Positions 1-37,597 of a stretch of 37,597 nucleotides of DNA are shown here, one piece after another. Location: NCBI GenBank assembly GCA_017418945.1, contig JAFOMI010000043.1, positions 1 to 37,597 of the forward strand, in the 5' to 3' direction. Source of the DNA: Bacilli bacterium (GTDB lineage: Bacteria; Bacillota_I; Bacilli_A; RF39; UBA660). The stretch's first letter is position 1. Each line of letters begins with the position of its first letter. The notes beneath the pieces were generated by a model. That model was not told the origin of the DNA. It saw only the letters and a list, made by a program, of their open reading frames with translations, and ran no database searches. Made by a program: the position numbers and the translations under genes.

Positions 1-27
1 ATTTTTTTAATAATTTAAATTATAAAA

Positions 28-61
28 AAACAAAAAAATAAATTAACTTATTTTTTTGTTT
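28..61 (-). terminator. Hairpin at the 3' end of the first gene
   Basis: A perfect 14-bp inverted repeat made only of A, T and one C/G pair (28-41 with 48-61, 6-nt loop) overlaps the stop codon of the gene ending at 43. On the minus strand it is followed by further T residues. It fits an intrinsic terminator, but the near-complete absence of G-C pairs makes it weak. Confidence 0.4.
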
Positions 62-357
62 ATTAATTTCTTATTATTAGCTAAAGATAATTGTTCTTTA
101 TAGATATTCATTATATCTTTAAGAGCAAATATAGCGTCTATATCTGAATTTTGGCTAATTAAAATGAAATATGCATTTGCAAAAGTTATCCATTTATTTA
201 GTGCATCTTCAGAATATAATTCTTTAAATTCTAATGGTATATTTTCGATTATTGATGGATGTGAAAAAAGAACACCTTTTCTATCATTGATTGCTGCTTT
301 TCTTATTTCTTCTAAAGAATAATCAAGATTAATTTCTTTATTCACAACTTTTTCCAT
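43..357 (-). CDS. Hypothetical protein, 104 aa
   Basis: I do not recognise this protein. It is soluble, rich in Asn, Lys, Ile and Glu, and probably mostly helical, with no membrane segment or catalytic motif. The ATG is preceded by a good ribosome binding site (AGGAGGG, about 8 nt upstream), which supports it as a real gene. It has its own extended -10 promoter just downstream of the terminator of the neighbouring operon, so it is probably transcribed alone. It could be a lineage-specific small protein. Confidence 0.6.
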   Translation of the reverse strand: MEKVVNKEINLDYSLEEIRKAAINDRKGVLFSHPSIIENIPLEFKELYSEDALNKWITFANAYFILISQNSDIDAIFALKDIMNIYKEQLSLANNKKLINKKIS

Positions 358-381
358 TAACTTAACCCTCCTATTAAATTA

Positions 382-390
382 ATTATATCA
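382..390 (-). promoter_or_regulatory. Extended -10 promoter for the gene at 43-357
   Basis: On the minus strand the sequence reads TGATATAAT, an extended -10 box (TG-N-TATAAT). No good -35 is visible at the expected distance. It sits about 25 nt upstream of the start codon. Confidence 0.45.
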
Positions 391-400
391 TTTTTTTTAT

Positions 401-429
401 AAAAAAAAAGATTCTTTTTCAAGAATCTT
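401..429 (-). terminator. Terminator of the 428-2005 operon
   Basis: Stem AAGATTCTT / AAGAATCTT (408-416 with 421-429) with a 4-nt loop, followed on the minus strand by a run of T (401-407). It overlaps the stop codon of the gene ending at 428. Confidence 0.75.
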
Positions 430-1267
430 ATTTCATTTTCTTTACATAATCTGCAAGGACTATAACGTTATTTTTTCTTTTTTCTTTTTGAATTAATTCA
501 CGTCTTGATCTTGGAATCTTTATTATCTTTTCTTCTTCACTAATTAAATCCCCATTTTTTTCTTTTTTATTTGGACAATAAGAAGCCATAAGAACACTAA
601 ATATTCCATCATCATCTTTAAATGGGAAATCAAATACTAATCTTCCTTCTCTATAATCCAATCCTGATTTAAAGAATTCTTTATTCGCAACTTTCTTATA
701 ACTATTTGGATATTCCTCATTAGTTTTATATTCTAAGAATTTTTCTAAATAACGGTCGTGTTTAGTACTTAAACCAAATTCTCTATATAAAGCTTCTCTA
801 ACTTCAAAAATAGATTTAGTTTTTTTAGGTATATCTAAACTAATATTTGTTTCATTATATTTTATTGTTGAATCTTTTAATCTATCTTTCTTTATAATAT
901 ATTCATTTTTCTTGTTTACTTCTTCATTAGTAACATATCTTAATATTTCATTTATAAATTGTTGAATTTTTAAAATAGAATATCTTTCTAATAAAGAATC
1001 ATTTTCTAATATTTGACAAATTTTAATATATAAACCTGCTTTTGGAGATTCACTTCTTCTTCCTTTATATAATGATTCATATACTAATTTGTAAAGCATT
1101 AACTCTTGCTTAACATATTCTTTATAATAATCTAAATCAAATGCAGTATTTATATTTATTTCATTTTTATTCACTGATGCTTCTTTTAAATAATTTAAAA
1201 CGTCAGAAGATATGTTATATAAACATAATTCTTCACTATTATTTTTAATTAATTCTCTTGTAACCAT
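428..1267 (-). CDS. Hypothetical protein, 279 aa
   Basis: Unrecognised soluble protein, rich in Lys, Glu, Tyr and Asn, without obvious membrane segments or catalytic motifs. The ATG at 1267 is chosen over an in-frame GTG three codons upstream because that GTG lies inside the Shine-Dalgarno sequence AGGTGA. The upstream gene ends at 1277, so the two are almost certainly cotranscribed from the promoter near 2040 and end at the terminator at 401-429. The C-terminus is very basic (KEKRKNNV region), which could suit nucleic-acid or ribosome contact, but that is only a guess. Confidence 0.6.
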   Translation of the reverse strand: MVTRELIKNNSEELCLYNISSDVLNYLKEASVNKNEININTAFDLDYYKEYVKQELMLYKLVYESLYKGRRSESPKAGLYIKICQILENDSLLERYSILKIQQFINEILRYVTNEEVNKKNEYIIKKDRLKDSTIKYNETNISLDIPKKTKSIFEVREALYREFGLSTKHDRYLEKFLEYKTNEEYPNSYKKVANKEFFKSGLDYREGRLVFDFPFKDDDGIFSVLMASYCPNKKEKNGDLISEEEKIIKIPRSRRELIQKEKRKNNVIVLADYVKKMK

Positions 1268-1276
1268 AGCAATCAC

Positions 1277-2005
1277 CTATTTATTTAATAACCCCAAATT
1301 CCTTTCTTCAAGACTTCTTAATTTTAATATTTTATCAGTATTTTTTTGAGTCTTGCTTATAACAAATCTATTTCCTCTAACATCTTGTTCATCCCAAGGA
1401 ATGTTTTCAGTATAATTTGTTCTTGAAACTATATTATCACCTATTTTACCAATAGAACATACTTCTTTAATTAATATTTGACTATCTTTATCATATATAT
1501 ACTTAACTAACGATAATACTTCATAATCAAAACATTTCTTTCTTACACTTTGCATATATAGAACCATGGTATATTCACCATTTATCTTACTATATATAGA
1601 TTTTTCTTCTACTTTAGCATCATAATCCTTAAGACATTTTTTTACTATTTCTATTCTATGATCTTTAGCTGTAAGTCTTGCTAATATATTTCTTTTTGGG
1701 CTTAGATAAGTCAATTCTTTTGAATTATCTCCAGTTTTTTTAGCAGAAAAAGTATCACAATTATACTTTGTTCCTGTTCTTAAAAATATATTTTCATTAT
1801 TACTATCTACAGACATAACGTCTATATCTGCACTTTCTAATAAATCAGTTACTATATTGGAAAATTCTTCAGTTGCAGCTTTTGATGAAGTAGTATTAAA
1901 TACTATTTCTTCAATTGATTTATTAAATTCTTCCTTTTTAATTTTTAAGATATTAAATCTATTTTTAATATCTCCTAATTGCTTAGAAAAATTATTATTT
2001 TCCAT
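1277..2005 (-). CDS. Hypothetical protein, 242 aa
   Basis: First gene of a two-gene minus-strand operon; I do not recognise it. The N-terminal 60 residues look helical and may form a coiled coil (QLGDIKNRFNILKIKKEEF). The remainder appears mixed alpha/beta and contains three to four scattered cysteines. There is no signal peptide or membrane segment. The start is an ATG with an AAAGG-like ribosome site. It has a well-formed promoter followed immediately by a short inverted repeat, suggesting control of the pair by a repressor or a 5' RNA hairpin. Ends 10 nt before the start codon of the next unknown gene. Confidence 0.6.
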   Translation of the reverse strand: MENNNFSKQLGDIKNRFNILKIKKEEFNKSIEEIVFNTTSSKAATEEFSNIVTDLLESADIDVMSVDSNNENIFLRTGTKYNCDTFSAKKTGDNSKELTYLSPKRNILARLTAKDHRIEIVKKCLKDYDAKVEEKSIYSKINGEYTMVLYMQSVRKKCFDYEVLSLVKYIYDKDSQILIKEVCSIGKIGDNIVSRTNYTENIPWDEQDVRGNRFVISKTQKNTDKILKLRSLEERNLGLLNK

Positions 2006-2024
2006 TATCTTTTTTGCCTTTCTT

Positions 2025-2068
2025 TTCTCAAGTGAGAATTATTATACACATTTTTATTTTTTTGTAAA
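2025..2068 (-). promoter_or_regulatory. Promoter and inverted repeat for the 428-2005 operon
   Basis: Minus-strand -35 TTTACA (2063-2068) and -10 TATAAT (2041-2046) are separated by 16 nt. Directly downstream lies the inverted repeat TTCTCA-CT-TGAGAA (2025-2038), roughly at +3 to +16. It could be an operator or a 5' mRNA hairpin. The -35 is only a few bases from the stop codon of the upstream ABC gene, and no terminator separates the two, so some read-through is possible. Confidence 0.55.
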
Positions 2069-2072
2069 GTTT

Positions 2073-4058
2073 TTATAAATCAAATTGTGAATTATATAAA
2101 TCTGCGTAAAAACCTTTCTTATTAATTAACTCTTTATGAGTACCTTGTTCAATAATATTTCCATCTTTCATAACAAGTATTAAATCTGCATTTTTTATTG
2201 TGGATAATCTATGCGCAATTATAAAACTTGTCTTATTACTTGATAATTTATCCATTGCTTTTTGAACTAATTCTTCAGTTCTAGTATCTACATTAGACGT
2301 TGCTTCATCTAGTATTAAGAATGGAGAATCAAGTATCATACCTCTCGCGATTGTCATTAATTGTCTTTGACCTGCTGAAACAGAATCATTATCACTTATT
2401 AAAGAATCATATCCATTTGGAAGAGTTCTAATAAAGTGATCAAGTCCAACTATTTTACAAACTTCTACTACTTTATCTAAAGATACATTCTTGTTATAAG
2501 CTATATTATCTTTAATTGAACCATTGAATAACCATGTATCTTGAAGTACCATAGTAAATAAACTATGAACATCTTCTCTTCTTAAATCTTTTATAGACAT
2601 TCCATCAATTGTTATATCACCATCAGTTATATCATAAAACTTCATAAGTAAATTAACCATTGTAGTTTTACCTGCACCTGTTGGTCCAACTATCGCAACC
2701 TTCTGACCTGCTTTTATACTTGCACTAAAATTCTTTATTGTATATTTATCATTTCCATCATATTTAAATGAAACATTTTTAAATTCAATATTACCTTTAA
2801 ATTTATTCTTACTAATCTTTTTTAATTTAGATTCTTTTCTTAATTCTTCTTCATCTAAAAACTCAAATACTCTTTCAGATGATGCCGCTACTTGCTGAAG
2901 CATATTAACACTTTGAGCAATTTGTGATAAAGGTGATGTAAACAATCTAACATATGAAATAAATGCTACTATAACACCAAATGTTATAACATTTTTAGAT
3001 ACTAATAAAGCACCAACTATACATACACATACATAACCTAAATTACCAACAAACCCCATCATAGGTTGCATTAACCCGGCTAAGAATTGACTTTTTTTAT
3101 TAGCATCATAAACTCTTTTATTGTATTTATCAAATTTATCACTTACTTCTTCTTTTGCATTATAAGTCTTAATTATATTTAATCCAGAATATACTTCTTC
3201 AATATTACCATTTAGATTTCCTAATTCTTTTTGCTTTACTGCAAAATATTTTTGTGATTTAGATAAAACTAATGCCATAAATATAAATCCAATTATACTT
3301 GAAAAAATAGCAGTTAAAGCCATAATTCCATTAGTGACAAACATCATTATTAAACTTCCTAATAATAAAGTAACACTAGACACTAAAGTTGTTAATGATT
3401 GATTTAAACTATGTGATATTTGATCAACATCATTAGTTACTCTTGACATAATATCACCATTTTTATGAGAATCAAAATACTTTAATGGAAGATTATTAAT
3501 CTTATTAGATATCTTACTTCTTAAAATTTTAGAAAAAGTACTAGATACATTAGACATAATAATACTTTGAATATAATTTAGAAGTGAACTTAATACATAT
3601 AAAATTAATATTAATAAAGATATTCTTTTTATTTTATCAATATTCATTTTAGGTTCAATTACTTTTTTTATACTTTTAGGTAATTTATTTAGAGCATTAT
3701 AAATTTTTTTTGAATCACTATTTTTATCATATTTACTAAATAAAGTTAAAAATTCTACTTGTTCAGAATATTTTATCTTAACTCCAGCAATAGTAATATC
3801 ACTTTTATCTATATTATTCATTATTTCAGTAGATAATACTCTTATATTATTTACATTAGGAGTAATACCACTTGTTATTTCATTTGTTAAATCTTTTAAT
3901 TTATTAGGTGAAACAATTGATAATAAAGCACTAAATGACGAAAGTAATAAAGCAATTATAATAAATACTTTAAAACTATTTAATTCTTTAGTTAATCTTA
4001 CTATTGCTTCTTTAAAATTCTTTGGTTTTTCAACCTGTACTTTACTATGTTTAGGCAT
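2073..4058 (-). CDS. ABC exporter half-transporter, catalytically complete subunit
   Basis: Type IV (exporter) ABC protein of 661 aa: membrane domain followed by an ATPase domain. The ATPase has Walker A GPTGAGKTT, a Q-loop, a signature motif altered to VSAGQ, Walker B ending in LDEATS with the catalytic Glu, and an H-loop histidine (IIAHRLST). Between the first two membrane helices (about residues 31-49 and 145-165) there is an extra polar segment of about 95 residues, predicted to be extracellular; most half-transporters lack it and are nearer 580-600 aa. The start at 4058 is chosen because GAGGAGG lies 9 nt upstream and overlaps the alternative GTG. It overlaps the preceding ABC gene by 8 nt, so the two products probably form a heterodimer of the BmrC/BmrD or TM287/288 kind. 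Substrate unknown; drug, lipid or peptide export is possible. Confidence 0.9.
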   Translation of the reverse strand: MPKHSKVQVEKPKNFKEAIVRLTKELNSFKVFIIIALLLSSFSALLSIVSPNKLKDLTNEITSGITPNVNNIRVLSTEIMNNIDKSDITIAGVKIKYSEQVEFLTLFSKYDKNSDSKKIYNALNKLPKSIKKVIEPKMNIDKIKRISLLILILYVLSSLLNYIQSIIMSNVSSTFSKILRSKISNKINNLPLKYFDSHKNGDIMSRVTNDVDQISHSLNQSLTTLVSSVTLLLGSLIMMFVTNGIMALTAIFSSIIGFIFMALVLSKSQKYFAVKQKELGNLNGNIEEVYSGLNIIKTYNAKEEVSDKFDKYNKRVYDANKKSQFLAGLMQPMMGFVGNLGYVCVCIVGALLVSKNVITFGVIVAFISYVRLFTSPLSQIAQSVNMLQQVAASSERVFEFLDEEELRKESKLKKISKNKFKGNIEFKNVSFKYDGNDKYTIKNFSASIKAGQKVAIVGPTGAGKTTMVNLLMKFYDITDGDITIDGMSIKDLRREDVHSLFTMVLQDTWLFNGSIKDNIAYNKNVSLDKVVEVCKIVGLDHFIRTLPNGYDSLISDNDSVSAGQRQLMTIARGMILDSPFLILDEATSNVDTRTEELVQKAMDKLSSNKTSFIIAHRLSTIKNADLILVMKDGNIIEQGTHKELINKKGFYADLYNSQFDL

Positions 4059-5805
4059 TTTTAATTTCCTCCTCACTTAATTGAGAAGTAGCAATTTGTT
4101 TATATACTTCACATGTTTTTAATAATTCTTTATGAGTACCCATTCCTACCATTTTACCTTCATCTAAAACAATAATTTTATCAGCATTCATAATAGTTCC
4201 TATTCTTTGTGCCACAATTAAAATTGTAGAATCACTCATATACTTTTTTAAATTCTTTCTTAATTTAGAATCTGTTTTATAATCAAGTGCGGAAAAGGAA
4301 TCATCAAATATATATATTTCTGATTTTTTTGCTAATGCTCTTGCTATAGATAATCTTTGTTTTTGTCCACCAGAAATATTACTTCCACTAGATGCAATAT
4401 GTTCATTATAAGTTTTATCCATCTTTAAAACAAATTCTTCAGCTTCTGATAATTTAATAGCTTCTTCTATATCTTTTTTAGTAATCTTCTTTTTACTAGT
4501 ACCAAAATTAACATTTGATGATATAGTTCCATCAAATATTACTGGTTTTTGAGATATATAACCTATTTTATTATATAATTCTTCTAATTTATAATCTTTA
4601 ACATTAATTCCATCAACTAATATTTCTCCTTCAGTAACATCATAGAATCTTGGGATTAAATTTACTAAAGTAGATTTACCTGAACCAGTAGAACCTATAA
4701 ACGCAACTGTTTCTCCTTTATTAATATTAAAACTAATATTATTCAAAATGCATTCTTCTGCATCTGGATATTTAAAACTAACATTTTTAAATTCTATTGT
4801 TCCTTGTTCTTTTACTTTTATTACATTTCCACTTTCAATAGATATTTTAGTATTTAAAACTTCATTTATTCTCTTAGCAGAAACTTCTGCTCTTGGTAAA
4901 ATAATAAATACAAATGCAAGCATTAAAAATGAAATAATTACTTGAAGAGCATAACTACTAAATACTATCATATCTGCAAATAAAGGTAACTTCATTGTAA
5001 ATGATGCATCTTTAATTAAATATGCTCCTATAAAATAAATTACTAATGCTAATCCATTCATAACAAGTAACATAACAGGTTGTAATATAGAAAAAGTCTT
5101 TTGATTAAATAATTGTTCTTTTGTCAAATCTTTATTAATCGCTTCAAATTTATCTTTTTGATACTTTTCTGCATTAAAAGCTCTAACCACTCTTATTCCT
5201 GTTAAATTTTCTCTAACAGTACCATTTAATTTATCTGTTAACTTTTGAATTAATTTAAACTTAGGTACTACAATAATAGTAATAATTCCAATTACCATTA
5301 GTAAAATAACTACTGCAATTAAAGTTGCTATACTCCAAACCATATTCTTATTTAATATCTTTAAAATAGCCCAAATAGCAGTCATAAATGATTTCATTAA
5401 TAAAATTAATCCCATTCCTAAAAACATTTCTATTTGAGTAACATCATTTGTAGTTCTAGTTATTAAACTACTTGCTTTAAACTTTTTAATTTCTTCTAAA
5501 CCAAAATCTAAAGTATGATCAAAAATTCTTTTTCTAGTTCTAAAAGAAAAAATACTAGAAATATATGCTATTATATAACCTACTATTACAGTAAATAATA
5601 AAGATCCAAATGCACATAAAAGCATATACGTACCATTTAAAATAATCTCTTTAATATTAGTTACATCACTTTGTACTAATACTGTTATTTGTTGCATATA
5701 ATCAGGCATTTTTAATTCTAAATATACTTCACAAAAAACAAAAAATGTAACTAATAACATTAAAATATATTCTTTTAATTTAAAACACTTAAATAATCTA
5801 AACAT
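4051..5805 (-). CDS. ABC exporter half-transporter, degenerate-site subunit
   Basis: Partner of the downstream ABC gene, 584 aa from the chosen start: six predicted membrane helices then an ATPase domain. Walker A (GSTGSGKST) and the signature (ISGGQKQR) are intact. The Walker B Glu is replaced by Asp (FDDSFSALD) and the H-loop His by Gln (VAQRIGT). This is the classical pattern of the degenerate half in heterodimeric exporters, where ATP is hydrolysed mainly at the consensus site formed with the partner's Walker motifs. The ATG at 5805 has AGGAG 8 nt upstream; an in-frame start 19 codons further up has no ribosome site and begins in the promoter's -35. It is the first gene of a two-gene operon. 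Confidence 0.9.
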   Translation of the reverse strand: MFRLFKCFKLKEYILMLLVTFFVFCEVYLELKMPDYMQQITVLVQSDVTNIKEIILNGTYMLLCAFGSLLFTVIVGYIIAYISSIFSFRTRKRIFDHTLDFGLEEIKKFKASSLITRTTNDVTQIEMFLGMGLILLMKSFMTAIWAILKILNKNMVWSIATLIAVVILLMVIGIITIIVVPKFKLIQKLTDKLNGTVRENLTGIRVVRAFNAEKYQKDKFEAINKDLTKEQLFNQKTFSILQPVMLLVMNGLALVIYFIGAYLIKDASFTMKLPLFADMIVFSSYALQVIISFLMLAFVFIILPRAEVSAKRINEVLNTKISIESGNVIKVKEQGTIEFKNVSFKYPDAEECILNNISFNINKGETVAFIGSTGSGKSTLVNLIPRFYDVTEGEILVDGINVKDYKLEELYNKIGYISQKPVIFDGTISSNVNFGTSKKKITKKDIEEAIKLSEAEEFVLKMDKTYNEHIASSGSNISGGQKQRLSIARALAKKSEIYIFDDSFSALDYKTDSKLRKNLKKYMSDSTILIVAQRIGTIMNADKIIVLDEGKMVGMGTHKELLKTCEVYKQIATSQLSEEEIKNA

Positions 5806-5833
5806 TTTATAATCTCCTAACCACGTAATACTA

Positions 5834-5862
5834 ATAATAAACCAGTTAAAATAATTAGTCAA
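5834..5862 (-). promoter_or_regulatory. Promoter of the ABC exporter operon
   Basis: Minus-strand -35 TTGACT (5857-5862) and -10 TATTAT (5834-5839) with a 17-nt spacer, about 30 nt upstream of the start codon. Confidence 0.6.
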
Positions 5863-5877
5863 TAATATTATATGACT

Positions 5878-5903
5878 AAAAAAAAGAGTTATTAAAACTC
5901 TTT
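5878..5903 (-). terminator. Terminator after pepC
   Basis: Stem AAAGAGTT / AACTCTTT (5883-5890 with 5896-5903), 5-nt loop, followed on the minus strand by a T run. It overlaps the pepC stop codon. Confidence 0.7.
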
Positions 5904-7182
5904 AATTCATAAATCTATAATCCCATTTATTTACTATAACCGGTTTACTTTTTAATACTTCTAATTCCTTATTATTTAAATATTTTTTATTAATAACTAC
6001 ACTTAACATATAATTTTTTAAAAACTTATCTTCCATAATAAAATATCCATTTTTCCCTTCCTTATCTCCCCAACTATTTTCAATTTTCCATTTTTTAAAT
6101 TTTAAATTAGTATTAACACCAGTAATTACCATCGAATGTTCATTCTTAGTTCCATAAGTCTTAAAAATATCTACTCCATTCATATATAAATCTATATCAA
6201 ACAAATTAGAATACCTACTTATCAAATCAATCCATAATCCATTTTCATATTTAGTAGTAGTTGAAGAACTAAAATAAACAGGTTCATTATTTTTTAAAGA
6301 TTTAATAATTAATTCTTCTATTCTTTTATAATCTATATTTAAAACAGGAGTACTTTTTTTACCACTAATTAAAGATCCCCCTTCTTTAGAATATAAATGA
6401 TTAAAACTATATTTATTATCTTTATAAGAATATATTTCTATATAATCATCTAAATCAACTCCTATATATTTATCATAAAATTCTTTTGGTGATAAATCCT
6501 TATCCATATGATATTTATTATCTTTATCTATATATTCAAAATTAAATTTATCTTTTGGAATTCCATATACACTTCCTAGTACTTTAAAGCAATAATTTAA
6601 ATACTTTTCTTTTAATTTAGAAGCATCAGAAGTTTTTTCTAATTCTAAATAATATTTTCTTAATAACCTTGATAATATATCATTTAATTCACTAGTATCA
6701 TTTGAAGAAAAACTGTTAGTAAAAACACTTTTTGGAACTACTCCATATTTCTTAACTAAATCTTTAAAGAAAGAAAAAGAACTTCCATCATCTATTCCTA
6801 TCATTAAAATATTTTGTGTATTTCTATCATATACATCTTTATTATCATTTTCTAATCTTTCCATTAAAGTATTAAATCTTTCAAGTTTATCATAAAAAGC
6901 AATATAGCTTCCAGATAATTCAAATTCATTTAGATTACATTTTTTTATTACTTCTTCCCTTAATATATTTAATCCTGCGAAAGACCAGCATCTACCTGTT
7001 GCCTTTTGATCAACTACTCTATGAGTTATAACCTCTATATTAAAAGGAATATCCATTGTATCTTCATAATCTAATACTAAATCAACAAACGCAGTCTTAT
7101 TAAGTATTCTATTTCTTATTATATTTTGTTCATTACTCATAAAATTTCTTTTTAATTTTTTTAACATATCTTTACTTATCAC
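5902..7182 (-). CDS. pepC: Aminopeptidase C (bleomycin hydrolase family, C1B)
   Basis: Cytoplasmic papain-fold cysteine aminopeptidase that trims peptides from the N-terminus; family members are ring-shaped hexamers. The hallmark QKATGRCWSFAGLN is present with the nucleophile at Cys65 and the oxyanion Gln at 59. The catalytic His349 lies in KNEHSMVITG and Asn369 in IENSWGD. Length (426 aa) is close to the usual 440-450. The start is a GTG at 7182 with GGTGAT 5 nt upstream; the next in-frame ATG five codons on would be too far from it. It probably recycles amino acids from imported or intracellular peptides. Confidence 0.95.
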   Translation of the reverse strand: MISKDMLKKLKRNFMSNEQNIIRNRILNKTAFVDLVLDYEDTMDIPFNIEVITHRVVDQKATGRCWSFAGLNILREEVIKKCNLNEFELSGSYIAFYDKLERFNTLMERLENDNKDVYDRNTQNILMIGIDDGSSFSFFKDLVKKYGVVPKSVFTNSFSSNDTSELNDILSRLLRKYYLELEKTSDASKLKEKYLNYCFKVLGSVYGIPKDKFNFEYIDKDNKYHMDKDLSPKEFYDKYIGVDLDDYIEIYSYKDNKYSFNHLYSKEGGSLISGKKSTPVLNIDYKRIEELIIKSLKNNEPVYFSSSTTTKYENGLWIDLISRYSNLFDIDLYMNGVDIFKTYGTKNEHSMVITGVNTNLKFKKWKIENSWGDKEGKNGYFIMEDKFLKNYMLSVVINKKYLNNKELEVLKSKPVIVNKWDYRFMN

Positions 7183-7205
7183 AATATCACCATTATTAGT
7201 ATGGC

Positions 7206-7241
7206 AAAAAAAAGAAAAAAGATTAATAATAATCTTTTTTC
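7206..7241 (-). terminator. Terminator of the DUF6442-XRE operon
   Basis: Stem GAAAAAAGATT / AATCTTTTTTC (7214-7224 with 7231-7241) with a 6-nt loop, followed by a T run on the minus strand. It overlaps the TGA stop codon of the XRE gene. Confidence 0.7.
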
Positions 7242-7446
7242 AAAAATAGAATATATCTTCAAATTTTAAATCTAACGCTACTGCGATTACTAATGCAAGT
7301 TTTGCAGTTGGACAATATTGTAATGTTTCTATTGAGCTAATTGTATTTCTTGACACACCAATCATTTTAGCTAAATCTGATTGTGACATATTTTTCTTAT
7401 TTCTAATTTCTTTAAGTCTATTCTTTAAAACTAATTCATTATTCAT
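7240..7446 (-). CDS. Small XRE-family transcriptional regulator
   Basis: A 68-aa Cro/CI-type DNA-binding protein that is essentially one helix-turn-helix domain: NRLKEIRNKKNMSQSDLAKM then GVSRNTISSIE as recognition helix, and a C-terminal ALDLKFEDIF helix typical of this short subfamily. It lies 4 nt downstream of a small membrane-protein gene. It very likely represses its own operon through the two palindromic sites upstream. It is one of only two genes in the window seen to end in TGA. Confidence 0.9.
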   Translation of the reverse strand: MNNELVLKNRLKEIRNKKNMSQSDLAKMIGVSRNTISSIETLQYCPTAKLALVIAVALDLKFEDIFYF

Positions 7447-7450
7447 AAAA

Positions 7451-7774
7451 CTAATTTAAAATCATTTTAATATATAAAACAAAATATGCCACTGTTAAAA
7501 ATGTCCAAATTACAGTAAAAAAGATTTCATTCTTTTTATGAGTTTTAATTAATTTGTACCCATGAAGAACTGCATTATATAAACTTAAAATACAAAATAT
7601 AGATCTATTCATCTTTCCTTTTAAAATTATATCTTCAATAAAAAATAATACAGATATAAAAATTAATATTGCTGATGAAGCATAAATACGTGCATCATTT
7701 TCAATTTCTAACGTTGCATAATCTTTTTCATTATTTTCTTTTTTTGCTCTTTCTAATATTTCTTCTCTTTTCAT
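7451..7774 (-). CDS. Small membrane protein paired with an XRE regulator (DUF6442-like)
   Basis: Protein of 107 aa with a charged N-terminal stretch (about 1-30) and three predicted hydrophobic segments: about 31-48, 57-72 and 84-104. Small three-helix membrane proteins of this form (the DUF6442 type, assigned from memory) are widespread beside 68-aa XRE regulators in Firmicutes, and their function is unknown. The ATG has GGAGG 7 nt upstream. It is the first gene of the operon whose promoter contains two operator palindromes. The regulator may respond to a membrane or envelope signal, but that is inference. Confidence 0.75.
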   Translation of the reverse strand: MKREEILERAKKENNEKDYATLEIENDARIYASSAILIFISVLFFIEDIILKGKMNRSIFCILSLYNAVLHGYKLIKTHKKNEIFFTVIWTFLTVAYFVLYIKMILN

Positions 7775-7786
7775 ATTTCCTCCTTA

Positions 7787-7800
7787 CCAAGTTCACTTGG
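7787..7800. promoter_or_regulatory. Operator O1 (CCAAGT-N2-ACTTGG)
   Basis: Inverted repeat with perfect 6-bp arms CCAAGT / ACTTGG. It sits at or just downstream of the expected transcription start and just upstream of the ribosome binding site (7779-7783). It matches the second site at 7819-7836, which supports a shared binding protein, most likely the XRE protein encoded in this operon. Confidence 0.65.
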
Positions 7801-7807
7801 CAATTAA

Positions 7808-7837
7808 ATAATATCACATGCCAAGTATACTTGTCAA
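7808..7837 (-). promoter_or_regulatory. Promoter of the DUF6442-XRE operon
   Basis: Minus-strand -35 TTGACA (7832-7837) and -10 TATTAT (7808-7813) with an 18-nt spacer. Operator O2 fills the -35 and the upstream part of the spacer, so a bound repressor would block RNA polymerase. Confidence 0.7.
7819..7836. promoter_or_regulatory. Operator O2, 18-bp palindrome over the -35
   Basis: CAAGTATACTTG is a perfect 12-bp palindrome that extends to 18 bp (7819-7836) with one mismatched pair. It shares the CAAGT / ACTTG arms with O1. The centres of O1 and O2 are 34 bp apart, about three helical turns, compatible with cooperative binding on one face of the DNA. Confidence 0.7.
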
Positions 7838-7840
7838 GCA

Positions 7841-7872
7841 AAATAATAAAAAAACAACTTTTACAAGTTGTT
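7841..7872 (-). terminator. Terminator of tRNA island Asp-Phe-Arg-Pro
   Basis: Stem AACAACTT / AAGTTGTT (7853-7860 with 7865-7872), 4-nt loop, followed on the minus strand by a T-rich tract (7841-7852). It lies about 12 nt after the CCA end of tRNA-Pro. Confidence 0.75.
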
Positions 7873-7883
7873 TATTATTTAAA

Positions 7884-7960
7884 TGGTCGGGAAGACAGGA
7901 TTTGAACCTGCAACCTCATGGTCCCAAACCACGCGCACTGCCAAGTTGTGCTACTTCCCG
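7884..7960 (-). tRNA. tRNA-Pro (TGG)
   Basis: Cloverleaf of 77 nt including an encoded CCA end. The acceptor stem CGGGAAG pairs with CTTCCCG, the anticodon loop contains TGG and the T-loop is GTTCAAATC. Last gene of the four-tRNA island. Confidence 0.95.
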
Positions 7961-7982
7961 AAATGTATATTACCAAAAAAAG

Positions 7983-8059
7983 TGGTGCGCCCGAAGGGAT
8001 TCGAACCCCTGACCTTTTGGTTCGTAGCCAAACACTCTATCCAGCTGAGCTACGAGCGC
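7983..8059 (-). tRNA. tRNA-Arg (ACG)
   Basis: 77 nt with encoded CCA. Acceptor stem GCGCTCG with CGGGCGC (one G-T pair), anticodon ACG. The A at the wobble position is expected to be deaminated to inosine by TadA, so the tRNA reads CGU, CGC and CGA. Confidence 0.95.
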
Positions 8060-8078
8060 GTAACTACTTTTTTAAAAA

Positions 8079-8154
8079 TGGTGGCTCCGGGCAGGATCGA
8101 ACTGCCGACACCAGGATTTTCAGTCCTGTGCTCTACCTACTGAGCTACAGAGCC
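8079..8154 (-). tRNA. tRNA-Phe (GAA)
   Basis: 76 nt with encoded CCA. Acceptor stem GGCTCTG with CGGAGCC, anticodon GAA in the loop CTGAAAA. Confidence 0.95.
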
Positions 8155-8175
8155 ATTTTTTGCATAAATAAAAAA

Positions 8176-8251
8176 TGGCGGTTCCGAAGGGACTTGAACC
8201 CTCGATCTTCTGCGTGACAGGCAGACGTGTTAACCACTACACCACGGAACC
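8176..8251 (-). tRNA. tRNA-Asp (GTC)
   Basis: 76 nt with encoded CCA and discriminator G, as expected for Asp. Acceptor stem GGTTCCG with CGGAACC, anticodon GTC. First gene of its island, close behind a good promoter. Confidence 0.95.
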
Positions 8252-8270
8252 ACATTCAAAATGCAAATTA

Positions 8271-8300
8271 AGTATACTAAATTTTTTATGTTTTTGTCAA
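8271..8300 (-). promoter_or_regulatory. Promoter of tRNA island Asp-Phe-Arg-Pro
   Basis: Minus-strand -35 TTGACA (8295-8300) and -10 TATACT (8271-8276) with an 18-nt spacer, placing the transcription start about 12 nt before tRNA-Asp. Confidence 0.75.
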
Positions 8301-8306
8301 TACTTA

Positions 8307-9086
8307 TTAATTATTTTTATATTTATTATTAATAAAAATAACAAATATTAATGCCATAAGTGTAAAACCAACGATATTTTCTTTATTAAAAGAAAAACTT
8401 GGAAAGAGAATTATTGTAGATGAAAATAACAATCCTAATATAATACTATATATAATTTCATAATATTTTTTCATTAAATAACTAAGTAATTTAAGAAATA
8501 TAATTAAGCCTAAAACCGCTCCTATTAAAAAAGGTATATATAAATATAGATATTTAAAAAGGTAAAAAGGATTAATAACTAAAATAATAATCTTATCATA
8601 TATTCCAAGACACAATAAAAAAAAGGAACTACTAATACCTGGGAATACTTTACCAAAGGAAAAAAGAATTCCACCAATAAAATATCTAAAAAAAGAATAA
8701 CTAGATAATGCATTTTGTTTATTTAAAGAATCTAATAATATAGAAAAAATAAAAGATAAAACTAATGGAACTAACTTTATTCTACCTTTTATATGTATCT
8801 TTTTTACTATAAAAGGAACTTCACTTAAAATAATACCTATAAAAATATAATACAAAATAGCTTTATATTTAAACATATATATTAATAAAAAAGATGCACT
8901 ATACATTCCTATTAAAATACCAACTAACAGATATAAAAGAAATAATTTGTTATCTTTTATTTTATGATTATTAATAATTTCTATTAATTTATCATATATT
9001 CCTAAACTAATCATGATTAAAGAACCGCTGACACCAGGTAAAACAGCACAAATACCAATTAGTAATGCCTTTAGGAATGTAATCAT
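8307..9086 (-). CDS. DUF368 family undecaprenyl-phosphate translocase (PopT-like)
   Basis: Polytopic membrane protein of 259 aa with about eight hydrophobic segments. It carries the duplicated DUF368 signature: CAVLPGVSGSLIMISLGIYD near the N-terminus and VFPGISSSFFLLCLGIYDKI near the middle. DUF368 proteins have been identified as undecaprenyl-phosphate translocases, which return the spent lipid carrier to the cytoplasmic face for reuse in wall synthesis. The second motif has SSS where SGS or SGG is usual. The ATG has GGTGAT upstream. It lies between two tRNA islands behind a -10-like TATAAT (9103-9108) embedded near the lipoprotein terminator. Confidence 0.85.
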   Translation of the reverse strand: MITFLKALLIGICAVLPGVSGSLIMISLGIYDKLIEIINNHKIKDNKLFLLYLLVGILIGMYSASFLLIYMFKYKAILYYIFIGIILSEVPFIVKKIHIKGRIKLVPLVLSFIFSILLDSLNKQNALSSYSFFRYFIGGILFSFGKVFPGISSSFFLLCLGIYDKIIILVINPFYLFKYLYLYIPFLIGAVLGLIIFLKLLSYLMKKYYEIIYSIILGLLFSSTIILFPSFSFNKENIVGFTLMALIFVIFINNKYKNN

Positions 9087-9110
9087 CTTTTATCACCAAT
9101 AAATTATATT

Positions 9111-9147
9111 AAAAAAGAAAAAAATTAATGAATAAATCATTAATTTT
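9111..9147 (-). terminator. Terminator of the lipoprotein gene
   Basis: Stem AAAATTAATGA / TCATTAATTTT (9121-9131 with 9137-9147), 5-nt loop, followed by a T-rich tract on the minus strand. Overlaps the stop codon. Confidence 0.65.
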
Positions 9148-9578
9148 TATCTTTGAATAGTACAAGTATATCCAACTTTTTCTAATTCAGCTTTAGCACT
9201 TTCTGGTTTAGCAATTTTACTAACATAATCTTTAGCAACTTTGTTAACATCTAATTCAGCTTTTACATTTAAATGTTTACTACTAATTTCTTGATTACAA
9301 TTAGAGAATGCATCTTTAAAAGTACTCATAGAAGATTTAACTCTTGAACAGAAATCTTGTTTTCCAATAGCTTCAATTTGAGCATCAGAATATTTAGATA
9401 AATCCATATCATAAGAGAAATCCATATTTTTAATTACTTTACCAGCAAAATCAACATTGAATGTAACATCTACACCACTAGCTGTTTGTTTACAAACTAA
9501 TTTAGCTTCTTTGCTAGCACAACCAGTTGAAAGAACTACAACTGCAAGTAATAAACTTAATAAAAAACCCTTCTTCAT
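9147..9578 (-). CDS. Small secreted lipoprotein (resembles YehR/DUF1307)
   Basis: Protein of 143 aa with a lipoprotein signal peptide: MKKG, a hydrophobic core, then the lipobox LSTGC, so the mature protein should be anchored to the outer membrane leaflet by a lipid on that Cys. The mature part has four more cysteines, enough for two disulfides. Its opening strand pattern (LVCKQTASGVDVTFNVDF) recalls YehR-like DUF1307 lipoproteins of Firmicutes, whose function is unknown. The ATG at 9578 has AAGGAGG 6 nt upstream; an in-frame start 11 codons further up lacks a ribosome site. Monocistronic, between two tRNA islands. Confidence 0.8.
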   Translation of the reverse strand: MKKGFLLSLLLAVVVLSTGCASKEAKLVCKQTASGVDVTFNVDFAGKVIKNMDFSYDMDLSKYSDAQIEAIGKQDFCSRVKSSMSTFKDAFSNCNQEISSKHLNVKAELDVNKVAKDYVSKIAKPESAKAELEKVGYTCTIQR

Positions 9579-9595
9579 ACTTACCTCCTTGAATA

Positions 9596-9624
9596 ATTCT
9601 AACACTAACACAAAGTATAATCAA
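9596..9624 (-). promoter_or_regulatory. Probable promoter of the lipoprotein gene
   Basis: Minus-strand -35 TTGATT (9619-9624) and -10 TAGAAT (9596-9601) with a 17-nt spacer and a TG one base before the -10. An alternative -10 (TATACT, 9614-9619) overlaps the -35. Confidence 0.4.
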
Positions 9625-9637
9625 CACTTTTTTTAAC

Positions 9638-9663
9638 AAAAAAACAACTTTGAAAAAGTTGTT
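9638..9663 (-). terminator. Terminator of tRNA island Leu-Ser-fMet
   Basis: Stem AACAACTTT / AAAGTTGTT (9643-9651 with 9655-9663), 3-nt loop, T run on the minus strand. The stem is nearly identical to that of the terminator at 7853-7872. Confidence 0.75.
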
Positions 9664-9672
9664 TATTATCAT

Positions 9673-9749
<77 letters not shown>

Positions 9750-9774
9750 ATGCAAAAATTTTAAAAATTTAATT

Positions 9775-9867
9775 TGGCGGAGAAGGAGGGATTCGAACCC
9801 CCGCGCCAGTTGCCCGACCTCCTGGTTTTCAAGACCAGTCCCTTCAACCAGACTTGGGTACTTCTCC
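9775..9867 (-). tRNA. tRNA-Ser (TGA)
   Basis: 93 nt with encoded CCA and a long variable arm typical of class II tRNAs. Acceptor stem GGAGAAG with CTTCTCC, anticodon TGA, discriminator G. Confidence 0.95.
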
Positions 9868-9872
9868 ATAAA

Positions 9873-9961
9873 TGGTGCCTCAGGCCGGACTTGAACCGGC
9901 ACGGGATTTGACTCCCGCAGGATTTTAAGTCCTGTGCGTCTACCAATTCCGCCACTAAGGC
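9873..9961 (-). tRNA. tRNA-Leu (TAA)
   Basis: 89 nt with encoded CCA and a long variable arm. Acceptor stem GCCTTAG with CTGAGGC, anticodon TAA, discriminator A. First gene of its three-tRNA island. Confidence 0.95.
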
Positions 9962-9994
9962 GTGCACCATATATATCCTTGCTGGACATGATTA

Positions 9995-10023
9995 AGTATA
10001 ATATAAAATTAAAAAAAATGCAA
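9995..10023 (-). promoter_or_regulatory. Promoter of tRNA island Leu-Ser-fMet
   Basis: Minus-strand -35 TTGCAT (10018-10023) and -10 TATACT (9995-10000) with a 17-nt spacer. Confidence 0.65.
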
Positions 10024-10073
10024 TACCTTTTTTCTATATTTTAGAAATAAAATAAAGCATTTTTTATAAATAA

Positions 10074-11156
10074 TTATTTTAATGTATTTTTCAATTCTAA
10101 TTTTTGTATGATGGAAGTTAAATCATTATAGCTTGGATCATCTTCATCTCTATCTATTATATTATCTATATGATAGTTATTATTAGAATCAATAACTTGC
10201 TTATGCAAATTAGAAATAGTTTTAATTAACTTTAATTCTTTTTTTCTAAATTCAAGAAATCTAAGTCTATCTCCTTCTAATAAATTGATTGAATCCTTTA
10301 ATGATATCAAATATTTATCATCTTCTATTTTTTTAAAATCACTATTCTTAAAATTTGTTAACTTATGATAATTAAAATCATTAAATATTAAACTAGAAGT
10401 TGATAAAACATCTGTAACTGCATATTCTGAATTCTTTTTAAATTCCACAATACTTTTTCTTTTTGCATGAGCATTGCTTAAAAATTCACCTGCTGATTTA
10501 TTTGTAGGATCAAATAAGAATTTTCCTTCTTTGGTATTAATTCCTATTACCATGTGATTAGAATAATCTGAAGGAAATAATTTTGAAGTTTTTAAATAAA
10601 TACTATTTTCATTTACTGGTCTTACTAATAAAGATATAGAATTAAATCCAGATTCATTATTAATATCATTTAAAAAACTTGCACAATGTCTACATATACC
10701 ATAATCTGTAAATACTCTACTACCTAATAAATATACATCTTCTTTATAATTCTTTATTTTATTAGAAATTAAAGAATTTTCATATTGATATAAACCAGAA
10801 AAAGAGAAATAGCCATCATGAATTAACTTAGTAACAAGTGTATTAAAGAAAAAAGCATCTTCAATTTTATAATATTTAATAAACTCTGAAAATTCTTTTA
10901 AATATTCGTTATAATATTTTAAAAGTTCATCATATCCTTCATAACTCTCTATTAGATTATGTTCATTTAAATAAGTTTTAACCTTTATTTTATCAGTTAT
11001 ATAATTTGAAGTACCTATAGAATAGATTGTAAATGACATACACAATAATGATTCAATTAGTGGTATATTAGTATTACTTATTAAATGATATATTGTAGGT
11101 GAAGATGAAAGAAAAAATGGAATAAATAGTTTTAATTTGTCTTTATTTACTTTCAT
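10074..11156 (-). CDS. Transglutaminase-like (papain-fold) protein, 360 aa
   Basis: Unnamed protein whose middle carries a transglutaminase/papain-like core: GICRHCA with Cys155 in the GxCxxxA context, His201 in SNHMVIG, and Asp216 in KFLFDPTN. Order and spacing fit the Cys-His-Asp triad of bacterial transglutaminase-like hydrolases, which act as proteases, amidases or cross-linking enzymes. Residues 8-50 contain one or two hydrophobic stretches that may anchor it to the membrane; there is no cleavable signal. The C-terminal 130 residues are charged and helical. The ATG has AAAGGAG 9 nt upstream. It has its own promoter and is isolated between two tRNA islands, so its neighbours do not suggest a substrate. 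Confidence 0.65.
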   Translation of the reverse strand: MKVNKDKLKLFIPFFLSSSPTIYHLISNTNIPLIESLLCMSFTIYSIGTSNYITDKIKVKTYLNEHNLIESYEGYDELLKYYNEYLKEFSEFIKYYKIEDAFFFNTLVTKLIHDGYFSFSGLYQYENSLISNKIKNYKEDVYLLGSRVFTDYGICRHCASFLNDINNESGFNSISLLVRPVNENSIYLKTSKLFPSDYSNHMVIGINTKEGKFLFDPTNKSAGEFLSNAHAKRKSIVEFKKNSEYAVTDVLSTSSLIFNDFNYHKLTNFKNSDFKKIEDDKYLISLKDSINLLEGDRLRFLEFRKKELKLIKTISNLHKQVIDSNNNYHIDNIIDRDEDDPSYNDLTSIIQKLELKNTLK

Positions 11157-11183
11157 ATAATTAAACTCCTTTTTTGAATAGAT

Positions 11184-11211
11184 ATTATATGCATTAATTA
11201 ATAATAGTCAA
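11184..11211 (-). promoter_or_regulatory. Promoter of the transglutaminase-like gene
   Basis: Minus-strand -35 TTGACT (11206-11211) and -10 TATAAT (11184-11189), 16-nt spacer, between the preceding tRNA terminator and the start codon. Confidence 0.7.
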
Positions 11212-11219
11212 TACATAAC

Positions 11220-11244
11220 AAAAAAAGTTGGTATAAACCAACTT
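11220..11244 (-). terminator. Terminator of tRNA island Val-Thr-Tyr-Gln-Lys
   Basis: Stem AAGTTGGT / ACCAACTT (11225-11232 with 11237-11244), 4-nt loop, T run on the minus strand. Confidence 0.75.
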
Positions 11245-11256
11245 ATTTTTTTTAAA

Positions 11257-11332
11257 TGGTGTCCTGTATGCGACTTGAACGCATGACCCCTTGATTAAAA
11301 GTCAAGTGCTCTACCGACTGAGCTAACAGGAC
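11257..11332 (-). tRNA. tRNA-Lys (TTT)
   Basis: 76 nt with encoded CCA. Acceptor stem GTCCTGT with ACAGGAC, anticodon TTT. Last gene of the five-tRNA island. Confidence 0.95.
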
Positions 11333-11347
11333 ATGTATAAACTAAAA

Positions 11348-11422
11348 TGGCTGCCTTGGCTAGATTCGAACTAGCGCATGTCAGAGTCAAAGTCTGATGC
11401 CTTACCACTTGGCTACAAGGCA
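11348..11422 (-). tRNA. tRNA-Gln (TTG)
   Basis: 75 nt with encoded CCA. Begins with U as is usual for tRNA-Gln (TGCCTTG with CAAGGCA); anticodon TTG. Confidence 0.93.
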
Positions 11423-11427
11423 ATCCA

Positions 11428-11511
11428 TGGTGGGAAGAGGTGGATTCGAACCACCGAACCCGAAGGAGCAGATTTACAGTCTGCCGCGTTTAGCCACTTC
11501 GCTATCTTCCC
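11428..11511 (-). tRNA. tRNA-Tyr (GTA)
   Basis: 84 nt with encoded CCA and a long variable arm, as in bacterial tRNA-Tyr. Acceptor stem GGGAAGA with TCTTCCC, anticodon GTA. Confidence 0.95.
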
Positions 11512-11518
11512 AAAAAAG

Positions 11519-11595
<77 letters not shown>

Positions 11596-11600
11596 ACACA

Positions 11601-11677
11601 TGGTGGACTCTATAGGACTCGAACCTATGACCCCCTGCTTGTAAGGCAGGTGCTCTAACCAACTGAGCTAAGAATCC
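11601..11677 (-). tRNA. tRNA-Val (TAC)
   Basis: 77 nt with encoded CCA. Acceptor stem GGATTCT with AGAGTCC (one T-G pair), anticodon TAC. First gene of the five-tRNA island. Confidence 0.95.
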
Positions 11678-11696
11678 AAAAACATTGACGTAATTA

Positions 11697-11725
11697 ACTA
11701 TATCATTCTTAAGAACATTTGTCAA
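11697..11725 (-). promoter_or_regulatory. Promoter of tRNA island Val-Thr-Tyr-Gln-Lys
   Basis: Minus-strand -35 TTGACA (11720-11725) and -10 TATAGT (11697-11702), 17-nt spacer. The spacer contains the 10-bp palindrome TTCTTAAGAA, which may be chance. Confidence 0.7.
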
Positions 11726-11748
11726 TGAGATTTCTAACTTTTTTTATA

Positions 11749-12102
11749 TTATTTACTATTTTCTATTTCTTTTTTTGTTTCATCTATCCATTTTGGTAAG
11801 CTATCATGTAATTCTTTAAAGCCTAAACCATTTTCTTTCAATTGATTTTGATTTGTTTTTTTGGTATTTTTGGCAATATTTTTTAAAGTTAGATTTAATT
11901 GTTTCTTTTCTTCATTAATTCCAATTATTTTAGCTTTAATAGATTTATTTTCTTTAAAATAATTCTTTATATTATAAATATATTTGCCATTTATTTCTGA
12001 TATATGAATTAAACCAGTATAATCATTATCAGCTTTAACAAAAACTCCATAACTTAGAATAGATGTAATAGTAACATTAATAATATCATTAATCTTATAC
12101 AT
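11749..12102 (-). CDS. S1 RNA-binding domain protein (CvfD/GSP13-like)
   Basis: Protein of 117 aa with a single S1 (OB-fold) RNA-binding domain over about residues 5-75: DIINVTITSILSYGVFVKAD, GLIHISEI and the closing LNLTLKNI strand. A polar linker leads to a short C-terminal GFKELHDSLPKWI segment of the kind found in CvfD/GSP13 S1 proteins of Bacilli, which associate with ribosomes or act as post-transcriptional regulators. Its role here is probably similar, but the target is unknown. The ATG has AGGTGAAG upstream, and an extended -10 box lies just before it. Confidence 0.8.
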   Translation of the reverse strand: MYKINDIINVTITSILSYGVFVKADNDYTGLIHISEINGKYIYNIKNYFKENKSIKAKIIGINEEKKQLNLTLKNIAKNTKKTNQNQLKENGLGFKELHDSLPKWIDETKKEIENSK

Positions 12103-12121
12103 CTTTCTTCACCTATCGGTT

Positions 12122-12130
12122 ATTATATCA
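12122..12130 (-). promoter_or_regulatory. Extended -10 promoter of the S1-domain gene
   Basis: Minus-strand TGATATAAT about 20 nt upstream of the start codon; no strong -35. Confidence 0.45.
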
Positions 12131-12156
12131 CTTTTTTTATTAAATTATAAATTTTT

Positions 12157-12185
12157 TTGAATTTATTTTAATATTAATGTATAAT
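12157..12185 (+). promoter_or_regulatory. Promoter of the NifU-like gene
   Basis: -35 TTGAAT (12157-12162) and -10 TATAAT (12180-12185), 17-nt spacer, 19 nt upstream of the chosen ATG. Confidence 0.7.
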
Positions 12186-12204
12186 TACTTTGGAGGAAAC
12201 AAAT

Positions 12205-12435
12205 ATGGATGTAGTTGAACATATTAAGTTTGTAATAGAAAAAATAAGACCATTTCTAATGAATGACGGTGGAGACGTTAATTTTATAAAGTATGAAGAT
12301 GGCATAGTATATGTAAAGTTAACCGGTGCATGCGCTAACTGCAGTATTGCAGATTCAGAAATTAAAGATACAGTAGAAGCTATATTAACTTCTGAAATAC
12401 CAGAAGTATTAGAAGTAAAACAAATTAAAGACTAA
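12205..12435 (+). CDS. NifU-like Fe-S cluster scaffold protein
   Basis: Protein of 76 aa that is one NifU C-terminal (Nfu) domain: IRPFLMNDGGDVNFI then the cluster-ligand motif GACANCSIADSEIKD with CxxC. Such proteins bind a 4Fe-4S cluster, usually as a dimer, and pass it to apo-enzymes in the cytoplasm. The ATG at 12205 is chosen because GGAGG (12192-12196) lies 8 nt upstream; an in-frame TTG at 12190 overlaps that site. It is monocistronic with a good promoter and a long-stem terminator, and ends tail-to-tail with the next gene, overlapping it by 4 nt. No SUF genes are in the window. Confidence 0.93.
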   Translation: MDVVEHIKFVIEKIRPFLMNDGGDVNFIKYEDGIVYVKLTGACANCSIADSEIKDTVEAILTSEIPEVLEVKQIKD

Positions 12436-12481
12436 TATTCCTTAATTATCCATTCGATAAAAGGAATATTGGTCTTTTTTT
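12430..12481 (+). terminator. Terminator of the NifU-like gene, inside the convergent gene
   Basis: 14-bp stem (12430-12443 with 12461-12474, one G-T pair) with a 17-nt loop and seven T residues after it. It contains both convergent stop codons, and its 3' arm encodes the C-terminus of the opposing protein. Confidence 0.7.
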
Positions 12482-13346
12482 GATATACAATATACATAAA
12501 TATTTTTTTAAGCATTGAAAGATATTCTCCTGTTCTTTCAATTATATTTAATAGAGCACTTTGATCTATTTTTTTATTTACAATTAAATCATACATGTCA
12601 AAATAATATGTTGGAAATAATAATCTACTAATTAATAATACATACTCATCTTTACTAAAATTCATGTAATCTAAATATATTTTTATAATATCAAAATTTA
12701 TTTTATTATTAAAAAAAGAATTCTTTATAAACTCAGATAAATCCCTAACTCTAGAATCTATAATATAATTAACAGGATTATAAAAATCAAAAGACCCTTT
12801 ATTTATATCTATTCTTCTATGAGAAACGAAAAAATCCACTTGTTTAATCTTATTATTAACTAAATAACTAATAGCGTTTTCACCAAGTCCTATATAAAAA
12901 TCAAAACTATCATCAATCAATTTATATTGCTTTTGTATTGTCTTATATTGTTCTTCATAAAAATCTATTTTAGATTCCCACATTTTAACATAATCAAATC
13001 TAATCATTTTCTTATCAAAATTCATATTAGAAGTATTATTTTGAAAATATAACAAATCATTTATGTTTATCATTCTATTTTTAAGATTATCTTTTATTAA
13101 TATATATGGCATTCCATCTACAATGGTAAGTATTTGATTATCTTTATTTAAAACTATATCATTTGTTAATACTCTTCTTCTTTTTAATTCTAAATACACA
13201 TTATAAATTGATGGTGCTTCAAATATTAATCTATCAAAAAAAAGAAAAATATAATCATTATTTTTGTAATTAAAATAATATTTATTATTAACTTCATATA
13301 AATTAAGAATATTAATATTATAGTAATAATTTATTATATTTTTCAT
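12432..13346 (-). CDS. CotS/YutH-like spore-coat kinase-fold protein (tentative)
   Basis: Protein of 304 aa, rich in Tyr, Asn, Ile and Phe. I relate it tentatively to the YutH/CotS family, degenerate aminoglycoside-phosphotransferase-fold proteins of Bacilli. The grounds are general length, a central MWESKIDFYEEQY helix, the SHRRID segment where the kinase catalytic loop would be, and the following NYIIDSRVRDLSEFIK segment, which resembles the D-x-RDLAE region of that family. The usual HxD..N catalytic residues are not clearly present, so it may be a pseudokinase. The ATG has AGGTGAAA upstream. No other spore gene is in the window. A lineage-specific unknown is the alternative. Confidence 0.45.
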   Translation of the reverse strand: MKNIINYYYNINILNLYEVNNKYYFNYKNNDYIFLFFDRLIFEAPSIYNVYLELKRRRVLTNDIVLNKDNQILTIVDGMPYILIKDNLKNRMININDLLYFQNNTSNMNFDKKMIRFDYVKMWESKIDFYEEQYKTIQKQYKLIDDSFDFYIGLGENAISYLVNNKIKQVDFFVSHRRIDINKGSFDFYNPVNYIIDSRVRDLSEFIKNSFFNNKINFDIIKIYLDYMNFSKDEYVLLISRLLFPTYYFDMYDLIVNKKIDQSALLNIIERTGEYLSMLKKIFMYIVYQKKTNIPFIEWIIKEY

Positions 13347-13390
13347 AATTTCACCTATATTAATATTATGAAATACTATTTATAAATATG

Positions 13391-13414
13391 AAAAAAGAAG
13401 CTATTTAGCTTCTT
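13391..13414 (-). terminator. Terminator after rny
   Basis: Stem AAGAAGCT / AGCTTCTT (13395-13402 with 13407-13414), 4-nt loop, T run on the minus strand; overlaps the TAG stop. Confidence 0.8.
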
Positions 13415-14945
13415 CTACTACTCTAGTTTCTCTAATTAAAACTACTTTAATTGTACCTGGATATTGAAGTTCTTCTTCAATTTTATTTTTAATATCTCTT
13501 GCTAATTTAACAGATGATAATTCATCAATTTCTTCTGGTTTAACAATAACTCTTAATTCTCTACCAGCCTGTACTGCATAACTCTTTTCAATGCCATTAA
13601 AATCATTAGCAATCGATTCTAATTGTTGTAATCTCTTTACATAATTTTCTAACGAATCATTTCTAGCACCAGGTCTTGATGCACTAATTGAATCTGCTAT
13701 TGCAACTAATTCAGCAATTATACTTGTTGGTTCGCAATCACCATGGTGAGACATAATAGTATTTAATACTACTTCATCTTCATCATATTTTCTAGCTAAA
13801 TCAGCACCAATATCAACATGAGAACCTTCTACTTCAAAATCTATTGCTTTTCCTATATCATGAAGTAATCCTGCTCTTTTAGCAAGTGCAACATTTTCAC
13901 CAATTTCACCAGCCATTATACCAGCTAAATTAGCAACTTCTATAGAATGTTGTAATACATTTTGACCATAACTTGTTCTAAAATATAATCTACCAATAGT
14001 CATTATTAATTCAGGATCCATCTTACCTAAACCTAGTTTAAATACTGCTTCTTCACCTTTTTCAATAATTAACTTCTTATATTCTTCACAAGTTTTATCA
14101 TATATTTCTTCAATTCTTCCAGGATGAATTCTTCCATCCTTAATAAGATTTTCAATTGTAGCTTTTGCTATTTCTCTTCTTAAAGGATCAAAACTAGATA
14201 CAACTATAGCTTCTGGAGTATCATCAATTATTAAATCAACACCTGTAACTGCTTCTATTGTTCTAATATTTCTACCTTCTCTACCAATAATTCTACCCTT
14301 CATATCATCATTAGGTAAATTAATTACTGATACAGTTATTTCATTTGTTACATCTGCGCTATATTTTTGCATAGATGAAACAAGCATATCCTTTGCCTTT
14401 TTATCAACATCAAGTTTAGCTTCAGCTTCTTTATCTTTAATATAAGCGGCTATTTCTTTAGTCATAGTTTCTTCTACCCTAGACATAATTCTCTTTTTAG
14501 CTTCTTCTTTTGTTAAACCTGATATTTCTTCAAGACGATTTAATTCTTCTTTTATAATTTCATTAGCTCTGTCTTCCAATTTTTGAATTTCTTTTTGTCT
14601 TTCTATAATGTTGTTTTCTTTTTCTGATAATAAATTTTCTCTATCATTTAGTATTTGATCACGTCTATCAATACTATTTTCTCTAGCTTGCATTCTTTCT
14701 TCAAGATCTTTTGCTTCTTCTTTTTTATCTTTTAATTCTTTTTCAAAATCTTGTTTTAATTTAAATTGTTCTTCTTTTAATTCTAATATAGAATCTCTTT
14801 TATATTTTTCAGCTTCTTTTCTAGCTTTTTCTAGTATATTATCAGATTTTTTCTCTTTTGATTTGTTTAATAATAATACAATTATACTTGTAATTATTAC
14901 ACCAAAAATCAATCCAAATATGGAAAACAATAATTTTTGTTCCAT
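13401..14945 (-). CDS. rny: Ribonuclease Y
   Basis: Membrane-anchored endoribonuclease that starts mRNA decay in many Firmicutes. The 514 residues show the full family layout: an N-terminal membrane helix (about 6-26), a long Lys/Glu-rich coiled coil (about 30-190), a KH RNA-binding domain with [19 protein letters not shown] (about 215-240), and an HD metal-dependent nuclease domain with [10 protein letters not shown] (about 355) and downstream MSHHGD. Length matches the family (about 520). The ATG has AAGGAG upstream and the gene has its own promoter and terminator. Confidence 0.97.
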
Positions 14946-14996
14946 ATTTTTTCTCCTTTATTTTATATAACTTAAATTAATAAACTATACACTTCT

Positions 14997-15025
14997 AGTA
15001 TAAAATTTATTTTTGATAAAGTCAA
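14997..15025 (-). promoter_or_regulatory. Promoter of rny
   Basis: Minus-strand -35 TTGACT (15020-15025) and -10 TATACT (14997-15002), 17-nt spacer, giving a leader of about 45 nt. Confidence 0.7.
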
Positions 15026-15032
15026 TCAATTT

Positions 15033-15058
15033 AAAAAAAGACTAATTTTTAATTAGCC
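15033..15058 (-). terminator. Terminator after asnB
   Basis: Stem GGCTAAT / ATTAGTC read on the minus strand (15052-15058 with 15040-15046, one G-T pair), 5-nt loop, followed by seven T residues. Confidence 0.7.
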
Positions 15059-16887
15059 TTTTCATCAAAGTATTGTTCATACCACACTAAGAATGTATAT
15101 ATATTCCATACTTTTTTATAACAATCTACTTTTCCACTTCTATGGTTTTCTAATAATTTAAGTATTCTTTTTTTATCAAAGAATTTCTCCGCTAAAGGAG
15201 AAGAAAATTTTTCTTTTATTTTAAAATATAATTCATCTTCTCTAATCCATACTCTTAATGGAACTGGAAAACCTAGTTTTTTCTTTTTATATGATTCATT
15301 TGGTATTACAGACTTAGCTGCTTCTCTTAATGCAACCTTTGAAGTTTCTTTATTTATTTTTAATTCTTGTGGTAACTTTCTTGCAACTTCATAAACCTTT
15401 TTATCTAGGAATGGAGTTCTTGCTTCTAAGCTAAACATCATTGTATTTCTATCTACCGCAACTAAGAAATCATTAACAAGCCAGAAATAAAAGTCTATTA
15501 TTTGTCTTTTAACAGTATTACTTTCATTTTTATATTCTTCATAATATGGTTTAACAATTTCTCTTGTATGAATTTGATTTTTTAATTTAACAATTTTATT
15601 TGCTTCTTGATCTGTGAATACTCTAGATACTCCAATAAAATCATTTTCAAGTTTTTGACCTCTTCTATAAATAAAATTAAGTCCTCGTTTTTCTCTTAAT
15701 TTATAATTTGATACAAGCATTGATGCAAAATGTCTAATTGGATATGGAATTTTATTATACCAAGTATGTGTTGCTTCTTCCATATAATCACCATATCCAC
15801 AGAATAATTCATCTGCACCTTCTCCTGATGTTACTACTTTAACGTCTTTAGATGCAGCTTTCGCAACAAAATATAAAGCTATTGCGGCAGGATCTGCTAA
15901 TGGTTCATCCATATAATACATAATCTTTGGAAATTCATTTAAATATTCTTCTTTTGTAATTGTATATGATTTATTTGTAATATTTAATTTATCACATAAA
16001 TCTTTAGCGTAACTAATTTCATCATAACTAGAATACTTATTATCAAAGGATGCTGTATAAGTTTTATTTGGTTTTAATAACGATACAACATAAGATGAAT
16101 CTACTCCACTACTTAAAAAAGAGCCTACTTCAACATCAGAAATTTTATGATGCTCTACAGAATCTTTCATAGCGTCTTTTAATTCTTCAATTAGTTCTTC
16201 TTTTGTTTCATTTGTTTTAATAAATTCAAACTTAAAGAATCTTTCTTTTTTAATTTTACCATTTTTAACTGTTAATTGATAACCAGGTTCTAATTTATAA
16301 ACGCCCTTAAAAAACGTTTCAGAAGTTGGGACTGAATTAAAACAAAGATATGCAGAAAGAATTTCTTCGTTAAATTCTTTTTTAAAATCAGGATTTGGAA
16401 GTAATGCCTTTATTTCTGATGCAAACATAAATGATTTATCAAATAAAGCATAATATAATGGTTTAATTCCCCATTGATCTCTTGCTAAAAACATTTCTTT
16501 TTTAGTTTCATCATAAATTGCAAACGCAAACATTCCTCTTAATTTAGTAGTTACTTTCTTTCCCCATTCTTGATACCCTTTTAATAAAACTTCAGTATCA
16601 GAATTAGTACTAAATTTATAACCTATTTTTTTTAATTCTTCTCTTAATTCTAAATAATTATATATTTCACCATTAAAAACTATTATTAACGAACCATCAT
16701 CTGTTTTCATAGGTTGTTTACCATTTGCAAGGTCTATTATAGATAATCTTCTATGACCAAGCGCAACTTTGTCTTTAACATAATAACCAAAATCATCTGG
16801 TCCTCTATGAATAATATTATTAGCCATTGCTTCAATAGTTTCTAATTTTGCTTTTTTTGAACTTACATATCCAACTATACCACACAT
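15049..16887 (-). CDS. asnB: Asparagine synthetase (glutamine-hydrolysing)
   Basis: Makes asparagine from aspartate, glutamine and ATP in the cytoplasm. The N-terminal class II glutaminase domain starts with the nucleophile in MCGIVGYV (Cys2, exposed after Met removal) and has IIHRGPD and FNGEIYNY motifs. The C-terminal synthetase domain has the ATP-pyrophosphatase loop LSSGVDSS, SGEGADELFCGY, and the LEARTPFLDKKV block. The 612-aa length is normal. The ATG has AGGAG upstream. It is monocistronic; the short leader leaves no room for a T-box. Confidence 0.95.
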   Translation of the reverse strand: MCGIVGYVSSKKAKLETIEAMANNIIHRGPDDFGYYVKDKVALGHRRLSIIDLANGKQPMKTDDGSLIIVFNGEIYNYLELREELKKIGYKFSTNSDTEVLLKGYQEWGKKVTTKLRGMFAFAIYDETKKEMFLARDQWGIKPLYYALFDKSFMFASEIKALLPNPDFKKEFNEEILSAYLCFNSVPTSETFFKGVYKLEPGYQLTVKNGKIKKERFFKFEFIKTNETKEELIEELKDAMKDSVEHHKISDVEVGSFLSSGVDSSYVVSLLKPNKTYTASFDNKYSSYDEISYAKDLCDKLNITNKSYTITKEEYLNEFPKIMYYMDEPLADPAAIALYFVAKAASKDVKVVTSGEGADELFCGYGDYMEEATHTWYNKIPYPIRHFASMLVSNYKLREKRGLNFIYRRGQKLENDFIGVSRVFTDQEANKIVKLKNQIHTREIVKPYYEEYKNESNTVKRQIIDFYFWLVNDFLVAVDRNTMMFSLEARTPFLDKKVYEVARKLPQELKINKETSKVALREAAKSVIPNESYKKKKLGFPVPLRVWIREDELYFKIKEKFSSPLAEKFFDKKRILKLLENHRSGKVDCYKKVWNIYTFLVWYEQYFDEKAN

Positions 16888-16912
16888 ACTTATTTCTCCT
16901 ATTACAAAAAAG

Positions 16913-16921
16913 ATTATAACA
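16913..16921 (-). promoter_or_regulatory. Extended -10 promoter of asnB
   Basis: Minus-strand TGTTATAAT immediately after the preceding terminator, about 26 nt upstream of the start codon; the -35 region is poor. Confidence 0.5.
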
Positions 16922-16922
16922 C

Positions 16923-16947
16923 AAAAATAAGTGGTTTAAAACCACTT
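16923..16947 (-). terminator. Terminator after the 16946-18016 gene
   Basis: Stem AAGTGGTTT paired with AAACCACTT (within 16929-16947) with a very short loop, followed by a T-rich tract on the minus strand. Confidence 0.7.
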
Positions 16948-18016
16948 ACTTATTTTCATAATAACTTTTTTTACCATTTATTCTCTTCATATATTTTCTA
17001 TTCTTTTCAACATGATCACATTGAACCCTAGTTTGATGATCAATTATACACTTTATTCTTTTAAACTCTATTCTATCATTTGGTTTATAATCAAATTCAG
17101 TTGCGTGACTATTTTCTAAATTAAAATATCCATTCGAATTAACTAATGAATCTTTTAAGAATGTATTATATGGTTTGTTTTTTTCATCAATTAGTGTTCT
17201 TATTTTTAAGTGTGAATCAATTAGTTGTTCCTTTTTTGATAATGAAATATCTGATCTATTAATATAATCTGTAAAATCAATAATAAAAGGATTTATTTCA
17301 TTTAAAATACATAGTTTTCTAAATATATTTACAAGATTACTATGATAAATATCAACTGGCATATTTAATTTTCTACAAATTTGATTAGTAGCAGGCATGG
17401 TATTTATTGGATGATAAAATTTTTCTTTAATAATTCTTTTTTCAGTTTCATTTAATTTATCTATTGCTTCTTTTAATTTATCAGAAGTAAATAAAAAATA
17501 ATTATTTTTTAAATCACAATTGTAAATCCCAATTATAGCTGCCGCAATTCTAGAAAATACATGTTCATCATTTGTTTCATCTAAATCGCAAACATGTTTA
17601 TCAAATTCTTTAATTAGTCTTTTATCTAATTCATTTTTATTTTCTTTTTTAAAAAGATTTTCTAAATTGCCATATTTATTTACTACATATGCCGCATCAA
17701 CAATTGAAACATTGAAAGAATTAGATAATTTAATAACGTAATCATTATATCCAAATTCTCCACCAATATTAGCACTATAAACTTCTTCTAATTGCTCACT
17801 GGTCATTTTACCTTTAATAGCTATGGACCTTAAATAATCATATCTTTGTAAAATATTTTTGTATCCTTCTCTAATAGATTTATCATTAACATTACAATCT
17901 TCATATTTATAAAAATCGTTTTTTTCATAGGAAGGGACTATTGTTAAACCAGGATATTTCTTTAACCAATCCTTTACTTCTTTAATTCTATCATCTACAA
18001 ATTTTACTTGATTCAT
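16946..18016 (-). CDS. Hypothetical protein with a possible HTH, 356 aa
   Basis: I do not recognise this protein. It is soluble, charged and predicted mostly helical. Residues about 187-237 (KLNETEKRIIKEKF... CRKLNMP... LVNIFRKL) have the hydrophobic pattern of a sigma-70 region 4 or similar helix-turn-helix, with LNETEKRIIKEKF resembling the opening of that domain, although the loop is longer and the recognition helix is not convincing. The C-terminus is basic (VEKNRKYMKRINGKK), compatible with nucleic-acid binding. The ATG has GAGGGGG 7 nt upstream. It sits between asnB and recA but has its own terminator, and the recA terminator lies just after its start. Confidence 0.55.
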   Translation of the reverse strand: MNQVKFVDDRIKEVKDWLKKYPGLTIVPSYEKNDFYKYEDCNVNDKSIREGYKNILQRYDYLRSIAIKGKMTSEQLEEVYSANIGGEFGYNDYVIKLSNSFNVSIVDAAYVVNKYGNLENLFKKENKNELDKRLIKEFDKHVCDLDETNDEHVFSRIAAAIIGIYNCDLKNNYFLFTSDKLKEAIDKLNETEKRIIKEKFYHPINTMPATNQICRKLNMPVDIYHSNLVNIFRKLCILNEINPFIIDFTDYINRSDISLSKKEQLIDSHLKIRTLIDEKNKPYNTFLKDSLVNSNGYFNLENSHATEFDYKPNDRIEFKRIKCIIDHQTRVQCDHVEKNRKYMKRINGKKSYYENK

Positions 18017-18075
18017 TAATTATCCCCCTCTTTTTTTAAACGTTAAACATATTAACAAAAAATAATTAATATGTC

Positions 18076-18101
18076 AAAAAAAGAAACTATTTAGTTTCTT
18101 T
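18076..18101 (-). terminator. Terminator after recA
   Basis: Stem AAAGAAACT / AGTTTCTTT (18080-18088 with 18093-18101), 4-nt loop, T run on the minus strand; overlaps the TAG stop of recA. Confidence 0.8.
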
Positions 18102-19109
18102 TTGAGCTTTTAAATTATGTTTTTCTCTAATTTTTAATTCAATTTCTTTAGATAATTTTTGATTTTCTTTTAATAGGGCTTTAACAGTGTCTCTTCCTTG
18201 GCCAATCTTTTCACCATTATAAGAGTACCAAGAACCACTCTTTTCTATTATTCCATCTTGAACTGCTATATCAACAATTTCTCCTTCTTTACTAATACCT
18301 GTACCATACATAATTTCAATATTAGCTTGTTTAAATGGTGGGGCTACCTTATTCTTAACTATCTTAACTTTAGTATAACTTCCTATTACATTTTCACCTT
18401 GTTTTATAGCTTCAGCTCTTCTAACATCCATTCTAATAGAAGAATAAAACTTTAATGCTCTTCCTCCAGTAGTTGTTTCAGGATTACCAAATAATACACC
18501 TACTTTTTCTCTTAATTGGTTAATAAAAATTGCAATAGTATTAGTTTTATTAATAGTTCCAGATAATTTTCTTAAAGCTTGAGACATTAATCTTGCTTGT
18601 AAACCAACATGATTATCCCCCATTTCACCTTCAATTTCAGCTTGTGGAACTAATGCTGCAACTGAGTCTATAACAACAATATTAATTGCTCCACTCTTAA
18701 CAAGAGCATCACATATTTCTAATGCTTGTTCTCCTGTATCTGGTTGAGATAATAATAATTCATCTATATTAACTCCAAGATTTTTTGCATAAACAGGATC
18801 TAAAGCATGTTCTGCATCAATAAATGCTGCTCTTCCACCTTGTTTTTGTACTTCAGCAATTGCATGTAATGCAAAAGTAGTTTTACCACTTGATTCAGGT
18901 CCATAGATTTCAATTATTCTTCCTTTAGGATATCCACCAATACCTAGTGCTATATCTAATGATAATGAACCACTTGAAACTGCGTCTACTTCTAAATGTG
19001 ATTCACTACCTAGTTTCATAATTGCGCCCTTACCAAATTGTTTTTCTATATCAGATAATACTTGTGATAAGATTTGATCTTTATCATTTACTTCATTTGT
19101 TTTAGCCAT
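18087..19109 (-). CDS. recA: Recombinase RecA
   Basis: ATP-dependent strand-exchange protein for homologous recombination and, in species with LexA, the SOS coprotease. Walker [10 protein letters not shown] is at residues 70-78, followed by IDAEHALDP, the Walker B strand [10 protein letters not shown], the L1 loop with [10 protein letters not shown], and [11 protein letters not shown] with the L2 loop (GNPETTTGG). The C-terminal domain is short; total 340 aa is typical. The ATG has AGGAGG upstream. It has its own sigma-A-type promoter with a LexA-box-like palindrome just upstream. Confidence 0.98.
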
Positions 19110-19139
19110 TAATTTATCCTCCTAACAAAATACAATATA

Positions 19140-19168
19140 ATTATAATACACAAATTTTATAATTGCAA
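19140..19168 (-). promoter_or_regulatory. Promoter of recA
   Basis: Minus-strand -35 TTGCAA (19163-19168) and -10 TATAAT (19140-19145), 17-nt spacer. Confidence 0.7.
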
Positions 19169-19176
19169 GTACTTTT

Positions 19177-19190
19177 CAAACATTTGTTTG
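19177..19190. promoter_or_regulatory. Candidate LexA box upstream of recA
   Basis: CAAAC-N4-GTTTG palindrome. On the minus strand it reads CAAACAAATGTTTG, which fits the Gram-positive LexA consensus CGAACRNRYGTTYG except for one G-to-A change. It lies 8 nt upstream of the recA -35, comparable to the placement in Bacillus. In such AT-rich DNA a chance match is possible. Confidence 0.5.
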
Positions 19191-19231
19191 TTTTTATGCT
19201 TTTTTGTTCTATTTTTTTATTTTTGCTTAAT

Positions 19232-19260
19232 AAAAAAAAAGATTTTAGTATAAAAATCTT
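19232..19260 (-). terminator. Terminator after pgsA
   Basis: Stem AAGATTTT / AAAATCTT (19239-19246 with 19253-19260), 6-nt loop, run of T on the minus strand. It lies 8 nt after the pgsA stop codon. Confidence 0.75.
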
Positions 19261-19268
19261 TTCTATTA

Positions 19269-19880
19269 TTACTTATTTATAAAATACTTTTTATATATAT
19301 TAAAATACTCAACACCAGATATTAAAGATAATACTGTTGCTGTTATTAAGAAGAAATCATCAAGTGATATATTAACTAAGCCTAATGGAAAGTTTCCTAA
19401 TAACTTAAGTGTAATACCTATCATTAAAAATGCTGTTTTAAATTTACCAGTTTTAATTGCAGCAACTACAGATCCATTATTACCTGCTACCATTTTGATT
19501 GTATTAACAACTGTATCTCTTAAAATAATAATTACTGGTATTACAGGAGAAATAAATCCTTGTCCTGATAATATAATTAATATTCCATTAACTAAAATCT
19601 TATCAGCAATTGCATCCATTACTTTTCCAAAATCTGTTACTGCATCATATTTTCTTGCTAAATAACCATCTAAGAAATCTGTTACTGATGCTATAACAAA
19701 TAGTATTGCAGCAATTAATAGTTTCACATCTATTACTACAGATCCATTAATTAAAAACTTTTTAAAACTTATATTAACCATATCAAACGGAAATAATAAG
19801 AACACTATTACAAATAATGAAATAATAATTCTAGCCATTGTTAATCTATTTGGAATATTTTTATTAAATTCTTTCTTCAT
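19269..19880 (-). CDS. pgsA: CDP-diacylglycerol-glycerol-3-phosphate 3-phosphatidyltransferase
   Basis: Integral membrane enzyme that makes phosphatidylglycerol phosphate, the committed step to phosphatidylglycerol. The CDP-alcohol phosphotransferase motif D-G-x2-A-R-x8-G-x3-D-x3-D is seen as DFLDGYLARKY then DFGKVMDAIADK. There are about five predicted membrane helices, and the start NIPNRLTMARI is typical. The ATG at 19880 is chosen because AGGTGA lies 6 nt upstream; the more upstream GTG is inside that site. It overlaps rodZ by 17 nt, the rodZ-pgsA order common in Firmicutes, so the two are translationally coupled. Confidence 0.95.
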   Translation of the reverse strand: MKKEFNKNIPNRLTMARIIISLFVIVFLLFPFDMVNISFKKFLINGSVVIDVKLLIAAILFVIASVTDFLDGYLARKYDAVTDFGKVMDAIADKILVNGILIILSGQGFISPVIPVIIILRDTVVNTIKMVAGNNGSVVAAIKTGKFKTAFLMIGITLKLLGNFPLGLVNISLDDFFLITATVLSLISGVEYFNIYKKYFINK

Positions 19881-20352
19881 ACACTTCACCTACATTGTAA
19901 CTTATATTAAATGACTCATTAGTTTTTGGTTTAAATGCAAAATATAAAACTACTGATACAATTATTAATATAAATAATATTAATATTGCATACATATATT
20001 TTGGCACTTTATCTTTTTCTTCAGTTGCTGTATATGGAGATGCTATTTTTACATCTTGATGTTTTTCTTTTAATTTACTTGCTTTTTCTATATCTTCTAA
20101 TGGTATTTTAGAAGTTGATTCAAAAACAAAATCATTAAATTCATCAATTATTTCTTCAACATCTAATCCTAAATATTTTGAATAATCACTAACAATTGTT
20201 TTTAAAACAAATTTATCTTTAAAGCTTTTATAGTTACCATTTTCTATTTCTTCAAGTAAAGATGCTTTATAGTTTAAATCTTCTGCAGCTTCTTCAATTG
20301 ATATTCCAGTTTTTTCACGGGTGCTTTTTAATTTTTCACCAATGTCTTTCAT
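19864..20352 (-). CDS. rodZ: RodZ-like cell-shape protein (short)
   Basis: Protein of 162 aa with an N-terminal HTH_25-type domain (about 1-66: IGEKLKSTREKTGISIEEAA), a polar linker, and one membrane helix (about 117-142), followed by only about 20 external residues. RodZ normally links MreB to the elongation machinery from the inner membrane face. The external DUF4115 domain of longer RodZ proteins is missing. The ATG has AAGGAGTG upstream. Downstream neighbour is pgsA (17-nt overlap) and the gene starts 30 nt after rnpB. No mreB is in the window. Confidence 0.88.
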   Translation of the reverse strand: MKDIGEKLKSTREKTGISIEEAAEDLNYKASLLEEIENGNYKSFKDKFVLKTIVSDYSKYLGLDVEEIIDEFNDFVFESTSKIPLEDIEKASKLKEKHQDVKIASPYTATEEKDKVPKYMYAILILFILIIVSVVLYFAFKPKTNESFNISYNVGEVYEERI

Positions 20353-20381
20353 TTTTTCACTCCTTAATTATTAAAAAAAAT

Positions 20382-20734
20382 AATAGTTTTTAATAAGCCA
20401 TGTTTTGTACCGTTACCGGTGGTAAACATTTATCTATGACTAATCATCTCTTATTAGATTCAAATTCTCCTCTAAGAGTTCCCCTACCATATTTTGGGTT
20501 TCTCGCTTGTGGGGTTTACCAACGTTTCACTTTTCTTTTTCAAGAAACATCGTCTCTGTGGCACTTTATGAAAATTATCCATAGTTACCCTTAGGATTCT
20601 TTTCGCCGTTAGCATTAAACTACTATAGGTTATTTATTCCCTATACACAAACACTACTGTCATCTCAGAACAGTGCGAGCATGGACTTTCCTCTACATTA
20701 CTTTTAAAATGCAGCGTTTACCTAAAAAACTATT
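20382..20734 (-). ncRNA. rnpB: RNase P RNA, class B (Bacillus type)
   Basis: Catalytic RNA of RNase P, which cuts the 5' leader from tRNA precursors. The minus strand contains the universal core GAGGAAAGTCCATGCTCGC near the 5' end and matching 3' core around ACGGTACAAAACATGGCTTA. The ends pair as helix P1: AATAGTTTTT (20725-20734) with AAAAACTATT (20382-20391), giving about 353 nt, followed by a T run (20372-20380) as terminator. It lies directly after gpsB, whose stop codon falls in P1; gpsB-rnpB adjacency is conserved in Firmicutes. Ends are accurate to a few bases. Confidence 0.93.
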
Positions 20735-21059
20735 ATTCTTCTTTACCATATATAATTTTTTCTAATTGTGATACCCTTTTTATTAAATCTAGATTTGTTA
20801 TTTCTTTTTCACTAGCTTTAAATATTTGCATATTTTCATTAGCGTTTCTTAATTGATGTTTTAAATCTAATATTTGTTTATTTAACTCATCAATCTTTTC
20901 TTGATATTCTTTTTCTTTTCTATTGAAAATTTTATAATCATTTATTACAATGTCTAAAACTTTATCAACTTCTTGTGGTCTATAACCTCTTGCATCAAGT
21001 TTAAAATCCCAATTTAATAAAGTATCCGAACTTAAAACTATATCTTTATCATTATTCAA
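20733..21059 (-). CDS. gpsB: Cell-division regulator GpsB (DivIVA family)
   Basis: Small cytoplasmic coiled-coil protein that binds the inner tails of PBPs and coordinates septal with lateral wall growth. The N-terminal membrane/PBP-binding domain has the family pattern LLNWDFKLDARGYRPQEVDK (about 15-34); a coiled coil follows to about residue 75, then the conserved C-terminal trimerisation helix LDLIKRVSQLEKIIYG. Length 108 aa is usual. The start is TTG at 21059, with AGGTGA 6 nt upstream and no in-frame ATG near it. The stop overlaps the rnpB P1 helix. Its likely client, the class A PBP, is encoded 0.9 kb away, divergently. Confidence 0.93.
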   Translation of the reverse strand: MNNDKDIVLSSDTLLNWDFKLDARGYRPQEVDKVLDIVINDYKIFNRKEKEYQEKIDELNKQILDLKHQLRNANENMQIFKASEKEITNLDLIKRVSQLEKIIYGKEE

Positions 21060-21103
21060 TTCAAATCACCTACTACTAATTATAAAAAGAAATACTAATC
21101 TTG

Positions 21104-21217
21104 TCAATTTACTATCGTTTTACTAGTTTTACATAATTTTAAATTATAATTATATTTTACATCATTTACTTCATCAATCATATTATTTAAAACAAATATA
21201 ACGTATAAATTGTTCAT
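21104..21217 (-). CDS. Possible small ORF upstream of gpsB, 37 aa
   Basis: An ATG at 21217 is preceded by a near-perfect ribosome site (GAGGAGG, 4 nt spacing after its last G) and opens a frame of 37 codons to a TGA, ending 45 nt before the gpsB start. The peptide starts MNNLYVIFVLNNMIDEV and is otherwise Asn/Lys-rich. It could be a genuine small protein or leader peptide for gpsB. The strong Shine-Dalgarno sequence is the only evidence. Confidence 0.35.
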   Translation of the reverse strand: MNNLYVIFVLNNMIDEVNDVKYNYNLKLCKTSKTIVN

Positions 21218-21355
21218 ATTTCCTCCTCATAAATATTTTATTATAAATAAAAATATTTTCATTACTTTCGACAATAGTTTTTAGTAATAGAAAAAGAATA
21301 ACAAAAATTAATATTTTTTTTAGTCTTAAAACTATCATTAAACTTAATTTTATAG

Positions 21356-21361
21356 TATAAT
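21356..21361 (+). promoter_or_regulatory. -10 box of the recU-ponA operon
   Basis: TATAAT 15 nt upstream of the recU ATG. The -35 region is not recognisable. The divergent -10-like TATAAT for the gpsB side is at about 21240-21245. Confidence 0.45.
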
Positions 21362-21376
21362 AAATTTGGTGGTAAT

Positions 21377-21958
21377 ATGAATTATCCAAACAAATCAAAA
21401 ATTGAAAAAACCACTTTTATAAATTATGCACATAGAGGTATGACTCTTGAAAGTGATATAAATAGTTCAAATAAATATTATTTAGATAATGATATTGCAG
21501 TTATATATAAAAAACCTACACCTATTAAGGTTGTTAAAGTAAACTATAATAATAGAATAAATACTAAAATAGTAGAAGCTTATTATGAAGTTCCTTCTAC
21601 TACAGATTATAATGGTATTTATAAAGGAAAGTATATTGACTTTGAAGCTAAAGAAACTAAGTCTAAAACTGCATTTAATTTAAATAATATTCATAAACAT
21701 CAAATAGTGCATTTAGAAAAAGTTTTAAAACATGGTGGAATTTCTTTTTTAATTATTAGATTTACAACTATTAATAAAACATTTTTATTATTTACTGAAG
21801 ACTTTAGTAATTATATAAAAGATAATGATAGAAAATCTATTCCATTATCTTATATTGAAGAAAAAGGATATTTGTTAAAAGATAGTTATAATCCAATAAT
21901 TGATTATATTAAAATTATTGATAATTATATAGGAGATAAAAATGAAAAGAAAATTTGA
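21377..21958 (+). CDS. recU: Holliday junction resolvase RecU
   Basis: Cuts four-way DNA junctions in recombination and chromosome segregation. It matches the RecU fold: NYPNK near the start, HRGMTLESDINSSNKYYL, and the nuclease core STTDYNGIYKGKYIDFEAKE with the Asp, Glu and Lys metal site, then HKHQIVHLEKVLKHGGISF. Length 193 aa is usual. The ATG has GGTGG upstream. It overlaps ponA by 17 nt, the recU-ponA pair conserved throughout Bacilli. It ends in TGA, rare in this window. Confidence 0.96.
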   Translation: MNYPNKSKIEKTTFINYAHRGMTLESDINSSNKYYLDNDIAVIYKKPTPIKVVKVNYNNRINTKIVEAYYEVPSTTDYNGIYKGKYIDFEAKETKSKTAFNLNNIHKHQIVHLEKVLKHGGISFLIIRFTTINKTFLLFTEDFSNYIKDNDRKSIPLSYIEEKGYLLKDSYNPIIDYIKIIDNYIGDKNEKKI

Positions 21959-24914
21959 TATTAAAAATATAATGAAAAAGATTATAAATTATATTAATGA
22001 GTATAAATTATATTCAATCATTAATTTAATTATATTTATAATAATTATTATTCTATTATTTAAAAAACTATTAGTAGGAATTCTTTTCTTAATTGTATTT
22101 GGAATTTTGAATGTAGTATTAATAAAAAGCGGAGGTTATGAAAAGATGTTAAAAAAGAATAAGGGAAAAGTAAATAAAGCAAAGGAAGATAGTGTAACTA
22201 TCAAAAAGAAGAAAAGAAGAAAAAGAAAAATATTTAAATGGTTATTAAATTTATTCTTATTATTCATATTATTATGTTTAATAGGAGGAGTAATATTCTC
22301 AATATATATTGTTGTTAATGCTCCTGATTTTAATCCAGATAACTTATATAGAGCAGAATCATCAATTATCTATGATAAAGATGGAAATCAAATTACTAAA
22401 ATAGGTATCGAAAAAAGAAAAAAAGTTACTTATAATGATTTACCACAAGTTTTAGTAGATGCTATAGTAGCAACTGAAGATTCTAGATATTATCAACATA
22501 ATGGTTTTGATTTACCAAGATTTACAAAAGCAGCTGTTGGTCAAATTATTAATAAATTAACTCATCATGGTAATGCCGGTGGTGGTTCTACAATATCAAT
22601 GCAAGTTGTTAAAAATAACTTCACTACTGTAGATCAAACAATTACAAGAAAATTTACAGATATTTATATATCTATATTTAAACTAGAAAAAAATTATACA
22701 AAAGAACAAATATTAGAATATTATGTTAATACTCCTTTCTTAGGAAATGGTTCTTATGGTGTTGAACAAGCATGTCAAAGTTACTTTGGAAAATCAGTAT
22801 CAGATATTAACTTATCTGAAGCATCTATAATTGCTGGTTTATTCCAAGCACCATCTGCATATGACCCATATAGATATCCTGAAGAAACTGAAAAAAGAAG
22901 AAATACAGTTTTATACTTAATGAGAATGCATGGATATATTACAAAAGAAGAAGAAGAAATGGCTAAAGCTATTCCAGTTAAGAGTTTATTAAGAACATCT
23001 AATCCAGAAGCTAATGGAAATGAATTCCAATCATTTATAGATATAGTTCTTGATGAAGTAGAAGAAAAAACTGGTAAGAGTCCATATACTACTGGTATGA
23101 AAATTTATACTACATTAGATACTGGTAAACAAAGAGTATTAAATGACATTATGAATGGTGTTACTTGGACTTGGAAAGATGATTTAATTCAAGCTGGTGT
23201 TGGTGTTCTAGATACTCAAACTGGTGCAATACTTGCAATTGGTGGAGGAAGAAATAGAACTGGTGAAAGACAATATAACTATGCTACTATGGTTAATAAA
23301 CAAATAGGATCTACTGCTAAACCACTATTTGATTATGCTCCAGCAATAGAATACAATAATTTCTGTGAATCAACTCCATATTATGATGCTCCATATACAT
23401 ATAGTAATGGTGCAGCATTAAAAAACTGGGATAATAGTTATATGGGTGTTATTTCATTAAAAGTAGCACTTGCTGAATCAAGAAATATACCTGCTGTTAA
23501 ATCATTCCAATATGTTGAAAATTCTAAAATAAAAGAATTTGTTACTAATTTAGGAATGACTCCTGAAATAGATTCTGAAGGAGTACTTCATGAAGCTCAC
23601 TCATTAGGAGCATTTACTGGTACTAATCCAGTACAACTTGCTGGTGCTTATGCAGCATTTGGTAATGGAGGATATTTCAATAAACCATATTCTGTTTCTA
23701 AAATAGAATACATTGATAATGGTAAAACTGTAAGTTTAAAAAGTAAAAAAGTTAGAGTTATGTCAGATGCTACAGCATATATGATTACAGATACTTTATT
23801 ATATGCAGTTGAAGGAACTGGTAATATTGGTGGTACTGTACCAGGAGTTAGATTAGCTGCTAAAACTGGTACTACAAACTTAGATTATGAAACAATTCAA
23901 AGATATAACTTCCCAAGTTATGCTGTTAACGATGTATGGACTGCTGGTTATACACCAGAAATTACAGTATCAATTTGGTATGGTTATGATAAATTAGTTG
24001 AAGGATATTATAATACAAACGGTGTTGAAAAGAATGCCTTATATAGACAAATAGTTGATTCTCTATCAAATAGAGATGCTAAACAAACATTTGATGTTCC
24101 AGATTCTGTAGTTAAAGTAACTGTAGAAAAAGAAACATTCCCTGTTTTATTACCAGGACCTAATACTCCTGATGATATGAAATTAACTGAATACTGTAAG
24201 AAAGGTACTGAACCTACTACAGCATCACAAAGATATAATAAAATTGATTCTCCAAAGAATCTAAAAATAAATGAAACTGATAATAAAGTAACATTAAGTT
24301 GGAGTGCTGTTTCAGAACCAGCTACTACAAGTTTAGATTACTTTAAGAAAATGAATAATGTATTATATGCACAACATATTGAAGAAATGTTTGCTAATAT
24401 GCAATCTGCAAATGGACCATTTGGTTATGCAATAATTGAAAAAAATAATAGAACAAATGAAACTAATCAAATAGGATTTACTACTGGAACAAGTTATTCA
24501 TTAACTAAAAAAACTTATGATACAACATATACTGTTAGAGCAATGTATCAAAATAATGGGATTACTCAAAGTTTAGATTCTAATGCAGTAACAGCAGGAG
24601 GAACTAGACCATATATTAATCCAAGTGATTATAAAATTAGCTTTGCAAGTGATTCAATTAATTTAACTGATGATAAAGCTGATTTAGTAATTAAGAAATA
24701 TTTAACTGTTACAGATAGTAATAACAATGATGTAACAAATAATTGTACATTTAAAATTACATCTTGTAATCCTTATCAAGAAGGTAAATGTGAAATTAAT
24801 AATGATAATGGAACTGTTTCATTAAATGGTACTGATACTTATAAAATAGCTGTTTCTATATCATTAGAAGGTGAAAACTTAGATACAGCAGTCGCAACAT
24901 TCTCTGCAAAATAA
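21942..24914 (+). CDS. ponA: Class A penicillin-binding protein (PBP1A type)
   Basis: Bifunctional peptidoglycan synthase of 990 aa. The glycosyltransferase domain (GT51, about 140-345) has the catalytic Glu179 in ATEDSRYYQHNGFD and GGGSTISMQVVKN. The transpeptidase domain has active Ser457 in STAK, S513-R-N515 and K641-T-G-T. Unlike standard PBP1, the signal anchor (about 98-125) is preceded by an extra pair of predicted membrane helices (about 23-40 and 43-62) and a very basic stretch KKKKRRKRK (88-96). The topology stays consistent: N-terminus inside, hairpin, then out. After about residue 760 come a fibronectin-III-like domain and a second Ig-like domain to the end. The ATG has AGGAG upstream and overlaps recU by 17 nt. 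Gly-rich or PASTA tails are absent. Confidence 0.95.
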   Translation: MKRKFDIKNIMKKIINYINEYKLYSIINLIIFIIIIILLFKKLLVGILFLIVFGILNVVLIKSGGYEKMLKKNKGKVNKAKEDSVTIKKKKRRKRKIFKWLLNLFLLFILLCLIGGVIFSIYIVVNAPDFNPDNLYRAESSIIYDKDGNQITKIGIEKRKKVTYNDLPQVLVDAIVATEDSRYYQHNGFDLPRFTKAAVGQIINKLTHHGNAGGGSTISMQVVKNNFTTVDQTITRKFTDIYISIFKLEKNYTKEQILEYYVNTPFLGNGSYGVEQACQSYFGKSVSDINLSEASIIAGLFQAPSAYDPYRYPEETEKRRNTVLYLMRMHGYITKEEEEMAKAIPVKSLLRTSNPEANGNEFQSFIDIVLDEVEEKTGKSPYTTGMKIYTTLDTGKQRVLNDIMNGVTWTWKDDLIQAGVGVLDTQTGAILAIGGGRNRTGERQYNYATMVNKQIGSTAKPLFDYAPAIEYNNFCESTPYYDAPYTYSNGAALKNWDNSYMGVISLKVALAESRNIPAVKSFQYVENSKIKEFVTNLGMTPEIDSEGVLHEAHSLGAFTGTNPVQLAGAYAAFGNGGYFNKPYSVSKIEYIDNGKTVSLKSKKVRVMSDATAYMITDTLLYAVEGTGNIGGTVPGVRLAAKTGTTNLDYETIQRYNFPSYAVNDVWTAGYTPEITVSIWYGYDKLVEGYYNTNGVEKNALYRQIVDSLSNRDAKQTFDVPDSVVKVTVEKETFPVLLPGPNTPDDMKLTEYCKKGTEPTTASQRYNKIDSPKNLKINETDNKVTLSWSAVSEPATTSLDYFKKMNNVLYAQHIEEMFANMQSANGPFGYAIIEKNNRTNETNQIGFTTGTSYSLTKKTYDTTYTVRAMYQNNGITQSLDSNAVTAGGTRPYINPSDYKISFASDSINLTDDKADLVIKKYLTVTDSNNNDVTNNCTFKITSCNPYQEGKCEINNDNGTVSLNGTDTYKIAVSISLEGENLDTAVATFSAK

Positions 24915-24941
24915 AAATAGAAGTTTAACTTCTATTTTTTT
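24915..24941. terminator. Bidirectional terminator between ponA and the 24932 gene
   Basis: Stem AAATAGAAGT / ACTTCTATTT (24915-24924 with 24928-24937), 3-nt loop, T run on plus and A/T tract on the other side, so it can serve both convergent transcripts. Confidence 0.8.
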
Positions 24942-25183
24942 GTGTTGTAATAATAATTAAATTCTGCAAGTTCTAATGATAATTTTTCTAAATCTTCATA
25001 ATCATTATTATCATTTAATATTTCATCTAATTCAAATAATAATTCTTCTATAGTTTTAGATTTATATTCTATATCATATCTATTTAATATATCTATTTGA
25101 TTATTAGATAAATATAATCTATCATTTATTTTATTCATACTCATATTTTTATGAGTTTCACTTACTATTCTATCTATATCCAT
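24932..25183 (-). CDS. Hypothetical acidic protein, 83 aa
   Basis: Unrecognised small acidic, helical protein with no membrane segment: Asp/Glu-rich second half (ELLFELDEILNDNNDYEDLE). It starts 1 nt after the stop of the PLP enzyme gene, so it is the last gene of a probable operon with the SDR and the methionine gamma-lyase-like gene. Its ribosome site is weak, suggesting translational coupling. It could be a partner of one of those enzymes, but nothing in the sequence shows this. Confidence 0.6.
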   Translation of the reverse strand: MDIDRIVSETHKNMSMNKINDRLYLSNNQIDILNRYDIEYKSKTIEELLFELDEILNDNNDYEDLEKLSLELAEFNYYYNTKK

Positions 25184-25184
25184 A

Positions 25185-26411
25185 TTATAAGCCTAATTCT
25201 TCTATTGCTCTTATTAAACCAAGTTTACCATATTCATAAGTTAAAGAACCTTGTTGATATGCTATATATGGAGGTCTAATAGGACCATCACAAGATAATT
25301 CAATTGAAGAACCTTGTGTAAAACTTCCACTTGCCATAATAACCTTATCGTCATATCCAGGCATATCCCATGGAACACAGTTTGCATTACTATCTATTGG
25401 AGAACCCTTTTGAATACCACTTACATATTTAATTAATTTATCACTATCATTAAAAATAATATTTTGTACTATATCTACTCTTTCATCATTATATTTAGGT
25501 TCAACATCAAAACCTAATTCTTCCATAACTTTACTAGTTAAAATTGCGGTTTTAATAGATGATGCTACTACTTGTGGTGCTAAGAATAAACCTTTTAAAA
25601 TATCCTTATTAATTCCAAGAGTAGGACCTACTTCCATTCCTTCTCCAGGAAGAGTTAATCTTTCTCCTGCTAAAGATACATATTTTTTCTTTCCAATTAT
25701 ATATGCACCATTAGGAGCAATACCAGCACCTAAATTCTTAATTAAAGAACCAACTGCTATATCAATATTACATTCAGTTATTTCTTTGTCGTTAACAAAT
25801 TCACAGTAGCAATTATCCACCATAATTATTATATCTTTATCAATACTTTTAATTAAATCACATACTTTAGATACTTTATCATAAGATATACTTTTTCTAG
25901 TAGAATATCCTTTTGATCTTTGAATTTCTATTACTTTAACTTTAGTATTTTTAATATATTTTTCTATTTTTTCATAATCAAAATCATCATTAACTAAATC
26001 TATTTGATCATAATTAATTCCAAAACTTTTTAGTGAACTATTATTATCTCTTATACCTATTACTTCATGTAATGTATCATATGGAAGACCTGAAATACTT
26101 AAAAGTAAATCTCCTGGTCTTAAAAGAGAAAATAACGCAACTGTTAAAGCATGAGATCCTGAAATAAATTGACTTCTAACAAGTGCACTTTCTACTTTAA
26201 AAATATCACAAAAAATACTTTCTATTTTATCTCTACCTAAATCATTATAACCATAACCTGTTGTAGTAGTAAAATGACTTTCAGAAAGATTATTCTTTTG
26301 AAAAGCATCCAATACTTTTTTAGAATTTAAAAAGCATATTTCATCAACTCTTTTAAATTCATTATCTAATTCTTTTTCACATTTATTAACTAATTCAACT
26401 ACATTAAGCAT
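25185..26411 (-). CDS. PLP-dependent methionine gamma-lyase family protein (aluminium-resistance type)
   Basis: Fold-type I PLP enzyme of 408 aa in the family annotated as aluminium resistance protein or cystathionine beta-lyase-like (YnbB type). It has TTGYGYNDLGRDKIE, the FISGSHAL cofactor-binding loop, the Asp in IIMVDNCYCEF and the Schiff-base Lys in GSLIKNLGAGIAP. The usual NPGGG after that Lys is NLGAG here. The exact reaction is not established for this subfamily; C-S lyase activity on sulfur amino acids is the general expectation. The ATG at 26411 overlaps the SDR stop (ATGCTTAA); an ATG four codons upstream is the alternative. Confidence 0.85.
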   Translation of the reverse strand: MLNVVELVNKCEKELDNEFKRVDEICFLNSKKVLDAFQKNNLSESHFTTTTGYGYNDLGRDKIESIFCDIFKVESALVRSQFISGSHALTVALFSLLRPGDLLLSISGLPYDTLHEVIGIRDNNSSLKSFGINYDQIDLVNDDFDYEKIEKYIKNTKVKVIEIQRSKGYSTRKSISYDKVSKVCDLIKSIDKDIIIMVDNCYCEFVNDKEITECNIDIAVGSLIKNLGAGIAPNGAYIIGKKKYVSLAGERLTLPGEGMEVGPTLGINKDILKGLFLAPQVVASSIKTAILTSKVMEELGFDVEPKYNDERVDIVQNIIFNDSDKLIKYVSGIQKGSPIDSNANCVPWDMPGYDDKVIMASGSFTQGSSIELSCDGPIRPPYIAYQQGSLTYEYGKLGLIRAIEELGL

Positions 26412-27117
26412 TTTCTCCACCATCCACTCTAATAATTGCATCATTTATATAAGTACAAATAGAAATATTATATATTGCATCAGCTATTTCAGAAGCTGTT
26501 GCAAATCTATTTAATTTAATCTTATCTAATTCTTTAGAAATAAATTCATTATCTAATTCTTTATTCATTTCAGTTTTTACCCATCCAGGACAAATAGCAT
26601 TAACTCTAATATTTGGTGCAAATTGTTTTGCTAAGTTATGAGTTAATGATATTACTCCTGCTTTAGAAGCATCATAATCAAGTGATTCTGGATAAACAGT
26701 ATCTAATCCGTTTGTACTAGAAACATTAATAATAACGCCTTTATTCATTATTTTAGAAGCATATTTAGATACTAAAAAAGTACCTATTAAATTAACCTCT
26801 AAAATTCTTCTAAAATTATCCACAGTCTTATCTTCAAAAGTAGTATCAATAGCAATTCCTGCATTATTAACAAGAACATCAATACTACCAAATTCATTTT
26901 TAATAATATTAGTCATATTTATAACTTCTTCTTCATTAGAAACATCTGCTTTTATCGATAAAGCTTTTACACCAAGTTTTTTAACCTCTTCTTCTAACAA
27001 TAATGCTTCTTCTTTTGAATTATTATAATTAATAACAACATCATATCCTTCTCTAGCATACTTTAAAATTGTAGCTCTCCCAATTCCTTTACTAGAACCT
27101 GTTACTAAAACTACCAT
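26404..27117 (-). CDS. SDR-family oxidoreductase (FabG-like)
   Basis: Classical short-chain dehydrogenase/reductase of 237 aa. It has the NAD(P) loop TGSSKGIG at the N-terminus, NNAG after beta-4, the catalytic Ser in INVSSTNG, the YDASK pair and the PGWVKTEM segment. FabG of fatty-acid synthesis is possible, but no other fab gene is near, and the operon link with a PLP enzyme does not favour it. Substrate unknown. The ATG follows a GGAAGTG ribosome site and an extended -10 promoter; the stop overlaps the start of the PLP enzyme gene. Confidence 0.9.
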   Translation of the reverse strand: MVVLVTGSSKGIGRATILKYAREGYDVVINYNNSKEEALLLEEEVKKLGVKALSIKADVSNEEEVINMTNIIKNEFGSIDVLVNNAGIAIDTTFEDKTVDNFRRILEVNLIGTFLVSKYASKIMNKGVIINVSSTNGLDTVYPESLDYDASKAGVISLTHNLAKQFAPNIRVNAICPGWVKTEMNKELDNEFISKELDKIKLNRFATASEIADAIYNISICTYINDAIIRVDGGENA

Positions 27118-27138
27118 AGAATCACTTCCTCAGGAATG

Positions 27139-27147
27139 ATTATAACA
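27139..27147 (-). promoter_or_regulatory. Extended -10 promoter of the SDR operon
   Basis: Minus-strand TGTTATAAT just after the phosphoketolase terminator, about 22 nt upstream of the SDR start codon. Confidence 0.5.
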
Positions 27148-27153
27148 CAAAAT

Positions 27154-27181
27154 AAAAAAGATAGATAATATTTATCTATCT
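27154..27181 (-). terminator. Terminator after phosphoketolase
   Basis: Stem AGATAGATAA / TTATCTATCT (27159-27168 with 27172-27181), 3-nt loop, T run on the minus strand; overlaps the TAG stop. Confidence 0.8.
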
Positions 27182-29485
27182 CCATTTAAAATCTTCTACT
27201 TCTTTTATATCAATACCTTCTTCTCTAATATAGGCTTGATGTTTTAAAAGCATATCATTACAGTAGTCAATTAATTTATCTTTTCCAAGTATATCTACAT
27301 ATTTTAGAGCATCTATGACTAAATGATATCTATCAAGTTCATTTTGCACTCTCATATCAAATGGTGTTGTTATTGTACCTTCTTCTAAATAACCATGAAC
27401 ATGCATATTTCTATTTTCTCTATTATAAGTTAATTCATGTATTAAATTAGGATATCCATGGAATGCGAATATTATTGGTTTATCCACAGTAAAAATATTA
27501 TTATATTCTATATCTGTTAATCCATGTGGATGTTTTTTATTAGATACAAGTTTCATTAAATCTACTACATTTACTACTCTAACTCTTATATCTAAATTAT
27601 CTTTTAATAATCTAGTAGCTGCGAATACTTCTAATGTTGGTGTATCACCTGACGCAACTAAAACAACATCTGGATTATCATCTGATGCCCATTTAATAAT
27701 ATCTAATCCTTTTTCACAAAGAGATAATGCTTCTTCTTTATTAAACCATTGCATTCTAGGATGTTTTGATGCTACTACTACATTTATATAGTTTTTTGTT
27801 TTTAATACATGATTCATTGTACTAATTAATGTATTAGTATCTGGTGGTAAATATATTCTTGTTATATCTGCTTTTTTAGTAACCATATGATTTAAGAATC
27901 CTGGATCTTGATGAGTATAACCATTATGATCTTGTTGCCATATATGTGATGTTAATAATATATTTAATGATGATATTTCTTTTCTCCAAGGTAGTTCCTT
28001 AGTTACTTTTAACCATTTGGCATGTTGTGAAGCCATTGAATCAATTATTCTAACAAATGCTTCATATGAACTAAATATTCCATGTCTTCCTGTTAATAAA
28101 TAGCCTTCAAGTAATCCTTCACAAACATGTTCTGATAAAACTGAATCAATAACTCTTCCGTTATTAGATAAATATTCATCATTTTTTATAACAGCATTAA
28201 ATTCTCTATCAGTAACTTCAAATACATGATTTAATCTATTAGATAAAGCCTCATCTGGACTGAAAATTCTAAAGTTTTCTGGGTTATTTTTAATAACATC
28301 TCTTAAATATTTGCCAAGTTCCATCATATCTTGTTTGATAACAGAACCAGGTGTATCAAAATCTATCATATATTCATCTAATCTTGGAAGCAACAAGTCT
28401 TTTCTAAGTAGTCCACCATTAGTATATTTGCTACTTCCCATTCTTTTTTCGCCTTTTGGAATTATTTCTTTAATATCATCTAATAGTTTTCCATCCTTAT
28501 CAAAAAACTCATCTATCTTATAACTTCTTAGCCAATTTTCAAGTGGAATTAAATTTTCTAAATGATCATTATCTACTAGTAAAGGTACTTGATGTGACCT
28601 AAATGAACCTTCTACTTCTTTTCCATCTACTATTTTAGGTCCAGTCCATCCTTTTTTAGTCTTTAATATTATCATAGGATATATTGGTCTATCACTACTT
28701 TTACTCTTTTTTATTTCTTTAATCTTTTTAACTACATAATCTAGTGCATCTGCCATTTTTTCATGCATTAAATCTATATTATCGCCTTCCACAATTATTG
28801 GTTCATAACCATAACCCTTAAATAAACTTATTAATTCATCTTTTGATATTCTAGATAATATAGTTGGATTACTAATTTTATATCCATTTAAATGAAGTAT
28901 TGGAAGAACTATTCCATCAGTATCTTTATTTAATATTTTATTTAAATGCCATGAAGTCGCAAGTGGACCTGTTTCTGCTTCTCCATCTCCTACTACGCAT
29001 GCCGCAATTAAATTAGGATTATCTAATACTGCACCAAAAGCATGAACAAGTGAATAACCAAGTTCTCCTCCTTCATGAATTGAACCTACATCTTCAGGTG
29101 CGCAGTGTGATGATATTCCACCAGGAAAAGAAAATTGTTTAAATAATCTTTTAAGTCCTTCTTTATCTTCAGTAACTAAAGGATATATTTCGCTATAACT
29201 TCCTTCTAAATAAGTATTAGAAACAAGAAAATTACCTCCATGTCCTGGACCTGATATATAAATCATATCTAAATCATATTTAGTTATAATTCTATTTAAA
29301 TGAGTATAAATAAAATTTTGTCCAGGTACTGTTCCAAAATGACCTACTATTTTCTTTTTAACATCATTAATTTCAAGAGGTCTTTCTAGTAATGGATTAT
29401 CTTTTAAATAAAGCTGCGCAACAGATAAATAATTAGCAGCATTAAAGTATCTATTTAAAAGATTTAATTCTTTTTTCTTAAGCAT
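27176..29485 (-). CDS. xfp: Phosphoketolase (xylulose-5-phosphate/fructose-6-phosphate)
   Basis: Thiamine-diphosphate enzyme that splits xylulose 5-phosphate (and often fructose 6-phosphate) with phosphate to acetyl phosphate and glyceraldehyde 3-phosphate (or erythrose 4-phosphate). The family blocks are clear: VGHFGTVPGQNF, GPGHGG, FSFPGGISSHCAPE, VGDGEAETGPLATSWH (ThDP/Mg site), GYTHQDPGF and FAFHGYPNLIH. Length 769 aa is slightly under the usual 790. It has its own promoter and terminator. It marks a heterofermentative or bifid-like sugar route yielding acetyl phosphate for ATP; an acetate kinase is not in the window. Confidence 0.96.
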   Translation of the reverse strand: MLKKKELNLLNRYFNAANYLSVAQLYLKDNPLLERPLEINDVKKKIVGHFGTVPGQNFIYTHLNRIITKYDLDMIYISGPGHGGNFLVSNTYLEGSYSEIYPLVTEDKEGLKRLFKQFSFPGGISSHCAPEDVGSIHEGGELGYSLVHAFGAVLDNPNLIAACVVGDGEAETGPLATSWHLNKILNKDTDGIVLPILHLNGYKISNPTILSRISKDELISLFKGYGYEPIIVEGDNIDLMHEKMADALDYVVKKIKEIKKSKSSDRPIYPMIILKTKKGWTGPKIVDGKEVEGSFRSHQVPLLVDNDHLENLIPLENWLRSYKIDEFFDKDGKLLDDIKEIIPKGEKRMGSSKYTNGGLLRKDLLLPRLDEYMIDFDTPGSVIKQDMMELGKYLRDVIKNNPENFRIFSPDEALSNRLNHVFEVTDREFNAVIKNDEYLSNNGRVIDSVLSEHVCEGLLEGYLLTGRHGIFSSYEAFVRIIDSMASQHAKWLKVTKELPWRKEISSLNILLTSHIWQQDHNGYTHQDPGFLNHMVTKKADITRIYLPPDTNTLISTMNHVLKTKNYINVVVASKHPRMQWFNKEEALSLCEKGLDIIKWASDDNPDVVLVASGDTPTLEVFAATRLLKDNLDIRVRVVNVVDLMKLVSNKKHPHGLTDIEYNNIFTVDKPIIFAFHGYPNLIHELTYNRENRNMHVHGYLEEGTITTPFDMRVQNELDRYHLVIDALKYVDILGKDKLIDYCNDMLLKHQAYIREEGIDIKEVEDFKWR

Positions 29486-29510
29486 ATATATCCCTTCCTA
29501 TTCTAATTAC

Positions 29511-29516
29511 ATTATA
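29511..29516 (-). promoter_or_regulatory. -10 box of the phosphoketolase gene
   Basis: Minus-strand TATAAT about 26 nt upstream of the start codon; the upstream region is almost pure A/T and no -35 can be picked out. Confidence 0.35.
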
Positions 29517-29552
29517 TAATAAAATATAAAATAAAAAAAGAAAAATTAAAAA

Positions 29553-29990
29553 CTATAAATACTTTTTTAATTCTTCAATTATATCTTTTTCAAACTTATA
29601 AAATTTCTTAGCGTATCTTAAATCTCTAAAAGATAAAGAATCTTTATAATTACTTATTTTTTGTTCCATATTAATGCTTCCCATGGAAATACCTTGTATT
29701 AATAAATCAGCCATATGAGAATCACTATTATCTGTTAAAACTTCTTTTTTAATACCCATATTTGCCATCATTTTAGCCATAAAACCTTCTTCTTCTAAAG
29801 ATACTTTATTCTTTAATAAAACCTTTTTAGAATGCTTTCTATAATTAATAAATTCTTTTAATATATAATCTAAAATATCCTTTATCTTATTATCTTTATT
29901 TTTTAGATCTTTCTTTAATTCTTTAATTGTAGATACACTCATATCACTATCTTGATATATATGTTTATATATTTCTATTTTTTCAACCAT
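29553..29990 (-). CDS. Hypothetical helical protein next to rubrerythrin, 145 aa
   Basis: Predicted to be a bundle of four or more helices, with no membrane segment or signal. Residues with metal-binding potential occur in SHMADLLIQGISMGSINMEQ, a pattern that recalls four-helix ferritin-like proteins with a DUF2383-like look, but the Glu/His set needed for a diiron site is not convincing. The ATG has AGGAGG upstream. It lies 56 nt after rubrerythrin, separated by a terminator. I cannot assign a function. Confidence 0.55.
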   Translation of the reverse strand: MVEKIEIYKHIYQDSDMSVSTIKELKKDLKNKDNKIKDILDYILKEFINYRKHSKKVLLKNKVSLEEEGFMAKMMANMGIKKEVLTDNSDSHMADLLIQGISMGSINMEQKISNYKDSLSFRDLRYAKKFYKFEKDIIEELKKYL

Positions 29991-30032
29991 AATATTCCTC
30001 CTAGTAATAGTATGGCTAAAAATTTAAAAAAT

Positions 30033-30064
30033 ATAAAAAAGAGTGATTAATAATTTTCACTCTT
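30033..30064 (-). terminator. Terminator after rubrerythrin
   Basis: Stem AAGAGTGA / TCACTCTT (30039-30046 with 30057-30064), 10-nt loop, six T residues on the minus strand; overlaps the stop codon. Confidence 0.7.
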
Positions 30065-30586
30065 AACCTCAAAATATGATTTTGGATGATTACATACAGG
30101 ACATACTTCTGGTGCATATTTACCAATTACTACATGTCCACAGTTTCTACAAATCCAAATGCATTCTTCATCTTTTGAGAATACTACTTTATCTTCAATA
30201 TTCTTTAATAATTTTCTAAATCTTTCTTCATGGTGTTTTTCTATTTCTCCAACTGCTCTAAATTTATAAGCAATTTGATTAAAGCCTTCTTCTTCTGCGA
30301 CTTTAGCAAATTCTTCATACATATCAGTCCATTCATAGTTTTCACCATCTGCTGCTGCCTTTAAATTTGTTACTGTATCTGGTACTCCTCCACCATTTAA
30401 TTCTTTAAACCACATTTTGGCATGTTCTTTTTCATTATTTGCAGTCTCTTCAAAAATAGCAGCTATTTGTTCATAACCATCTTTTTTTGCTTTACTAGCA
30501 AAAAATGTATACTTATTTCTTGCCTCAGATTCACCTGCAAATGCCTTAAGTAAATTTTCTTCTGTTCTAGAACCTTTTAATTCCAT
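30047..30586 (-). CDS. rbr: Rubrerythrin
   Basis: Cytoplasmic non-haem iron peroxidase that removes hydrogen peroxide in anaerobes. The N-terminal ferritin-like four-helix domain (about 1-140) has the diiron ligands in [20 protein letters not shown] and [10 protein letters not shown]. The C-terminal rubredoxin domain has two CxxC pairs (CRNC and CPVC). Length 179 aa is usual. The ATG has GAGGTGAT upstream. A promoter inside the end of the preceding gene and a terminator after it suggest it can be expressed alone, while the 26-nt gap also allows cotranscription with the upstream hydrolase. Confidence 0.97.
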
Positions 30587-30604
30587 ATTATCACCTCTAT
30601 TTAA

Positions 30605-30633
30605 ATTATACTCTAAAAAAATGGATATTCAAA
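30605..30633 (-). promoter_or_regulatory. Possible promoter of rubrerythrin
   Basis: Minus-strand -35 TTTGAA (30628-30633, inside the preceding gene) and -10 TATAAT (30605-30610), 17-nt spacer. No PerR box is evident. Confidence 0.45.
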
Positions 30634-31680
30634 GTTTGTTTTTCCAATAACTTTAAATAAATCAATAGTCATTTCTCTAACAAGAGGATTTAACTCTTTT
30701 GATTGTTTAACTATATTTAAAATAAGTTCCTTTTTTACATTTATTTCTACTAAATCTTTAATTTCATTATTTTCCATTAATTTAAAGAATTCTTTTACAA
30801 ATAATTTTCTTTTTTCATCATCATATTTATCAAGCCATTTTTCAAAACCATTTTCAAAAACTTTAGAAGATCTACTTAATTTACTTTTTTCTAAATGGTC
30901 ATAACTTACTTGCCAAGTTGCTAAATCATGTGATAAAAGACCTATTTTATTTGATTTAACTACAATATAATTATTACTATGTCTAAGAAGAAGCCCTACT
31001 ATAGAATAGTTAGGTATTATATGAACAAATCTATCTTTTATCTTTTCATAAAATTTAGAATCTATTTGAGCTTTTCTTAATCCTTGACCATCATTACTGT
31101 ATATTTTAATTATTTTTCTTTTAACAAAATAGTTACAGAACATTGATGACACTAATGCCAAATTTCCACCCTTAGAATGTCCTCCTACTATTAAAGAACA
31201 ATTCTTTAATAAGAAATTTTTATCTAAATATTTCTTCGCAAGTACTTGTGCTTCTACTGGAAAATGATATGCCATCTTACAATCTTCTTTCCATCCACTT
31301 ACAAGACTATCTGTTCCTTCAAAAGCAACATAATATAGATTATTGTCAATTCCAAATGTTATCGCAGAAAACTGTGCTACATCAGTTCCTACATAAGTAT
31401 AATACATTAATTTAATATCTTTATATCTTCTTGTATCTTTAATTTTTTCAAATAATTTAACTCCATTTTTAATCGCAATAAATTCTTTTTTTCTAGGAAC
31501 ATATTTTTTTTCAAAAATTTTATATGCTTCTTCTATAGTAATATTATCTTTTGATTCTTTAACAATACCATTAAAATCTACATAGCTTAAAAGAGAAAAA
31601 ACTATATTATCAACTTCATTAAATTCTCTTTCTTGAAAAGTATAATCTTTAAAATAATCTACATAATCAAATACATTCAT
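30613..31680 (-). CDS. DUF2974 (Mbeg1-like) alpha/beta hydrolase
   Basis: Protein of 355 aa of the Mbeg1-like DUF2974 group: an N-terminal [21 protein letters not shown] block followed by an alpha/beta hydrolase core with the nucleophile elbow [11 protein letters not shown] (lipase-type GxSxG) and an FEGTDS strand-loop upstream. It has no signal peptide or membrane segment. Members are annotated as putative lipases or esterases, with unknown substrates. It starts 3 nt after the CmpB-like gene, so the two form an operon. The ATG has AAGG upstream. Confidence 0.85.
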
Positions 31681-31683
31681 ATT

Positions 31684-32373
31684 TTACCTTCTTTTAATTC
31701 TATCTTTATATAAATTTAGATATTCATTAATCTTACCTGTTTGTCTAAACGGTAAAACAAATGAATATTTTTCATGGGCATTAGTTTGAATATCCTTTAT
31801 ATGCATTTTAAGTTTTTCATAAATAATATCAATATCATTATTTTTAGCGTATTTCTTAATTTTCTTATATAACTTAGATGAATAGAAATAATCAATAACA
31901 ATAACTCCTGAAAATATACCAAGGATATATGAAAATGAAATATTTTGACTAAACCAATTAAGCGCACGTACTACTCTTTCAGATATAAATAAATAATATA
32001 TTGCGCCCATCATAATCCATATCATAGTAAATAAAGGACAAATTACACCTTTATAATTAAATTTTCTATCTCTATAATCCCATAATCTAACACCTTGTTT
32101 TAAGAATATTAATCCTCCTACTAACTCTAAAAGAGTAATACTAAGACCTATTAATATAACTTGATATATTGGAAGAATATTATATTTTTCAAATATCATA
32201 TGAATTAAAGTCATTATTGTTAAACTAAATCCATATATAGGTAAATAAGGTCCTACTAAAAAACCTGGATTAACCCATTTACCATGTACTATTCTTCTAA
32301 AGAATAATTCTAGTACCCATCCAAAAGTACTTCCTATAAAGAATATAAATACAAATGTCAAAAACATATTCAT
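31684..32373 (-). CDS. CmpB-family (putative ABC transporter type IV) membrane protein
   Basis: Membrane protein of 229 aa with about five hydrophobic segments. It has the conserved N-terminal block IGSTFGWVLELFFRRIVHGK then NPGFLVGPYLPIYGFS, which defines the PF06541-type CmpB family. Despite the family name, a transport role is unproven, and no partner ATPase is adjacent. The C-terminal 50 residues are cytoplasmic and charged. The ATG has GGTGAT upstream, with an extended -10 promoter before it. It is cotranscribed with the DUF2974 hydrolase. Confidence 0.85.
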   Translation of the reverse strand: MNMFLTFVFIFFIGSTFGWVLELFFRRIVHGKWVNPGFLVGPYLPIYGFSLTIMTLIHMIFEKYNILPIYQVILIGLSITLLELVGGLIFLKQGVRLWDYRDRKFNYKGVICPLFTMIWIMMGAIYYLFISERVVRALNWFSQNISFSYILGIFSGVIVIDYFYSSKLYKKIKKYAKNNDIDIIYEKLKMHIKDIQTNAHEKYSFVLPFRQTGKINEYLNLYKDRIKRR

Positions 32374-32388
32374 AATATCACCATTATT

Positions 32389-32397
32389 ATTATAACA
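32389..32397 (-). promoter_or_regulatory. Extended -10 promoter of the CmpB-DUF2974 operon
   Basis: Minus-strand TGTTATAAT about 16 nt upstream of the start codon; poor -35. Confidence 0.5.
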
Positions 32398-32407
32398 ATA
32401 ATTAAAG

Positions 32408-32444
32408 AAAAAAAGATGTAAATATACATAAATTTACATCTTTT
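32408..32444 (-). terminator. Terminator after clpB
   Basis: Stem AAAAGATGTAAAT / ATTTACATCTTTT (32411-32423 with 32432-32444), 8-nt loop, T-rich tract on the minus strand. Confidence 0.75.
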
Positions 32445-34537
32445 TAACGGACTTTAAATATATAATCTTTATCATAATCAATGACTATAACATCATTATA
32501 TTTGATTTCTGATGATAAAATCATCTTAGAAACTTTAGTTTCAATTATTCTTTGAACATATCTTTTTAATGGTCTAGCACCAAAATTTGGATCAAATCCA
32601 TTTTCTATAATAGCGTCTTTTGCTTTATCAGTTAATTCAAATTTAATATTTAAATCTTTTAATCTTTCTTCAATTCCTCTAATTAATTTATCTAAAATTA
32701 ATCTTATAGAATCTCTACCTAAAGAATCAAATGTAATTATTTCATCAATTCTATTTAAGAATTCTGGTCTAAAATAATTATGTAATTCTTTATTAACTTC
32801 ATCTTTTTTTCCTTCAAGTATTAAATCACTTCCAACATTACTTGTCATAATTATAATAGTATTTTTAAAATCTACTAATCTTCCTTGTGAATCAGTAATT
32901 CTACCATCATCTAGTATTTGTAAAAGTAAATTTAATACTTCAGGATGAGCTTTTTCTATTTCATCAAATAAAACTATACTATATGGATTTCTTCTAACTT
33001 TTTCAGTTAATTCTCCACCTTCTTCATATCCTACATATCCTGGAGGTGAACCAATTAATCTACTGACACTAAATTTTTCCATATATTCAGATGCATCTAT
33101 TCTAACCATATGCTTTTCATCATCAAATAATTCATACGCAAGAGTTTTTGCAACTTCTGTTTTACCAACTCCAGTTGGACCTAGGAATAAGAATGATCCA
33201 ATAGGTCTATTAGGATCTTTAATACCACTTCTAGATCTAATAATAGCATCACTAACAAGTTTTAGTGCTTTATCTTGACCCATAACTCTTTTTCTCATAT
33301 TATCTTCTAAATTTAATAATTTTTCTCTTTCAGAAGATTGTAATTTAGAAACAGGAATATTAGTCCATTTAGAAATAACATTAGTAATATCTTCACTTGT
33401 AATTGTATTACTTAATATCTTATTATTACTTTTTTCTTTTAAATCCTTTAATTCTTCTTCTAGTTTTGGAATCTTACCATGACGAAGAACTGCTGCTGTT
33501 TCTAAATCATACTCATTTTCAGATTTTTCAAGATCAAATTTAGCTTGTTCTAATTCTTTCTTTTTAATATTAATTTTATTATTAATTTCTTTTTCTTCTT
33601 CCCAAGATTTCTTTAATTTAGATTCTTCTTCTTTTAAAGAAACTAGTTCTTTTTCAATTTCTTCTCTTCTATTTTTAGATAATTCATCTTTTTCTTTCTT
33701 TATTGCTTCTTTTTCAATTTCAAGTTTCATTATTTTTCTTGAAATACTATCTAGTGAAGTTGGAACCGAATCCATTTGCACTCTTAATCCAGCGCATGCT
33801 TCATCTACTAAATCTATTGCTTTATCTGGTAAAAATCTATCTGTAATATATCTATTTGATAGAGTTGCTGCTGAAATTAAAGCTTTATCTAAAATAGTAA
33901 CACCATGATATATTTCAAATCTTTCTTTTAATCCTCTTAATATTGTTATAGTATCTTCTACAGTTGGTTCACTTACAATTATTTTTTGAAATCTTCTTTC
34001 AAGTGCACCATCTTTTTCTATATAAGTTCTATACTCATTTAAAGTAGTTGCACCAACAACATGTATTTCACCACGTGCAAGTAAAGGTTTTAAAATATTT
34101 GATGTATCCATAGCACCTTCTACCGCTCCTGAACCTACAATTAAGTGAATTTCATCTATAAACATGATTATATCACCATTAGATTTTTTAACTTCATTTA
34201 ATACATTTTTTAATCTTTCTTCAAATTCACCCCTATATTTAGCGCCCGCAACTAATGAAGCCATATCAAGTTCCCATACAGTTTTACCTTTTAAACTTTC
34301 TGGCACATCGCCTTTAATAATTCTTAAAGCAAGACCTTCAACAATAGCGGTTTTACCAACACCTGGTTCTCCTATTAATACAGGATTATTCTTAGTTTTT
34401 CTTGATAATATTCTAGTAATATTTCTTATTTCTTCATCTCTTCCAATTACTGGATCTATCTTTCCTTCTTTTGCTGCTAAAGTAATATCACGTCCGTATT
34501 TTTCAAGAACATTCTCATTTTCTTCTTGATTAAACAT
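32444..34537 (-). CDS. clpB: ClpB-type disaggregase without N-terminal domain
   Basis: Hexameric AAA+ chaperone that pulls proteins out of aggregates with DnaK. Two nucleotide-binding domains are present: Walker A GEPGVGKT at 56-63 with pore loop KYRGEFE at 100-106, and Walker A GPTGVGKT at 453-460 with GYVGYEEGG. Between them a long charged coiled coil (about 260-380) is the ClpB middle domain, which separates it from ClpC and ClpA. No ClpP-binding IGF loop was recognised. The usual 140-residue N-domain is missing: the protein starts with a short linker at [11 protein letters not shown]. The ATG has AGGGGTGAT upstream, so this is not a misplaced start. A CIRCE element overlaps its promoter, implying HrcA repression relieved by heat. 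Confidence 0.94.
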
Positions 34538-34559
34538 ATTATCACCCCTAACAAGATTA

Positions 34560-34587
34560 ATTATACTACTATTTTAGCACTTGTCAA
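34560..34587 (-). promoter_or_regulatory. Promoter of clpB
   Basis: Minus-strand -35 TTGACA (34582-34587) and -10 TATAAT (34560-34565) with a 16-nt spacer. The -35 lies within the CIRCE spacer. Confidence 0.75.
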
Positions 34588-34600
34588 TAGTGAGTGCTAA
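34574..34600. promoter_or_regulatory. CIRCE element (HrcA operator)
   Basis: TTAGCACTT-N9-GAGTGCTAA, one mismatch from the consensus TTAGCACTC-N9-GAGTGCTAA. It overlaps the clpB -35 region and ends 2 nt before the -35 of the divergent gene, so HrcA bound here could affect both directions. The hrcA gene is not in the window. Confidence 0.93.
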
Positions 34601-34602
34601 TT

Positions 34603-34631
34603 TTGACAAAAAAAGACTTTTGTGCTATAGT
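34603..34631 (+). promoter_or_regulatory. Promoter of the divergent membrane-protein gene
   Basis: -35 TTGACA (34603-34608) and -10 TATAGT (34626-34631) with a 17-nt spacer, directly beside the CIRCE element. Confidence 0.7.
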
Positions 34632-34658
34632 ATAAAGCCGAGAAAAGGGGGATATTAT

Positions 34659-35867
34659 ATGAAAATAATACCTGTTAAAAAAATATTAAAAAATATAAAT
34701 TCTTTAAATAAAAATCCTAAAAAAAATATTGATACTATAAAAAGATATAGAGAATTATTAGTTGAACAAAAAAAATTAATAGATTCAATTACATTAAATT
34801 CTATTAACGAAAAATTAAAAGACTCTAATATTTCTTATGAAGAATATAATAATTATAAAAATATTCTTAATGAAAAAAAGAATTACAAAAAATATAATGA
34901 TGAAATAACTTCAATAATTAATAATGATTATAGTAATATTAAGAAAAGAAAATTAGATTTACATTGTAATAAAGCAGAACTAGCTCTTGCAACAAGTTTT
35001 GCATTCTTCTCATTATTACTTGCTCATAAAAACATTAGTAAAGCTTTAGGTAGAAATGATAATAAAGAATACAATACTACTGAATATAATACAGTAACTG
35101 AAAATAAAACAGATAAAACAATTGAGGAAGAAATTACTGAAGCTTCTACTACACCAATTATAATTCCTGATGAACCTGTTAAAGAATTATATTCAGAATA
35201 TAAAACCGAAAATAAAGCAGAAGTAACTACTACTGAAGCTACTACTAATAAAGTAACAGAAAAACCTACTGAGATTGTTTCTGAAAAAATAGAAACTGAA
35301 CCTGAAACAATTACTGAAAATACAACTGAAGTAAAATTTAATGATGACTTTGTATTTACTGATAAAGCAGGCGATGCTTATAATTTAATTAGTGATTTTG
35401 ATGATAAAATATCCTCTTATGAAGAAATAATAACTGATAAAGATAAAAGAAAAGAAACTGTTGATAAAGCTAAAAAAGAAGCTAAAGAAAAATCTATAGA
35501 ATTAATTGATTTTGTATTCTATGGTAAAGAAATAAATGGTATGACTTTCGATGAATTAAAAGATGATCAAAAAGAAAAAGTATATCAAGAATTACAAAAA
35601 TTAAATAATACTATAAGTAAATATGATCCAGATTATTTAGATAACTTAGGAGAAAGATATCAAAGACTTAAAGGTTTTGGTTCTTTAACTCTTAATAAAG
35701 CTAAAGAAAAGATTAAAAAGACAGTTGGAGAAGACTATTATAATGCTGCTGGTGAAGTAAAAGATGATATAAAAGATAGTGTTAAAGATACTGGTAAAGT
35801 ATTAAAGAACATAATAAGTGATAAATATCAAAACTGGAGAAATAAAAATACTGAAGAAGATAATTAA
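34659..35867 (+). CDS. Single-pass membrane protein with Thr/Glu-rich linker, 402 aa
   Basis: I do not recognise this protein. From the chosen ATG (AAGGGGG upstream) it has a charged helical N-terminal part (about 1-105, probably cytoplasmic), one membrane helix (about 107-123) preceded by KKRK, a low-complexity Thr/Glu-rich stretch (about 139-225, with repeated TTE, TEN and TEKP elements), and a charged, mainly helical tail (about 226-402) rich in Lys, Asp and Glu. By the positive-inside rule the tail should be outside the cell, with the linker crossing the wall. No LPXTG or cell-wall binding motif is seen. It is monocistronic, with a terminator; divergent from clpB across a CIRCE element, so it may be part of the stress response. 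Confidence 0.6.
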   Translation: MKIIPVKKILKNINSLNKNPKKNIDTIKRYRELLVEQKKLIDSITLNSINEKLKDSNISYEEYNNYKNILNEKKNYKKYNDEITSIINNDYSNIKKRKLDLHCNKAELALATSFAFFSLLLAHKNISKALGRNDNKEYNTTEYNTVTENKTDKTIEEEITEASTTPIIIPDEPVKELYSEYKTENKAEVTTTEATTNKVTEKPTEIVSEKIETEPETITENTTEVKFNDDFVFTDKAGDAYNLISDFDDKISSYEEIITDKDKRKETVDKAKKEAKEKSIELIDFVFYGKEINGMTFDELKDDQKEKVYQELQKLNNTISKYDPDYLDNLGERYQRLKGFGSLTLNKAKEKIKKTVGEDYYNAAGEVKDDIKDSVKDTGKVLKNIISDKYQNWRNKNTEEDN

Positions 35868-35887
35868 TTTAATTAATTATCTTTTTT
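35858..35887 (+). terminator. Terminator after the 34659 gene
   Basis: Stem AGATAATTAAT / ATTAATTATCT (35858-35868 with 35872-35882), 3-nt loop, T run to 35887; overlaps the stop codon. Confidence 0.75.
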
Positions 35888-35891
35888 GTGC

Positions 35892-35897
35892 TATAAT
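35892..35897 (+). promoter_or_regulatory. -10 box of the mscS-like gene
   Basis: TATAAT 17 nt upstream of the ATG, right after the terminator; the -35 (TTAATT at 35869-35874) is poor. Confidence 0.4.
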
Positions 35898-35913
35898 TTA
35901 GATGGTGATTATT

Positions 35914-36711
35914 ATGGAAATAAATAAATTATTAGAAAATGAATGGGTAGATAAATCAATTAAAGTACTAATAACAATTATTATTAGTTTAATTATATAT
36001 TCTATAGTTTCTAGCATTATAAAAAAATATTCAAAAAGAGATAAGCTAGAAAAATTAGCGGGTAAAAAAACTACTACATACATTAGACTAGCTCGCAGTA
36101 TAACAAGATACTTATTTATATTATTAACATTTTTAATAATACTTGAAATACTTGAAATAAATATTACTTCAATTATTGCGGGAGTTGGATTATTTGGTGC
36201 AGTATTTGGACTTGCTCTTCAAGACTTTATAAAAGATATAATAAGAGGAACAACTATATTATCCGATGACTATTTTAAAGTCGGTGATGTAGTTAAATAT
36301 AAAGATATAGAAGGTAAAGTATTAATACTTGGGCTTAAAACTACTAAAATAAAAGACTTAAAAACAGGTAATACTATTTCTATCGCAAATAGAAATATTG
36401 ATGAAATAGAAGTAGTATCTAAATATGTTTATGTTAATATTCCAATGCCTTATGAAGTTAATGTTGATAAAGCTGAAGAAGTAATTAATAAAATAGTAAA
36501 TGATATAAAAGAAAATAATAAAGTAGAAGAATGTACATATAAAAGTGTTAATGAACTTTCTGAAAGTAGTATTCTATATTTATTAGAAATAACTACTAAT
36601 CCAATTAATAAAAGACAAGTTAAAAGAGATGCATTAAAAATAATACTTACTGAATTTGAACAAAATAATATTGAAGTTCCTTATAATCAATTAGATATAC
36701 ATCAAAAATAG
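35914..36711 (+). CDS. MscS-family mechanosensitive channel
   Basis: Small-conductance mechanosensitive channel of 265 aa that releases osmolytes on osmotic downshock. Three hydrophobic segments (about 15-35, 60-80, 85-110) end in the Gly/Ala-rich pore helix IAGVGLFGAVFGLALQDFIKD, followed by the beta domain (FKVGDVVKYKDIEGKVLILG) and a cytoplasmic alpha/beta cage domain. It resembles the short YkuT-type members. The ATG at 35914 is chosen because GGTGAT lies 5 nt upstream and covers the alternative start. It has its own -10 box and a bidirectional terminator. Confidence 0.93.
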   Translation: MEINKLLENEWVDKSIKVLITIIISLIIYSIVSSIIKKYSKRDKLEKLAGKKTTTYIRLARSITRYLFILLTFLIILEILEINITSIIAGVGLFGAVFGLALQDFIKDIIRGTTILSDDYFKVGDVVKYKDIEGKVLILGLKTTKIKDLKTGNTISIANRNIDEIEVVSKYVYVNIPMPYEVNVDKAEEVINKIVNDIKENNKVEECTYKSVNELSESSILYLLEITTNPINKRQVKRDALKIILTEFEQNNIEVPYNQLDIHQK

Positions 36712-36735
36712 TTCACTTATGTGAACTATTTTTTT
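36706..36735. terminator. Bidirectional terminator between mscS and the hydrolase gene
   Basis: Stem AAATAGTTCAC / GTGAACTATTT (36706-36716 with 36721-36731), 4-nt loop, T run to 36735 on plus and A/T on the other side. Serves both convergent genes. Confidence 0.85.
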
Positions 36736-37529
36736 AAATAATCTAAAACTCTTTTATTAAAATCTTTTGCTTGTTCATATACACCATGAGAATATCCTTC
36801 ATAAATATATAATTTACTATTCTTAATTTTTTTATTTAATATTATTGATCCTTTAACTCCTAATACATTATCTTCTTTCGCGCCAATTATAAAAGTATCA
36901 GATTCAATATATTTTAATTTTCTAGTAATATTAAAATTAAGACATGCTTTTAATAAAGTAATAAATCTATCAAAACTTTTTGGTTTACTAATATAACTTA
37001 ATATACCATAAATATTCTTACCAACACGTGTATATTTACCAGTATATGATCTAACTGCAGTATCAAGCATTATATTCTTATAATCTTTTTCTTCTGCCAT
37101 TTCTATCCAACCATTAACTGATTTCTTTAATTCTTTAGTAGGTTTTGGTGTTGTAACAACTAATACTAGTTTATTAACTATTTCTTTATGATAAACAGAA
37201 AGAGAAGCACCTATCATACCACCTTGTGAAACTCCTATAACATCTGCTTTTTCTATTTTAAAATGAGTCATACATTTATATAAATCTTCTGCCATTTCTT
37301 CTATAGAAAAATCTTTAGGGATATGATTTCTTCTACTAAATGAATAAACAGTATAATCCTTGCAAAAATCTTTATAAAGCATATAAAAAGGTAGCGCTAG
37401 TCCTTTAACAGTTTTAAGTCCATCTCCTACACCTGGAATCATAATAAGAGTCTTTTTACCAGTACCAAATTTTATATAATTTGCAGTAAACTCTTTTGTA
37501 ACAACTACACCATTTTTAGTTTTATTCAT
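36726..37529 (-). CDS. Alpha/beta hydrolase
   Basis: Cytoplasmic alpha/beta hydrolase-fold protein of 267 aa. The nucleophile elbow is GVSQGGMIG (Ser in GxSxG), the oxyanion-side motif is IMIPGVGDG near the N-terminus, the acid is probably the Asp in IIGAKEDNVLG and the base the His in YEGYSHGVYE. Substrate not predictable; esterase, lipase or C-C hydrolase are all possible. The ATG at 37529 has GAGG 8 nt upstream; an ATG two codons earlier is too close to that site. Confidence 0.88.
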   Translation of the reverse strand: MNKTKNGVVVTKEFTANYIKFGTGKKTLIMIPGVGDGLKTVKGLALPFYMLYKDFCKDYTVYSFSRRNHIPKDFSIEEMAEDLYKCMTHFKIEKADVIGVSQGGMIGASLSVYHKEIVNKLVLVVTTPKPTKELKKSVNGWIEMAEEKDYKNIMLDTAVRSYTGKYTRVGKNIYGILSYISKPKSFDRFITLLKACLNFNITRKLKYIESDTFIIGAKEDNVLGVKGSIILNKKIKNSKLYIYEGYSHGVYEQAKDFNKRVLDYLKK

Positions 37530-37552
37530 AATCATTTCCTCTTTTAAATGAG

Positions 37553-37561
37553 ATTATAACA
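37553..37561 (-). promoter_or_regulatory. Extended -10 promoter of the hydrolase gene
   Basis: Minus-strand TGTTATAAT about 24 nt upstream of the start codon; weak -35. The last 36 bases of the window hold nothing else recognisable. Confidence 0.5.
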
Positions 37562-37597
37562 TATTTTATTTGATTTTAAAAATTCCATATTTTACCC

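Follow-up and report, generated by a model that had tools for sequence, protein, structure and literature searches.

The closest described counterpart of the locus analyzed here is the HrcA/CIRCE regulon of the Firmicutes and Mollicutes, in which clpB carries a CIRCE element in Mycoplasma gallisepticum and Spiroplasma melliferum, according to excerpts of two reports (PMC4245973, PMC5138195). The excerpted text of PMC545781 describes no CIRCE between divergent genes, and our literature search found no report joining a bidirectional promoter, HrcA, and CIRCE. The window, a stretch of 37,597 nucleotides from an uncultured Bacilli bacterium (contig JAFOMI010000043.1 of assembly GCA_017418945.1; 867,836 bases, 85% complete), has a CIRCE between minus-strand clpB and a divergent gene, here termed X, and combines a known operator and a known target with an unrelated neighbor (Table 1). 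A sequence-only reading of this locus proposed that HrcA could control both genes, which would make X a heat-shock protein of the cell envelope.

Table 1. Features of the clpB-X locus, in window coordinates.
Feature	Position	Strand	Basis
CmpB-like membrane protein (PF06541)	31684-32373	-	directly downstream of clpB; direct neighbor of X in relatives without clpB
clpB, 697 aa, without N-domain	32444-34537	-	TIGR03346 positions 148-849 of 853; Pfam AAA, AAA_2, ClpB_D2-small
clpB -10 TATAAT	34560-34565	-	promoter scan
CIRCE operator (predicted HrcA binding site)	34574-34600	.	single mismatch to the consensus; 0.01 expected by chance per window
clpB -35 TTGACA	34582-34587	-	within CIRCE; promoter scan 12/12; embedded TTGAC(A) likewise in 80/80 named clpB loci
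X -35 TTGACA	34603-34608	+	2 nt outside CIRCE; aligns with TTGACT of relatives
X extended -10 (TGc TATAGT)	34623-34631	+	promoter scan
X ribosome-binding site GGGGGA	34647-34652	+	read directly; AAAGGGGG leader also in G001, G003, G008
X, 402-aa single-pass membrane protein, conserved C-terminal domain, without Pfam or NCBIfam family	34659-35867	+	sequence prediction, family searches
MscS-type channel	35902-36711	+	downstream of X; order alike in G001

The CIRCE operator and the promoters of clpB and X

The CIRCE (TTAGCACTTGTCAATAGTGAGTGCTAA) has a single mismatch to the consensus TTAGCACTC-N9-GAGTGCTAA, and it is the sole copy in the window at three or fewer mismatches. The predicted clpB promoter comprises the TTGACA within this element (34587 to 34582), a 16-nt spacer, and TATAAT (34565 to 34560), for 12 of 12 consensus matches; that of X comprises TTGACA, a 17-nt spacer, an extended TG, and TATAGT (34626-34631), for 11 of 12. 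The two -35 boxes lie back-to-back, 15 nt apart, and these coordinates agree with the geometry originally read from the sequence, in which the operator overlaps the clpB -35 and stops 2 nt short of the divergent TTGACA. Promoter-like matches are no more frequent in the stretch than in shuffled sequence (11 observed vs. 13.2 expected), so the case for both promoters rests on their position, and for X on conservation as well. The ATG that we take as the X start codon is preceded by GGGGGA; the TTG at 34581, which was the choice of the ORF caller, is an unlikely start, as it falls inside the CIRCE.

The match of clpB to TIGR03346 begins only at profile position 148, with a score under the cut-off. 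Across the taxonomic family, full-length clpB matches correspond to open frames of some 700-733 aa, which suggests that a clpB without the N-domain is usual there. The genome (G000) also has hrcA (C64:42703-43341; PF01628, 153 bits, E 3.8e-45) with its own CIRCE at 43697-43723, and the assembly contains just two CIRCE elements at three or fewer mismatches, before clpB and before hrcA. Among related uncultured Bacilli, a CIRCE with at most two mismatches precedes clpB at all 80 named loci and at 30 of the 31 loci of a second genome-search set (the exception being L057), although the two sets may overlap. At each of the 80 named loci, the clpB -35 lies at CIRCE position 14 (TTGACA in 78, TTGAC in 2) and is followed 16 or 17 nt on by a TATAAT-like box; an opposite-strand TTGAC within the CIRCE occurs in none of them. 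With an operator of at most two mismatches at the promoter, hrcA in the genome, and CIRCE-clpB kept in relatives, control of clpB by HrcA/CIRCE, as earlier proposed, is well supported by these comparisons. Judged by its sequence, the window CIRCE is an ordinary HrcA operator, concealing the -35 of the gene that it is predicted to control.

Protein X and the conservation of its promoter

The description of X as a Thr/Glu-rich membrane protein proved apt: a single membrane segment is predicted at about residues 103-126, and threonine and glutamate make up 43% of the linker at residues 131-230. A Pfam search with X returned no families, and an NCBIfam search returned one match, scoring 14.7 bits where the cut-off is 130; assignment to an existing family was rejected, as all matches fall below curated cut-offs and many are low-complexity. 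In an alignment of 25 relatives, the C-terminal region is conserved (consensus IDFIFYxxxIxGxTFxEL), and a profile of this X family hits 68 of the 117 genomes in the taxonomic family. Many of these hits are weak and low-complexity, and 45 genomes have hits of at least 65 bits. Because 12 of the 25 aligned proteins have a lipobox-like motif near the N-terminus, the conserved domain is probably extracellular. By contrast, X of the window and of three genomes of the same genus (G001, G003, and G008) is anchored by a membrane segment that follows some 100 probably cytoplasmic residues. Our best guess for X is an extracytoplasmic, envelope-associated role. A single-sequence model of the C-terminal domain was all helical, with a mean pLDDT of 50, and was too poor for a fold search. 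A 443-aa paralog elsewhere in the genome (G000:C60:46534-47865; L030, L141) shares only the N-terminal part and membrane segment of X and lacks its C-terminal domain; a gene for a predicted lipoprotein comes after it.

Across the 117 genomes, a strong X-family match occurs in 45, a full-length clpB in 78, and both in 39. The two genes are adjacent in only one of those 39, the window genome itself, and share a contig at 8.6-25 kb in three others. None of the 80 named clpB loci, examined with up to 4 kb of flank at E 1e-5, includes an X-family gene. A CIRCE scan of 56 X-family loci (up to 1.5 kb of flank each, some cut by contig ends) identified an element only at the window copy; after removal of duplicate loci, 38 distinct other X-family genes have no CIRCE within about 1.5 kb. 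Among the 12 genomes of the genus, clpB is present in two (the window genome and G011), and X itself has no match in G002, G005, G007, G010, or G011. In each of six others (G001, G003, G008, G004, G009, and G006), a member of the X family, either X or a shorter gene, is divergent beside a cmpB-like gene, with neither clpB nor CIRCE between them. The divergent gene is thus not conserved beside CIRCE-clpB in related genomes, which leaves the idea of X as a heat-shock protein of the envelope unsupported.

The X promoter itself is retained in these relatives. We divided the spacer into a CIRCE half (34538-34602) and an X half (34603-34658, the core promoter and leader), and evaluated alignments of each against 1000 dinucleotide shuffles per genome. 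In alignments with the regions upstream of X in G001, G003, and G008, the X half outperforms every one of the 1000 shuffles each time, with the -35, 17-nt spacer, TG, and -10 in register. The CIRCE half aligns no better than shuffles with G001 (439/1000) and G008 (188/1000), and somewhat above chance, if weakly, with G003 (17/1000), where the best CIRCE match upstream of X has 8 of 16 arm mismatches. For the six genomes together, the best CIRCE matches in front of X or a shorter relative have 6-8 of 16 arm mismatches and are no better than in shuffles. A decayed CIRCE in G001 was rejected, given 8 of 16 arm mismatches there and the alignment result above. Lineages lacking clpB therefore keep X and its promoter without a CIRCE at X, although each has CIRCE at another place in its genome; this is the pattern expected of a bystander.

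Gene order and history of the locus

The window order is X<>CIRCE-clpB-cmpB-Mbeg1-rubrerythrin-145 aa-phosphoketolase, that of G001 is X<>cmpB-Mbeg1-rubrerythrin-239 aa-CIRCE-htpG-hsp20-145 aa-phosphoketolase, and that of G011 is CIRCE-clpB-cmpB-Mbeg1-rubrerythrin-CIRCE-htpG-hsp20. In a locus tree built from two linked genes, CmpB and Mbeg1, the window genome and G001 are sisters (support 1.000); the window genome and G011 are not, yet they have clpB-cmpB in common. The G001 spacer resembles the window clpB-cmpB spacer (0/1000 shuffles as good) and includes what may be a vestige of the clpB terminator (9/1000 shuffles). Since clpB-cmpB is common to non-sisters and the G001 spacer has this likeness, including part of the terminator, we favor an ancestral clpB that was lost from most of the genus; the direction, loss rather than gain, is an inference from these comparisons, and transfer is possible.

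The CIRCE-htpG-hsp20 cassette of G001 (L127:9660-12950, from rubrerythrin to the 145-aa gene) is absent from the window, which is contiguous at the matching place (29990-30047). In the window genome, at 85% assembly completeness, there is no match to HSP90, which 5 of the 12 genus genomes have, nor to HSP20, which it alone of the 12 lacks.

Opposed promoters at CIRCE in other genera, and whether HrcA controls X

A directed pattern (CIRCE, then a divergent TTG...TA...T within 1-4 nt) was matched in 15 of 386 genomes. The divergent gene is of CmpB type in five (G056, G228, G315, G322, and G390) and encodes a protein of 288-296 aa in three (G019, G303, and G122); the proteins at loci L264 and L265 match Fic/DOC, and that at L267 is their homolog. 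The remaining genomes have a 457-aa ORF (G116), a glycosyltransferase (G038), the window itself, or, in four cases that are probably chance matches (G329, G204, G187, and G242), no divergent gene. Of 110 clpB loci that form an unselected set (L032-L061, L092, and L177-L255), 13 show a divergent gene no more than 250 nt away, and the best divergent promoter lies at most 4 nt from the CIRCE in 8 of these 13. Single-base shuffles give a mean of 2.9, and a count of 8 is reached in 2 of 1000. Six of the eight tight cases belong to one CmpB-type family and another is the window, so their independence is poor; one of the eight, L247, is very weak.

The CmpB-type (PF06541) genes with a -35 2-3 nt past the CIRCE were observed at L234, L238, L239, L242, L245, and L250, and in the five genomes named above; the window and G011 differ, each having its CmpB-like gene immediately downstream of clpB. 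Genes for a Fic/DOC-type protein, some 290 aa long, occur repeatedly next to clpB and its CIRCE, at L264, L265, L267, L271, L272, L276, L283, L285, and L291; they are divergent in some genera and same-strand upstream in others.

From these observations, we consider it probable that the CIRCE serves HrcA as an operator for clpB only, and that X is a bystander with its own promoter. HrcA bound to the CIRCE would cover the clpB -35 and dissociate upon heat shock, as it does in the known regulon, whereupon clpB would be induced. X would be an older neighbor of the cmpB-Mbeg1-rubrerythrin block, presumably expressed constitutively from a sigma-A-type promoter of its own for which the CIRCE is not needed, and the clpB-CIRCE unit, which sits between X and cmpB here, would probably have disappeared from there in most members of the genus. 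The retention of this start signal without CIRCE in relatives makes X most likely a chance neighbor. The earlier proposal of dual HrcA control accordingly divides, its clpB part holding and its X part not, even though the 2-nt geometry is real and control in this one species is possible. The form that such control might take is HrcA occupying roughly positions -64 to -38 in the X promoter and excluding contacts of the polymerase alpha and sigma subunits, so that X and clpB would both be repressed and X heat-induced in this species. The position of the X -35, the directed-pattern matches, and the excess of tight divergent promoters in the unselected set all speak for it, but the tight cases come mostly from one family and were evaluated with single-base shuffles, and a shared compact spacer accounts for the tightness. 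Moreover, the operator stops upstream of the -35 and leaves the promoter core of X uncovered, whereas at all 80 named clpB loci the operator encloses the -35 under its control; together with the relatives that have X and no CIRCE, this makes dual repression unlikely. HrcA could nevertheless still touch RNA polymerase at the X promoter, its -35 being so near.

The back-to-back spacing of the -35 boxes would also suit polymerases that exclude each other at the two promoters, such that the heat release of clpB lowers X, but the X promoter of relatives operates with no such neighbor, and we regard this competition as highly improbable. The tight geometry recurs with other divergent genes and so may be meaningful. 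At its broadest, a single CIRCE enclosing the clpB -35 would repeatedly serve a second back-to-back promoter in this Bacilli family, with its -35 1-4 nt outside, and would draw X, CmpB-type, Fic/DOC, and glycosyltransferase genes into the heat-shock response by position alone; we consider this quite doubtful. Compact spacers are a sufficient explanation of the geometry. Returning to the bystander reading, nearness to an operator is not enough to place a gene in the regulon, as G001, the closest relative at this locus, keeps X and its promoter without CIRCE.

In comparison with the HrcA/CIRCE regulon of the Firmicutes and Mollicutes, as far as the excerpted reports describe it, the window genome has in common a consensus operator, hrcA, an operator in the clpB promoter, and a small regulon of chaperone genes. 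It differs in that the CIRCE encloses the clpB -35 with a second, divergent promoter 2 nt outside, and in the lack of an HSP90 or HSP20 match. The CmpB-CIRCE-clpB loci from other genera of the same family also resemble the window, with a -35 2-3 nt past the CIRCE, a 17-nt spacer, and an extended -10; their divergent gene is a different one and, unlike X, is kept beside CIRCE-clpB in several genomes. These loci and the Fic loci are better cases than X for asking whether one CIRCE can govern two opposed promoters, and this recurrent two-sided layout is the part of the present analysis worth passing on.
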